Assembly (NCBI RefSeq): GCF_029873635.1
Contig: NC_080422.1
Location: forward strand, 6,727,764 to 6,791,763
Direction of reading: 5' to 3'
From: Malania oleifera
Taxonomy: Eukaryota > Streptophyta > Magnoliopsida > Santalales > Ximeniaceae
Length of the DNA: 64,000 nt
Shown here: one piece after another, positions 1 to 64,000 of the stretch
Position numbering within the stretch: the stretch's first letter is position 1
How the letters are laid out: every line of letters begins with the position of its first letter
Program-made: the position numbers and the translations under genes
Notes under the pieces: generated by a model
Seen by the model: only the letters and a program-made list of their open reading frames with translations
What the model was told of the DNA's origin: nothing
The model's database searches: none

Positions 1-408
1 CCAACACTTACCTACTGTTCTACTTACCTATCTAGTGCTGAGCCTCTCTGAAAAGCTATGGATACTTCTAACGTATCTTTGTCTCTAATTCCCATGATGC
101 TTCCTCCATTGCATGATTACACTAAGGTTATAGAGACCCAAAAAATATAATATTGAGAATAAATAAGAAAATGATGGAAAATGGGTTGGTGAAGAGAAAA
201 TCGGCGACAATTTTCTGGAGCATTAAGAAAATCATCGACGATTATATGGTTTTACCACAGCAGGGTAAGTGGGTAAACAGTAAAAACTAGGCCGATTAAA
301 GAGAAAATTGGCGACAGTTTCCTGAGAGCCTAAGAAAATCGGCGATGGTTTTCTCTACAGTACAGAAATAAAAGGGATCCCGCGAGCTTAATTTCTTTTA
401 TTAAACAA

Positions 409-414
<6 letters not shown>

Positions 415-488
<74 letters not shown>
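415..488. repeat. (CT)n microsatellite
   Basis: Uninterrupted CT dinucleotides over about 74 bases, placed just upstream of the likely transcribed part of the LTR. The same position in related LTRs is also CT- or GA-rich (31120, 39772, 45312). Confidence 0.98.
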
Positions 489-489
<1 letters not shown>

Positions 490-1194
490 AAACCTACGGC
501 TCTCTTACCCTCCTCTCTACGATTTCGCTCTGCCTTAGCCCAAATTGACGATCAAAAGATACCATGAAGTTCGTGGGAAGATTCTCTGCAACTTAACTGG
601 AGCAGATTTTCAATTTGGGGTTTCGAGGCACCACTCCAAAACTGAGGTAAGGGTGTTAAATATTGGTTTTAATTGTTAAATTGGAGTATTTGGGGCCTAA
701 GGAATACTAAATGATAATATTCTAGAGGTTGAGTTGATTTATTTGGGGAAAATATGAATTTCAGGCTTTTGAGCTGCGAACGCCATGGAACGTAGGATTT
801 AAGATGTTAGTGGACCTCCCAGTAAGTTAGGTAAGGGGAATAAATTATAACAGGCATTTTGAGAATTTCTGGTTGAATTGTTACGTGAAAATGAACATAT
901 GATATTTTTCCTGAAATTATTATGATATGAATATCAGATAAAATTGTGTGGCATATGAGTAATATTGAATTGGGATGTTTTGGAATTTGAAAGTTATGAA
1001 ATGATGAATTATATTTTATTAAGAAATGTTGAAATATGCGAAATGTGAAATATACTATTATGAGAATGGAATGTATATTGAAAAGATGAGAAAGAAACAG
1101 AAAATGTTGAGAACATTGAAATGTGATATATATCATTTTAACAGAAAATGTTGAGAACATTGAAATGTGATATATAACATTATAAGATGAGATA

Positions 1195-1515
1195 TGAGTA
1201 TTGAAATGTGAAAAAGAAAATATGAATATTGCAATGTGAATACTGCAATGTGAAATGTGAATACTAGAATATGAATATTGCAATGTGAATACTACAATGT
1301 GAATGTGGAAATGTGAATACTGAAAATGTGAAAATTGCAATGAGAATTCTACAAATTGAATACTAAAATGTGAATATGGGAAATGTATAAATTGTAATGA
1401 GAATTTTGCAATTTGAATACTGCAATGTGAATACTGAAAATGTGAAAATTGAAATGTGAATACTAAAAATGTGAAAATTGCAATGAGAATACTATAATGT
1501 GAATACAAAATATAA
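1195..1515. repeat. Degenerate short tandem repeat (gaatactgcaatgt-like)
   Basis: A run of imperfect 10-22 base units built from 'gaatactg', 'aatgtgaa' and 'aaaattgcaatg'. It lies inside the LTR-only insertion and creates a long but meaningless open frame on the minus strand. Confidence 0.85.
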
Positions 1516-2046
1516 ATGATGTAAATGTGAAAATGATAACCGTGATAGAGTAATTGTGATAGAAAGCATGGTACCGATGCTAGTGGATGAAAAGTGCAAC
1601 CACACGGTCTCATGGAGAGTGTGGCGTGGCAGTCAAATGAGCTAGTGAGAAGGGTAGTTTTTCTCCCTGGAGTCCAAACCAGGGTTGGGCAAGCCATTTG
1701 TACTACAAACAGGTATATGGATTATTTATTTTGATCTAACCGGGTACACCAATCGCGGTTTAGATCCAGCCTTCGAGCCGCACAACCTCGACCATGGAAG
1801 GAAGCATGACATGGAGAATATCCTCTGGGCAATCATGCATTACAGACACGCATATATTGGTTACCAAGGACACTCATGTGCTAGATGATGAAATGAAAAT
1901 GAAAGAGAAAAGAAAGAGTGTGAGTTTAATAACATAAATAAATAAGGCGAAGTAAAACTCTTCGCTTGAGGGCTTACTGAGTAAGGTGAGTGCCCTGATA
2001 AGTATCAATTATAGTCGTACCTGAGTTAATCGAGCAGGGTTACAAA

Positions 2047-2058
2047 TGATATCAGAGC
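2047..2058 (+). other. Primer-binding-site-like motif (initiator Met tRNA)
   Basis: TGATATCAGAGC differs at one base from the usual TGGTATCAGAGC and follows 'gggttaca' by two bases, as a PBS would follow an LTR. It sits inside the LTR-only insertion rather than in front of gag, so either the LTR ends at 2044 and a short leader is attached, or the motif is part of the LTR. Confidence 0.45.
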
Positions 2059-2128
2059 ATAGGGGAGCTACAAGTATGGGCGTGTAATCTCCTCTATCCT
2101 CGGGAATTTTCGCTGATAAATATAGGTT

Positions 2129-2945
2129 ACGTTGTTTCTAGGAGTGAAACCACCTGCTAAAGGGCCATATCGTATGGCGCCTCCAGAGCTAGCAGAATTA
2201 AGGAAGCAACTTGATGAGTTATTGGAAGTGGGATATGTTCGCCCTTCCAAAGCACCATTCGGAGCACTAGTGTTGTTTCAGAAGAAACATAATGGGAGCT
2301 TGCAGATGTGTGTAGACTACCGCGCGCTTAACAAGGTGATAGTGCGCAACAAGTATCCTATTCTGTTGATTGCTGATTTGTTGGAACAATTGAGTCATGC
2401 CAAGTACTTCACTAAACTTGACTTGAGGTCAGGCTACTATCAAGTGAGGATTACTGATGGGGATGAGCCGAAGACTATTTGTGTGACATAGTATAGGGCA
2501 TATGAATTCTTGGTGATGCCATTCGGGTTGACGAATGTGCCTACAACATTTTGTACCTTTACGAACCAAATTTTTTGTGAGTACCTTTACAATTTTGTCG
2601 TGGTATACGTGGATTATTTTGTTGTCAACAGTTCCACTTTGGAGGAACATAAAGAGCATCTTAGAAGGTGTTTGACAGGCTGAAGAGGAACAATCTGTAT
2701 GTGAAGAAAGAGAAGGCTCTTTCGCTTAGCAGAGCATCAAATTCCTTGGTTATGTGATTGAACAAGGTTATATCAGGATGGATATGGAGAAGGTAAGGGC
2801 AATTCAAGAATGGAAGATCCCAACAACAGTGAGGGGGTTGTGTTCCTTTCTTGGCCTTGCCAACTACTACAGGAAGTTCACAGAGGGGTATTCACGGAGA
2901 ACGGCTCCTATGACAGAAATACTGAAGAAGGGTCATGGGTTGAAC
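2129..2945 (+). pseudogene. Gypsy A reverse transcriptase (broken)
   Basis: RT palm and fingers of element A. Visible motifs are the KPPAKGPYRM start, [32 protein letters not shown] and MPFGLTN. The catalytic box reads YVDY at about 2608 where gypsy elements have YLDD, so the second catalytic aspartate is lost. There is an in-frame stop after KTICVT (about 2488) and a frameshift near 2670-2720. The frame resumes at 2754 with the thumb/connection segment ([11 protein letters not shown]). It would have synthesised cDNA in the cytoplasmic virus-like particle; this copy cannot. Confidence 0.92.
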
Positions 2946-3590
2946 TGGACAAAGGAGTGCCATGGAGCCTTTGATGACTTTGAAGGATGCCATGATGAGA
3001 GATCTAGTACTTGCTCTTCTGGATGTCATGAAACCCTTTGAAGTGCAGACAAATGCATCAGACTTCGCCCTTGGAGGAGTCTTGGTACAAGAGGGACATC
3101 CTGTTGCATACGAAAGCCATAAGTTTAGTGAAGTAGAGTGGAAGTACACAACTCAAGAGAAGGAGATGCTAGCGCTGATACATTGTATCCTCGTGTGGAG
3201 GCATTACTTACTTGGGTCAAGGTTTGTGGTGAAAACAGATAACTCAGGGGTTAGCCATTTCTTCACACAACCAAAGTTGACACCCAAGTAAGGCCGATGG
3301 TAGGAATTCTTGGCAGAATTTAATTTTTCCTTTGAGCACAAGGCGGGGCGATTGAACCAAGTCATGGATGCACTGAGTAGAAAGGTCGAGCTGGCGGCCT
3401 TACAAATGGTAGCACCTTTGACTGTGAGTGTTGTTACCACAACGATGTGGGAGCGCATCAAGGAGAACTTAGCCAAAGATCCAGTTGCACAGAACTTAAT
3501 GAAGCTTACCGAAGAAGGGAAGGCACAACAGTTCTGGATGGAAGATGGATTGCTAATGACCCATGGTAACCGACTCTTTGTTCCATGAGC
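2946..3590 (+). pseudogene. Gypsy A RNase H and connection
   Basis: The RNase H core is readable from about 3040 to 3290: DASDFALGGVL-type motif (here NASDFALGG, first Asp changed to Asn), YTTQEKEMLALI, VWRHYLLG and VKTDNSGVSHF. It is interrupted by a frame change near 2980 and a stop at 3289. It continues as the usual linker towards integrase (DALSRKVELAAL at about 3370). This domain normally degrades template RNA during cDNA synthesis. Confidence 0.9.
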
Positions 3591-3599
3591 TAGTGATCT

Positions 3600-4300
3600 A
3601 AGTAAGACATTGTTGAAGGAATGTCATAATACCATGTGGGCTGGACATCCAAGATGGCAGTACACTTTGGCCTTATTGAAGCAAGGGTACTACTGGCCAC
3701 ACATGCGTGAGGATGTGGTTGATTATACCCAAACTTGTCTCACTTGCCAACAAGACAAGGTGGAGCGGAGGAAATTGCATGACTGTTGGAGCCCCTACCA
3801 ATACTGTCCAAACCGTGGGAAAGTGTCTCATTGGACTTCATCACCAATCTGCCCAGAGTGGGAGATGCAGGGTCTATACTTGTTATTATAGATAAGTTTT
3901 CAAAGTATGGTACATTCATAGTCGCACCAAAGTACTATTCGGTAGAGGAGACAATACAGTTGTTTTTCAATTGTGAAATATTAGGGTGTTCCCTAAGACA
4001 TTGTTAGTGATCGAGACTCAAGATTCACCGAAAAATTTTGGACAGAACTTTTCAGAATCCTCAGTTCACAACTTGAAATCTCATCGAGTTACCACCCACA
4101 GACAGATGGATGGGCGAAGAGATTAAATGAGCTACTAGAAGAGTACTTGCGCCATTTTGTAAACGCCAACTAGAAGAATTGGATGCAACTACTTGATGTG
4201 GCTCGGTTCTGTTTCAATACCCAAAAGAGCTCAACAACCAACATTAGCCCTTTTGAGCTTGTTACAGTCCAGTAGCCGCTATTACCTCACACAATGGATG
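3600..4300 (+). pseudogene. Gypsy A integrase (broken)
   Basis: The N-terminal zinc-binding part is clear (ECHNTMWAGHP then CLTCQQDK, an H-H-C-C arrangement, 3610-3770). The catalytic core starts at about 3786 (PWESVSLDFI, VIIDKFSKYG). Frameshifts near 3780 and 3985 scatter the rest over other frames, with SDRD-like and TDG-like remnants near 4010-4110. The domain would insert cDNA into the chromosome; this copy is dead. Confidence 0.88.
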
Positions 4301-4906
4301 AGTCGTACAAAGGCAAGAGTCCCAAGGCGTACATTTTCACCAAAGAATGGAGACAAAATGTTGAAATTGCCCGAGCCTACTTGGAGAAAGCTACTAAGTA
4401 GATGAAGAAGTGGGTAGATCAAGGGATAAGACCGTAGCACTTCAACGTAGGTGACTTGGTGCCTTTTAAGCTCAATTCTAAATAGGTCAGGTCACTACGA
4501 GGGCAAGATAGGAGACTACTTCACAAATATGAAGGACCAGTCCCCATCTTGGCCAAATTCGGGAAGATCTCCTACAAAATCAACCCTCCGACTTGGATGA
4601 AAGTGCATCATGTGTTTCACGTCAGCTGCGTCAAGTTGTACAATGTCGACACCGATGATCCTAGCAGAAGTCAGTCAACTAGAGCAGAAGTGAGTACAGT
4701 TCAACCTGACAAACGTGAAGTTGAAGATATCCTTGCATACAGAAAGTTCATATCTTCAAGGAAGAAGTGGCAAGAGTTCTTAGTGAAGTGGAAAGGCCTT
4801 AGTGATGAAGAAATTAGCTAGATTTCTACGAAAGATATGCAACCATTCGTGGACAAAGTTGAAGTGTACCTAGCGTCAAAGTCTACAAGGACGTTGACAG
4901 CATAAG
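4301..4906 (+). pseudogene. Gypsy A integrase C-terminus and chromodomain
   Basis: After a degraded segment, 4549-4821 gives the conserved GPV-ILAKFGKISYKI, WMKVHHVFHVSCVKLY and then a chromodomain-like tail (EFLVKWKGLSDEE, ending in a stop at 4819). Chromodomains in chromoviruses steer integration by binding modified histones. The coding end lies about 10 bases before the polypurine tract, as expected for a complete gypsy pol. Confidence 0.88.
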
Positions 4907-4916
4907 TGGGGGAGAA
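4906..4916 (+). other. Polypurine tract of gypsy A
   Basis: Purine-rich 'gtgggggagaa' immediately before the LTR start TGTCATGAGC. It is the plus-strand primer site for reverse transcription. Confidence 0.85.
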
Positions 4917-5436
4917 TGTCATGAGCTAAACTTGTTTAGGGCATTATGCCTGCATGTGACCACTTGCCTCTTGTGTTTGGGATGGGTTTCCATCATATAA
5001 ATACTAGTGTAGGGTTATTTTCCAGTATTTATTTCATTGTATGCCAAAAAAGGCAGTAAGACTCCTTGGTCACTTTGATGTTTCCTTGTGCCAGAGTGAG
5101 AATGACCTAGAAAGCTCTTTAGGGGAGGGTGAGTGTTCATCAGTCATTGTAAAACTCACTAGCTTTTGTCAACATGTTTAGCCTACTTGCCTCCCTCGTA
5201 AGTAGACAATGTCAACAGAGGTGTTGTTTATGAATTATGTTTGCTTCAATGTTTACTGCTTGCTTGCCACGACTTTCATGAATTGATTACTATTTCCGTT
5301 GCTATTTGAATGAATGCTAATGAAAGTGTTTCATAGATGAATGTTGCTAAACGATAGGCTGACCAATTAAGCAAGAGTGCTTTAGTTAGCGCCGCACGAG
5401 CCTTCGCAAGGGTGAGAAAATAGTCGGACTGTGACT
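4917..5436 (+). repeat. 3' LTR of gypsy A
   Basis: Starts TGTCATGAGC directly after the polypurine tract. Internal segments recur in reverse complement at 7200-7432 and 50200-50490, which defines the family. The right end is placed near 'cggactgtgact' (5425-5436); the final CA is not visible, so the end is approximate. Immediately to the right begins the host-gene-derived segment. Confidence 0.75.
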
Positions 5437-5499
5437 CCAAATGTGCTAGAGAGTAGCTAGACAAAGCCAGAACAAAGAAAATCAGAGTCCAAACTCAAA

Positions 5500-6307
5500 A
5501 GTGAGCTTCGAGCATCTCTTCTCCAATCGGCCACCACTGTTGACCAGAAAGCTACCGTGGACGGCCTCGAGTGTTGCTCTAGTAGCTCTTCGGCACCTAT
5601 TGCCATTTCACATCCTATTTCCCACATTCGCCCAACGTTTTGGTCGAGCAATGGAGGTCAAACCCGTCCTCGTTGATCTGAAGCCCACTGATGTCGAGAA
5701 TCAGAGCATTTTAGATCTCCTATCTAACCTCAAGTTCGCGTTCCAGCCAATAGATTTCTAAATGGTTGAGCAGATCTTGGTCTCCAAAGAAAAGAAGCAC
5801 AAACGCAAGAAGGAGGAGTTTGAGGCTAGAGTAGAGGAGGTCATGAGCGATCTTCACCAAAAGATCCAAAAAAAAATGAAAGAGTTCAAACATATAGAGG
5901 AGAAATATGGAGAACTAGAAGAGAAGAATGGATAACTGGGGCTCAGTAAATGCTTGCTTGAGGATAAACTATATGAAGACGGTGAAGAGACGATCATTCG
6001 CTTGTGAGAGAATAACAAAGTAATGAGCGATAGAGAGAAGAGGGCTGAGGTGAGATGCAAGAGGTTATCGGAGTCTTCGAGGAGTTCTGGTTAAGGTGGG
6101 AAGTAGGCTATTTCTTATGTGAAGAATAAGATGAAGGATTTGAAATGCGGGAAGTCAAGAGCCAAGACTGAGGTTGAAACTTGGAAGAAGTGGTTTGTGG
6201 AATTAGAGAGTAGGGTTTTGCACTTGGAAGAGGATACAACTGTGTTAATGAGGGAGGAAGATATGTTAGAAAAAACAGAGGCCGAAGTACGCGTGCAAAG
6301 GTTTAAG
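5500..6307 (+). pseudogene. Decayed copy of a host coiled-coil gene, first exon
   Basis: Paralogue of the exon at 48938-49364. Both have the same upstream segment, an ATG in 'gagcaatggaggtc' (here 5651), the MEV.P.LVDLKP start, MVEQILVS and the coiled-coil block KNKMKDL to EEDT. Both end at the same splice-donor-like GGTTAGT (6307/6308). This copy has at least five in-frame stops (near 5758, 5931, 6004, 6092 and 6106). It also has roughly 230 bases of extra coiled-coil coding in the middle that the downstream copy lacks, so the ancestral protein was probably longer. Function unknown. No second exon is present near it. Confidence 0.8.
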
Positions 6308-7049
6308 GTTAGTTGAATTGTGTTTTACCCTCTTTAATTTTTTTAAAGGTAATATTTAAGAGTATGGATTTGGGTCATAAATTTGAATTTGGATGAAAGA
6401 CGATATAATTTTTCCAAATCTATATAAATCCAAATTCAAGCTCCCAAAGGCAGGTTGAGAGTTTCTCTATTTTGCTCTGGTCCTAATGGTTCCCAAATTC
6501 AATCTAGTATTGCATACACTGAATTAGTTAATGAGAATTCGAGTGGTAATTAGCCATCAGGCTTAATTTAAATGAGGAGTTGGTGAATTTATTTTTTTTG
6601 GGTAAAAGGGTCTTACACACGCCATCACTCAAAGGAGTGGTTTGAATAGATTTATCTTTTCTTGGGTTCGTCCCTTTTTATAAAGATGAGCTTTCATGGT
6701 GGTTATGGACTAATGGGTAGTTTCTTCCATGTCATTTGTTCCATAGTGGATTTTTTAGTGTACTAATTTGTCTTCCTATAATCAAAGGAATGAACTCCTT
6801 TAAGAGTCTTAAGTGAATCATCAGGATGTCTCCTTATTTGATATTATTTCAGACTTTGAAGTACAAAATTTATTTCTTTTCTATTCTTCCAAAACAATTG
6901 GGTTCGAAGTTTGGAATTAAAACCTAACATGAGCAAGGTTTTAATATTCACCAACAAGAAAGAAACTAATCTAATTAAACTACAATACTTTCATACTTAT
7001 ATTAACATCCCAATCAAAACATAATAAAAAATTTTCACATCACATATTA
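6308..7049 (+). other. Intron remnant of the decayed gene copy
   Basis: Non-coding. It matches the sequence after the exon at 49365-50030 segment by segment (for example 'cacgccatca', 'ggatttatcttttcttggg' and 'gagctttcatggtggttatg'). It holds a MITE-like insertion at about 6355-6460 that the other copy lacks. Confidence 0.75.
6355..6460. mobile_element. MITE-like insertion in the intron remnant
   Basis: About 100 bases rich in 'ggatttgg' and 'ccaaatc', present here and absent at the same place in the paralogous intron (after 49400). Read in reverse, its end (ctgcctttgggagcttg) resembles the end of the MITE-like insertion at 56005-56110. Boundaries are approximate and no clean target repeat was found. 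Confidence 0.45.
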
Positions 7050-7432
7050 TCACATGCCAAATACTTAACACCATGTAAAGAGCAGTGCAAGAATAGTTCT
7101 AGCACACAAGTTTAACTAGTGAAGTAAACCAAAGATACACTGCATGAACAAGTTTACTGGAATCAAGTTGTGAGCAATGGTGAAAGCAAACCCAAGGCAA
7201 GTGATAAATTGTAAAGTGATGCAATTCATATTGTCACACTTTTGTACGTGATGTGTATTTAGCAAGGGAGGCTAGTAGGCTAAACATGTTTTCAATAACT
7301 AGTGAGTTTATTAGATTGATGAATGTTAATCCTTCCCTATTCTCACTAGTCGAGTAGGAAACAACAATGTGATCGTGGAGTCATACTTCTCTTTTCACAA
7401 AGGCTTTATTCTACCAAATGAATAAGCCTACA
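7050..7432 (-). repeat. Gypsy A-family LTR fragment, reverse orientation
   Basis: Reverse complement of the gypsy A LTR; compare 'ggaggctagtaggctaaacatg' near 7266 with the LTR near 5180. It closely parallels 50040-50411. The LTR start and any internal part are missing here: the match stops at 7432. Confidence 0.75.
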
Positions 7433-7472
7433 TTTTGTTCACAACGGAACTGTGATATTCCAACCAATCAAG

Positions 7473-7533
7473 ATACCATTTATATGATTTGCTCATATTT
7501 GGTGGCATGTGATTACCATATTATAAATGGTAT
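7473..7533. repeat. 12-bp perfect inverted repeat
   Basis: ATACCATTTATA (7473-7484) and its exact reverse complement (7522-7533) with a 37-base loop. It may be a hairpin remnant of a small transposon; nothing else supports this. Confidence 0.5.
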
Positions 7534-7633
7534 TATAATTTTTCAGGAATGAGACAATGAATGAAAAAAAAAAACCAAAAAGACCAAAATTCCCTCCTCC
7601 TTTTTTTAAAATTTCAGAGTGTATCTAAGTATC

Positions 7634-8114
7634 TGTTAGGGATCTAAGAACAATAATCACACACACAAGTAAAATAATCACACAAAATAAGAACACCAGA
7701 TTTACGTGGTTCGGTCTAATATGACCTACGTCCACGGAGCACACCAAATATACCATAATCTGGGAGAAAAATAAAAGGAGGAGACACACACTCAACTCAA
7801 CTCTTCTCACACTTTTCTCTCTCTCACCTTCAGCACTCTCACACTCCTCGCTCACTCTCTTCACTTGCACTCTTCACACAATACAAATGTTCTTATTTAT
7901 AGATACATAGGATAGATATAGAAGGAAAGGAGTTATTGCATTCTAATGGATAATGAGCATATGGTTTTTAATGGATTATTTGAGCACGTGATAATTGTGT
8001 TTTTTGATGGAATGAATTTTGCACGCTTATTCTCCTCCGTTGCAGCTCATCCTCTTCAAGGCGTTTCCATTTTCTTCGTTTCCATATTTTCTCCATTTCC
8101 ATTTCAGCTTAACA
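7634..8114 (-). repeat. 3' LTR of copia B
   Basis: 481 bases, TGTTAGGGATC to CTTAACA, matching 12677-13155 throughout. It carries the 'tttacgtggttcgg' and 'cctacgtccacggagc' motifs seen in many plant copia LTRs, also present in the solo LTR at 14369. Confidence 0.95.
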
Positions 8115-8125
8115 ATCTCCCACTT
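8115..8125 (-). other. Polypurine tract of copia B
   Basis: On the minus strand AAGTGGGAGAT directly precedes the 3' LTR. Confidence 0.8.
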
Positions 8126-8182
8126 GGAGACGGAGATTCTATCTCAACCAGTATATAGATAATGATGTGCTTAAATCTGTCT

Positions 8183-8692
8183 TCAAGTATGAAGACCAAC
8201 TGAAGTTGAGCACAACTTTAGTTTCTCTGTAGTCACCACCTTTGTCAACATATCTACCGAATTCCTACTACCTTGTGTTTTTTCTAATGTCAATGCTCCA
8301 TCCTCTAATAGAGATCTAATGAAATGATAACGTAATCTAATGTGTTTGGTTCTAGAATGAAATGTAGAGTTTTTTTCCAGATGTATTGCACTCTGACTGT
8401 CACTATGCAAAACATTTCTTTCCTGCTTTATTCCGAGTTCTGTTAACAAACCTTGAAGCCAAATCATTTCTTTACTGGCTTCTGTCACTGCTACATACTT
8501 AACTTTTGTAGTGGATAAAACAACAATCTTCTGTATCTGTGACATCCAACTAACAGCTGTTGTGCCAATAGTGAACACATATCCGGTGGTGCTTCTGTGA
8601 TGATTAATTTCACATACAAAATCAGCATCAACATATCCTTGAATTTTCAAATCTTCTTTGCCGAAACATAGACACTTATCAATAGTGCCCAT
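8183..8692 (-). pseudogene. Copia B RNase H
   Basis: About 170 codons open. Shows GYVDADFVCEINHHRSTTGY, a VSW motif, LSTTKVKYVAVTEASKE, HSDSQSAIHL and FHSRTKHIRLRYHFIR, the typical copia RNase H with its acidic residues. Some substitutions are unusual (STTKVKYVA where STTEAEYVA is usual, so the catalytic Glu is changed). It ends 68 bases before the polypurine tract. Confidence 0.93.
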
Positions 8693-8699
8693 GTGGATA

Positions 8700-9851
8700 T
8701 CTCAAAATCTACTTCACTGCTTCCCAATAAGTCTTCCCTGGTTTTGACATAAACCTACTGACAGCTCCCACTGCTTGACTAATGTCTGGTCTGGTACCAA
8801 CCATGACGTACATGAGACTTTCAATGACTGAGGCGTAAGGTACCTTAGCCATAAAGTCCTTCTCTTCATCTGTCTGGGAAGCCTAATCCTTGGAGAGATG
8901 AAAGTGACCAACATAAGGCGTTTTTATTGTCTTGGCACTGTTCATGCTGAATCTCTGTAAAACACGACTAATATACTCCGACTGAGATAACCGCAACGTT
9001 CCCTATTGCTTATCTCTGGAGATCCACATCCCAAGTATCTGCTTGGCTGAACCCAAGTCCTTCATGTCAAACTCCTCTGACATTTGTTGCTTCAATTTTC
9101 TGATTTTTCCTATATCTGGTCCTACAACTAGCATGACATCGACATATAACAATAATATGATATAGTTAGAATGATACCTCTTGAAGTAGCAATAGTGGTC
9201 AGCATTGCACTTCTGAAAATCTTTTCTGCGCATAAAGCTGTCAAATTTTCTGTACCATTGTTTGGGAGCTTGTTTGAGACCTTACAAGCTCTTCTTCAAT
9301 CTGCACACAAGATCAACTTTACCTTTTACTAAGAATCCTTCTAGTTTGTGCATGTAAATCTCCTCATCAAGATCACCGTGAAGAAATGTTGTCTCTGCAT
9401 CCAACTGCTCAAGATGTAAGCCCTCTGAGGCAACAATACTCAAGACTGATCTAATGGTTGTTAACTTTACAATCGGTGCAAAAATGTCAGTGTAGTCAAT
9501 TCCTTCCTTCTGCTCGAAGCCTTTGACTACCAATCGAGTTTTGTATCTCTTGGATCCGTCATGCTCCTCTTTGATCCTGTATACCCACTTGTTGTGAATA
9601 ATCTTCTTACCTTTGGGCAACTTAGCTAGATCCCACGTTTTATTGGAGTTGAGGGACTTCATGTCATCCTTCACTGCAAGCTCCCACTTACTCAAGTCTC
9701 CCGCTTGACATGCTTCATCATAGCATTTGGGTTCTTCTCCATTTGTAAGAAGTAAATAATTCATATATCTCTTATTTGGTACATGCTGCCGAGAAGATCT
9801 CCTAAACTCCGGAGCTAGAGTAGGAGACGGTGGTGTGACGTTCTGCTTCAT
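8700..9851 (-). pseudogene. Copia B reverse transcriptase (broken)
   Basis: Starts in the pre-RT linker (RRSSRQHVPNKRYMNY) and continues through NKWVYRIKEEHDGS, LVVKGFEQKEGIDYTDIFAP, QLDAETTFLHGDL, LKQAPKQWYRKFD and the catalytic loop. The loop reads YVDV at about 9142 where YVDD is required, so the second Asp is replaced by Val. Stops occur near 9280, 9000 and 8883. The region 8714-8914 is also open in a second frame that is not the coding one. Confidence 0.93.
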
Positions 9852-9922
9852 AGGTTCCTCTGCCTGAGAATTCTTGGTGTTTCGCTATTGTGTCCTGACA
9901 CCTTCGAGGACATCATCCAAGT

Positions 9923-10640
9923 TTACATAGGTTGTTTCATTTTGAACTGGTTCTGCGGGTTCTGTTGGTTATGTTGTGTGTTTGTCTTTGTAGTCACCTT
10001 TTCATTAAAGATCACATCTTTGCTTCTAATCACCTTCTTGTTTTCATCATCCCAAATGCGATACCCATACTCATCTTCACCGTAACCGATGAAGGTGCAT
10101 TTCTGGGACTTTGGATCAAGCTTGTTTCTGACATGATCATTAACGTGCATATATGCTACACAACCAAAAACTTTCAAATGTGAAAGCCTCACCTCTTTTC
10201 CGCTCCATACCTCTTCTGGTAGATTATTGTCCAATGGTACTGATGGACTCCTATTAATCAAGTATGCTTCTATATTGACTGCTTCTGCTGAGAACTGCTT
10301 TGGTAAGCTTGACTGCATACGCATGCTTCTGGCTCTTTCAGTCAATGTTTGGTTCATCCGCTCAGCTACGCCATTGTGCTGAGGCGTACCTGGCACAACT
10401 CTTTCCATCCTGATACCATGCTCATAGTATAATTTCTTGAACCCAGTGTCATCATACTCACCACTGTTATCAGTCCTCAACTTCTTGATTTTCAAACCAA
10501 TTTCATTTTCAACCATTGCTTTCCAAATTTTAAAAGCATCAAAGACATCAGATTTGTATTTCAGGAAGTAAATGCATACCTTCTGAGAATGGTCGTCAAT
10601 AAATGTCACAAAGTAATTCCTTCCACCTAGGGATGATACG
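9923..10640 (-). pseudogene. Copia B integrase core
   Basis: Open from 10609 to 9923. The catalytic D-D-E residues all appear: TFIDDHSQKV, RTDNSGEYDD and HNGVAERMNQTLTERAR. This is followed by the C-terminal copia block (HLKVFGCVAYMHV, FIGYGEDEYGYRIWD). This domain is the best preserved part of the element. It is separated from the upstream domain by a stop at about 10706. Confidence 0.94.
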
Positions 10641-10708
10641 ATTGTCGGTCCCCATACAATTGAGTGGACTAGTTCAAGTCTCTCCTTCTTTGGGGTACTA
10701 GTGAATGT

Positions 10709-11269
10709 CTAGAAACTAACCCTCTTCTGTTTCCCGAGTATACAATCATCACACATATCAATCTCTACTGACCGTAGATCACTCAACTTTCCCTTTGAGT
10801 ACATCACCTTGAGTCCCTCCTCACTTATGTGACCAAGTCGTTGATGCCAAATGTTGCTACTGAAATTTCCTATAGCAACTGAAATAGACATACATGCATT
10901 AGAATTCACATAAAGTGTTCCACTTTTCTTACCTTGTGTAATCGTCAATGCACACTTTGAAATCTTCCATTTATCGCCAATGAATGTTGTGATGTATCCC
11001 TCATCTGCCAATTGACCAACTGAGATCAAGTTCTTTCTCAGGTCTGAAAAATATCTGACATCCTTCAGCTTCCATACTGACCCGCTCATCTTGATCTTCG
11101 TAATTCCCTTGCCAGTTATGTTGCAAGGTTGATCATTGCCACGGTATACTTTACCGAAGTCACCTGGTATATACTCCTCGAGGCAATCTTTACTGCAAAT
11201 GGCATGAAATGAGACTCTAAAGTCTAAGACCCAAGACTCCTTTTTGCTTTCCAAAGAGCATATCAACAT
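10709..11269 (-). pseudogene. Copia B protease and GAG-pre-integrase
   Basis: The protease active site reads LDFRVSFH (about 11225-11202) instead of LDSGASFH, so Ser and Gly next to the catalytic Asp are replaced and activity is unlikely. Downstream are VSVGQL-type and IWHQRLGHISEEGL motifs and the C-D-D-C zinc pair (DMCDDCILGKQ) of the GAG-pre-integrase and integrase N-terminus. Confidence 0.92.
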
Positions 11270-11280
11270 ATCACCTTCTT

Positions 11281-12094
11281 CTAAAGCAACATTTGCTTTT
11301 GTCTTCGCCTTATTTTTCTTTCTAGGACCTTTGCACTAGTTTCTGAAATTACTGAACTTTCCACATTTCCAGCACTAAATGTTCTTTGTGCCCTGGGAAC
11401 CTTTCGGATTTTTGGATTTGGATCGCTTGGACCTAAATCTGCTGCGATTGTCTGATTGGCCATGCCCTCTTCCTTTCCATGAATCTCTCCCTCGGTTTTC
11501 CACATTCAATGTTGAACTTGAAGTGGAAGCAATGTTTGACATCCTGATCTCTTCCGTCAAAATCATGCCAACGACTTCATAAAAATTCAGCTTTGATTTT
11601 CCTGCAGAACTACTGATCATAGTAACAATACATTTCCAACTCTCAGACAACTAACTAAGAATCAGTAAGGCACGGATCTCACTATCAAACTTGATTTCAA
11701 CTGAGGTGAGTTGATCTGACAGCTCGTTGAAATTATTTAGATGTCTACTAAAACTTTCACCTTCGTACATGTTCATGGTAAATAACTTCTTCATTAAGTG
11801 TACCTTATTGGCGGCTGATGGTTGCTCATAAATGTTGGAGAGCATGTCCATAAGAGACTTGGTGGTTGTCATGTGTTTGATATTAAAGGCAACAGACTTT
11901 GCCAGAGTCATCCTGATAGCTCCGAGAGCTTTTCGATCAAGCAACCCCCACTCGTCCTCCTTCATGGAATCTGGCTTTCCCTTCAATGGTGAGTGCAACT
12001 CCTTACCAAACAAGTAGTCTTCGATCTGCATCTTCCATAAACCAAAGTTGGTGTCGTTAAACATCACGATCTTTGAGCTATTTTCGTTTGACAT
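11281..12094 (-). pseudogene. Copia B gag with damaged zinc knuckle
   Basis: The ATG at 12094 starts MSNENSSKIVMFNDTNFGLW, a copia gag (UBN2-type) protein that would form the particle shell. A stop at about 11651 is followed by a basic RSRFRSKRSKSKNPKG stretch and a zinc knuckle CWKCGKFSNF-x-C (about 11340-11375). In the knuckle the His has become Asn and a stop precedes the last Cys. A second stop sits just before the first Cys. Confidence 0.93.
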
Positions 12095-12309
12095 CTTGAT
12101 TCGTCAATCTAGAGATGGAATCAACTCAAATGGACAGTACGGTTGGATTCGGAATTGCTGAAAACCTAAGAAATGATTCAAGTCATTCAAAAAAAATCTG
12201 GTCAAACTTTTTGGTCAAAATCGATCAACTTTCCATTAAACTTAACGGAATATACTCCCATTTAACAAAATATTATGACGCCGTTACTAACGAAGTTAAT
12301 TAACGCTGT

Positions 12310-12490
12310 TAACAAACTGCTAACGTGACAGGTGGGACCCAGTGATGACGTGGCACTGACGTGGCAAGTGGGGCCCAATGATGATGTGGGAGTGGGGCCT
12401 AGTGCTGACGTGTCTGTTGGCGGGGCAGTGGAGCCTAGTGTTGATGTGTCTGCTGACGTGGTAGTGGAGCCCAGTGATGATTGTGCCAAA
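12310..12490 (-). repeat. Tandem repeat with ACGT cores in copia B leader
   Basis: Five to six imperfect units of about 27-33 bases of the form 'gtggggcccagtgatgacgtggc' between the PBS and gag. Several contain TGACGTGG, an ACGT-core motif of the type bound by plant bZIP factors. The role is inference; the repetition is directly visible. Confidence 0.8.
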
Positions 12491-12663
12491 TTACACCAGG
12501 TAAATTTCCAGGGAAGTGGGGGGTCACAATGGACCCCTTAAGTCCCACTTTCCTAAACAGAATTTTCCTTAGACACGTAATTAGCACAATATAGCTCCTG
12601 GGACCTCCAATCTGCTCCAATCTGAAAATTTTGCTCTGATTTGGTGACTTTGCTCCAACCTAT

Positions 12664-12674
12664 CTCTGATACCA
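12664..12674 (-). other. Primer binding site of copia B
   Basis: On the minus strand TGGTATCAGAG, two bases inside the 5' LTR, complementary to the 3' end of initiator Met tRNA. Confidence 0.9.
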
Positions 12675-12676
12675 CT

Positions 12677-13155
12677 TGTTAAGGATCTAAGAATAATAAT
12701 CACACACACAAGAAAAATAATTACACAAAATAAGAACACCAAATTTACATGATTCAGTCTCATCTGACCTACGTCCATGGAGCACACTGAATATATTATA
12801 ATCTGAGAGAAAAACATTGGGAGGAGACACACACTCAACTCAACTCTTCTCACACTTTTTTGTCTCACCTTCAGCACTCTCACACTCCTCGCTCACTCAC
12901 TTCATTTGTACTCTTCACACAATATAAATGTTCTTATTTATAGATACATAGGATAGATATAGAAGGAAATGAGTTATTGTATTCTAATGGATAATGAACA
13001 CATGATTTTTAATGGATTATTTGAGCACGTGATAATCGTTTTTTTTTATGGAATGAATTTGGCATGCTCATTCTCCTCCGCTGCAGCTCATCCTCTTCAA
13101 GGCATTTCTATTTTTATCGTTTTCATATTTTCTCCGTATCCATTTCAGCTTAACA
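12677..13155 (-). repeat. 5' LTR of copia B
   Basis: 479 bases, TGTTAAGGATC to CTTAACA, aligned end to end with 7634-8114 with many point differences. Followed by AGTATC, the target repeat. Confidence 0.95.
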
Positions 13156-13161
13156 AGTATC

Positions 13162-13320
13162 CCCATCTCGCTGCGAATGTATGCTTATTTTGTCAAAAAA
13201 TGGAAAATGCAAAGAAGGTGCCGAGGTGAGAGTTAGTCCTCATCACTTAACCTTACTAGATCTTTAGCTAAGCTACAATATGCTGCTGGAAAAGGCTTAA
13301 TAGCTCAAATCAGGTTAGCT
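13162..13320 (+). other. Possible host exon remnant next to copia B
   Basis: Two short stretches look exon-like. One ends in a donor-like CCGAG|GTGAG near 13226. The other, near 13258-13311, reads TRSLAKLQYAAGKGLIAQIR and ends in CAG|GTTAGC. I cannot assign a family, and there is a stop between them in the same frame. It could equally be chance. Confidence 0.25.
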
Positions 13321-13616
13321 ATCTAATTGTTTGTTCGTTTTTTATTATATGAATTGTTATATTTTCATAGGGATTGACGGATTTCTGCATTTACAATTAC
13401 ATTTTTTTTTTTCCAATTTATATGGCTCTGAATGATTTTTGATCCTTGGTCGGATGCATTTTGCATAAAATTTGTATAAAGATTGAGGAGTTCTGTTGAT
13501 TAGGATTCGTTGATGAAGAGTGACGTTTATTTGTGATTTCCGGAGTGTGCTATAGCTTGTATTTTCAATTTTGAACTCTCTAGGGCTTTGTAGTAGTCAC
13601 CTACTGAATTTCCATG

Positions 13617-13660
<44 letters not shown>

Positions 13661-14363
13661 GTAATTCATGAACACTGCTAGGAATTCAACAGCCATAACT
13701 TTGTATGCTAGTTCCTATGCGGTAGCACAATATAAATATAAAGTTTGAATTTTTACAGTGGAAAGTAGCGACATTCAAATGAATAACCGAACCTTTACAA
13801 CTTATCATTTGGTTCAATGAATCTTGGGGACTTTAGAGTGTTGGTCAAACCAAAACAAGGTAGGCCTAGCAAGCAATGTTTAGTAAGCTTTTGTGCAATT
13901 CTTCCCCTAATGGAAATCATCTGGAGTTATTGAAAGACTTCCTACAATATTTTGACTTAAATTTACCAAAGATACAATGTGGGAGCCCAAGTAGAAAATC
14001 TGGTCCAACAGTTTTGCAATATTTCTGGTGCTTGTTCCAGTAGTGCTTCTGTGTGGAAGAGCACATGCAAACTAGATGGATATGTTAGTAAAATGATAGA
14101 TGCTCCGCGAGGAAAACCATGCAATTGTCCACGCATATTTTTATGTGCAGAAGTTCTGTCACTGTGCTTCATTTGATGAGAATATATAAAAGTGTTATTA
14201 GTTTTTGGAGGAGATTGTTTTGGCCTAACACTTGAATTGCATTGAGTCTGCAGAAATAAACAGTTCCAATAGTCCATTTCAAATTGGACAATAATATGGC
14301 AATTTTATAAAAGAATTGGTGCTTATGTATATGTGCATGCACGAGAGAGAGAGAGACGAGGTG
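13321..14363. other. Non-coding DNA
   Basis: No supported gene. Contains a GA microsatellite (13625-13656) and a short GA tract (14344-14356). A 65-codon frame at 13979-14176 has no recognisable motif. Confidence 0.6.
13625..13656. repeat. (GA)n microsatellite
   Basis: Sixteen consecutive GA units. Confidence 0.98.
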
Positions 14364-14368
14364 GGATA

Positions 14369-14810
14369 TGTTAGGAATATACGAACAAATTTCCGAAACC
14401 TGTGAGAAACAAATAGAGAAAGAATAACGCCAAAGAAAAATTCAATCACACGCACAAGACAATATTTACGTGGTTTGGCAATTTTGCCTACGTCCACGGA
14501 GTTGCAGGGATTTCAATATTATCAGGAAGAAAGCACAGAGAGTGTGGCGATACAATTCTCTCACTCTCGCGGATACAACCACTCCAACCCTAATCACCCG
14601 AAAGCACTCTTTTTATATGTTGCGCCTAGGGTTCCGTTCCGAATGGGCTCCAAAAATTTTCCCCGGGGGCAACCCCCACGAGTACGACTTGTACCGCACG
14701 GCCCAAGCCTTTGCTCCATGAACTAAGCCTTAGAATAGAAATCTCTAATTAAACAAAGATCAAGTCGTCATCCAAATTAAGACACAACTAGGCTCCACAA
14801 AAGCCCAACA
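14369..14810. mobile_element. Solo copia LTR with GGATA target duplication
   Basis: 442 bases beginning TGTTAGGAATATACG and ending AAGCCCAACA, flanked on both sides by GGATA (14364-14368 and 14811-14815). It carries 'tttacgtggtttgg' and 'cctacgtccacggag', shared with the LTRs of copia B. No internal region, so it was formed by recombination between the two LTRs of a lost element. Orientation relative to the lost coding region cannot be decided from the LTR alone. Confidence 0.9.
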
Positions 14811-14815
14811 GGATA

Positions 14816-15904
14816 CAACTTAGAAGTCTCATATTATATAGTGGTGAGGTATCTAAGTCACCAAGAGCTTGTGACGCAGAGGGCAATCATTAAAATATTT
14901 GTAGTAGTAACGTTGTTGAACATATATGGAGCTTGCAACAATATCAGTATATACAATGCAGCTGATTCCTATGTAAATTTCCTGCTCAGCTGCCTAATGG
15001 AAGAGCCGCCCTGCAACTGGAGCATATATGCATGCACTAAAATTTATTTTTGGGTCCTCTTGAATATATAGTCCTGGGAGGATATCAATCTGAGGTCTAT
15101 ATTCTCATAGATGGTAGAAGTTTTATTATTTCAGTAATGACCATGCGTTTTGCAACCTTTATTGCTTTAGATGTAGAACCAATGAGGACGAGTTCTCATG
15201 GCAATGTGAGGTTTTGAGGAAGGCTGCCCTCTGCTCTTTTCTCTTGGGGCTTTTTTCCACATTGTTGTATCCGTGGAGTTGGGTTTTTTTGAAACTTCAA
15301 ATCAAATCAATTGAAATATTTTTAGAGTACTATTATCTTTCTTTCTCCTTATTAATTGTTGTGTCATCCTTAGCACTTGAACTTTTTCATCATGCATCAT
15401 TGTGGTATTATAGCTTGAACTGGGTTTTGATTAGGCTATTGAATACTTTATTTTACTGATTTCTAGAAATTGGTCCTTAAATCTTGAAATTCTGAATCAA
15501 ATTGACTGAGTTCTTTAGTTTTCTCAATGAGGTGCTCCACTAATTCCTCAAATTTGAGCAGGAAAGGGTGATGCTTATATCAGTTTTGTTTCTTGAAACA
15601 TTAATTTATATTTTATGAAAAAGCTAATGGATAAGGTTACGCAGGCCAAAGGAGAACAGAATATTATTACAACAATATCATAACTAAGGAATATCATTAG
15701 TATATATTGATTTTTGTGTTCACTTAAATGCACTGTTATCTAGTTAAGAATTCAACAAAGGATTTAAAATTATGTATTTTTAGCATTTGCAATGAAGCCT
15801 CATATATGCTAAGGAATTATCTTTCTAAACTTTCTTTTTTACATTTTTATATTGTACAATGTTGCATAATCCTAATTTCTTGTCAATGCTTTTGTAATTG
15901 CTGA
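14816..15904. other. Non-coding DNA
   Basis: AT-rich with pyrimidine-rich stretches; no motif-bearing reading frame. It may be intronic or intergenic. Confidence 0.55.
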
Positions 15905-16388
15905 GCTACCCTCTAGCTGCTGGGTTTGAGGAAAAAGAATTACTCTCACTACAATGATTTTTCTCTCTTCTTTGGAGAAGATGGGGCAAATGGACTAGAT
16001 GCAGAAGGCCCTACTGATTATGTAGAAAGTATAGAAAGGGGAGAGGCTAAAGGTGAAGAGGATACAGGAGGGAAAGTGGGAGGTGCCTTGAATGCAATAA
16101 ATGCCTCTACAAGTGCTATTGACAATTTCGCCACAACCACCACCAAATTGAGTATGTCAAGTAAGTCAAAAAAGAAGAGTAAAGACTAATGATGTCTTAA
16201 TAAATTTGGTGGAGCACACAGGTAGGTTGAGTAACCTTTATGAGGAAGCTAAAGAAACCATGAATATTCTTTAAAGTATGAATCTGGAAGAGCAAAAAAA
16301 AGGATGAAGGTGTATGGTTGGCTTCTTTAATAAAGAGTTTGACTAATGATGGCATTTTGGAGATGGAACATATTATCACTATGGATAC
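15905..16388 (+). pseudogene. Myb/SANT-like protein fragment
   Basis: The frame at 15926-16186 reads YSHYNDFSLFFGEDGANGLD, then an acidic and a Ser/Lys-rich stretch (SKSKKKSKD). The 'Y..Y..L...FG.D.A.G' pattern is typical of the segment just after the Myb/SANT-like DNA-binding domain of plant proteins related to PIF/Harbinger-associated factors. After a frame change, 16190-16275 (VEHTGRLSNLYEEAKETMNI) and 16310-16388 look like the continuing C-terminus. The DNA-binding domain itself is absent upstream, so this is a truncated, frameshifted remnant. Confidence 0.5.
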
Positions 16389-16455
16389 TCACCAATGATG
16401 ACATTTAGGTGACTCACAAGACATATTATCTTTTCACTTTGAATGACTAATTTAG

Positions 16456-16492
16456 GTGGGAGTCTTGTGCACTGGATACGACCTTTTTCTTT
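16456..16492 (+). repeat. Possible SINE 3' tail
   Basis: 'gggagtcttgtgcactgg' followed by 'atacgacctttttc' resembles the GGGAGC-TCGTGCACtGG-CCTTTT tail of many plant SINEs. No A or B box is visible upstream, so only a tail fragment is proposed. Confidence 0.3.
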
Positions 16493-17389
16493 ATGTAACG
16501 AATTTGCTTCAAGATAAAGTTTAGCTTAACTAAATTCATATACGAACTTTCAGCAATCGAGATAGATTTTGTTATTACTTGCTTTAAAGATATTTTGAGC
16601 TGATATCTCTTTATGTCTTTGTGTTTTACTTGATGATTTTTTATCTTTCTCACCCTTTTATTTTCATTAGTTGAATACAAGGGCATTTTGAAAATTGAAT
16701 ATCTTTGTTTTGTATATATATATATTGAAGTTCTTTTATCTAAAGGTTTATACAAGTTTAAATCTAGAACATGAATATTCCATTCTTGTTATAGAGTATT
16801 TGTGTAGCTGGGAATTAAGACTACAATTTGGTATCATTTCTAGAAAATGTTTATCAAACCAGACAGGATTATTATATTTGTAGGAGATTGATATTACCAT
16901 GATTGATGAATTAATGGTGAGAATGGCACATACATGGGGTAATTTGATAATTGAAATTTTGGACTCCAATAATTTCAAACTTTACTGAAATATTAAAGGA
17001 GTCGTGTGGTTCATAAAATTAATATTTAAGTGAAGTTTGAAATTAAAAATTAAGAAAAATTAAATGCTAACTATGAGTAAGATTGAATTTTTTTAATATA
17101 TTTTGTTACTTTTTATATATTTTTTTTTCTCATGTTTTTCAAGTTTGGAATGGGGGCTTAAGATAAATTGACTGTTGCATTTATGGGTTAAATTTACTAA
17201 GATTTAGTATTAATAATTTGTCTGATACATGAGATTAGGGTCAAGTAAAAATTATTCTACCATACTAACCGTTTTGAAAATGTCTTTCCTAATCTCTAAC
17301 TTTTTTTTTTTTAAGTACCATTAGAATTTGTTCTATTATTAGAAATAATTTTTCTATTTTAATTTTTAAATAACAACAAAATCAAGTCT
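16493..17389. other. AT-rich non-coding DNA
   Basis: No reading frame with recognisable motifs and no clear repeat ends. Confidence 0.6.
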
Positions 17390-17532
17390 TTAAGTTCCAC
17401 TCGGTGAATTGGCTACATGAATTTTTTTTCCTCAAATTTTTTGTGATCACGAACAATTTCTTTTGACAAATTGAAGGCTATTAAATCTTTTTTCATTACC
17501 TCATTTCAAGTTATTTTAAATCTACTTCTACC

Positions 17533-17947
17533 TTCTTCTTCTTTTTTAAGAAGGGTGGCACCTCCATTTATTTATTGATAAACTCTCACTTTTGGCGGAA
17601 GAATACCGTGATTACAAAACAATCAATAGGAGAAATAAAAGACAAAACTTTACAAAGATCTCTCAAAAAATAACACCAACAACTAGCCAAAACACGGGTA
17701 CAAGTCCAAACAAAACAAGGACCTACAGAACAAATTTCATGTAACAAAACAAACAAAAGATAAATAACATAAAGTATAAACCAAAATCAACAAGAAATCA
17801 GTTAAACATACCTCATATACGTCGTACCCATCTTCTTCAGTTTATACAAATCATTGATAACTCTAAGGAGTTGATTACTATTGGTAAACAAACTATTCCT
17901 CCCCATCACACCTTGTCGAGCCAAGGCATCTGCCACTTTGTTCCCTT
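17533..17947 (-). mobile_element. 5'-truncated L1-type LINE inserted in the RTE LINE
   Basis: The right part, read on the minus strand, encodes GNKVADALARQGVMGRNSLF, the end of the RNase H domain that some plant L1 elements carry at the C-terminus. The rest is 3' UTR ending in a T-rich run on the + strand (17533-17547), i.e. an A-rich tail. TTCTACC stands on both sides (17526-17532 and 17948-17954), a likely 7-bp target duplication. The RTE coding text continues directly on either side. Confidence 0.75.
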
Positions 17948-18329
17948 TTCTACCCTTTCTATTGCTCCTCACAGTAACTAACTCACTCTTCTTTATTGGA
18001 GTACTATATAATATGTGTTGTAAGTGTCCAAACCATCTGAATTGTCCCTCCTTTATCTTATTTTCTATTGGAGTTAACGTTTAAATTACTGCGAATATGT
18101 TCATTCCTTAATTTATCTTTCAATGCTATATCACTCATCCATTTAAGCATTCTCATTTTGACAACTTTTACTTTTTGGATATGTTGTTTCTTAGTCAATT
18201 AACATTTTGATCCATATAGCATAATTGGTCTTGTAATCGTCTTATAAAACTTTTCCTTTTAATTTTAAGGGTATTTTACAATTACAACACACTTGAAGCA
18301 CTTTTCCATTTTACTAAACCTGATTTAAC

Positions 18330-19330
18330 TCTATGCATTACATCTTCTTCAATTTTTCCTTTAACTTGTATAATAGATCCAAGGTATTAAAATCTACTAG
18401 TACTATCTATTTCTTGATTATCAAGTTTAACTTTATCTCCAATATTACTTCTACTATTACAAAAATTAAATTTCATATAGTCTATCTTATTTCTACTTAT
18501 CTTAAAGTCCATAGATTCTAAAGCTTCTCTCCATAATTTTAACTTAACCTCTACTCCACCCCTAGTTTCATCAATTAATATAATACCATCTGCAAACAAC
18601 ATATATCATGAAATTTCATTTTAGATACTCCTAGTTAGTTGATCCGTCATTAAAGCAAAAAGATAAGGGTTCAAAGCAGATCCTTGCTATACGTTTATTG
18701 TGATTGAAAATTTTCTAGTTTTTTCACTTACAGATCTTATACCAATCATTACACCATCGTACATATCCTTAATAACATCAGAATACCTATTATATACACT
18801 TTTTTATTCTAAAATTCACCATAAAACTTTCATAGGTATCATATTATACGCTTTATCTAAGTCATTAAATACCATATGCAAATCTCTCTTCTTTTTCATA
18901 AACTTTTTCATTAATCTTCTTAAAAGATATGTAACTTTTGTAGTAGTTCTCCCAAACATAAAACTAAATTGATTTTATGAGAATTTCGTTTCTAACCTTA
19001 ATCTTTGTTCAACTATCATTGCCTATAGTTTCATCATATGATTCATAAGTTTAATTCCATAATAGTTATTACAATTTTGAATATATCCTTTATTCTTGTA
19101 TATCGACATTAAAGTGTTTTTCCTCCATTTATCTAACATTTTCTTACTTTTTATAGTTGTCTTAAATTAATTAGTTAATTATATAATTTCATTATCATCT
19201 AAGCATTTCCAAACTTCAATTGGGATGCTATCCGGTCTTATAACTTTTCCATTTTTCATCTTATTTTGTGCAAACTTAACTTTGTTAACTCTAATCTTGT
19301 GAATAAATCTAATAAAAGTTTGGTCTTTTT
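18330..19330 (-). pseudogene. RTE LINE reverse transcriptase
   Basis: Readable segments are QGSALNPYLFALMTDQLTR, MLFADGIILIDETRGGVEVK, SRNKIDYMKFNF and YLGSIIQ. The catalytic box reads FADG where RTE elements have FADD, so the second Asp is lost. The upstream fingers and palm are present with stops (GIKLMNHMMK, DLDKAYNMIPMKVLW). The enzyme would copy its own RNA at a nicked target. Confidence 0.85.
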
Positions 19331-20029
19331 ATTTGTCATTTCTAAGTTTAAACCTTCTACTTGGTTTTTATTAAACAGTTTAATAAAACAACTTTGATAT
19401 CTTTATTTTATTTCTTCTTCCTTAACCAAGACAATATCATCATCACTTTTTATATATCTAAGTCCTTTCTTTTTCTTTCTCTAACTCTAACAAATTTAAT
19501 AATATCTCTTTCCCCTTCTTTTTATCTATTCTATCATACAAATTATTAAATAATTTATGTTTAACTTCACTAATGACTTTTTTTTTTTTTTTTTTGCATC
19601 TTTCTTGTTTCTTTAAACTTTTCAAAGTTACCCATGTTTTTATACTTTTGTCATGTGTTACACCAAATTCTTTTTATCTTTATGGCCTTTCGGACATCTT
19701 GATCCCACCACAAACTTTTTTTACTATTTGAGAATCTTCCTCTTATTTCACCTAAAATCTCCTTTGCTGTATTTTTAAATAGATCTAACTATCTTACTCC
19801 AATGAGTGTTTGTATTTACACCATCTCTTATAGTCCAATCACCATTTTGGTCATTTTATTTTAAATTTTATTATATTTTGTCCATTTAGGTTTCATCATC
19901 TAATTCTCTTACACTAGTTTATTTTATCTTTCTCTTTCATTTTTTAATACATATATCTAACATTAAAATTCTATAGTGTGTGGTTAAACTTTTACTTGGG
20001 ATAACCATATAATCCTTACATGATAAACG

Positions 20030-20680
20030 ATCTACCCTCCCAAATAAGAAAAAATCTATTCAACTTTTATTTTCTCCACTTTTGAAGGTTATTAAGATTA
20101 TTCTCTCTTCTTAAAACAAGTATTCATTGTAATAAAATCAATGACATAACAAAGTCTACGATCATCCCCCTAAACTCATTTTTGTCTCCATATCCATATC
20201 TTTCATGCATCCTCTTATAATCTTTGTTATCATTTTCAACGTGTCCATTCAAATTTATTCCTATGAATATTATCTTAGTCTCTGATATGCCTTGTGTAAT
20301 GCTATCTATATCTTCCCAAATTATCTCTTAATATTTTCTACTAAGCCTACTTGAGAAGTATAAGCATTATTATCTCTTGACTTAAAACCATCTTGATTTT
20401 TATAATTCTATTCCCTACTCTATTTACATCTATAATGTTATCTTTTAAGTTTTTATTTATAATAATTCATACCCTATTCTCATGTTTTTATTTTCCAGTG
20501 TACCAAACTTTAAATCCTAATTTATCAATCTCTCTATCTTTTTCCCCAACCCACTTAGTTTTTTGAAAGCAAATTATATTAATTTTTCTTCTAATCATTG
20601 AGTTCATGCTTTTACTCATAAGTGTTCCCATATTCTAAAGTTGCTAATATTTTACTATGTGCTTTTACTACACATCTCAT
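20030..20680 (-). pseudogene. RTE LINE endonuclease remnant
   Basis: Minus-strand fragments near 20520-20640 give a 'GTLMSKSMNSM..RKINIICFQKTKWVGEK' pattern (shown here in short). Near 20210-20290 they give FIGINLNGHVEND, matching the N-terminal AP-endonuclease of RTE elements. Multiple frameshifts. Confidence 0.7.
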
Positions 20681-20690
20681 AATAGTGTAA

Positions 20691-20880
20691 TGGTTGTTCA
20701 CCATTATTATAACCAACTGGACATTAGTAGTGGCGGCCCAACATTCTTTGATAAATTATGAGCATTTTTTTAGTGGCTCATAGGTGATAAAAAAAATTTC
20801 CATTAATTCAACGAAATATATTTACTTTAGGAGATTTTTGAGTTAAATTCTTCTAAAAACTAATTTATTTAAAACATACT
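20691..20880. other. AT-rich spacer
   Basis: No gene or element end recognised. Confidence 0.5.
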
Positions 20881-20882
20881 TT

Positions 20883-21168
20883 AGATTTTGAAGTTAACTT
20901 TTTCCACAAGAGAACAAATAGATAAAATGAAAGTCTAATGAATAAATGAACTCTAGAGTTTAGAGCCAACTTTCCCACCTATAAACCAAATAGATGAATA
21001 CAAAGTCTAATGAATTAATGAACTCTAGAATTTGGACCTAACTTTTCCACCAATAAAATAAATAGACGAATTAAAAGTCTATCAATAAACAAACTCTAGA
21101 GTTTGGAGCTAACTTTAATTTCCACCAAAAAAACAAATAGATGAATTGAAAAGTTTAATGAATAAACT
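20883..21168. repeat. Tandem repeat, four diverged units of about 70 bp
   Basis: Four consecutive units share 'aactctagagtttggagc', 'taactttt-ccacc', 'acaaatagatgaat' and 'aaagtctaatgaataaa'. They start near 20883, 20950, 21021 and 21091. Units differ by substitutions and small indels, so the array is old. No coding potential. Confidence 0.85.
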
Positions 21169-22815
21169 CTTAAAACATTAATGTCTATTGATTTTCCCCA
21201 TATGACACATACTAAGGGTTTTTCCAAAATAGTACTTCAACTTAGGATCCAAAGAACTATGAAATGGTGCTCTTAAGCAATTTTACCGAAGAAAGATTAA
21301 TTGTTGTTTAGTAATTTTTTAATTTAAATTCTAAAACACGGACTAAAAATAGGTTGAAAAAATTTACTTCAAACCAGATTCAGTGCTCATCAATACAATA
21401 TTCTATTATAAGTTTGATCTTTAAAAAAAAAAAAATTTGTTAATGTGGAGGATACCAAGATAAACATCTCATTAAAATGGCTACTAACACTCTGAATAGG
21501 CCTAATTAACTATTTCTTATATAATATTCTATTTGTCGTACAGTTAGTTAGTACATGAATTAAATATTTTACCATTTCATTAACACCAATTCTTATCTCT
21601 TTTACCACTGCATGTGTACAAATTATGTCACAGAATTTTAAAATTATTTCTCTATCCATGTAAATATTATTTATTGCAGTTCTACCATCCTCCCAAAGCC
21701 AAATTTTGTACTCTCACATTATTTTCTAAGGTTTTGTAACCCATCGTCCACCTCTTCTTTTCCCGTTTGTTAATAATTACTACTAAAACTATTGAAATTA
21801 ATCAATACCAAAAAAAAATTTAAAATTAATTTAATTATCTAAATTTATGTTACATGAACGATTATGGCCTCATACATTTCCAATCACTGAGTTATATGAT
21901 GACCGATCAAGGGATTAAAATTTTACCACTTGGAATTTAAGGGTGGCTCATTTTAGGATCCACATTAGTTAATTTATACAATTAACATTTTTTTTTTAAT
22001 TTTCACAAATAAAGGGGGAAACTAAATCATTTTTTGTTTAAAATTTATATATTTTTTTATAAATATCAGATTTTTAAAAAATTAAATTATTTTTAAGTAA
22101 AAATTTACTTGGCCCCAAGGTGGGATTTAAAGTTGTCACTGCTAATTTTTATAAAGGAAAAAATAAATTATGGTACTATCGCTTTTCAATAATGTCCAAA
22201 AAGTGCACAAAAGCATCTTTTTGAATCTTGAAAAACTTCCCTAAAAATCAATGAAGCTTGACAAACTCACAAAATGTGCCAAATTTTTGTACCATGTGGA
22301 CTCATCCAATTTAATGCTTTTGACTCATTATTTTCTTTTCTTTTCTTTTCTTTTCCTTTTTATACCATGCAAAGAACATCTTAATAATTCAACATGAGAA
22401 TTTTCATATTAAAAATTTAGAGTTTAAATTTTAAAGGAATTGAAAGTCTTATGCAATGACAAATGAATTGTGGATACATTTAATAATTCTTAGAATTAAT
22501 ATTACTTTATTAATTTTTAAAAAAATTTATATTGTGCTACCTGTTAAGTACTTTCTTTATGTGAAACACCAAGTGGTCATACAAAGAAATTTTTTTTTAC
22601 AATTAATTAGTTTTGCAAGAAGTCTCGAGATATCTTTAACTCTAGTTAAATTTTGAGACTTCGCACATTTCTAATTCAAATATTAGGGTGGTAAGAAGGG
22701 GTATGAGATGAAAGATATATGTAACTCTGTTTATTTGTGCTTAATTATAAAGGTTGATATTTTAATTTTTTGAAATTCAATTCGCTCTTCTTTTTTATTT
22801 TATTACGTAGGAACT
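21169..22815. other. AT-rich non-coding DNA
   Basis: No recognisable gene. A (TTTTC)n tract is at about 22335-22360. Poly-A and poly-T tracts are frequent. Confidence 0.6.
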
Positions 22816-22837
22816 CCAGACACTAATGAGCCATTCA

Positions 22838-22942
22838 GACCCCCTGATGCGGCACCAAACCTACAGATCAGCGTCTTCCGCCCCCTGGTGCGGCATCAAA
22901 CCTATGGATCAACGTCCTACGGACTCCCTAGTGCGGCACCAA
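22838..22942. repeat. GC-rich 43-bp tandem repeat
   Basis: Two and a half units of 'ccccctgatgcggcacc' + 'aaacctacagatcagcgtc' + 'ttccg', diverged by a few bases. They stand out as a GC-rich island in very AT-rich surroundings. The source is unknown. Confidence 0.8.
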
Positions 22943-23215
22943 TTCACTCTTATTTGTTTAACCTCTAAACTAGGGTTGAATTAATTTGATTAAACCAAAG
23001 AACTTATTGATGATTTAATGAGAAGTAGACCTTGTTAGACATACATATTTAATATTTTTGCTCCTAAGAAAATATAATTCACACAATACTCCACAACACA
23101 CTTTTCCTTATCTCCAAAGTCCTGTCTTACATACATATGATTAATTACTAAATGACTAAAAAAATCCACCATGCATTAAGATTCAAAGATAATTTTAACT
23201 ACATATACTTAGAAT

Positions 23216-23480
23216 TAGGGCTGCAAATGAGTCGATCTGAGCCGAACTTCAACATGTTTAAGCTCAACTCAACAGAAGAATAGGTGGGCTCATGCTCATA
23301 CTCATACTCGACTTGATTTGAGCTTAAAATGCTAAACTCGAGCTCGACTCAAAAAATGAAATATAGGCTTCGGCTGGGGCTCGGTTCAGTTCTAAGCCAA
23401 ACCAAGAACCAACTATACCAACATATTTTAAGTCGAACCAATAACAAACTAAACCACTAATTTGCTACCTTAAAAATAAA
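23216..23480. mobile_element. Possible hAT-type transposon end
   Basis: Begins 'tagggctgcaaatgagtcga' and continues with repeated 'gagctcgactc', a sequence type I associate with plant hAT-like non-autonomous elements. The opposite terminal repeat and an 8-bp target duplication were not found. Confidence 0.3.
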
Positions 23481-23989
23481 AATCAATATTTTATTTTCAA
23501 AACTACAAAGGCCCACTACTTAGTCCAATTTTTATGTCAAACCAAATCAAAGAAACTACATCGACTATTATAAATTCTATTAAAAGTAAAAAAAAAAAAA
23601 AGGGGTCGTTAATTGTCCTACTAGCTTTCTCAAAGAATTATAGCGAAATTCATCTCTAAGTATTGCAGCATAGTAATAAAAATAGGGTAAGACATACTTT
23701 TTCATACTCTTAAGTAAAACAAAACATGTGCCCATAAAATACCATATCACCAAGTACTGAGTTTATTTTTAGACTCTCATAAGATAAATTTTTTTAAAAC
23801 AATTATACTATGGAGCATGACATTCGAACTCTAAAATTGAATTTAAACAAAATTTATTAAAAATTTATAATAACTTTTTACAATTTAAATTTATAATTTA
23901 AAATTCATATTCTTAAACATGATAATTTTTTTTAACTATACATTTTAGATTTAATTGGTATTCATTCCGCTCCAAACCACCCTAGGTGG

Positions 23990-24182
23990 CCAGAGAATAT
24001 TATATATATACTTTCCATTTATTTGTTCTTCAATTAATATGTAATTGATATGTAATTAATATGTAATTATTACACACAATCCTTAATTCAATATAAATAA
24101 ATCATATTTACCACTTTACATTTTAAGCCTTCTCATGATTTCAGAGTCTAAATGATCCAACCTAATTTCTTGTTAGGCACTG
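23990..24182 (+). repeat. 5' LTR remnant of copia C
   Basis: 'actttccattta', 'aattaatatgtaatt' and 'tcaatataaataaa-cata' match 48675-48755 in order. The true LTR start (TGTTGAGG at 48622) has no counterpart here, so the left end is lost. The segment continues past gypsy D at 29915-30018, where the downstream LTR or leader resumes. Confidence 0.6.
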
Positions 24183-24572
24183 TGTCACGGACCCCCAAAA
24201 TGGGACTCAGGTAAGGGCCATGTGGCACTCGTTGAGAACTCTCTCTCGACAAGTCAACTAAGTCTCACACGTTCACGACTGTAATCACGAGCACCTGGTG
24301 AGTCTCAATACTCAAGAAAACCAAGGAATAATAGGATATCACACGAGCAATATATTCTTATACACCGAATAAGACTATAACAATCAGAGACATCACAATC
24401 CAAGGCAACAAAACACCACAATGAAAACTACTACTTGTATTATTCAACGACAAGAGAATAATCATACAAACGATAACACAGATAACCATATATTCATTCT
24501 GAAACCCTAGAGAATACAATTATAGCAGTATCTCACTCCCCATTTTCCTCATTACATTGTCACTCCCTAACA
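24183..24572 (-). repeat. 3' LTR of gypsy D
   Basis: 390 bases, TGTCACGGACCCCC to CACTCCCTAACA, aligned in full with 29521-29909. Preceded by CACTG. Confidence 0.97.
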
Positions 24573-24639
24573 TCCTCCCCCACTCATTTTATCGACGTCC
24601 TCGTCGATGTGTTGTAGAAGGGCTTCTCACTCTGCTGAT

Positions 24640-25334
24640 GTCGAAGTAGATGTCATTGACTACGAATTTCTGAAATCTTCAATCTTTTGTATGGCATGCT
24701 GAAGGTTTTCTTCCTTTTCCCAACTATTCTCTTCTTTCCCTAGCCCCAGCCACTGAACCAGAAATTGTTATTGTTGACGACCTTCTGCATTGATGACTCT
24801 GTCTGCAATGATCTCTTGGACTTCCTTGTTGACAGGTTGCTTTCTGGAAATTGTTGATCTCCTTAACTTTTGTCAGTGCGGATCTGCTTCATCTGTGTGG
24901 AATGGCTTTAAATTACTTACATGTAACACAGGATGGACTGGACGTCTGTGGCTTTTCATCCACTCAGGTTGCTCAAGCCGATAAGATGCATGTCCCACCT
25001 TCTCAATCACTCTGATTGGACCTTCGTACTGGGGTAACAGCCTTTTATCCTTGCCGCAAAGAAATCAAAATGTCTCCAACGGCACTTTTACAAGAACCAG
25101 ATCTCTAGCTTCAAATTGTTGTGGTCGTCTCCCTTTGTCAGCCCATTTCTTCATGCGCTTCGATGCTTTTTCTAACTGAGCTCGGGTGACTTCGATATTT
25201 TGCAACCAATTTTTCGTGAATTGGTATGATTTCGGGCAATTTCCTTTATATGGACCATCTAGAGTGTGTGGAAAAGTCAGTTGTTGACCTGTCACAATCT
25301 CAAAAAGACTTTTATTAGTCGCAGAAGATTTCAT
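24640..25334 (-). pseudogene. Gypsy D integrase C-terminus and chromodomain
   Basis: From 25334 leftward: NKSLFEIVTGQQL, RAQLEKASKRMKKWADKGRR, VLVKVPLETF, then the GPIRVIEKVGHASYRL block and a chromodomain (FLVQWLGLGKEENSW, about 24705-24775). Stops at about 25063 and 24775 fall where the family has Arg or Gln. The chromodomain suggests targeting to modified chromatin, as known for chromoviruses. Confidence 0.92.
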
Positions 25335-25403
25335 AGAGTTGAAACAGAATTGTGCCGTGTCCAGTAAAGTAACCCAATTCTTCTGATTGGAGTGAACAAA
25401 ATG

Positions 25404-26006
25404 TCACAAGTATTCTTCCAGCATCCCATTAAAACGTTCCGTCTGACCATCTGTCTGTGGGTGATAGCTGGTGGACAGATTAAGGTTTGAACCCATCAAG
25501 TGAAAGAGTTCACCCCAAAATCCCTTCGTGAATCTAACATCCCTATCACTGATTAGGCTTTCTAGAACACCCCAATATTTCACCACATGCTTAGAGAATA
25601 GCTGAGCTGTCTTCTCTACTGAACATGGCTTCGAGACTGGTACAAAAGTTGAGTACTTAGAGAACCGGTCAATCACCACCAAAATTGTGTCATACTCCTC
25701 TACTTTTGGCAACTAGGAAATGAAGTCCAAAGAGACACTCTCCCATGGCCTGGCAGGCACTAGCAATGGCTATAATAAACCTGAGGTCTTCTTTCTTTCT
25801 ACCTTGTCTTGTTGACAGATCAAGCAAGTTTTGGTATAACTCATCACATCATCTTGCATATTCGGCCAATAGTACCCCTGTGTAATCAATGGCTGAGTTC
25901 TTCCCCATCCCGGATGACCATCCCACAACGTATCATGGCACTCTTTTAGTAAGGTTTTCCTAAAGTTTTCAGCTTTGGGCACATAGAATCTCCTGCCTTT
26001 AGTCAT
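25404..26006 (-). pseudogene. Gypsy D integrase zinc domain and core
   Basis: The zinc part (ECHDTLWDGHP, then CLICQQDKVERKK, 25790-25940) is intact. The core has the three acidic positions in VVIDRFSKY, LISDRDVRFT and QTDGQTERFNGMLEE (25404-25712). Stops at about 25714 and 25768 interrupt otherwise well-kept text. Confidence 0.95.
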
Positions 26007-26044
26007 TATCAGTCCATCTTTTACCCAAAATTGTCGTGTCTTCC

Positions 26045-26600
26045 CTTCTTCTATTAGTTTGCTTAGTGACTGCGCCTGCTAGTCTGTACTTAAATGTTCC
26101 CTGATAAGATTCTTCAAAGGTAACGCCACCCTACTAGTTGATAGATGACTGATGAGTTTCAATGCTGCCAATTTGGTTTTTCTACTTAAAGCATCGGTCA
26201 CTTCATTCGTCTTCCCTACTTTATATTCAAAATCAAAATCAAATTTAGCTAACTTCTCCTGCTAACGGGCTTGTTTTGACATTAGTCCAGGTTGTGACAA
26301 AAAGTGAGTAACTACCACATTATCGGTTTTTACCACAAATTTGGACCCCAAGAGATAGTGCCTCCACACCCGAAGATAGTGTACCACGGCGAGAAGCTCC
26401 TTTTCCTGTGTTGTATAGTTCCGTTCGGCACCCGATAATTTTCTACTTTTAAAAGCAACTGGATGCCCTTCCTGTAAGAGAACTCCCCCTAATGCAAAGT
26501 CAGAGGCATCTACTTGCACTTTAAACGACTTTGTCACATCAAGAAGGATTAGCACAGGATCTCCTACAATCTTTTCCTTTAATTCAACGAATGCTGATTA
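26045..26600 (-). pseudogene. Gypsy D RNase H
   Basis: Motifs VDASDFALGGVLLQEGHPVA, YTTQEKELLAVVHYLRVW and VKTDNVVVTHF (26555-26262) keep the acidic residues. The linker LAKFDFDFEYKVGKTNEVTD follows after a stop at about 26260. Another stop is near 26080. Confidence 0.94.
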
Positions 26601-27455
26601 GCACTCTTCTGACCACCCCCATGGTACCCCCTTCCTCAATAAATTTGTTAACAATACAACTCTTCTGGAGTACCCCTCTATAAAGTTTCGATAGTAGTTG
26701 GCTAGGCCCAAGAAAGATCGCAGTTCTCTAACGGATGTAGGTGCTCGCCACTCCTAGATGGTTTTTACTTTAGCTGAATCCATCCGTATCTGGCCCTCCT
26801 CAATGATATGCCCCAAGAATTTAATATGCTTTTGAGTGAAAGCACACTTCTTCCCTTTTACATATAACTGATTTTCTTTGAGTTTTTGAAAAACCTTCCG
26901 AATATGATCTTTATGTTCTTCTAAGGATGCGCTGAAAACCATTATGTCATCAAGGTAAACAACCACAAACTGATCAAGGTGGTCCCGAAAAAGCTGATTC
27001 ATTAGAGAACAAAAGGTAGCGGGTGCATTTGTTAGACCAAAAGGCATGACAAGGAATTCAAATGCTCCATACTGGGTGACACAAGTGGTCTTCGGTTCAT
27101 CTCCTTCAACAATGCGCACTTGATGATATCCGGACCTCAAGTCCAGTTTCGTGAAATATCTAGCTGTACTTAACTAGTCAAAAATATCAGCAAACGGTGG
27201 AATAAGATGCTTGTTGCGCACCGTCACCTTATTAAGAGCTCGATAATCTACACACAAGCGCAAACTACCATCTTGTTTCTTCTGAAATAACACTAGGGCC
27301 CCAAAAGGTGCTTTTGAAGGACGGATGAACCCTGCTGCAATAAGATCATTCAGTTGTCTTCTAAGTTCAGCTAACTCCGGCTGCGCCATTCGATAAAGGG
27401 CACGTGCTGGCGGCTTTACTCCTGGAAAAAGTTCAATTTTATGGTCAATATGTCG
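26601..27455 (-). pseudogene. Gypsy D reverse transcriptase
   Basis: [17 protein letters not shown] starts the domain (27389). [31 protein letters not shown] and VMPFGLTNAPATF follow. The catalytic box is an intact YLDD at 26946-26957. Stops at about 27173, 26752 and 26598 are all at positions where the family has Gln. Apart from the stops this RT looks almost functional, so decay is recent compared with element A. Confidence 0.96.
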
Positions 27456-28043
27456 TCAAGGTGGTAAAACCCTCGGTAGCTGTTTTGGGATCACCTCCTT
27501 GAACTCTTCTAAAACTTCCTTAATCTTAAGTGGATATTTCCCTACCTCTGCATCTTCTGAGACTATCGGTAGAACCACGAAAGAAGATTCTCCCCTTCTT
27601 ACTCCCTTTTTGAATTGGAGGGCTGAAAGCAACTTTCTCTCATCGAAATTGTTATAGGGTGTGGGGACCGCACAAGGTGCACTTCCCATTATCACAAGAC
27701 AATCCGTAGTTGGGATCGACATTGAGCATGTCACTTTAAGAAAATCCATCCCCAATACCACATCAAAATCGTCAAGGGGTGCCACAGTGAAATCAATTGT
27801 TCCAGACCATGATCCCATTTGGCATGCCACTTTAGGTGCCACCCCCACCGTGGTTAACGCTTGAGAATTCACTGTTTTTAACTTGCCCACATCCTTATCT
27901 ACTTGCAATTCTAACCGTTGAGCTTCAGAATTAGCAATGAAATTATGGGTGGCCCTTGTATCAATCATGGCCTTGATTTTCTTTCCATTCAAAAGTAGAT
28001 CAACGTACATTAGTCCCTTCTCCTGAGACTTATTGTCAATCAC
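27456..28043 (-). pseudogene. Gypsy D protease with changed active site
   Basis: Retropepsin-type domain: KKIKAMIDTRATHNFI (active site near 27950-27965), then LDDFDVVLGMDFL and the flap and C-terminal segments. The usual D-T-G-A is D-T-R-A here, which should abolish cleavage. A stop separates it from the zinc knuckle just upstream. Confidence 0.93.
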
Positions 28044-28215
28044 TTAAAGCTCTAATGCCCCCAAAAATCTCAATGCTCCCACCATATTCGGTTGTTCTTC
28101 TGGGGTTGCTGTCGGGGTTTCGGTTTCCCCTCGAAGGGCCTTTATAGCATTCAAAGCCTTACGTTCAGGGCACTCCGCCACTTGATGTGGTCCCATGCAA
28201 AGAAAACAAGAGATC
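28044..28215 (-). pseudogene. Gypsy D gag zinc knuckle
   Basis: Minus strand 28208-28170 encodes CFLCMGPHQVAEC, a CX2CX3HX4C knuckle that would bind genomic RNA. It is in the protease frame, not in the frame of the upstream gag, so a frameshift lies just upstream (about 28210-28290). Confidence 0.85.
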
Positions 28216-29488
28216 GATCGACACTCTCCACCCCCCGTTCATCTGTCCCTCCACTCGTTAACCATGGGCACTCTTTTATCTTTCCAAGAACTATTTGTCT
28301 CCCTATCCTTTCCCCATTTGTAGGCTTATACACTTTACTGGGCCTGGAATAGTTATTGGTGGACGTAGGGAAATTTCGCTTCCCAGAATTATCTGAAAAA
28401 TCATCCAACCGTTTAGCAGCAGCGAAGGCAGAAGAGAGATCACCAGCACCCTGCCGACGCAATTCATTCCTTGGCCATGTCTTCAAACCCCGAAGAAAAT
28501 GAATTAGTTTGTCTGATTCGGTCATGTCAATAATGTCCAACATCAAGACTTGGTATTCTCGTACATAGCTCCTAATTGAGCTGGTCTGTTGCAATTCTAT
28601 TACTTTGCACTTTGCTATGTACTCCACATTTTCGGGATAGAATTAAGTCTTCAACGCCTGTTTCAACCCCTCCCATATGTTGATAACACATCTATTTTGT
28701 TGAATATCATTCCATTTAGTTCTCCACCACACTTTTGCATCCCCTACCAGGTATACCCTTGCCAGATTTACCCAGTCCACTTCTAGATCCACTCGTGAGC
28801 ACGTGAAGTAGTGCTCCATATCAAATAAGAAATTATCCATCTCCTTGACATCTCACGTACCCCCAAAACTTTTAAGTTCCAGTACCTTCAATCGAAAACT
28901 CTCAATTCGATCTGCAACCAGCCTTCGGGCTATCTGTGCCACTACATTCACTTTCATAGTGATCTCTTGTAAATCCCTCTGGAGTTGGACCACCGCACTT
29001 TGGACATTGCCCACCTCCTTCAAATCTTCCTTCAAAGTAGTAATGGACTCCTTAACATCTTCTGCAAGGAAATCAAAATTATCCGTTAGCTCCCGTAAGG
29101 AGGCCTCAAGCTCTATTGGCTCTCCCCGTTGGGACGAAAGAGATGGCAATATGCCCTCAATATGTTCCAGCCTACTCTCAAAGGCTTCTAACTGTTCAAT
29201 ACTCTTCTGGAAGGCCTCCAGCTCTCTTGGCCGTTTCTCCAGGGATTTCACACGTGGAATGAATTTTTCAAGTTCCTCAAGTCTCTCTACAACTTTTGAT
29301 ACCCCATAGAGATTTTCTCTAGGGTTTTCTTCAACGACCTCAAGCTCTGTTGGCACGCTTTTCTCTTTTATCAATGTTGCCACCAACCCTTGGAGTTCAC
29401 CGCACATTCCCTCCAGGGTTACAAGTTTCGTCTTAAGCGCCTCAATGCGCTCCACTTTTCCTGACTTGTTTCTCATATTACCACTCAT
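28216..29488 (-). pseudogene. Gypsy D gag
   Basis: The ATG at 29488 (MSGNMRNKSGKV) is preferred over the longer upstream frame because it lies 18 bases past the PBS. Residues 1-210 are charged and heptad-rich, a probable coiled coil. After a stop at about 28853 comes the retrotransposon gag fold (LARVYLVGDAKVWWRTKW, LIHFLRGLKTWPRNELRR). A second stop is near 28640. Confidence 0.93.
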
Positions 29489-29506
29489 GGTGCTCGTACA
29501 CACTGT

Positions 29507-29518
29507 GCTCTGATACCA
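29507..29518 (-). other. Primer binding site of gypsy D
   Basis: Minus strand TGGTATCAGAGC, two bases from the 5' LTR; complementary to initiator Met tRNA. Confidence 0.95.
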
Positions 29519-29520
29519 AC

Positions 29521-29909
29521 TGTCACGGACCCCCAAAATGGGACTCAAGTAAGGGCTGTGTGGCACTCGTTGAGAGCTCTCCCTCCACAAGTCAGCCAAG
29601 TCTCACACGTTCACGCCTGCAATCACGAGCATTTAGTAAGTCTCAATACTCAAGAAAACCAAGGAACAATAGGATATCACACGAGCAATATATTCTTATA
29701 CACCGAATAAGACTATAACAATCAGAGATATCACAATCTAAGGCAACAAAACACCACAATGAAAATGGCTACTTGTATTATTCAATGACAAGAGAATAAT
29801 CATACAAACGATAACACAGATAATCATATATTCATTCCAAAACCTTGGAGAATACAATTATAGCATATCTCACTCCCCATTTTTCCCATTACATTGTCAC
29901 TCCCTAACA
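29521..29909 (-). repeat. 5' LTR of gypsy D
   Basis: 389 bases, full-length match to 24183-24572; followed by the CACTG target repeat. Confidence 0.97.
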
Positions 29910-30018
29910 CACTGTTACCGCAACCCCACCTTTTTTTCCCTTCCTGGCAACCTTAATTTTTTTCTCCTCTCTCCAACACTGCACCCCACCAATCTTCCCA
30001 ATTCCGCACTTGCCATAT

Positions 30019-30520
30019 GATAAGGTTCGGCTTTTCAGGGACAGGATTGGTGCAGCACAGAGTCGACAGAAAAGTTATGCCGACACTCGCCGCAGGAATT
30101 TGGAGCTTGATGTCGGGGGCCACGTATTTTTGAAGATGGCTCCGTTGAAAGAAGTTATGAGATTTGGTAGGAAGGGTAAACTTAGCCCTAGGTTCATTGG
30201 TCCGTTTGAGATTTTAGAGAAAGTGGGACCGGTAGCCTACAAGCTAGCTTTACCACCTGTATTATCCAGGATCCACGACGTATTCCATGTTGCTATGTTG
30301 AGGAAATACGTCCCAGATCCTTCTCATATTATTAGTTATGATGAGTTGGAGCTCAATGATTCACCAGGGTATGAAGAGGTACCAGTATAAATTCTGGATA
30401 GGAAGGTACAGGAGCTACATAACAAGAAGATTCCTCAGGTAAAAGTTTTGTGGAGGAATCATGCGGTAGAAGAGGCTTCTTGGGAGTCCGAGGAGCAGAT
30501 GAGACAGAGGTATCCGTAAT
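30019..30520 (+). pseudogene. Gypsy E integrase C-terminus and chromodomain
   Basis: RQKSYADTRRRNLELDVG, KLSPRFIGPFEILEKVGPVA and IHDVFHVAMLRKYVPDPSH are the standard integrase tail. After one stop (30388) the chromodomain follows (VKVLWRNHAVEEASWESEE) and ends at about 30520. The N-terminal parts are absent. Confidence 0.93.
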
Positions 30521-30782
30521 TATTCTAGGAAGTTTAAATGTAATTAGAAAATGTGAGTAAGTATGTAGTTTTCTTGACAGGTACATGTACGGTTTTAGTA
30601 GTGTAGTATTTTAGTTTTGAGAGGACTTTTCTTTTGATATGTGTAATCTCCCAGAACTTGAGTTGTAACCACGGTATTCCTCCGCTATAAGTGAGGGTGA
30701 GTAATAAAACAAGTAGACCATTTTGCTTAATAAGGGATGATGAATTATGTGAATAGTAAATTTCGAGGATGAAATTTTTATA

Positions 30783-30794
30783 AGGAGGGGAGAA
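30783..30794 (+). other. Polypurine tract of gypsy E
   Basis: AGGAGGGGAGAA directly before the LTR. Identical, with about 20 bases of matching context upstream, to the tract of element O (reverse strand, 37917-37928). Confidence 0.92.
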
Positions 30795-30876
30795 TGTAAC
30801 GACCCGAATTTTTAAATGAAATTTAAATAATAAAGAAAGAAAATTTTGAAAAAGGGAAAAGAAGGGAAGCTGCCAA

Positions 30877-31066
30877 GCTTCGTCGACGAACACAGGGTTT
30901 CGTCGACGAAGGCTTTAAAGATTTCGTCGATGAACATAGGGCTTCGTTGACGAGAAAATACCGAGAGGGGTTTTGACGCAGCCTAAATTTCATCGACGAA
31001 TACAGGTTCTCGTCGATGAAATTTGTGAAGGACTCGTCGACGAAGGTCGGGCTTGTCGACGAATCT
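30877..31066. repeat. Array of palindromic TCGTCGACGA motifs
   Basis: About eight copies of the self-complementary TTCGTCGACGAA or decayed forms such as TTCGTCGATGAA, upstream of the likely transcription start of the LTR. Equivalent arrays occur at 39458-39712 and 45400-45600. Confidence 0.85.
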
Positions 31067-31802
31067 TGCTGCTTTATAAATATGGAAATTCGGGAAATAT
31101 CTCATTTTTTTAAGAAGCCTCTCTCTCACTCTCTCTCTTCAATTTTGGGCTGGTTTAACGCCGGATCGAAGATTTGAGGCTACCACGATGCTCCTGGTGA
31201 AGTTCCCTGCAAGTTTGCTAGAGCGAATCGTCTGGAAAACGAAGTTGTAAATCATCCCAAAGCTGAGGTAAGGCTTTTTAAGCCAAATTAGACTTCATGG
31301 TAGTTATAGAAATTGACGTACGCATGAAAATACTGATGTTTAGTACTAGGGATTTTAAGTTTCAGGGTATTGAGTAGGAAATCCTACGGGGGTCAAGCTA
31401 GGAAATCTGAGGGGCTTTCTCAGTAGCCAGGTAAGGGAGTAAACTAAAGCAGTTCTTTTCCATACAAACTATTATTGATTATGAGTAGTTTTATTTTCAG
31501 AAGAACATATGATATATTCGTTTATTATGAATGAAATGTACGATTGGGAAAATAATACTATGATGCTTAAAAAGTATATGTATGTATGAGATGTCAGAAA
31601 ATCATGATTTTAAAATATGAAGTATGACTTTTAATAGAGCATGTGTGGCATGAATATTATTTTACGTGAAATAAGATAAAATATGAATGTTTTTACGAGT
31701 AAAATACATTTTCAGGTATTTTGGAAAGATGGGTTATGTTATATTGAGTTGACGAATATATGATAAATGAGTCATTTTCAAATGTAAATACTTGAAATGT
31801 AT

Positions 31803-32060
31803 TTGGCGCGAGGCCATATTTATGTTATCGGCTTGAGGCCATATTTATATGATTTTGGAACGAGGCCATGAATTTATGCTATCAGCACGAGGTCATATTG
31901 ATATTATTGGCACGAGACCACATTTACTATGATTTTGGCACGAGGCCATACGTATTGATATTATTGGCGCGAGGCCATATTTACTAAGATTTTGGCACGA
32001 GGCCATACGTGTGATTTCGGCGTGAGGCCGTATCTATGTTTTCGGCACGAGGCCGTAATG
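31803..32060. repeat. Tandem 'ggcacgaggccatatttatgt' repeat in LTR E
   Basis: About nine to ten imperfect units of 24-33 bases with a constant 'cgaggccat' core. A further 'ggcacgaggccgtatt' stands at 32158. A weaker version appears in the reversed LTR near 44690-44780. Confidence 0.88.
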
Positions 32061-32941
32061 ATGTTATGTATGATCATGTACTATATGTTATTACAATCAG
32101 GATGTTAGTTTAGTTCAGACCAGGAGCTCGGTACCATAGCTATGGGCAGATCAGATTTGGCACGAGGCCGTATTAGTGGTAACCATTCCACGAGGGGATG
32201 GGAGATGGATAGTCGATGTGGCTTTCAGTAGAGTGTGGACGTCCACCTGACAGTTCGGACCAGGTTGTGGCAGACCCATCGTACTTACAGACATATTTGA
32301 TTCGGTAGTGGTAGGCCAGCTATTGTCGGGTCCCGCCTTCGGGCTGCACAACCCATCATGGGGGGTAATACATGACATTAACTAGTTATTCGTCCTAGAT
32401 ATATTTTCAGTATTACTAGTTATAACAGATGTTTATGTATGTTATGATTTATTAACGAATATGAAAATACATGATTATCCAGCATGATATTATGATTATT
32501 TCCAGAGTTATGAAATGTACTGTATATGTATAAGCACTTTAAATATTCATGTTGCCACACAGCTGTATTTAGTTTACTTACCCTTACTGAGAAGTGTCTC
32601 ACCCCCAACATTATTAAATTTTTCAGGAGCCCCAGAGAGATCGGCGGGTCAAGGCCGCCGTTGAGTTAGTGAGATTACCCGTGAGAAGGGTAAGATTTTG
32701 TACTAAGGTTAGAGTTATTTTGTGTGACCCTAGAGATATTTTGATGTATATGGATATGTACAGAAGTACAGTATTATGATGTTAATAGAAAGCTCTGGTA
32801 TTATGTTTTATGGATGGATGTATGAATTTTTATGTTTACTACTGCTAGGTTTTCCGCTATGTATGATAGGTGTCCCCGTTACCCACGGGTTCAGGTCGAC
32901 CATTTTATTTATTATGTTGTATTTTATTGAGGGACGTTACA

Positions 32942-33203
32942 CAAAGTCTCCGACCTCTCCTTCGCCCGAAACTCTATAAAAAATTTCCTCAATTGCTGCC
33001 CAATTTCTCTGTTTCCAAATCAATTGAAGCAATCTCCACTATTGCTACTCGCTTCCATCACGATTGCAGCAATTTCCAAATCAATTACACCAATTTCCTA
33101 ATCGATTGCAGCAATTTCCTTTGTTGCCACTTGCTTCCATCACGATTTTCCCCTTTGCTATCGTGAACCCTCCAAACCTGTCGCAGCACCATTGTGAACT
33201 CCT
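32942..33203 (+). other. Leader of copia C
   Basis: Pyrimidine-rich, with repeated 'caatttcc' and 'gattgcagcaa' phrases. Non-coding sequence before the gag ATG. Confidence 0.6.
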
Positions 33204-34170
33204 ATGAGTTGCGACCATCAGTACTACTCCCTTGTTGCCGATGACTCACCACCTATGGTTGTCGAACCCTCCTACACTCTTCTTCCTTTCAACACTCTCA
33301 TCCATATGGTTACCATTAAATTATCCTCTTCCAACTATATCCTATGGAAGAGTCAGTTGCTTTCTCTCTTAGGGAGCCAAGAACTGATTGGCCATGTGGA
33401 TGGAACTCTTGAGCCCCCACCCCGCGTTGACCCTGTGGATTCTTAGACACCAAACATCAAACATGTGGCATGGAAAAAATACTAACAAACGTCTCCTTAG
33501 CCTTCTCTTGTCCTCCCTCATTGAGGAGGCCATGATTGAAGTCGTGGGTCTCTTCACTTCATGCAAGGTTTGGGTTACCTCAGAGAACACCTTCAGCCAT
33601 CGCTCAAAGGCCTGTGAAATCTGTCTCAAGGATGATTTTCAACTAATGAAACGCGGCACCGGGTCTGTTTCGGAGTACGCTCGAACCTTCAAGGCCCTCT
33701 GTGCTCAATTTCGTGCAATCGGCTGACCCGTTGATGACACAGCTAAGGTACACTGGTTCTTTCGAGGTATTGGCTCGGAATTCTTGAGTTTTTCCACAGT
33801 GCAAATGGCTCCCACCCGTTAACTTGTTTTTCTGAGTTGGTGCCCAAAGCGGAGAGCTTTGAGCACTTTCAAAAATCATTGGAACGTACTACCCCGCCCA
33901 CTGCAGCATTCACTACTACCCATCGCCACCCTTTGAAAACGAACCAGAGGTCCAACTTCTCCCAAAATCACAAAGTTAGATGCGGCCAAATGCGCTTCTC
34001 CTTTGGGCGCTGTCCCCCACGTTACCAAATATGCCACATGGATGGTCACTATGTGGATCGATGCAGCAAATGGTATGATGGCCATGTCATGCCTCTGAAG
34101 CTCAGCTTGCCGAAGCCCTCACCTCATCATGTTCCATCTCTGGATATGAGGCTTCAGACGGGTACTTAGA
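33204..34170 (+). pseudogene. Copia C gag (broken)
   Basis: The ATG at 33204 opens into a copia gag with TIKLSSSNYILWKSQLLSLL, the usual binding motif, and GHVDGTLEPP. A stop at 33444 and frame changes follow. The zinc knuckle near 34029-34068 reads YQICHMDGHYVDRC, so the first Cys is replaced by Tyr while the other three ligands remain. Confidence 0.88.
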
Positions 34171-34276
34171 TACAAGAACTTCGACCCACGTGACTCCATC
34201 TCAGTCCGGGTAAGGATTGCGTTATTATTGGGAATGGTGTCCCTACCCTTTACCCACACTAGTAAAATTTTCCCTT

Positions 34277-34522
34277 CCTTTGATTTTCAACTTTTTTTTT
34301 TTTTATTACGCACCGGATATCCACGTGTCCATTTTACGGTTCACGTGACTAATCCTGCACCCCTTGAAGTTGACCCCACAACTTCAAAGGGAGGGTAAAT
34401 TCAGGAGTCTAGGGGCGGAAACGAACCCTAGAGGGTTTGAACACCTGACCTCGTGAAAGGCACTTCCGCAACCTATACTACCACCTAAACCACACCTTGG
34501 GGGTACCTTTGATTTTCAACTT
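34277..34522 (-). mobile_element. tRNA-derived SINE with 17-bp target duplication
   Basis: CCTTTGATTTTCAACTT stands on both sides (34277-34293 and 34506-34522), enclosing 212 bases. On the minus strand the body starts 'cccaaggtgtggtttaggtgg', with an A-box-like segment (34480-34492) and a B-box-like GGTGTTCAAACCC (34433-34445) of a RNA polymerase III promoter. It ends in an A-rich tail (T run on the + strand, 34294-34304). It interrupts copia C between gag and the pre-integrase region. Confidence 0.88.
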
Positions 34523-34619
34523 GTTATATGTTTTGGTTGTCCCTCACCTCACTAAAACATATTGTCCATTACTAAATTAACGTTTGATTTTCCATTATCT
34601 GCTACATTTACTAATAATC

Positions 34620-34930
34620 TTTTCACTATTCAGAATCGTCAAACAGGAAGGGTGGTGGCAACCGGTAAATGAGATGACAACTTATATGTGCTAAAACACA
34701 GAAATTCCGCTTTTGTTTTTGTCCTCCAAAATAAATCTCTTCATGCTTCGTATGATTTATGGCATGCTCACCTTGGACATGTGAATCATTCTATTATTTA
34801 TTTTTTGAATAAAAAATGACAGCTTTATCTTACCTTTTTATTGTCATCTCTTTTATTATGTAGTACATGTCAAATTGCAAAGAATCACCGATTGATTTAT
34901 ACTCGTAATGAACATTGATCATCCAAAGTA
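34620..34930 (+). pseudogene. Copia C GAG-pre-integrase
   Basis: LYVLKHRNSAFVF, LWHARLGHVNHSII and CSTCQIAKNHR give the H-H-C-C zinc arrangement before the integrase core. Two stops interrupt it. Confidence 0.85.
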
Positions 34931-35521
34931 TTAGATCTCATTCATTGTGAGATATGGGGCCCCTTCTCCTGTAAAGTCGGAATTGGGTTTTGCATACTAT
35001 GTTTTATTTGTTGATGATTTTTCCTGTTTCACTTGCCTTTACCCAATAAAATTAAAATCTGACTTCTATGCTACTTTTCTTCAATTTCAAAAATTTGTGA
35101 CAAATCAACATTCTGCCCATATAAAAATATTTCAAAGTGATGGTGGTACGTAATTCACTAGTAACTGCTTTAAAGCACACCTTCGTACCTATGACATTCA
35201 TCATAAACTCTCTTGTTCATATACACCCGCCCAAAACGGTCATGCCAAAAGGAAACATTGTCAAGTGACTGAGACAAACCTAGTCCTCCTTTTCCATTCT
35301 CACACTCCTATTTACTTCTAGGTTGACGCTTTTAGCACTGCTACTTACATTATCAACCGTTTTCCCACATCGCTTCTCAAAGGTAAGTCCCCTTTTGAGC
35401 TTCTATATGGTTCTTTTCCTAATTATGCAAACTTTCATCCCTTTGGTTTTCGTGTTTATCCTTGCTTATGTGATTACATGACTAACAAATTTTCCCTCCA
35501 TAGTCTTCCTCGCATTTTTAT
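34931..35521 (+). pseudogene. Copia C integrase, first part
   Basis: LDLIHCEIWGPFS and FVDDFS-type text in alternating frames, then a degraded core, up to the segment before the 'GY' motif. The coding text continues at 46573 after element O with no loss, which confirms the insertion site. Confidence 0.8.
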
Positions 35522-37548
35522 TGTAAGGACCCGAACCCGAGTGGATTCCTACATATAAATTTTTCAGCGGACATACATAAATCTAAATTATTTTTATTAC
35601 TAGAGCACTAGTTAGCTTTATTACAAATATATGTCTCAACTATTAAAATGAAAATTTCTAAAATTTTAAAATACACAAACATAATTCTAAATTGTATTAT
35701 GCTAATTTTTTTTTTATTCTACTCTGCTCTTTCTACTCCCACTCATGCACTTGCTACGCCCGATTTTAAGTATCCTCTTCAAAATTATATGAAATGTAAA
35801 ATAATGATTAAAGTGAGACGACACTCAGTAAATAAATAAGATTATTATTAGTATGTGGCTAAAATGAGCTTTCATAATATTTTAATTTCGTAAAATAATA
35901 TTTAATACTATAACTTCAAAATTACTTTTAAAATAAATATAAATTAAAAATTTTCTGTATAAAACTTTTACTTTCATCTATAGCAGTAAAATTTTATAAT
36001 CATATACTATAGTTGTTAAACTGAAATTTTTAACTTTTAAAATTATAACGATAATACTCAATCATGTATATATATATATATATACTTTTCTTTATTAACG
36101 CATTATTTAGGTACAAAAATGCCCCCGTTCACATAAACATATATTTTTCCTTCAATTCATCAATAGCTTTGTATACGTAATTAAAAATATATATATACAT
36201 GTACTGTAAAAACTACCATTAGGCATGTTAATCGTAAGTCATGTTAACCCCCATTACTGGGTTGTGCGGTCCAAAAACTAAACTTAACTGGCTTGCCAGC
36301 CAAACTAAATTAATGTACATCATTATTAAGTGAGATTTTTCCTATTAAACCTTAGTCCGACCTAGGTGTGCACTCAGGAGAATTCCACTACCATGTAAAA
36401 CCACTCTGCAAATAATGTGGGTACACTCTCATCCGTTTAAACTTTAAGTTGCAATATCGAACATTTATAATTTTCTGTATCATTTGTGCCATAAGGGGTT
36501 TTGAAAACATCTTATTATAAAATTTATAAAATTATAATAATATCATGAAAATCTCATTTTTTTACTCATATTTTCGTAAAATACGTAACGTAAAAATCAA
36601 CTCATGTCATCTTTACTCATATTTTTGTGAAATATGCAACGTAAAAATAAACTCATGCCAGACAATTTTCGTGTTAAAAATATTTTTTTTGAATAGAAAT
36701 TAATACTGTAAAATACCCAAGGGGTTTAGAATATTTCTTAACTGAAAAATAAACGCAAGTATATTAAAGATAAAACTGGTATAATTAAATATGCATAAAA
36801 ATAAACTTTGGAGAATTTTATGAAAATAACTAACATAAACAAAATTTACTTACTAATAAACTTGAGTATAAGTTTTAAATAAAAATCTAACATAATCAAA
36901 TTTACTTACAAATAAACTCAAGTAAAAATTTTAAATAAAAATATAACATAATCGAATTTACTTATCTCTTACTTAATCTTGTGCTGCGATCATAATGAAT
37001 ATTTTTAAAAAATGAGATCGGAAAGAGTGGGTGAGTGAGAATTTTAATTATAATAAAAAATTTTACCACTAATTTTTTCACTCACTAATTCTTCTTTTCT
37101 TTTGGAATTTTTTTTGTGAAAAAAGAATGTTGAGAGCTTCCTATTTATAGGAAAATTTTGGGGAAGAAAATTAAATTTGTAAAAATGTAGGGAGAGAGGT
37201 GAAATTATAATTTTTAAAAAAATTAAGGAATTGACATGGATGGGTTAGGTATGAGTTAGGTATGAGATGGGGATGGGGATCATGTTGGAGAAATGGGAGT
37301 GCTTGTCGACACTCTCATTAGATTAATTTTTAATTAATTTAATTAATTAATTAATTTTTTGAAATCATTATTATTATCATTGTTATTATTTTTAAATTTT
37401 GTTTTAGTCCTACACAATTTCGAGTCCTAAGTGGGTCTTACGTAACTCCAATAGTCTTCACACAATTTTATGGACCCTACACAGTTTCGGAACTCATCTG
37501 GACCCCACACAGCTTCAAGACTCATGTGAACTCGACATAGAATACCTA

Positions 37549-37596
<48 letters not shown>

Positions 37597-37916
37597 CATA
37601 TATTTCTACAAACTATGTCAATCAAAACATTATTTTATGTATATGTACTTATTTACGTGTACAAGTAGTATCTATCCTGTTTATCTTATAAAATTTCATT
37701 TTGATCAAGTCAACCTCTAGGGAGCAACTAAGCCGCAATGGTCTCTGAACACTAGCTGAGATAAGGTCTTTTTTAAGCATCAAATATAGAATCAAGGATC
37801 CTACAGAAAAGCACTTATATATTGATATTAACTTAATGACCATTTATTATTATCATTATTATTATTATTATTATTATTATATTTTAATCGTATATATATA
37901 TTTTTCAGTCATCACA
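35522..37916 (-). repeat. 3' LTR of element O
   Basis: 2395 bases, TGTAAGGACCCG to GTCATCACA. Its last 890 bases match 45676-46572 closely. Contains (ATT)n tracts and the reversed 'gggttgtgcggtcc' motif common to this LTR group. Confidence 0.9.
37550..37596. repeat. (ATT)n microsatellite
   Basis: Pure ATT trinucleotides. A second run is at 37851-37881, and shorter ones lie in the matching LTR at 46232-46270. Confidence 0.97.
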
Positions 37917-37928
37917 TTCTCCCCTCCT
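37917..37928 (-). other. Polypurine tract of element O
   Basis: Minus strand AGGAGGGGAGAA directly before the O 3' LTR. The same 12 bases and the preceding 'gaaatttttata' occur before the LTR of gypsy E (30783-30794). Confidence 0.9.
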
Positions 37929-38189
37929 TATAAAAATTTCGTCCTCGAAATTTGATAATTTAAAATTAGTACAACATGATTGGTTGCGCTCTTTGAAAGA
38001 GTAAATTGATGAACGATTTTGCTAAATCTTAGAATAGATTAAGGTCAATTTGGCGAAATATTTTATTTTGGGAACTGAAGTGTGAATCGTCGATCTAATA
38101 GGGGTTGAAATGGAAAAGAAATTCAGAAGATTTGGAAAAGGATAATTTTTTTTAAATATATATATATAACAAAATGAAATGAAATCTGG

Positions 38190-38915
38190 CTTTTAGAGCC
38201 TTAGCGCAATGTCAACATCTATCGAAGTGCTAGCGGTGTCATTGCTATTTTCCTGGGTTCTTTCTTGGCGGAGTTGACCTCTTGTAAGTTGCCAGGTTGG
38301 GTCAGAAAAAAGGAGAAAACGCCGGTTTGTTTGGCAAAGGAGGAAAAGCTGCCCTCTTCCCCTTGTGGCCTTCGGTGGGGATGCTCGTAACGAGCCATCA
38401 GTGGCCCCGTATATGAGTCTCAAGGTGTATTGGATCTCTTGGCAATGGTGGAGTAGGCCAGCATTATCTGAAACCCTTAGTGTGGTGACTGCGATGCTGC
38501 CATTGTAAGGGGTATGACTCATTGGTGTGATGTTAGTTGTAAGCTTCATAGACGGAATATTGTCAATAGGGATGAAGGTACAAGTGGTTGAGAAAACGGC
38601 AGGGGCACTATTTGAGGCGATAGTGGCGAAGGAGGTAAGATGGATAATTGGTGGGCCAATAGTTAAAATAGTGACTTCTTCAACTAATCCTCACCTACGC
38701 CTACGGTTCTCAAACCAAAAGCGTACATTTTTCAACTCTATTGGACCATGTCGTACTGCAAGCAAGATAGCCTGCTCTACAAAAGGGAGTTCCCCTTGAC
38801 TGCTGCGGAAGGCTTCCTCTAAAATCTCCAGTTGTGCCTTACTGAGTTTCCACCTTTGGATTGGCGAACTAGTGCTACTCTCGATAACTTGGGGAGTTTG
38901 GTGATTTGGCAACAT
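38190..38915 (-). pseudogene. WOX-like homeodomain protein carried by element O (one in-frame stop)
   Basis: The ATG at 38915 opens a 241-codon frame with a single TGA at codon 75, probably a former CGA; the same frame runs on to a stop at about 38190. Residues 21-74 look like a homeodomain: helix 1 QRWKLSKAQLEILEEAF, helix 2 around PFVEQAILLAV, and helix 3 LKNVRFWFENRRRR with the invariant W, F, N and R. Spacing between helices 1 and 3 is about three residues longer than in ordinary homeodomains. With the K-N-V-x-x-W-F pattern this suggests the WUSCHEL-related (WOX) type. The rest is Thr/Ser/Pro-rich and not recognised. Homeodomain proteins bind DNA in the nucleus. The frame lies on the sense strand of the retroelement, between its remaining 5' part and the polypurine tract, about 260 bases before the tract. 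It could be a captured host cDNA or gene piece. Confidence 0.65.
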
Positions 38916-39035
38916 TTTCAGTTAAATGAAACGAGTAACGAGACAACTAAAAGAAAAGTTGGGAAGAGCGAATATATGCAAAACGAAATGTGGTTGTTTA
39001 AGATGGTAGAAAGTTGTGATGCTTAGAGTTCGAGG
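38916..39035 (-). other. Leader before the homeodomain frame
   Basis: 120 bases without a gene, between the homeodomain ATG and the 58-base O-LTR piece. If O were complete, its PBS would be expected near here; none is visible. Confidence 0.6.
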
Positions 39036-39093
39036 AGTAAAATTTTAAAATCATATACTATAACTGTTAAACTGAAATTTTTAACTTTTAAAA
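39036..39093 (-). repeat. Internal fragment of the O 5' LTR
   Basis: Nearly identical to 35985-36042 inside the O 3' LTR ('tcatatacta', 'ttaaactgaaatttttaac'). It marks the left part of the damaged right LTR. Confidence 0.8.
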
Positions 39094-39096
39094 CTA

Positions 39097-39373
39097 AAAC
39101 ACCCGTGTACCTTGGAGCTGGTTAAACAAATCATCTATACGGAGTAAATGATATTTATTTTTGATTGTCACATTATTAATCTCCCTATAATCGCACATCT
39201 TCATAGTCCCATCTTTCTTCTTCACAAATAGAATAAGAGCTTCCCACGAAGATACACTAGGTCATATAAAGCCCTTATCGAACAAATCTTGCAGCTGATT
39301 CTTCAATTCTGTCAACTCCGTTGGTGTCATTCAGTACGGTACTTTAGAAATAGGCGTTGTACCTAGAAGTAGA
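39097..39373 (-). pseudogene. Gypsy T reverse transcriptase, N-terminal part
   Basis: Minus strand reads [44 protein letters not shown] and [18 protein letters not shown], the RT fingers of a Tekay-type element, with two stops. It stops before the catalytic box. Confidence 0.9.
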
Positions 39374-41401
39374 TGTAACGACCCGAACAATAATGATATT
39401 TAAATAATAAATAAGGGAAAAAATGGAAACAGTAACAGAAGGAGATAGCCATCTTCGTCAATGAACGCTTTGTGTTCGTCGACGACATTGCATTTTGGAG
39501 GTGATAATTTCAAAAAATTTCCCAGGCTTCTTCGACGAACATAGGGGTTTCGTCGATGAGGGTTCTTCAGGATCTCGTTGACGAGGTCCCGTCTCGTCGA
39601 CAAGAAGGTACTGAGAAGGATTTTTGGAAGTTTGAAATTCGTTGATGAGGGTGCAAGTTCATCGACGAACTCTCTATAGGACTCATCGACGAGGTGACGT
39701 GAATCGTCGACGAATCTCACAATATAAATAGTACTTAAACTCAGTTTTTACGCAGAAATCTCAGCGGAGACTCTCTCTCTCCTCTCTCTACGGTCCCTCT
39801 CCAATTTTTTTTCGATTTCGGCCCCGCCAATTGCCGGATCGACAATATAAGGCCACCACGATGCTCCTGACAAAGTTTTCTTCAAGTCTGCTAGGGCGGA
39901 TCATTGGTGGGATTGAGTTGAATTTCTTCCCAGAACAGGCTAAGGTCTTTTAGTCAATTTTTGGTCTTCTAGCAGTTGTATGAAATGATGCAGGCAAAGA
40001 AATATTGATATTTTGTTCTAACGAATGTTGTTTTCAGGGTATCCTGTAGGAAGCCCTGCAGGGGTAGGACCGGTATATGATAAGAGCTTTTTAATACTCA
40101 GGTAAGAGAAATATGCTATGCTACGCAGTTTTAGAATGAGATTCAATATGAAATGTATATTTTACTAGATTATTATTCAGAATAGAAATTATACAGTTTA
40201 TCATGTATATTTAATATGTTTTAAATTACTGTGTGGTTTGAGAATATAAATATAGTACAGAAGTATGTTTTATAGTATTTTCAGAGTATGTGATACAGAA
40301 TATACAGATAGTAAATATGTTTTATAGTATTTTTAGAATATCATGATTATACAGATTTACAGTTTATTACAGAAATACAGTTGATATAGATACAGTTTAC
40401 AGTACCATGACATATAGTTTTACAGTTCATTTTAGAAATACAGTTGATACAGATACAATTTACCACAGCGTCATGGTTTACACAGTTATTATAGAATCAT
40501 GGTAAAACAGATAGTTGTATATAGTGATGTATTATATAGTATCAGACCTTGTTGGACCATTACAGATTATAGAGCACGGTACTGTAACTACATACAATAT
40601 ATAGAGTACAACCACCTATTCAGATAATACGTGGTATAAAGGTCAATCATATAGAGCCCACGAGTGGACAAGATCCCCATCGGATATGGGTTGAGAAGGG
40701 CTGATCTGACCTATGGAGTATAGTGATTTATTCTAGTTGGCCAGCCAGGGTAGATCCCGCCTACGGGCCGCACAACCCTGTCATGAGGGGTTAAATCACG
40801 ACACACAGTTATCCACAAGGAAATTTTCAGTTATTACTATGTTTATATAGATTTACAAAAACAATATATATATTAGAAGTATTTTGAGTAGAAACCTAAA
40901 GTACAGATATGATAAGCAACCGGAAAAAGGTGATGGTTTACATTACTGGTATTGTTTTTACAGATTCTCTGATACATGATTATTTAGTAATAGATTCACA
41001 GCATTGTAACTCAATTATCATATACTAGCAATAGCATATTTCGTCTTACTGAGCGTTTGCTCATCCCATTACTTTAACATTTTTCAGGTGATCTAGGTTG
41101 GCGAGCATACCAGGGTCGCAAATAAGGGGGCCTGGTATTGTCTTGACAGTAGAGTGAGTATTTTGAGAGTATTTTTGTATAGCCCTAGCCAGTTGAGGGT
41201 ATTTTTGGAAAACAGTCATCTATGTATATTTTGGGAAACATTTTAATACTCTAGTATTATATATAATTATATATGGTTATGTTCATTTGATTTTTGCTTC
41301 TCGTTGCTTAGGTTGATGGTTGGGTTTAATTCAATTTGGTATCAGAGTATTATAAATGTTATAGTATAAAAAAAAACCCAGTTAAATGGCAGGTCATTAT
41401 A
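39374..41401 (+). mobile_element. LTR-only insertion inside gypsy T
   Basis: Starts TGTAACGACCCG and ends GGTCATTATA, an inverted match of the same termini after C-to-T and G-to-A changes. Flanked by AGTAGA (39368-39373 and 41401-41406, sharing one base with the end). The protease-RT linker of T reads through when one target copy is removed. The array of TCGTCGACGA-like motifs, the CT tract and the 'cctacgggccgcacaaccc' motif place it in the E/T family. TGGTATCAGAG at 41337-41347 lies 54 bases inside its right end. Confidence 0.85.
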
Positions 41402-42410
41402 GTAGATCTATAGGAAAATCCACCTCACGATCAGGCGGTAAGCCTGGTAATTCATCTGAAAAAACATCTATAAACTCCTTTACTACAGGCATGCTAACAA
41501 GTTTTAATTCATTCTTTGGCATCTCCTTCACAAAAGCCACAAACCCCTAACAACCGCTCAGCAGTAGTCTCCTCACCTGAATAGCTGAAACTAACTGGGG
41601 TGAAGATTGCACTCGTGACCCTGCGAACCTAAATTTTGCCCTTCTTGGAGGTCTGAATATCACTTCTCATGAAGGACAATCTATACTGGCAAAATTAGCT
41701 GCTAACCAATCCATGCCAAAGATTACATTGAACCCATGCATGTCTAGCACTATTAGATCAGTAGACAAAATTTCCCATTGAATATCAACTGGCCATTCCC
41801 AAAGTACCTTACTACACCTCACTACTGACCCAGTTGGTGTAGATACCAACAACTTAGTGTCTAACAACTGTGTTTTTGCCCCACATAGTCTAGTGCACTC
41901 TGAAGAAACAAACGAGTGTGTGACTCCTGAATCAAATAATGCAATAACTTTAAAAGAAAGCATTCTAACCATACCTATCACCACGTCACCAATCGTCCCA
42001 ACATCTTTTGGCGTAAGAGCGAACACTCTGGCTGGAGCCATATTCTTCTGCTGGCCTCCACGTGGTGCTTGGTAGCCTCCTAAGTACGGTCTAGGAGCAA
42101 GAGCGGCATCTGGTGGTGTAGGACAGTCTTGCACCATATGCCTCGGTCTACCGCAGTGATAGCAGACAACTCCACTTGCTCGACACTCTCCCAGTGTCTC
42201 CTTCCACAAGTCTGATAGACAGGACGACCTTGCACTGTCTGCACCTCGCGTCCTCCAGTCTCCTTCCTCTATCCTCTGCCATGGTTTCCTCTCCTCCACT
42301 GATTCTGTCTAGGACCTTGCTGGTAACTCGAATATGCAGATCTCTTCCTATGTCCTTGCTCCTCTGCATCCAAACGCTCACCAACCTCTGCTAAGGCTGC
42401 TCTATCGACT
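41402..42410 (-). pseudogene. Gypsy T zinc knuckle, protease and linker
   Basis: Zinc knuckle CYHCGRPRHMVQDC (about 42123-42164, CX2CX4HX4C) and an intact protease active site LFDSGVTHSFVS (Asp near 41932), then VIFGMDWLAANFA. Beyond a stop at 41667 the linker reads ELPGLPPDREVDF up to the insertion at 41401. Frameshifts separate it from the upstream gag. Confidence 0.92.
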
Positions 42411-43411
42411 AACTCAGTAAAATCCTAGATTCGTAGCACTACCACTTGCTTAAATATACTTCGCGTTAGACCTTTTTCAAACTGTCTCGCCTTATTTACC
42501 TCATTAGGGACAATATATGAAGCAAAACGAGAGAGCTCTATAAAACGCGCCGTATACTACTAGACTGATAACTGTCCCTGCTTCAGACTCAGGAATTCTT
42601 CCACTTTAGCCTCCCTAATAGTAGCTTAAAAATATCTCTCGAAGAACAATTCCTTAAATTGATCCCAAGTCATGGCTATCGATGTAGCCCTCTGCTGCTC
42701 CAGAAGCCTCACAGCAGCCTAGCACCTCTTAGCCTCTCTTATCAGTCTATAGGTGGTGAAGAGGACCCTCTGTTCTGCGGTACACTGCAACACGGCCAAG
42801 ACTTTCTTAGTCTCCTGCATCCAGTTCTCGGCGATTGCAGGATCGACTCCTCCTGAGAATGCCGAAAGATTTATCTTCGTAAACTTCTCTATAGAATACC
42901 CATGGCCTGTAGACAGACCACCCTGCTCTCTAGAGCTCCTAGCGATATCAGCCATAACCTATTGAGCTGGAAAATATCTCTCGAAGAACAATTCCTTAAA
43001 TTGATCCCAAGTCATGGCTATCGACGTAGCCCTCTATTGCTCCAGAAGCCTCACAGCAGCCCAGCACCTCTCAGCCTCTCCTGTCAGTCTATAGGTGGCG
43101 AAGAGGACCCTCTATTCTGCGGTACACTGCAACACGGCCAAGACTTTCTCAATCTCCTGCATCCAGTTCTCGGCGGTTGCAGGATCGACTCCTCTTGAGA
43201 ATGCCAAAAGATTTATCTTCGTAAACTTCTCTATAGAATACCCATGGCCTGTAGACAGACCATCCTGCTCTCTAGAGCTCCTAGCGATCTCAGCCATAAC
43301 CCGTTGAGCCACGCTACGTAATATTGTGTCAGAGTCAGTCCCACCTGCACCTGAGGGCCCTGCCCCATCACTGCCGCTCTCATGGGCACTACCTCCTCCT
43401 AGATCCATCAT
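42411..43411 (-). pseudogene. Gypsy T gag with a 342-bp in-frame duplication
   Basis: Start at MMDLGGGSAHESG (43411 or 43408). The gag fold is recognisable: WMQEIEKVLAVLQC, TWDQFKELFFERYF, FLSLKQGQLSV and FEKGLTRSIF. The central part is present twice in tandem (43314-42973 and 42972-42631), each copy 342 bases or 114 codons, so the frame is kept. The copies differ at several positions and each has its own stops. The product would form the particle shell; this one is broken. Confidence 0.92.
42631..43314 (-). repeat. Direct tandem duplication, 2 x 342 bp, in gag
   Basis: 'aatatctctcgaagaacaat' recurs at offset 342 (42631 and 42973). The match extends through 'cagccataacc' near 42948 and 43291. 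Confidence 0.95.
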
Positions 43412-43674
43412 GAACAACAACAAACGTAAATTAGAAATCCTATACTTTTAGCTTACACACCTAACATAGTTCCCCCACTTTAACTCCCTCAACTCATTCC
43501 TAACCCCAATCCTACATTCTAGAAATACAACCCGACAATAGTTTACTCTGGTTTTCATGGAATCGTCGCCATGGAATTCCTACCTCTAGAATGTAGAACA
43601 AAACCTCAAATCATTTTCCTATACTCTGGTATTGTTTCCGCTGCACTTTAAAGTTTACAGAACCTAGCAACCTA

Positions 43675-43687
43675 GGCTCTGATACCA
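43675..43687 (-). other. Primer binding site of gypsy T
   Basis: Minus strand TGGTATCAGAGCC, three bases from the LTR; initiator Met tRNA type. Confidence 0.93.
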
Positions 43688-43690
43688 AAC

Positions 43691-45308
43691 TGTAACGACC
43701 TGCTTAATTTTCATATATTTTTTTTCAATACTATAATAAAACTAGTATAACACATCTAGCAGATCATGATCAACCTGAACCCGTGAGTACCAGGGATACA
43801 TCAGAGATATAATACGGAAGCCTAAGTAGTAAGAAATATAAAATCATATACATCCCCACGTATTATCTAACACAATACCAGAGTTGCTATATTCATTATA
43901 TACATCTCAAAATAGTCAAAAACCAGTCCTAGGGTCGTTTCCCACAAGACTATCCAACCCTACCAAAATATATACCCTTTAGAAAGGGCAGACCAGCTAT
44001 AACTATCTCAGCGGAGCTTTATCCGCTCTCCTATCAGAGGCTCCTGAAATGATCATATAATTAGGGATGAGACACCTCTCAGTAAGGAAAATAAACTAAT
44101 ACTAGTGTGTGGTAACATGAGCTTTTCTGTGATATACATATAATCATATACATAAACATAACCAGTAAAACTGTATATATATCATTTCTGGGAAAAACAT
44201 GTATAATCATAGCATAGCATAACATACAGGATTTCTTTAAGCATAATCCATCTTATACAAAAATAATAATAAGAAAACAACCCTGGTAGGTTAGCTGGTT
44301 GTTGTCATGTATTACCCCCATATGACTGGGTTGTGTGGCCCAAAGGTTGAACCTGACAATGATTAGCCGACCACTGCCAAGTCAAAAGTACAGTCTATAA
44401 GTCTGATGGGTCTGCCAGACCTGGTCTGTACACCAAGTGCATCCACACTTCTTAAAACCACATCAACTATCCGTCATCACGCTACTCCATATAGCAGCAT
44501 TAACACAATATCATGATGATCATGAACACATAGCAGTGGTTTCGTGCAAGTGCTAACTTAAACGAAGCCAACCAGGTTCTGATAACATATAACATATAAT
44601 CAAACTGTGATACATGAATATTTCATATTATTAACTGCCAAATCAATATCATTGCATCATTTTGTATATTTATATATCATAAAAATCATTATCCCGTACG
44701 CCGATATTTCATATTTTACCATAGGTCGGCCCGTACGTTGGCAAATCAGATCCATAGCTTGGCTCGTACGCCAAAAAATCATATGCATAATATTATCATG
44801 TTCCCAGAGAACAGTAATTTATCATAAATTCTACTCTTGCCACACATAATGGGTTTTACAAGTAATTAGAATATCTCATCAGTTTTAGCAGTATTTTCCA
44901 ACATAATACATATTTATATACATACATTTTTCTGAAATCAAATGCTATAAAATTATACTTTATATTTTCATAAACATCTAGCTTAGTTTATCCCCTTACC
45001 TGATTTGTGAAAAGCCCCTAAGAAAAAAAATAGTCCTGCACCCGCAGGGTTCCCCGTTCAACACCCTGAAAATGATATTCCCCATAACTAAATTTCAGTA
45101 TTTCTATGCGTACTACGTTTCCTACAACTGTCAAAAAGTCAATATTGAGTAGAAAGCCTTACCCTGGATTTGGGATGGATTCCGAACTAGCCCCACCAAC
45201 GATCCACTCCAACAGATATGTAGAGAACTTCCTCAGGAGCGTTGTGGTGGCCTTGGATCGTCGAACCGGCAAAAGATCGGCCCAAAATCCTAGAGAGAAG
45301 GAGGGAAA

Positions 45309-45350
<42 letters not shown>

Positions 45351-45672
45351 TATGCAGCCAAAATGAGCTGAAAAAATGCGTTTAGGGCTACTTATACTAT
45401 GACCTTCGTTGACTAGCCACGTCATCTCGTCGATGAGGTCGTGAAAACAATTCGTCAACAAACTCACTCATCGTCGATGAAATTCAAAAATGCCCAAAAC
45501 ATCCTCTCGGTACTTTCTCGTCGATGAATCACCACCTCATCGATGAGCCCCTCTTGTTCTCTCGTCAATGAATTTCCTATGTTCATCGATGAGGACTTGT
45601 TTAATTATTCTGTTAATTCTTTTTTTCCCCCTTCTTCCATTATTTAATTATTTAAATGTTTGGGTCACTATA
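43691..45672 (-). repeat. 5' LTR of gypsy T
   Basis: 1982 bases. On the minus strand it starts at 45672 as TATAGTGACCC (from TGTAACGACCC) and ends AGGTCGTTACA at 43691. Contains decayed TCGTCGACGA motifs (45400-45600), a GA tract, the reversed 'gggttgtgtggccc' motif and weak 'cgtacg' repeats near 44690-44780. Confidence 0.9.
45312..45347. repeat. (GA)n microsatellite in LTR T
   Basis: Eighteen GA units, at the position where the other LTRs of the family have CT tracts on the transcribed strand. Confidence 0.97.
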
Positions 45673-46239
45673 AGGCGAGTGAGAATTTTAATTATAACAA
45701 AAATTCTCCCTTCACCATTAATTCTTTCACTCACTAATCATTCTCTTCCTTTGGAAATTTTTTGTGAAAAATGAATGTTGAGAGCTTCCTATTTATAGAA
45801 AAATTTTGGAGAAAAATTGAATTTGTAAAAGTGTGGGGAGAGGGGTGAAATTATAAATTTTTTTAAATTAAGGAATGAGCATGTTTGAGTTAGATATGGG
45901 CTAGGTATGAGAAGGGGATGGGGATCATGTGAGATAAATGTGAGTGCTTGTTGACACTCCCATTTGATTAATTTTTAATTAATTAATTATTTTTTTTGAA
46001 ATCATTATTATTATCATTGTAATTATTTTTAAGCTATGTGTTAGTATTTTTTTTTTTATGAAAAAGAATTAAGTTCGAATTTCGAAAACTTATGTGGACC
46101 CCACACAACTTCGAGACCTAAGTGGGTCCTACGTAATTCCATTAGTCTTCACACAATTTTATGGGCCCTACACAGTTTTGGGACTCATGTGGACCCCACA
46201 CGGCCTCGGGACTTATGTGGGCCCCACATAGAATACCTA

Positions 46240-46273
<34 letters not shown>

Positions 46274-46572
46274 TTTCTACAAATTATGTCAGTTAAAACA
46301 TTATTTTATGTATATGTACTTATTTACATGTACAAACATTGTCTATCATATTTATCTTATGAAATTCCATTTTGATTAGGCTAACCTCCAAGGAGTAACT
46401 GAGTCGCAATGGTCTTTGAACACTCGCTAAGACAAGGTCTTTTTTAGGCATCAAACATTAAATCAATGATCCTACAGAAAAACACTTCTGTATTGATATT
46501 AATTTCATGACCATTTTTGATATTATTATTATTATTATGTTTTAATCGTATATATATTTTGAGGTCATCACA
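45673..46572 (-). repeat. 5' LTR of element O, surviving U3 part
   Basis: Matches 37020-37916 of the O 3' LTR over about 890 bases, including the ATT tracts and the 'gtcatcaca' end. The rest of this LTR is replaced by gypsy T. Confidence 0.9.
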
Positions 46573-47084
46573 TTTATGGGTTACAGTTCATCTTACAAAA
46601 GGTTTCGTTGTCTTGACCCCACCACCTCTAGACTTTATATCACTTGACATGCCCAATTTGATGAGAACCACTTCCCCTTCTAATATACTTCCTAGGCATA
46701 ACCCATGTCCTCCCTCCACATCTCCAAATTTATGGAATCCAATCTTCCACATACAAACATGCCCCTACCTTCTCCTACACCACCTTCTCGACACATTCCT
46801 CAATCCGGATCCAACCTGTGTATTATTTGTTTTGATATAGTGGATCAGTCCTTGCAAGCAGCTAATTCTCATACAAGTACATCTTTGCTGCACTCGGCCC
46901 TCCGCCCGGCTTCTCTTGAGCCTGAGCCTGTGTTGCATATCATTGCTCGCACTCCTATTGCAGCTGCCCCATTGGGCTCCCATTTTATACTCACATGAGC
47001 CAAAGCTGGTATTTTTAAGACTCACTACCTTGTGCATCTCGGCCTTGTGAAATCATCTAGCCTTCTTTTTGCTTTTCTAGCATC
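46573..47084 (+). pseudogene. Copia C integrase C-terminus and linker
   Basis: Begins at the target repeat and continues the integrase text (GYSSSYKRFRCLDPTTSRLY), followed by the low-complexity Pro/Ser-rich linker of copia elements. Confidence 0.8.
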
Positions 47085-47830
47085 GACTAAGCCAAAAAGA
47101 TTCAAATCAGCTGCTAAGAATCCTATTTGGCTTGCCGCCATGGACGAAGAAGTTCAAGCCCTACAAAATAATCGTACCTGAATTTTGGTTCCTCAACCAG
47201 CCAACACGAACATTGTGAGTTCTAAATTGGTGTTTCAAACTAAATACTTACCTGATGGATCTATCGAGCATCTTATAGCTTTTGCCAAAGGCTACACACA
47301 TGTACCTAGTCTTGACTACACTGACACCTTTAGTCCTGTCATCAAGGACACTGCTGTTCGTGTTGTTCATTCTCTTGCCGTGACAAACAAATGGCCTCTT
47401 TGCCAACTTGATGTCAAAAATGCATTCCTTAACAACCTTCTCACTGAACATGTTTATATTGAACAACCCCTAAGTATATTGACCCCTACTTTCCCACTCA
47501 TGTTTGTCAGCTAAAGAAAGCTCTCTATGGCCTAAAGCAAGCCCCTCGCGCTTGGTTTCAACATTTGATCTCATTCCTCACTCGCCTTGGTTTTTACTCA
47601 AGTTATGTAAACACATCACTCTTTGTTTTTCATAAGTAGTCTGACATGATATATTTGCTTATCTATGTTGATGACATCATTATTACAACAACTCCAAGCT
47701 TTTTGACAGTTTCACTTGCAAGCTCAATTTTGAGTTTGCTACCAAGGATTTGGGTTCTCTCAGCTACTTCCTTAGTTTTAAAGCTAGCTCCACCACTGAT
47801 GGTCTTTATATCAGTTAGTTGAAATATGCA
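47085..47830 (+). pseudogene. Copia C reverse transcriptase
   Basis: WLAAMDEEVQALQ, VSSKLVFQTKYLPDGSIE, LDYTDTFSPVIKDTAVRVV and CQLDVKNAFLNNL are in frame up to 47511. Then LKQAPRAWFQ and an intact YVDD (47664-47675) follow in another frame. Four or more stops or shifts. Typical copia RT. Confidence 0.93.
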
Positions 47831-48602
47831 CGGGACATTCTCACACGTGTTCAATTACTTGACAGCAAACCCGTCCACACCCCAAGGGTTGTTTCCTAGA
47901 AATTGTTCGCTGATGATCCTCTATTTTCGGATCCCATGCTTTACAAATCTCTCGCTGGTGCTCTACAATATCTGACTATCACACGTCTTGATATTGCGTA
48001 TGCTGTCAACTCTATCAGTCAATTTCACTATTCTCCAACTGAAGACCATTTCCTTGTTGTCAAATGTATTCTTCGGTATATTAAGGGCACTCTGCATTTT
48101 GGCCTCACTTTTCATTCATATGTTGCTCCTGGTGCTTTAGTTGTTTACTTCGATGCAAACTAGGTAGGATGCCCTAATACTCGTTGCTCTACCTCTATTT
48201 ATTATATTTATCTTGACAACAATTTGGTGTCGTAGAGTGCAAAGAAACAACCTACTATTTTTCGCTGTAGTTGTGAATCTAAGTAACGTGCCTTGGCTCT
48301 CACTGCTGCCAAAATTATTTGACTCACGCATCTCCTTCGTGATCTCAAAGTCCTTATTTCGCAGTGGCCTTTTCTACTTTGTGACAACAAGAGTGCGATC
48401 TTCTCGAGTTCCAATCCTGTTTCTCATAAGCGGTTCAAGTATGTTGAGCGAAACTACCACTTTTTTCATAAACTTATTCTCGTTGGCAAACATTGCACCC
48501 AGCATGTGCCTTCTCATTTGCAAGTTGCTGACATCTTTACAAAAAATGTGTCACGACCTCTCTTTAAATTCTTGCCATTCAAGATTCACACATTTGTTTA
48601 AA
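47831..48602 (+). pseudogene. Copia C RNase H
   Basis: YKSLAGALQYLTITRLDIAYA, HFLVVKCILRYIKGTL, YFDAN (from YSDADW), CDNKSAIF and HFFHKLI form the copia RNase H. Stops at 48161 and beyond, and frame changes, break it. Confidence 0.9.
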
Positions 48603-48610
48603 TGCTTAGC

Positions 48611-48621
48611 TTGTGAGGGGG
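48611..48621 (+). other. Polypurine tract of copia C
   Basis: 'ttgtgaggggg' directly before the LTR start TGTTGAGG. Confidence 0.8.
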
Positions 48622-48765
48622 TGTTGAGGATCATGCTGTGCATCCTCTGCCTTAGTTTTGGAGACATATTCTGTATGTACTTTCCATTTATCTATTCTTA
48701 AATTAATATGTAATTGTTACATATAATCAATCCTTAAATCAATATAAATAAACCATACTCGCCAC
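48622..48765 (+). repeat. 3' LTR of copia C
   Basis: Starts TGTTGAGGATCATG. The segment 48660-48757 matches the remnant at 23990-24120. The right end near 'cgccaca' is not secure. It lies about 170 bases upstream of the host gene start codon. Confidence 0.65.
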
Positions 48766-48937
48766 ACTTGAATCACACAGTACACTGTGAGCTCCGAGCT
48801 TCGCTTTAGTCTTTCCCACGCCAGCGACCACTGTCGACTACGAAGCCGCTGTGGACGGCGCCGAATGCTGCACCAGTAGCTCCTCGCCATCCATTCCCGC
48901 CTTATTTTGCGTATTCGAGGAACGTTTTGGTCGGGCA

Positions 48938-49364
48938 ATGGAGGTCGAACCCGACCTCGTTGATTTGAAACCTGCCGATGTCAGGAACCGGAGCGTTTCG
49001 GATATTTTTTCCTACCTCAAGTGCACGTTCCGGCCGAGAGACTTCGACATGGTTGAGCAGATCTTGGTGTCCAGAGAAGAGAAGCACAGGCGCGAGGAGG
49101 AGGAGTCTGGGGCTAGAACGAAGAAAGTCGTGAGTGATCTTCTGGTGAAGATCGAACTTATAGAGGAGCAGAATGCAGATTTGAAGAATAAGATGAAGGA
49201 CTTGGAGTCCGCGAAAGCGAGAGCTGAGGCTGAGGTTGAGGCTTGGAAGAAACGGTTCGTGGAATTAGAGGGTAGGGTTTTACTCTTGGAAGAGGATACA
49301 GCTGTGTTGATGAGGAAGGAAAATGGAGTAGAAAACAGGGGCTCTATGTGCGCCAAGGTTAAAG
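48938..49364 (+). CDS. Host coiled-coil gene, exon 1
   Basis: ATG at 48938 in 'gggcaatggaggtc', open for 142 codons to a splice donor AAAG|GTTAGT (phase 1). The protein starts MEVEPDLVDLKPADV, then a short globular part (IFSYLKCTFRPRDFDMVEQI). A strongly charged coiled coil follows, from about residue 47 to 130 (REEKHRREEEE, ADLKNKMKDLESAKARAEAE, WKKRFVELEGRVLLLEEDT). Unlike its paralogue at 5651 it has no stop. I do not recognise the family. The 3' partner is proposed at 58377, where the acceptor phase fits. Start chosen because homology with the other copy and the acidic N-terminus begin there; an upstream in-frame Met exists at 48851 in a less conserved stretch. Confidence 0.7.
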
Positions 49365-50029
49365 GTTAGTTAAATTGTGTTTTAACTTTTACCCTTATAA
49401 TTTTTTTTTAAAATTTCACTATATTGCTTTGCTCCCGTTGCTTCCCAGTCCAATATTGCATATATTGATTTTGGTGACAAGAATTCGGGTGGAATAGAGT
49501 CAGTGATCAGGCTTAATTTGAGTGGCGACTGCCGAATGGGTGAATTTTTATTGGTTTTTTGGTGAAGGGACTTGACACGCCATCCCCCAAAAGAGTGGTT
49601 GGAATTGGATTTATCTTTTCTTGGGTTAGTCCCCGTTTTTAAAGACATGAGCTTTCATGGTGGTTATGTGTAGTTTCTTCTCTGACATTTGTTTCTTAGT
49701 AGATTTTTGAGTGTGGTAATTTGTCTTACTATGATGGAAGGAGTGGCCAGTTGGAACTTCCATCCATGGTTCTCTTCTGAGAATAAACTCCTTTAAGAGT
49801 TTAAGTGAATTATTAGGATTTTTTTTCTCCTTATTTGATATTATTTTGGAGTAAAAAATTTATTTGTTCAATTCTTCAAAAATAATTGGGTTTAGAGTTT
49901 GAAATTAACATGAACAAGACTTTGACATTCAATCTGCAATAAAAAAAAAACCAATATTATTAAACTTTAATACTTACATACTCATGTCCACTTCCAAATT
50001 GGAACATAACAAAAAAGATTTTACATTAA
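49365..50029 (+). other. Host gene intron, first part
   Basis: Non-coding; matches the intron remnant at 6308-7049 in order. No other feature. Confidence 0.7.
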
Positions 50030-50743
50030 ATATTGTCATTGGCTGAATACTTCACATTGTGTGGAGGGCAGTGCAAAAATAATTGTAGTACACTAGCTTA
50101 ATAGATGAAGTAAAACCATAGGTTCACCAGACGAACAATTTCACAGTTATGAAGTAGTGAGCAATTGTGAGAGTGAACATGAGTCAAGTGATAAACATAA
50201 AGCAACAAAATTTATATTGTCTCACTTTTGTAGGTAACTATCATGGGAGGCAAGTAGGCTAAAATACGTTCCCAAGAGCTAGTGAGTTTTATAAGATTGA
50301 TGAACATGCACCTCCCCTATTCTCAATCTAGCACCAAGGAAACTTCAACGTGATCAAGGAGTCATACTTCTCTTTTTACTAAGGCATTAATCTACCAAAT
50401 GAATAAACTCTATGCCAGTATTTGTTAACCGCCAATGTGCACAATGCAAGCCATCACAAGCAAGCATAATGTCTTCAACAAGTTATGGTTGGCCATCCAT
50501 CTCGTCGATGTCTTTGTGGACTTTGGTGCTAAATACTCTTCAATTTTTTCCATGAAGATTGCATATCTTCACTCCAACTGAGTTCTTCATCTCCAAGGCC
50601 TTTCTGTTTCACTAAGAAATCATGTTGTTTTCGCCTTGATAGTGCGAACTGTCTGTCCACAAGGATCTCTTCAACTTTTTTGTTTGCCTTTGGGAGGTGT
50701 TCAATGATGCTTCGGTACTTCGGTCTGTTGCATCAGCGATGAA
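50030..50743 (-). mobile_element. Gypsy F, 3' part (chromodomain and 3' LTR)
   Basis: Minus strand from 50743: KANKKVEEILVDRQFALSRR and FLVKQKGLGDEELSW form a chromodomain like that of element A. They are followed by a divergent LTR of the A family (about 50490-50030). The element continues to the right of copia G at 56688. It lies antisense to the host gene, within its intron. Confidence 0.82.
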
Positions 50744-50748
50744 TAACT
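50744..50748. repeat. TAACT target duplication, left copy
   Basis: Matches 56683-56687 on the other side of copia G. The gypsy F frame continues across the junction when one copy is removed. Confidence 0.9.
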
Positions 50749-51344
50749 TGTTGGGAATTGGAGATTGTGGACTACAACAAATGATTAACTGTTATTAATT
50801 TAGGGAAACAGATTAGGTGCCCCATACCTTACACTTGGACTCTCAATGAAATTTCACACCCAAACTACAAACACTCGTATACACTTAAAATGCAAACACC
50901 CAAGACTCTCACTCACAAACCCATGTCTAGCACACAAGCACACTTGATTTTTTTGCTCACGTACTCTGTTCTCTTCTTGCACACAGCACACACAATTTCC
51001 TTGTGTAGGGAGCAATGGAGTCTTGAGCTCCTTATAGCAACTGAAAGTCAGTTGCTTCCAACTCAAATTTTCTGGAAATTTCCAGCGACACAGTTAGTTT
51101 GTCTTCTTTGAAATTTCCTGCAGTAGATGCTGAGCTTTCTAGAAAAATGGTGAAAGAATTCTTCAAGGAGAAAGGGGATTTTTGGAGAGAAGAAGAGCAT
51201 TCTGGAGAGAAAAAAATTCTGGGGAGAGAGAATTTCTAGGAAGTTTCAGACAGGGAGTGAGATTTGGAGAGAAATATGGAGGGAGGGAGTTTTCTGGGAA
51301 GCTTCCTGGAGAGAGAAAGAGAGAGAGTCAGTGTTCTTTGTATA
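50749..51344 (-). repeat. 3' LTR of copia G
   Basis: 596 bases, TGTTGGGAATTGG to TTTGTATA (the last CA mutated). Matches 55959-56682 apart from the insertion in the latter. Rich in GAGAGA and 'ggagagaa' repeats. Confidence 0.93.
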
Positions 51345-51353
51345 CTACCCCTC
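51345..51353 (-). other. Polypurine tract of copia G
   Basis: Minus strand GAGGGGTAG directly before the 3' LTR. Confidence 0.8.
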
Positions 51354-51399
51354 AATGATCACTTTCTCTCAATGTCTCTCTCGAAGTCACACCAAGTTG

Positions 51400-51800
51400 C
51401 CTTCTGAATCCTTCAAACTTGGCACCACTTAGTCCTTCTGTAAATAAGTCCACAACTTGGTCTTTAGCCTTAATATGCTTCGTACCAATCTCTCCTTGCT
51501 ACCTTTTCCCTTATGAAATGGAAATGCACCTCCACATGCTTAGTTCCTATGTGAAATACAATGGTCTCTGCTAGGTGTATTGCTGATTGATTGTCACAAT
51601 ATAGTTGTATAGAATAATCAATTGGTTGGTGAAGATTCTCCATAAATTGCATTAACCACATACTTCTTGTGTTTCCATTGCTTCCGCCTTGTACTCTGCC
51701 TTAGTAGTTGATAATGAATTGTTGGTTGTCTTACTGCACCGAGAGACTGCACCAGAGCGAAGATTGAACACATAGCTAATAGTCGAACGACTTGTGTCAT
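51400..51800 (-). pseudogene. Copia G RNase H
   Basis: YCDNQSAIHLAETIVFHIGTKHVEVHFHFIR (read in parts at 51500-51600) and the preceding 'SLGAVRQPT' and 'STTKAEYK' text in another frame. Typical copia RNase H end, with a frameshift near 51660. Confidence 0.9.
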
Positions 51801-51899
51801 GATCACCAATGTAATACGCATCACAATACCCTTTAATTTCACTGTTCCTCCTTTACCATATAAGATCACTTGTTTCCCTTTTAGGCCTTTACTATAAAA

Positions 51900-53010
51900 G
51901 AGCTCAAGTTGACAGCTCCTTTCCAATAGCTTGGAATTCCCCGTACTGCATCTAGTTGAGTCTTCTTTGGTTTTTCTTCATATTCCAGCTGACCGCACTT
52001 ACTGCAAATGATATATCTGGTCGTCTCATTTTGAGGTAGATCAATCCTCCCACTGTTTGCCTATAATGGTCACATCTTCCTAGTCTTTGCCTTCAATTGA
52101 GCAAAGTTTTGCATTGGCTTCCCTTGGAGTGGAAAGTGACTTGCAGTCGATCATTCTAAATTTTCGCAAAAGATCTGCAGCCTATTTTTGTTGACATAAA
52201 TTATAATCCTTCATTTGTTTGCTCTACCTCGAGACCAAGAAAATGCTTAAGTTCTTTAAGCTCCTTCATTTGGAACTGAATTGAGAGATTAGTTCTATTT
52301 TGATGTATCTCAACTTGATCATCTTCAGTGATTATCAAATCATCAACGTAGATAATCATTATTTCCAATTTTTTTTTCTTTGGGCCTTTCTAAGAAAATT
52401 TGAATCTGTTGGCGATACTGAGTAACCACTCTGTATTCGAAATTTTGTTATCTTACCTTACCATGCCCTTGGTGCTTGTTTTAACTCGTACAATGCATTC
52501 TTTAATCTACACTCATAGTCTTCATGCTCTTGAGCCCTATAAGTTGTCTCTTGTATATGGCTCTATCCAACTTTCCATGCAGGAATGCATTCTTCACATC
52601 CATTTACCAAAGCTTCCAAGATTTGTTAGTTGCAATGCAAGCAAGATACGCATAATAGTAATTTTTTGCTACTAGGCTAAATATTTTGTCATAATATAAT
52701 TCATATTTTAGAGAGAATCCTTTCTTCACATCCATTTACCAAAGCTTCCAAGATTTGTTAGTTGCAATGCAAGCAAGATACGCATAATAGTAATTTTTTG
52801 CTACTAGGCTAAATATTTTGTCATAATATAACTCGTATTTTAGAGAGAATCCTTGAGCCACTAGTTAAGCCTTATACCTTTCTATTGATTTGTCAGGTTG
52901 AGTCTTTATTTTGTAAACCCATTTGCAAGATATGGGTTTCAAATCCTTAGGTGATGGCACCAAATTCCATGTCTTCTTCTGTTTTAGTGCTTGAATTTCT
53001 TCCTCCATTG
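51900..53010 (-). pseudogene. Copia G reverse transcriptase with duplicated motif A segment
   Basis: The minus strand shows the pre-RT KTWNLVPSPKDLKPI, WVYKIKTQPDKSI and GFSLKYELYYDKIFSLVA text. The segment ending MDVKNAFLHGKLD carries the first catalytic Asp. An intact YVDD is at 52339-52350. A 132-bp segment covering VAKNYYYAYLACIATNKSW to MDVK is present twice in tandem. Stops and frameshifts elsewhere. Confidence 0.9.
52591..52854 (-). repeat. Direct tandem duplication, 2 x 132 bp, in RT
   Basis: 52591-52722 and 52723-52854 differ at only about two positions ('aattcat' against 'aactcgt'). 132 is a multiple of three. Confidence 0.96.
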
Positions 53011-53438
53011 TGTTCCTACATCCTGTTCTCTGTGTAGCGTCTTCATACGAGTTGGCTCTTGTACTCTACTTTCTTTGGTCAAAGCTGCATTTGCATATTT
53101 AGGATTTGCCTTTCATTGTCTTGTGGACCTACAAAGATGTGGTTAAGGGGCTTCTTCATCTTTTACTTCTTCTAATTGACTTGGTCAATATTCTTCAGTA
53201 ATCCTCTGATGCATTCCTGCATGCCATGGACATCTAGATTTTTTTTAGGATTTAGCTCTAGATTCTTCTCTGCCTTGATCTTCCAATAGTTCAGCTTCCT
53301 CAACTCTCTCTTGTGTTGTCTAAACATTCTCAATATAAGTTTGCTCTTGCATCTTATTTCGCAACTTTTCCTCAATTTCCTTGGTATCTAGAAGCAATAC
53401 TGGCTGTGATGACCACCATGATAATGCCTCATCAAACG

Positions 53439-54130
53439 CTACTTTCCTGGAGACATATAATGGTCGAGTGTGGGATCACAACATCTGCATCCCTTTCTTT
53501 GATTGTTATAGCCCACTAATATGCAAGGGCTTGCATTTTTTTTTGAACTTTCTAGGTAAATAATCAGGCACAAATACATAGTATGATAGTATAAACAACC
53601 AAATACTTGAAAATGACTCATCATTGGTTTGATGTTCCAAATTCTAGAAGGGTGAAGTGAATCCTAACTTTTCTTGTGGTAGCCTATTAATCACATGCAC
53701 TGTTGTCTTCATGCACCCTCCCCAAAAACGTGGTGGCACATTCTTGGCATGTAGCATATTTCTACATATTTTTGCAAGATGCTGATTCTTTCTTCTTGCT
53801 ACTCCATTTTGTTGCACTGTGTTTGGACAAGTCAATTGTCGGCATATATTACGTTCTCGAAGAAGTCTAAAAGGTCTTTTGATGTATACTCTCCCCCATT
53901 ATCTGTGTGTAGACATCGTATCTTTCGTCTTGTTTCTTTCTCCCCCATCTTCTTGAATTCCTTAAAAATTTGTTTAATACTTTTGATACATACATATATA
54001 TATTTCCAGAAAGTCAACCTATACGTGCCTAGAGAAGTCATCTATGAAGGTTATCATGTACTGAAATCCATTGATGGACTGTTGTTTTACTCCCCCAAAT
54101 ATGTTCGAGTGAATTAGTTTAAGAGACTTC
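53439..54130 (-). pseudogene. Copia G integrase
   Basis: LHTDNGGEYTSKDLLDF (second acidic residue) near 53880-53920, then TVQQNGVARRKNQHLAKICR near 53770-53830, where the Glu of NGVAERKN is replaced by Arg, a lost catalytic residue. VFGCLYYHTMY follows at 53590. Frameshifts near 53640 and 53840. Confidence 0.9.
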
Positions 54131-54877
54131 TTATATCTGAACTTTGAATCTTCGTATGGTAATTGATGTGCTTTTCCATGTTGGCATCCAGCACACACAA
54201 AATGTCTTCTTGAGCATCATCCTGGGGAAGGCCTTTGAGTATGGAATTTGTCATCATTGTCTTGAGCTTATGATAACTTACATGCCCCTTGCATGCCACA
54301 AGTGTGTTGTCGCATTCTTTCTTGTCTTATCCATGTATGCTTCTTGAGTTGACATTACGTAGATAGATCATCCTCTCATAATTGGTGTACCCACAGGCTG
54401 GAAACTCTAGTACACCTTGACATTGTTCAAGCCAAACACCACGTAATTCCCTATAACAGTGTGCTATGACTGTGATACTGATAGCATATTTTTCTTCATT
54501 CTAGGAACTTGCAATGCATCTTGCACTTGCACTCTTTGTAAGCTGAACCTTGGTACCATCATTGTCTTGCCAATATGAATTAGAGGCAGCTTAGAGTTGT
54601 TGGCAGTTACCATAACTTGCCCTCCTTTGTATTCAAAAATACTTTCTAATTTATCTCTGTCTCCAGCCATGTGATTGGAACATCCAAAATGTACTACCCA
54701 ATCATTGTTATAATTAACTAGTTTAGCACTTACCGTAATGAGTGATAATTCTTCCTCCAATTCTATAATGCAAGAAGTTACGTGCTCTTCCTTATCACTT
54801 ACCGTAATGAGTGATAATTCTTCCTGTGATTCTATAATGCTAGAAGTTACGTGCTCTTCCTTGAACTTGTCCTCCAT
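54131..54877 (-). pseudogene. Copia G protease and GAG-pre-integrase
   Basis: The protease site reads WVVHFGCSNHMAGDRDKL (about 54640-54700) with His where the catalytic Asp should be. Downstream KKNMLSVSQ and the HKLKTMM and C..C remnants belong to the pre-integrase region. A 23-residue unit (EEHVTS--I.E.EELSLITVS) is repeated just upstream. Confidence 0.9.
54727..54864 (-). repeat. Direct tandem duplication, 2 x 69 bp, before the protease
   Basis: 'cacttaccgtaatgagtgat' recurs at offset 69 (54727 and 54796). The copies differ at about eight positions; the frame is preserved. Confidence 0.95.
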
Positions 54878-54969
54878 TATTGCAAAGGATGTTTCAAGGT
54901 CTCATTTTTTTCTTTATCATTCTTATCTAGATGGATGTTGCGGCATTCCTTTCTGCTCGTCTATACAAC

Positions 54970-55817
54970 AGTCCTGAGTGAAGTGTCCTCTCCTGCCGCA
55001 ATTATATTATTGGTTGTTTTGTCGCCAATGTTTGTTATCTTCATTTTCTTTTTTGCAATGGTTTTGTTGAGCTACCCCTCATTGAGAGCTCCTCCTATCT
55101 GACCTTTTTTGCCAGTCTTCTTGCATCCTTCTTGATTTGAATTCTCCATTGTGTATTCTCACAACTACTTTATCCTTTCCTTTAAAGGCTCTCTTGTTAA
55201 AAAGAGCATTTTCCTCATCCTGTGGTGAGACTCCAAACATTTTTTTGTCCAAAGCCTCTTGGTTGGCTAGTATGTTTTCCAACTTTGTTAGAGCTGGTCC
55301 CTTGGCTCATCCACGAGTGGCAATGATGAGACTATTATATTCCTGCCGAAGGTGGAGAATAATAATTCTTCTTATTCTTGTATTTAAAATTTTATTTTCT
55401 GGGTCTAACTGCAGAATTTCTTCCTAAATAGTTTTAACTTTTGTGAAATATTCATTGACAGTCATATTCTGTTGCGAAACCGTCAAAAGCTCATGTTCTA
55501 ACTGTTGGAGCTTCGTTCCATTTGTCTTGGCGAAAAGTGCTACTAGCGTGTCCCACACATCCTTGGGTGTTTTTATGTCCTTAATGTGTTGTAATAGTTC
55601 TTCTTCTATAGTTAGCTAGCGCATACAGTGCCTTGCCCTCGTTAACTTTCCATTTCTTCAATTCTTCAACATCAATTGTTGGTGTGGTTATACTACCACT
55701 GATGATCTCCCATAAGTGTTGTCCAAGCAGGTAAAACTGCACACAAATGCCCTGATTTTTATAATTGTTGTGGTTGAGCTTCTATATTTTGCTTGCCAAG
55801 GTTGCAATATCCGTCAT
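54970..55817 (-). pseudogene. Copia G gag
   Basis: ATG at 55817 (MTDIATLASKI), then LNHNNYKNQGICVQFYLLGQ, ISGSITTPTIDVEELKKW and GKALYAL, a copia gag. The zinc knuckle near 54970-55015 keeps YNCGRRGHFTQDC, but a stop replaces the first Cys. Several frameshifts. Confidence 0.85.
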
Positions 55818-55941
55818 CGTTACTTGCTGATGCCTCGCACTTAACAAAGTAAGCTTAGTCCCATGCCAGCTGATTCACAGCCCCAAACTGGCTACTAGTG
55901 AAATCTTCTTGTGCCACAATCTTTGCAATGGTCCCTAACTG

Positions 55942-55956
55942 CCGGCTCTGATACCA
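55942..55956 (-). other. Primer binding site of copia G
   Basis: Minus strand TGGTATCAGAGCCGG, two bases from the 5' LTR. Confidence 0.93.
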
Positions 55957-55958
55957 CT

Positions 55959-56682
55959 TATTGGGAATTGGAGGTGGTGGGCCACAACAAATGATTAACT
56001 CTAACCCTATGTTTGGAGAGACCTTGGATTTGGAAATATGAAAGTGTGTTGAAATTTGTCCAAATAAAATCCAAATCCGAAGTCTGAAATCCATGCTCCC
56101 AAATGCAGCCTTAATAATTTATTGAAACAGATTAGGTTCCCAGCACCTTAAACTTGGACTCAATGAAATACTCACGCCCAAACTACAAACATTCATATAC
56201 GCTTAAATATCCCCACAAACGCAAAACACGCAAGACTCTCACTCACACACCCATGTCTAGCACACATGCACACTTGCTTTTTTGCTTTCACATTCTGTTG
56301 TCTTCTTGCACACAGCAGACAAAATTTCCTCGCGCAGCAGCTAGAGCTCATTATATAGCAGCTGAAAGTCTGTTGCTTCCAACTGAAATTTTCTGGGAAT
56401 TTCCAGCAACACAGTTTGCCCATATTCCTGGAAATTTCCTGCAGCAGTTGCTTGAGCTTTCTAGATAAATGGTGAAAGAATTCTTCAAGGAGAAAGGGGA
56501 TTTTTGGAGAGAAGAAGAACATTCTAAAGAGAAAGAATTGCTAGAGAGAGAGAGGGAATTTATGGGAAGGTTTTAGAGAGAGAGAAAGAGAGATTTGGAG
56601 AGAGGTAGAGAACAACGAGGGAGGGAATTCCAGGAAGCTTCCTAGAGAGAGAGAGAGAGAGATAGTTGGTGCTCTCTGTACA
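55959..56682 (-). repeat. 5' LTR of copia G
   Basis: 724 bases, TATTGGGAATTGG (from TGTTGGG) to CTCTGTACA. Longer than its partner because of the insertion at 56005-56110. Confidence 0.92.
56005..56110. mobile_element. MITE-like insertion in one LTR of copia G
   Basis: About 106 bases absent from the partner LTR (which reads straight through near 50784). Ends CCCTATGTTTGG and CCCAAATGCAGCC form imperfect inverted repeats. TAA/TTA flanks suggest a 3-bp target, as in Tourist-like MITEs, but this is not clean. Confidence 0.65.
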
Positions 56683-57290
56683 TAACTTTAGGCAGCTGAC
56701 GGGAAACACAAGGTGCACCTTCATCCAAGATCAACCTTGTAAGTGGCCTTCCTGAATTTAGCTAGACGTGAACTGGTCACTCATATTTGCAAAGTAGTCT
56801 CTTGTCTTGATTTGTTTTGGATGGAGCTTAGCAAGCACCAAATTATTGACATTTGAAGTGCACCAGTATTCTCCTGTGATGTGTTTGCTTTTTCATTTGT
56901 TTACATGCTTTCCTCAGGTAGGCTTGGGCATTCTCCGTGTTCTGTCTCCATGGCAAAGATGTATGCTTCTGAACTCCATTTTTTCTTTTTGTTTCAGCTT
57001 GCCCATTGTGTGAGGTAAGAATGGCCTGTAACAAGCTTAAAAGGACTCTGATGCGCTCTATTGGGCATTGAATCATAACTGAGCAATGTCGAGTAATTTG
57101 CACCTATATCTTTTGGTTGGTAGCGACGAAATGGCACAAACACTCCTTTAGTATCTAGATAAATCTCTCCTTGTAACCATGAGTCATTGGGTGATAGCTC
57201 AAAGAGATGTCAAGCTGTGAGATTAGGATTCTGAAAAGTTCTAACCCATATGATATCTTGGAGATGACATCCGATACTTGAAGTATATGT
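56683..57290 (-). mobile_element. Gypsy F, integrase part
   Basis: Minus strand from about 57290: FRILISQLDISLSYHPMTHG (integrase core end), WRQNTENAQAYLRKACKQMK, RRLLCKYE, then WMKVHLVFPVSC. These are the same blocks in the same order as element A (4030-4640). It joins in frame to 50743 on the other side of copia G. The right boundary with intron sequence is near 57265-57290. Confidence 0.82.
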
Positions 57291-58376
57291 TATTTTTTAA
57301 TTGATTAGGATTTTCTAAAAATCATTTAAAGCATTAGTTTATAGGATTCTGGAATAAATATATGAATCTATATGTTTTTAACTAGTTTGCAAATGCAAAA
57401 TATGAATTCACGAACGTGGTGTGCATTACCCATTACATAACATCCACGATGGCCGCAGCCATTACTGTTATGTGGATGGTTACTTTTACTTGAACCCATG
57501 ATTGTGAGTTCCTGATTTACCAACTCTTTTTTCATTTTGAAAATGAAAGTAGAATGTGGGCAGTCCAGTGAAGTGAAGTGTTACCTGACATGGCATTTGC
57601 ATCCATGAAGAGAGCATGGATAGAAATAAGATATTTTAATTAGCACTCAGTCTATTTATTGGATTTTTTTAAGCACGTGTAGCACCTACACCTGGGTATG
57701 AGGGTGAATATCAGTCATTAGAGTTGGTGTGCATTGGGGCTCCAATGCTCAGGAATTTTCTCATTTTATTTTGTGGCATTGCACAAGATACCATGCATGC
57801 ATCAACATGCCTGCACGCCTGGTGATCAAAGGAAATTGTCTATATGTGTGCATCCATGCTTGCTTGTGTATCTAAGTGTGTGTGCATTTGCGTGTAATTG
57901 ATAATGTCTGAAGCAAGGAATTTAAAATGAGGAAATTGGGAATTAAAGGAGAAACTAATCTTTGTTTTAAAAGAAAAGTAATCACTCCCACAACGAATAT
58001 TTTTATAAGCAAAGAAAAGAGAAACTGGTCACAAAAGTGATATTACACATTTACACCCTCAAAGTTTGAGGGTGCTATTGTTTTGATCCTTCACATTTTA
58101 ATTTTTTGAATTAACAGCCTAAAATTTCCACATGCCATCATTTGGCCCCTCCTGATCTAATTTTGTCAATTTGTGCTCTAAACACTTGTACTTGTTGTCA
58201 ATTTGCTTCTCATGATCAAAATCCTTATCATATTTCATTCATTGACTACTCTACTAATGATGTCATCTTGCAGTTATTTTTTTTTTAAATTCGTTTATAT
58301 TTTTTTATTAAAGAAAGTTAGAAGCAAATAGGCAAAATAAAAATTAACTCATGTATGTGTGTTGGGGGGTTGGCAG
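57291..58376 (+). other. Host gene intron, last part
   Basis: Non-coding. Ends in a T-rich stretch and 'ttggggggttggcag', a plausible acceptor at 58376. Nothing else recognised. Confidence 0.6.
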
Positions 58377-59298
58377 GTCATCATTCTATTGACATAGTTC
58401 GTGTTCTGGGAGAAGAAGAAAGTAATCCTTCTGATTCTGAAATGAAATATGGAATGCATGTTAAAGGGCAGTCAGTGGTTGAAGAATTGGGTATTAATCA
58501 AAACACTGTTTCCCCCACAGCAGATGGTTGGAAACCTGCTTCTGGATGCGTTATTGAGATCAGTGACAGTGATGGTGAAATTCCAATTAATAAACAAAAT
58601 GCTGTTGGTCCAATGGATTGGGCTTCAGGAGGGTTTTTGAGTGGAAAAGAAACAACTCAGAAATTTGAAAGTCGTGCATGTTCAGGACAAATAGAAGAGG
58701 TAAATGCGATTGGCTGCATGGAGAAGTGCCTATTGACTTCTGCTTTCAAAAGAAAACGAGCTTCATGCACAAATACTAGTGATAATGATGATAGTGATGA
58801 TAGTTCTCCAATTGGTGAATGTAAATTAAAGCCACATCAAGAGTTGATTAATGGGTTCAAAGTATCCCCCTTCAGTCACCGCACGGCACAACCCATCTTC
58901 TCAGGCAGTATCACTGTTGAGAAATCTGTTGGCCATTCTACGCAGGATTCATTTCCCTTGAGACTGTTCGAAGGGAAAAATAGGGCTGAGCAGAACTCTC
59001 AGAATCATCTAAACAAATTTGTTGTGGACAGTTCTGATAGCTCTGATAGTTCTGATAGTGGAGATAGTTCTGTTGACTCTCAAGATGAGGTCAAGAGGGA
59101 TTTGGGTATCAGTCAACTTATATCAAGACTCAGAAGGATTAAAGATAATGAGATGTGGGAGTCTGAATTAGACATGCTTTCTGCATTTAAAAATTGTCCT
59201 CGATTCTGTATGGAGGCTGTTTGTGCTCTTTATAGACAGCAAATCTCTGTGGGAAAATCAGTTGTTGATCGAGGATTTAGCGAGCTTGATGCCTTCAG
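58377..59298 (+). CDS. Host gene exon 2 (acidic, Ser/Asp-rich protein)
   Basis: Acceptor GGCAG|GTCATC and donor TTCAG|GTACAA bound a 922-base open exon. Joined to exon 1 (phase 1) the frame fits exactly. Contains VIEISDSDGEIP, a basic FKRKRAS stretch, an acidic NTSDNDDSDDSSP stretch, and an Asp/Ser run (VDSSDSSDSSDSGDSS). It ends in a conserved-looking block (LISRLRRIKDNEMWESELDM, FKNCPRFCMEAVCALYRQQ). The acidic and basic patches suggest a nuclear protein; I do not recognise the family. Further exons should follow but none is identified before 64000. Confidence 0.72.
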
Positions 59299-60154
59299 GT
59301 ACAAATAAAGTAACACAATTTATTGTTTCTGTTAATGCATTGCTATATTTATGATTTTTCAAGCTTTTGTTTTTGATTTGTTTCTTTCAGTATTATAAGA
59401 GATGACTCATAGTTACCAGAAAATGCTAACGCCTTAGTGAACCGCGTATTGGAACTAACATTGCAAAATGTGGTACATTTTTGTTCCGAAACACCAAGTA
59501 TAACGATATTAAGTTTTAATTCAATATTTTTTACACATCATATTCTTTTTATTTGTTAAAGTGGAGAATTGTCACAGTATAATTTCATCCTAATTCATTA
59601 TGTATCCATTTCACGAAAGAAAATATCTTCTAGATTTTGAAACATTTCAACATCCTCCCCAAAATAGACAAGTGCCACTGCATATTTTTCACCAGTATAT
59701 TTGTATCAATATGCTCCTAATGGTCCATATTTTAGAGCATGTGCAGTACCACCATTTCGTTCCCATTCCATGAATGAGACAGTTCTGCGTTCTAGGTAAC
59801 ATTGAGACAGCTCTAGATCTGCTGCGGCTTGTTCGTTATGGACCTCTTTCTTGTGATTGGTGCCATATTTCTTGTGGAGTTATCTATAATGGAAACTGAT
59901 TTAGATATTGTAAGAAAAATAGAAGATAAAAAGGAAGGTGATTTTTTTTTCTTAACTTTATTTTGGAGCTGAATGGTATGAAGATGTGTGCTCTTTTGTT
60001 GTAGTCACTTTGCTTACTTTACACCTGGCATGCACATTGTCATGTACCCTCTTCTTTCTTTTCAATAGAAATTTTAACTTTCTAAAGAAAGAAGACAATC
60101 AATATGTTAGTTGCCAGGAACACATTCATACATAGACTGAATCCTGTGATGGAT
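59299..60154 (+). other. Presumed intron or downstream flank
   Basis: No reading frame continuing exon 2 was found. AT-rich. Confidence 0.5.
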
Positions 60155-60164
60155 GCATTACATC

Positions 60165-60870
60165 ATGGTTATGGAACCCGGATTGGACTGGCCATTTTGA
60201 ACCGGTTCAATTGGAACCGGTCACCAGGCAGGTCCGTTCAACACCCTATAACCTGAAATGAAGCAAATCTGTGTTGACTCAACCAACCTGGTCCAAACCA
60301 GGTCAAAGGTGGGTCAATCCGGATCTTTTACTTAAAAACAGAAATTGATGGGGGAGGCATGGGCTGAAGCTTTAACAGTTGACCTTCTCATAACACGTTC
60401 CTGCCTTGCCACCATACCAATTGAAGTTTTTTGTCTATTAATAGGTTAAATAGCATATGTAGACGACTAGAGTACACACATAGAAAACATCATGTACACA
60501 TATTAATAATAAAAAAAATTGGAATATTTTGATAGTTGTTAATGACTATTTTTAAGAATATAATAATAAGTTTAAAGAATATTTTAGAAAAACAGAAACG
60601 CAATACAAATTTTATTTAGATAGTTGTTAGTGACTATTTTTGGTTTTAGTTAGCTCATAGATGACTTTAATTAATCTTTACATATGTTGTATATGGGATC
60701 AGTGTGATTTTTTTTTTTTTTTTTTCTAATATAGATATATAAGTACATATAAATATATAAAATATATTACAATGTCATGTTGACATGACTTGTTCGACTC
60801 CTGGTTTGACCCACCGGTCTGATTGGTCGTAAGTTACTGATTTGGTCGGTAGTCTGGGTTTTAAAGCCAT
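60165..60870. mobile_element. Mutator-like non-autonomous transposon
   Basis: 706 bases with ends ATGGTTATGGAACCC and GGGTTTTAAAGCCAT, imperfect inverted repeats. Flanked by GCATTACATC and GCATTTCATC (60155-60164 and 60871-60880), a 9-10 bp target duplication with one mismatch, the length typical of Mutator-like elements. The sub-terminal parts carry 'ccggttcaa' and 'tttgaccc' phrases. No transposase. Confidence 0.7.
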
Positions 60871-60880
60871 GCATTTCATC

Positions 60881-63560
60881 ATAGTTCTTTTCTACCTTTT
60901 CAAAATTTATCTTTTATATATATATATATATATATCTTAGTGCCCACATTTCATACTTGGAAAACATTAGGGAAATGAAAGGAAAATATGAAGGAATTCA
61001 CCTCTCATGTTTGGTTATCAAAGAAGAGAAAAAATAAAATAAGATATTGCATCAATGAACAAAACTTTAATTTCACTGATCATTAACATTTGCTTTTTCA
61101 GCAATCCAATGCAGGGAATTTTCAGCACAAGCATTTGATTTGCTTGGGCATGTTTAGTATTGAATTGGGGCCAAAGTTAAAATGCTATTCAATAGAAGGG
61201 GCCCATGCTTCCTTTGTTGAAGTAAAGACAAACTGTTTGATTCGAGTTGCCTAAGAATTTGCTTAGCAAAGTCCCCTATTTGATATACTGAAAAAAGGAA
61301 TAATGCGCTAGGTTTAAGATTGAGGAAAGTCCATAACCATATCAATCACTTTAATCCCCATAATGTATGACACAAATGTATGCATTTCAATTAGGATTAT
61401 TTTATTAATATACATTCTTTTCATTCCATCAAAAATCAAATTAATGGTAGAGATGCTTATGACCTCCCCCTCTGTGCCTTGCGGTAATGATGCCCTAGCG
61501 TTATGACCTTTACCAAAATGGTGCTGTCCAGAGATCAAATTATTTTGTGCATTGGGTTTCACTTGACTGTCTATAGGTCCATTGTATGTGCTGGAATTAC
61601 CATGCTGTTAAGTATTTTGATTTAAGTTCTTTTCTTTCTAAAAGGTAGAATAGAATAACCTGGTTGAACTCTATAATGCATTGAATGTTCCTTAATAAGT
61701 CCCATTCTTCTACCCTTTACTAGGAGTCAATGACTATTCATAGCTATTACCTTGATACTGAAGAAGAGTCCGATTCAAGGTTTCATTTCTGTCCCACTTG
61801 ATCCTAATTCAACATTAGAAGTATATTGATTTTTCCCCAATAACTGCATATGTGTTTGTAAAGTACTGCACAATTGATTCCATCCATAAATTTCTTCCCT
61901 ATAAGCTTGAATCTCAATCAGAATGCTAGTTCCTTCTGTTCATATGTTATGATTTGAATATACCACACCAATTCTTTATGTATGGATGATGAGATTCCAT
62001 TGATAGAGAGCCAATTCTAATAAACTTATTGGATTGGAGTGTCCGATTGGCATGCATCTGTTTGCTAATATGAGTGGGGTGCTTTTACTATTAAGCCATG
62101 GATGCTTAGCACTTAGCAGGGATCCTCATGCTGTGTGAATAACCAAATTCCCTTACTGAACTGAAATATTTAGGATAAATCAATGCAATTTAGGTTGCAT
62201 CAAGGAAAGGACATTAATTGAAATCCTAGATATTTGAATTAATAACGATATTGAGAGAGATAAAGAATTTCACTATTTCTTAGATTCATGGACCCAATTC
62301 AATTCAATGAGATCTTTCACACATTTTTTTTCCCATTGAGAATGTTTATGAACTCTTTGATGCCTGAATTTTAAGTATACTACTTTCACATAATTCACAA
62401 GGTTCATCAAGTGATCAATTTTTCACAAGCGAAGGTGTAGTGCTCTTTGAAGTAGCGGTCCTAGAAAAAATCTCTATTTGGTAGTGCCTTTTCCTATACC
62501 TATGAATTTCATTGGACCCCAAAACATACTTTGGTAGAATCTTTTGGGTTTTCCAATATCAATAGGTTGATTGTTTTGCTCTTATATCCCCCAAAAGGAA
62601 AAAATATCTGTAAGAATTGTTTCTTGGATCGAAAAGAGAGGCCTTGAGTTTTCCTAATAACTTAAAAGCATACTGTGCCTGAATCCAATTAAGGTTTGTG
62701 GTGGTGAAGAGACTGGATTAGAAAAAATAGGGAGTCTAGTTATAAGGTATCTAATGAAACCGTGACTGGAATTGAGATCTCATTCAAAGAGAAAGATATC
62801 AAATATCAAGTACTATTTGTTACAAATAACATCTTGTCATTGCATAACGTATAAAATGTTGACTAATTTGGGCAACATTGAACTTGGTAAAATAAAATGG
62901 TTGAATAATTGAAAAATGTAAATTTTCAGGAATATGCATTGAATGCTGAGATTACGCATTGAATTTATGGTACTGGATCCATAATCAAAAGAAGTGTCCG
63001 GGATTATTCTAGAAGAAATGAAACAAAAGAAACTGTAGAGCTAGGACAACTATTGCACAAGGTCTACCCAGTGCTAAATGCAGAGGAGCATAATATATTG
63101 ATATGAACATTATGAGCTGTCCTGTAATGCAAAGAGTTGTTGTTGATACCTTCTTCCTAGTTCAGTCTTTGAAGGAAGAGATAAAAGGGCTTTATGGAGA
63201 ATGAGGTTAGAAATCCATAATAGCTGACGACAATGACCAAATTGATTTTCTTTATGCATGAGGTTGCTAGATTACCAAGTAGAAAAGATTTTAAAATCCT
63301 TACAAGCCTTTTTCTTTTTTTTTTTCTTTTTTTTTCTATTGCAATTTCTGAATTGTAATATGATGATTTTTTAACTTACTACATATAGAACAAAAATATA
63401 TAGGCTAGATATGTCAATGACACCAAAGGGATATTAAATGAATAAAATTAGGATATGGATGGTATATAATAAAATAGAGCAACTTTGAGGTTCCTTATGA
63501 AATGTGGCTTGGAGTGGAGTCAGTGACAATGAAGTTCTGGGAGTTACAATATAAAGGAAG
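60881..63560. other. AT-rich non-coding DNA
   Basis: No supported gene, RNA gene or element end. A short (TA)n tract is at about 60917-60934. T-rich tracts are near 63309-63340. Confidence 0.6.
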
Positions 63561-63569
63561 CTTTGAGCT

Positions 63570-63690
63570 CTGGGGCGGCTCTGCCTTTAGGCAATTGAGG
63601 CACCTGCCTAGGGCCCCCAAATTTTTGGGGCCCCTCAATTTTTTCTTAATATAATAATATAGTTTTTGGGCCCCAAAAATTTTTTTAATT
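63570..63690. repeat. GGGCCCC palindrome cluster, possible hAT-type end
   Basis: 'ggggcggctctgcctttagg' is followed by three GGGCCCC-containing palindromes of the form CCCAAATTTTTGGGG within 80 bases. Sequence of this type starts some plant hAT elements; no partner end is in the window. Confidence 0.4.
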
Positions 63691-64000
63691 AAATAATATT
63701 AATATTATTTATTATGCTCTATTCCCATAATTGACTTCCCAACTAACAAATAAATTAAATTATATTTTAAAATATAAAATAAATACAATTTAATTCTTTT
63801 TTTTTTCAAATCTTATACTTCCCAACTAACACATTTATTGTATTTCAAATTACATATTACTCCCATCTCTCCCTCTTAGTCTCTCTAAAAAATTTTTTTC
63901 ATCTCTCACTCTCATCTCTTGGTCTCTCTATGATTTTTGCTCCAACTATTGTGTTCATCATCTTCGGGCCTCCGATTCTTTGTAATTTTCATCAACTCTA

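Follow-up and report, generated by a model that had tools for sequence, protein, structure and literature searches.

LARDs have long LTRs and no gag-pol, are presumably mobilised in trans, and have interiors that have been described as non-coding. Transduced ORFs in plant LTR elements have been described in one or few copies (excerpts of PMC7264820), and a comparable case is maize Bs1, a plant LTR element with captured host coding sequence, which holds segments of three enzyme genes, none of them with a full-length ORF (excerpts of PMC13317346). The plant aORFs (TRP28 ORFs of Retand) are extra, probably DNA-binding ORFs present in most family copies (parts of PMC7264820 and PMC11963269); they are mostly antisense, lie between pol and the 3′ LTR and, according to parts of PMC7264820, are without similar genes outside TEs. 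On the side of host proteins, the WUS-box marks the modern WOX clade, within which WUS and WOX5/7 also have an EAR motif at the C-terminus, of the form L[DE]LRLS in WOX5/7 (parts of PMC6788696); WUS-box and EAR are both tied to TOPLESS corepressors (a part of PMC9968055). We have seen no precedent for a homeobox-carrying plant LTR family in the literature searched, most of it outside subscription papers, and an earlier note on the present DNA, made from its letters alone, likewise knew of none; the string 'homeo' is absent from PMC13317346, PMC11963269, PMC3726574 and PMC7264820, which deal with captures or extra ORFs.

The window, by which we mean the whole stretch of 64,000 nt of Malania oleifera DNA that was analysed, contains an LTR element, O, that is interrupted by foreign sequence (Table 1). 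Since the TSD ATAAA flanks both position 46572 and position 35522, the LTR pieces belong to one insertion that was later split by about 6.6 kb, and the K2P distance between its 5′ and 3′ LTRs is 0.143 over 840 aligned bases. The frames at 43447-41667 might be taken to make the homeodomain ORF an extra ORF beside the gag-pol of the same element, and this was rejected since they have no counterpart in the family members L011, L014 and L016; such matches as L011 and L016 do have to the foreign stretch fall outside those two elements. The gag-like frames of the foreign element contain a 345-bp tandem duplication (94 %; 42623-42967 and 42965-43309), and the foreign sequence also holds two inverted segments of ~68 % similarity (39529-40070 and 45033-45592), the first of which is rich in CGTCGACGA-type motifs.

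Table 1. Features of element O and of the foreign sequence within it (window coordinates)
Feature	Position	Strand	Basis or remark
Whole element O, TG...CA, split by foreign sequence	35522..46572	-	LTR termini, with the perfect 5-bp duplication ATAAA on either side
TSD ATAAA, 5′ side	46573..46577	-	
TSD ATAAA, 3′ side	35517..35521	-	
5′ LTR, first ~900 bp	45674..46572	-	blastn against 3′ LTR and family LTRs
Foreign sequence within element O	39096..45673	.	carries the protease/zinc-knuckle ORF, gag-like frames and RT-like fragment
Protease/zinc-knuckle ORF of another retroelement, in foreign sequence	42308-41667	-	RVP_2, 8.6e-30
Gag-like frames in foreign sequence	43447-42719		label by inspection; no Pfam family
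RT-like fragment in foreign sequence	39261-39094	-	label by inspection; no Pfam family
5′ LTR remnant, 59 bp, adjoining internal region	39037..39095	-	88-90 % to LTR positions of L011, L014, L016
Remaining internal region including homeodomain ORF	37917..39036	-	80-82 % to L011, L014, L016
WOX-like ORF, decayed copy	38190..38915	-	Pfam match and comparison with open copy
Homeodomain, residues 20-74	38694..38858	-	PF00046, E=2.5e-7
Polypurine tract (PPT) AGGAGGGGAGAA	37917..37928	-	immediately 5′ of 3′ LTR
3′ LTR, 2395 bp, TGTGATGAC...CTTACA	35522..37916	-	

The ORF in the window begins with an ATG at 38915 on the minus strand and has an in-frame TGA at 38693-38691 (codon 75) and its terminal stop at codon 241; a plus-strand reading of 38190-38915 was rejected, the longest overlapping stop-to-stop plus frame being only 93 aa. 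The earlier note had described a 241-codon frame with one TGA, set between an LTR remnant and the polypurine tract and containing R-W-x-L, E-x-L-E-E-A-F and K-N-V-R-F-W-F-E-N-R-R-R-R, and all of these are present, on the strand that is minus in the window and sense in the element. Comparison with an open copy further shows that 9 bp of the homeodomain have been lost and that there is a +1/-1 indel pair, and together with the TGA these make the window copy a decayed pseudogene.

A search of the M. oleifera genome at the DNA level gave 688 first-look candidates, of which the best 40 were scored, and all 40 match at 85-100 % identity; a protein search gave 1006 first-look candidates, and each of the 150 scored covers 211-243 of the 243 residues, 29 of them (hand count) with no stop in the matched frame. 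The proposal that the ORF had been carried in many copies flanked by the same LTRs is thereby supported, the family LTR lying 3′ of the ORF in all ten copies taken with 10 kb of context and also 5′ in nine. Paired LTRs were compared in six copies (L010 and L018 in part) in addition to the window element, and the K2P distance between a copy's own LTRs is 0.086-0.124 in these six. Exact 5-bp TSDs flank L011 (TACCT), L014 (TATTG) and L016 (ATAAG) as they do the window element, and that of L012 has one mismatch. After the 5′ LTR comes the PBS TGGTATCAGAGC, which we take to be a match to initiator tRNA-Met, perfect in L016 and altered in L011, L012, L014 and L018, and a 12-base PPT identical to that of the window element is found in L010, L012 and L016; since PBS and PPT are both on the ORF strand, the ORF is sense. 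Seven of the eight LTR-paired copies have interiors of 2.6-3.4 kb, the other (L015) measuring 4.2 kb with an insertion. The interior of L014, an element of ~7.9 kb, is ~2.9 kb long and thus too short for gag-pol, and no gag-pol was recognised by inspection among ORFs of at least 80 aa in the interiors of eight copies. The idea of an extra or envelope-position ORF downstream of pol must therefore be abandoned, as no pol is seen in the family and the homeodomain ORF is the main recognisable one. The family is a high-copy non-autonomous LTR retrotransposon of M. oleifera. We note also that 81-bp tandem repeats form an array 5′ of the ORF in L014 (4138-4428), with similar repeats there in several other copies.

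The window ORF passes the Pfam cut-off for a homeodomain (30.8 bits against 22.9), as the earlier note had expected, and PF00046 was also found in every one of 24 older copies that are naturally open; the two outcomes that the note had held against its own reading, no homeodomain match and a single-copy locus outside O-type LTRs, are thus both contrary to what was found. The kinship with WUSCHEL-related proteins, whose homeodomains have 60-66 residues, is likewise borne out, the best PDB matches of an open copy being WUSCHEL (E 2e-10) and STENOFOLIA (9e-10), which are also the sole matches below E=0.1 when an open-copy profile is compared with the PDB. A profile comparison with 30 WUS proteins aligns the homeodomain only (columns 16-91, E 1e-15) and finds no WUS similarity outside it. 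Relative to the WUS alignment the element keeps R4, W5, Q11, L15, P27, L39, G43, N49, W53, F54 and N56, among others, but in place of Q55, in a set of 117 very uniform WUS homeodomains, it has E (WFQN to WFEN). The change from Q to E at homeodomain residue 50 may have altered the DNA target. The window homeodomain is modelled as three helices (pLDDT 72.6), and nearly all 50 entries given by Foldseek for this model are homeodomains, none of the entries reaching E <= 0.001 (best 0.63).

The protein is about 230-243 aa in length. The modern-clade signature NVFYWFQNH is not matched, N[VI]RFWFEN being found in 23 of the 36 open copies and other variants in 13. Nearer the C-terminus all 12 young copies have GVLSLFPT, with LSLFP at residues 190-194, and LxLFP is intact in 18/36 open copies (12/12 young) and LxLF in 33/36; this VLSLFP is WUS-box-like, with V or I in place of the T of the consensus TLxLFP. 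The young copies end in VDLRL or IDLRL, and a C-terminal V[DE]LRL or I[DE]LRL is present in 25/36 and 6/36 open copies respectively, V or I replacing the first L of the EAR consensus with which it was compared (L[DE]L[ST]LN or L[DE]LRLS, of WUS or WOX5/7). The corresponding motifs are TLPLFPMH and LELSL in MoWUS and TLPLFPMH and LELRL in P0057, an Arabidopsis member of the WUS panel, while two older element copies (L079 and L089) retain the terminal motif without LxLFP. Shuffling of the C-terminal part of L098, a young copy, produces LxLFP in 0.22 % of cases, an [LIV]xLxL end in 0.15 % and both in 0.005 % (5e-5), figures that apply to two motifs, LSLFP and [VI][DE]LRL, that were spotted post hoc and each deviate from their consensus. 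The order of homeodomain, WUS-box-like motif and EAR-like motif leads us to think that the capture probably took in the full coding sequence of a WUS/WOX5-type gene.

A tree of 23 homeodomain sequences, only two of them from outside the modern clade, places the element copies with the modern-clade WOX proteins, apart from Mo_WOX9 and L114 (SH-aLRT 92.5, UFBoot 81); the names Mo_WOX1, 3, 4, 5 and 9 for host sequences are provisional labels of our own, based on motifs. The element is set beside WOX1 without support, and the source paralogue is thus not named, so that the tree with WOX proteins envisaged in the earlier note gives the expected grouping and stops short of a particular parent. The homeodomain of L098 is 42 % identical to that of Mo_WOX1, 39 % to MoWUS and 34 % to Mo_WOX5. 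L114 itself (G000:C2:15438830-15439120), a host sequence, has a WOX-like homeodomain that contains RWRPQQAQIKLLKSLFNQG and NVFCWFQNRRSKK; its branch beside Mo_WOX9 is long. The host genome also has clusters of WUS-like pseudogenes (G000:C1:44567324-44824424, C13:48345803-48527417 and C435), in which the exon-1 matches are mostly 79-82 % identical to MoWUS and contain stops, in part in tandem at ~3.4 kb spacing; they seem to be copies of WUS made at the DNA level and unconnected with the element. In the protein collection just one Malania protein (P0002) is related to the ORF over most of its length; the second match (P0122) is WOX4-like and covers a quarter of the query. P0002 is the product of an annotated Malania gene, LOC131144967, in which an unrelated N-terminus is joined to an element homeodomain and part of the element's C-terminus; this model reflects either the exonisation of an element or an error of annotation. 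Since the homeodomain of host WUS lies within one exon, intron loss cannot be used as proof of cDNA capture; the claim that the element had transduced a homeobox gene or cDNA accordingly stands as to the capture, there being a WOX-type ORF in an LTR element, with gene and cDNA indistinguishable. The capture of a WOX-type gene and its amplification are well supported.

The best 40 DNA matches, which were not picked for open frames, include three that are open with an ATG and two that are open with the start lost. Their divergence is star-like, with a median of 0.119, and diversity at 0-fold sites (0.118) is close to that at 4-fold sites (0.114), which together indicate a burst followed by neutral decay after insertion. 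C>T or G>A changes alone from the commonest codon explain 69 of 93 stops (hand count) in 75 copies, of which 20 had been fetched for lack of stops, as would be expected of methylated DNA. A search with the host WUS protein gave 123 matches, of which 39 (hand count) have a common 236-codon open frame, one of these having a TAG inside the match. Twelve copies from this young group were fetched, selected for the 236-codon frame; all 12 are uninterrupted and 11 have an ATG, the largest pairwise difference is 5.5 %, and two of them (L098 and L099) do not differ at any of 690 bases. When these are combined with 24 older open copies in a tree, the young copies form one clade (support 1.0) nested within the older ones, and the family resolves into nested subfamilies, in all of which open copies occur. 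The PPT-LTR junction is unchanged in one young copy examined. Young copies in the same orientation also occur as pairs 5.6-5.8 kb apart (G000:C6:84607386/84612975 and C7:96281010/96286776), a spacing of about one LTR plus one interior, and are perhaps tandem elements sharing an LTR.

Differences fixed between groups number 9N:5S, 13N:7S and 6N:7S (pooled 28N:19S), compared with 186N:60S private changes in the older open copies (Fisher p=0.03 for the pooled counts); the three comparisons alone give p=0.35, 0.29 and 0.044, of which only the last is nominally significant. The signal of constraint is carried by transitions (13:16 against 79:31, p=0.008), whereas transversions give none (15:3 against 107:29, p=0.77), private changes in the young copies are 13N:1S, and no selection was seen among older copies in comparisons of 0-fold with 4-fold diversity or of frames. 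Three shared indels are in-frame but were rejected as evidence, since the copies had been picked for open frames. Selection on the ORF is thus only suggestive. A stronger, though undated, argument for constraint than the N:S test lies in the long stem of the element homeodomain: ~1.5 substitutions per site separate this domain from those of other WOX proteins, yet the 230-243-codon frame has persisted and the W-F-x-N core is found in most open copies.

The account that we consider probable is that a WUS-clade gene was captured and has long been carried as the element's own putative DNA-binding regulator. Alternatively, a WOX sequence may have been captured and simply hitch-hiked, its frames being open through youth alone and having no role for the element. 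The neutral decay of the 40 copies, the unconstrained transversions and the 13N:1S ratio in young copies are in its favour, and what plant TEs capture is often a fragment without function (excerpts of PMC13317346, on DNA-TE captures); the length of the stem, over which frame, core and motif-like ends have all remained, and the open copies in every nested subfamily argue against it, and we judge such a passive passenger possible but on the unlikely side. The objection from the stem loses force if the substitutions along it arose in a host gene that was captured only afterwards, and this is the starting point of a further alternative, itself doubtful, in which a fast-evolving host WOX was captured late and the host copy has since been lost or gone unrecognised. 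The long stem may have arisen before or after the capture, and while no close host copy was found, the LTR check covered a dozen loci and one could hide among the matches of the ORF protein search and of the search with host WUS; against this, the protein collection offers over most of the ORF only P0002, and beyond it the short WOX4-like match of P0122. It is very improbable that these sequences are an ordinary expanded host gene family merely lying near LTRs, as the annotation of one copy as host gene LOC131144967 might suggest, and the idea is refuted in the copies examined by the position of the ORF between PBS and PPT of TSD-flanked elements, with an LTR downstream in 10/10 and upstream in 9/10. 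A chance resemblance to a homeodomain, which has nothing in its favour beyond the shortness of the domain, can be dismissed in view of the matches in Pfam (including all 24 open older copies), in PDB sequences and in the profile-profile comparison.

If a captured WUS-clade gene does serve the element as its own regulator, the ORF would be translated from LTR-driven RNA and the protein would enter the nucleus and bind DNA, where it could act as a WUS-type regulator on the element's behalf, whether in its own transcription, in silencing or in expression in the meristem cells that yield germ cells; reverse transcription and integration would be supplied in trans by an autonomous partner. The sites TAATGG, TTAATGG, TGAATGA and TCACGTGA, which are WUS-binding motifs, are not enriched in four LTRs, in which TAATTA and TCATTAA reach a z of at most 2.4, and self-activation through the tested sites is therefore not supported. 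The more specific proposal that a working WUSCHEL-type regulator is used for expression in, or for enlarging or prolonging, the meristem cells from which the germ line arises, new insertions being inherited as a result, is speculative and we hold it improbable. Should the protein work, a transposon would be encoding a transcription factor of the host stem-cell type, and one could test directly whether plant retroelements gain access to the germ line by manipulating meristem identity. In any case, the main recognisable ORF of this abundant non-autonomous family is that of a captured developmental transcription factor and is unbroken in the youngest copies seen, and the family illustrates how a genome can come to hold many dispersed copies of a developmental regulator.

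By comparison with Bs1, with which it shares the capture of host coding sequence by a plant LTR element, the Malania family carries a transcription-factor ORF in at least 150 copies, open in several subfamilies. It resembles Retand in that most copies carry a probably DNA-binding ORF, but this ORF is sense and stands in elements with no gag-pol seen, and its source family, WOX, is recognisable. The long LTRs and the lack of recognisable gag-pol are those of a LARD, from which the element differs in having an ORF in its interior. The protein has the homeodomain, a WUS-box-like motif and a C-terminal EAR-like motif in the same order as WUSCHEL and WOX5, although the homeodomain of L098 is only 36-41 % identical to the WUS homeodomains in the tree and has E for Q in WFQN. 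Acute transforming retroviruses carry captured cellular growth regulators, and the Malania element differs from these in being vertically inherited in a plant, with no infection and only a putative effect on the host cell. To read it as a plant counterpart of the oncogene-carrying retroviruses is the same claim, by analogy and equally improbable, as that of a regulator acting in germ-line meristem; the likeness lies in a captured master regulator borne by a retroelement that lacks genes for its own replication.
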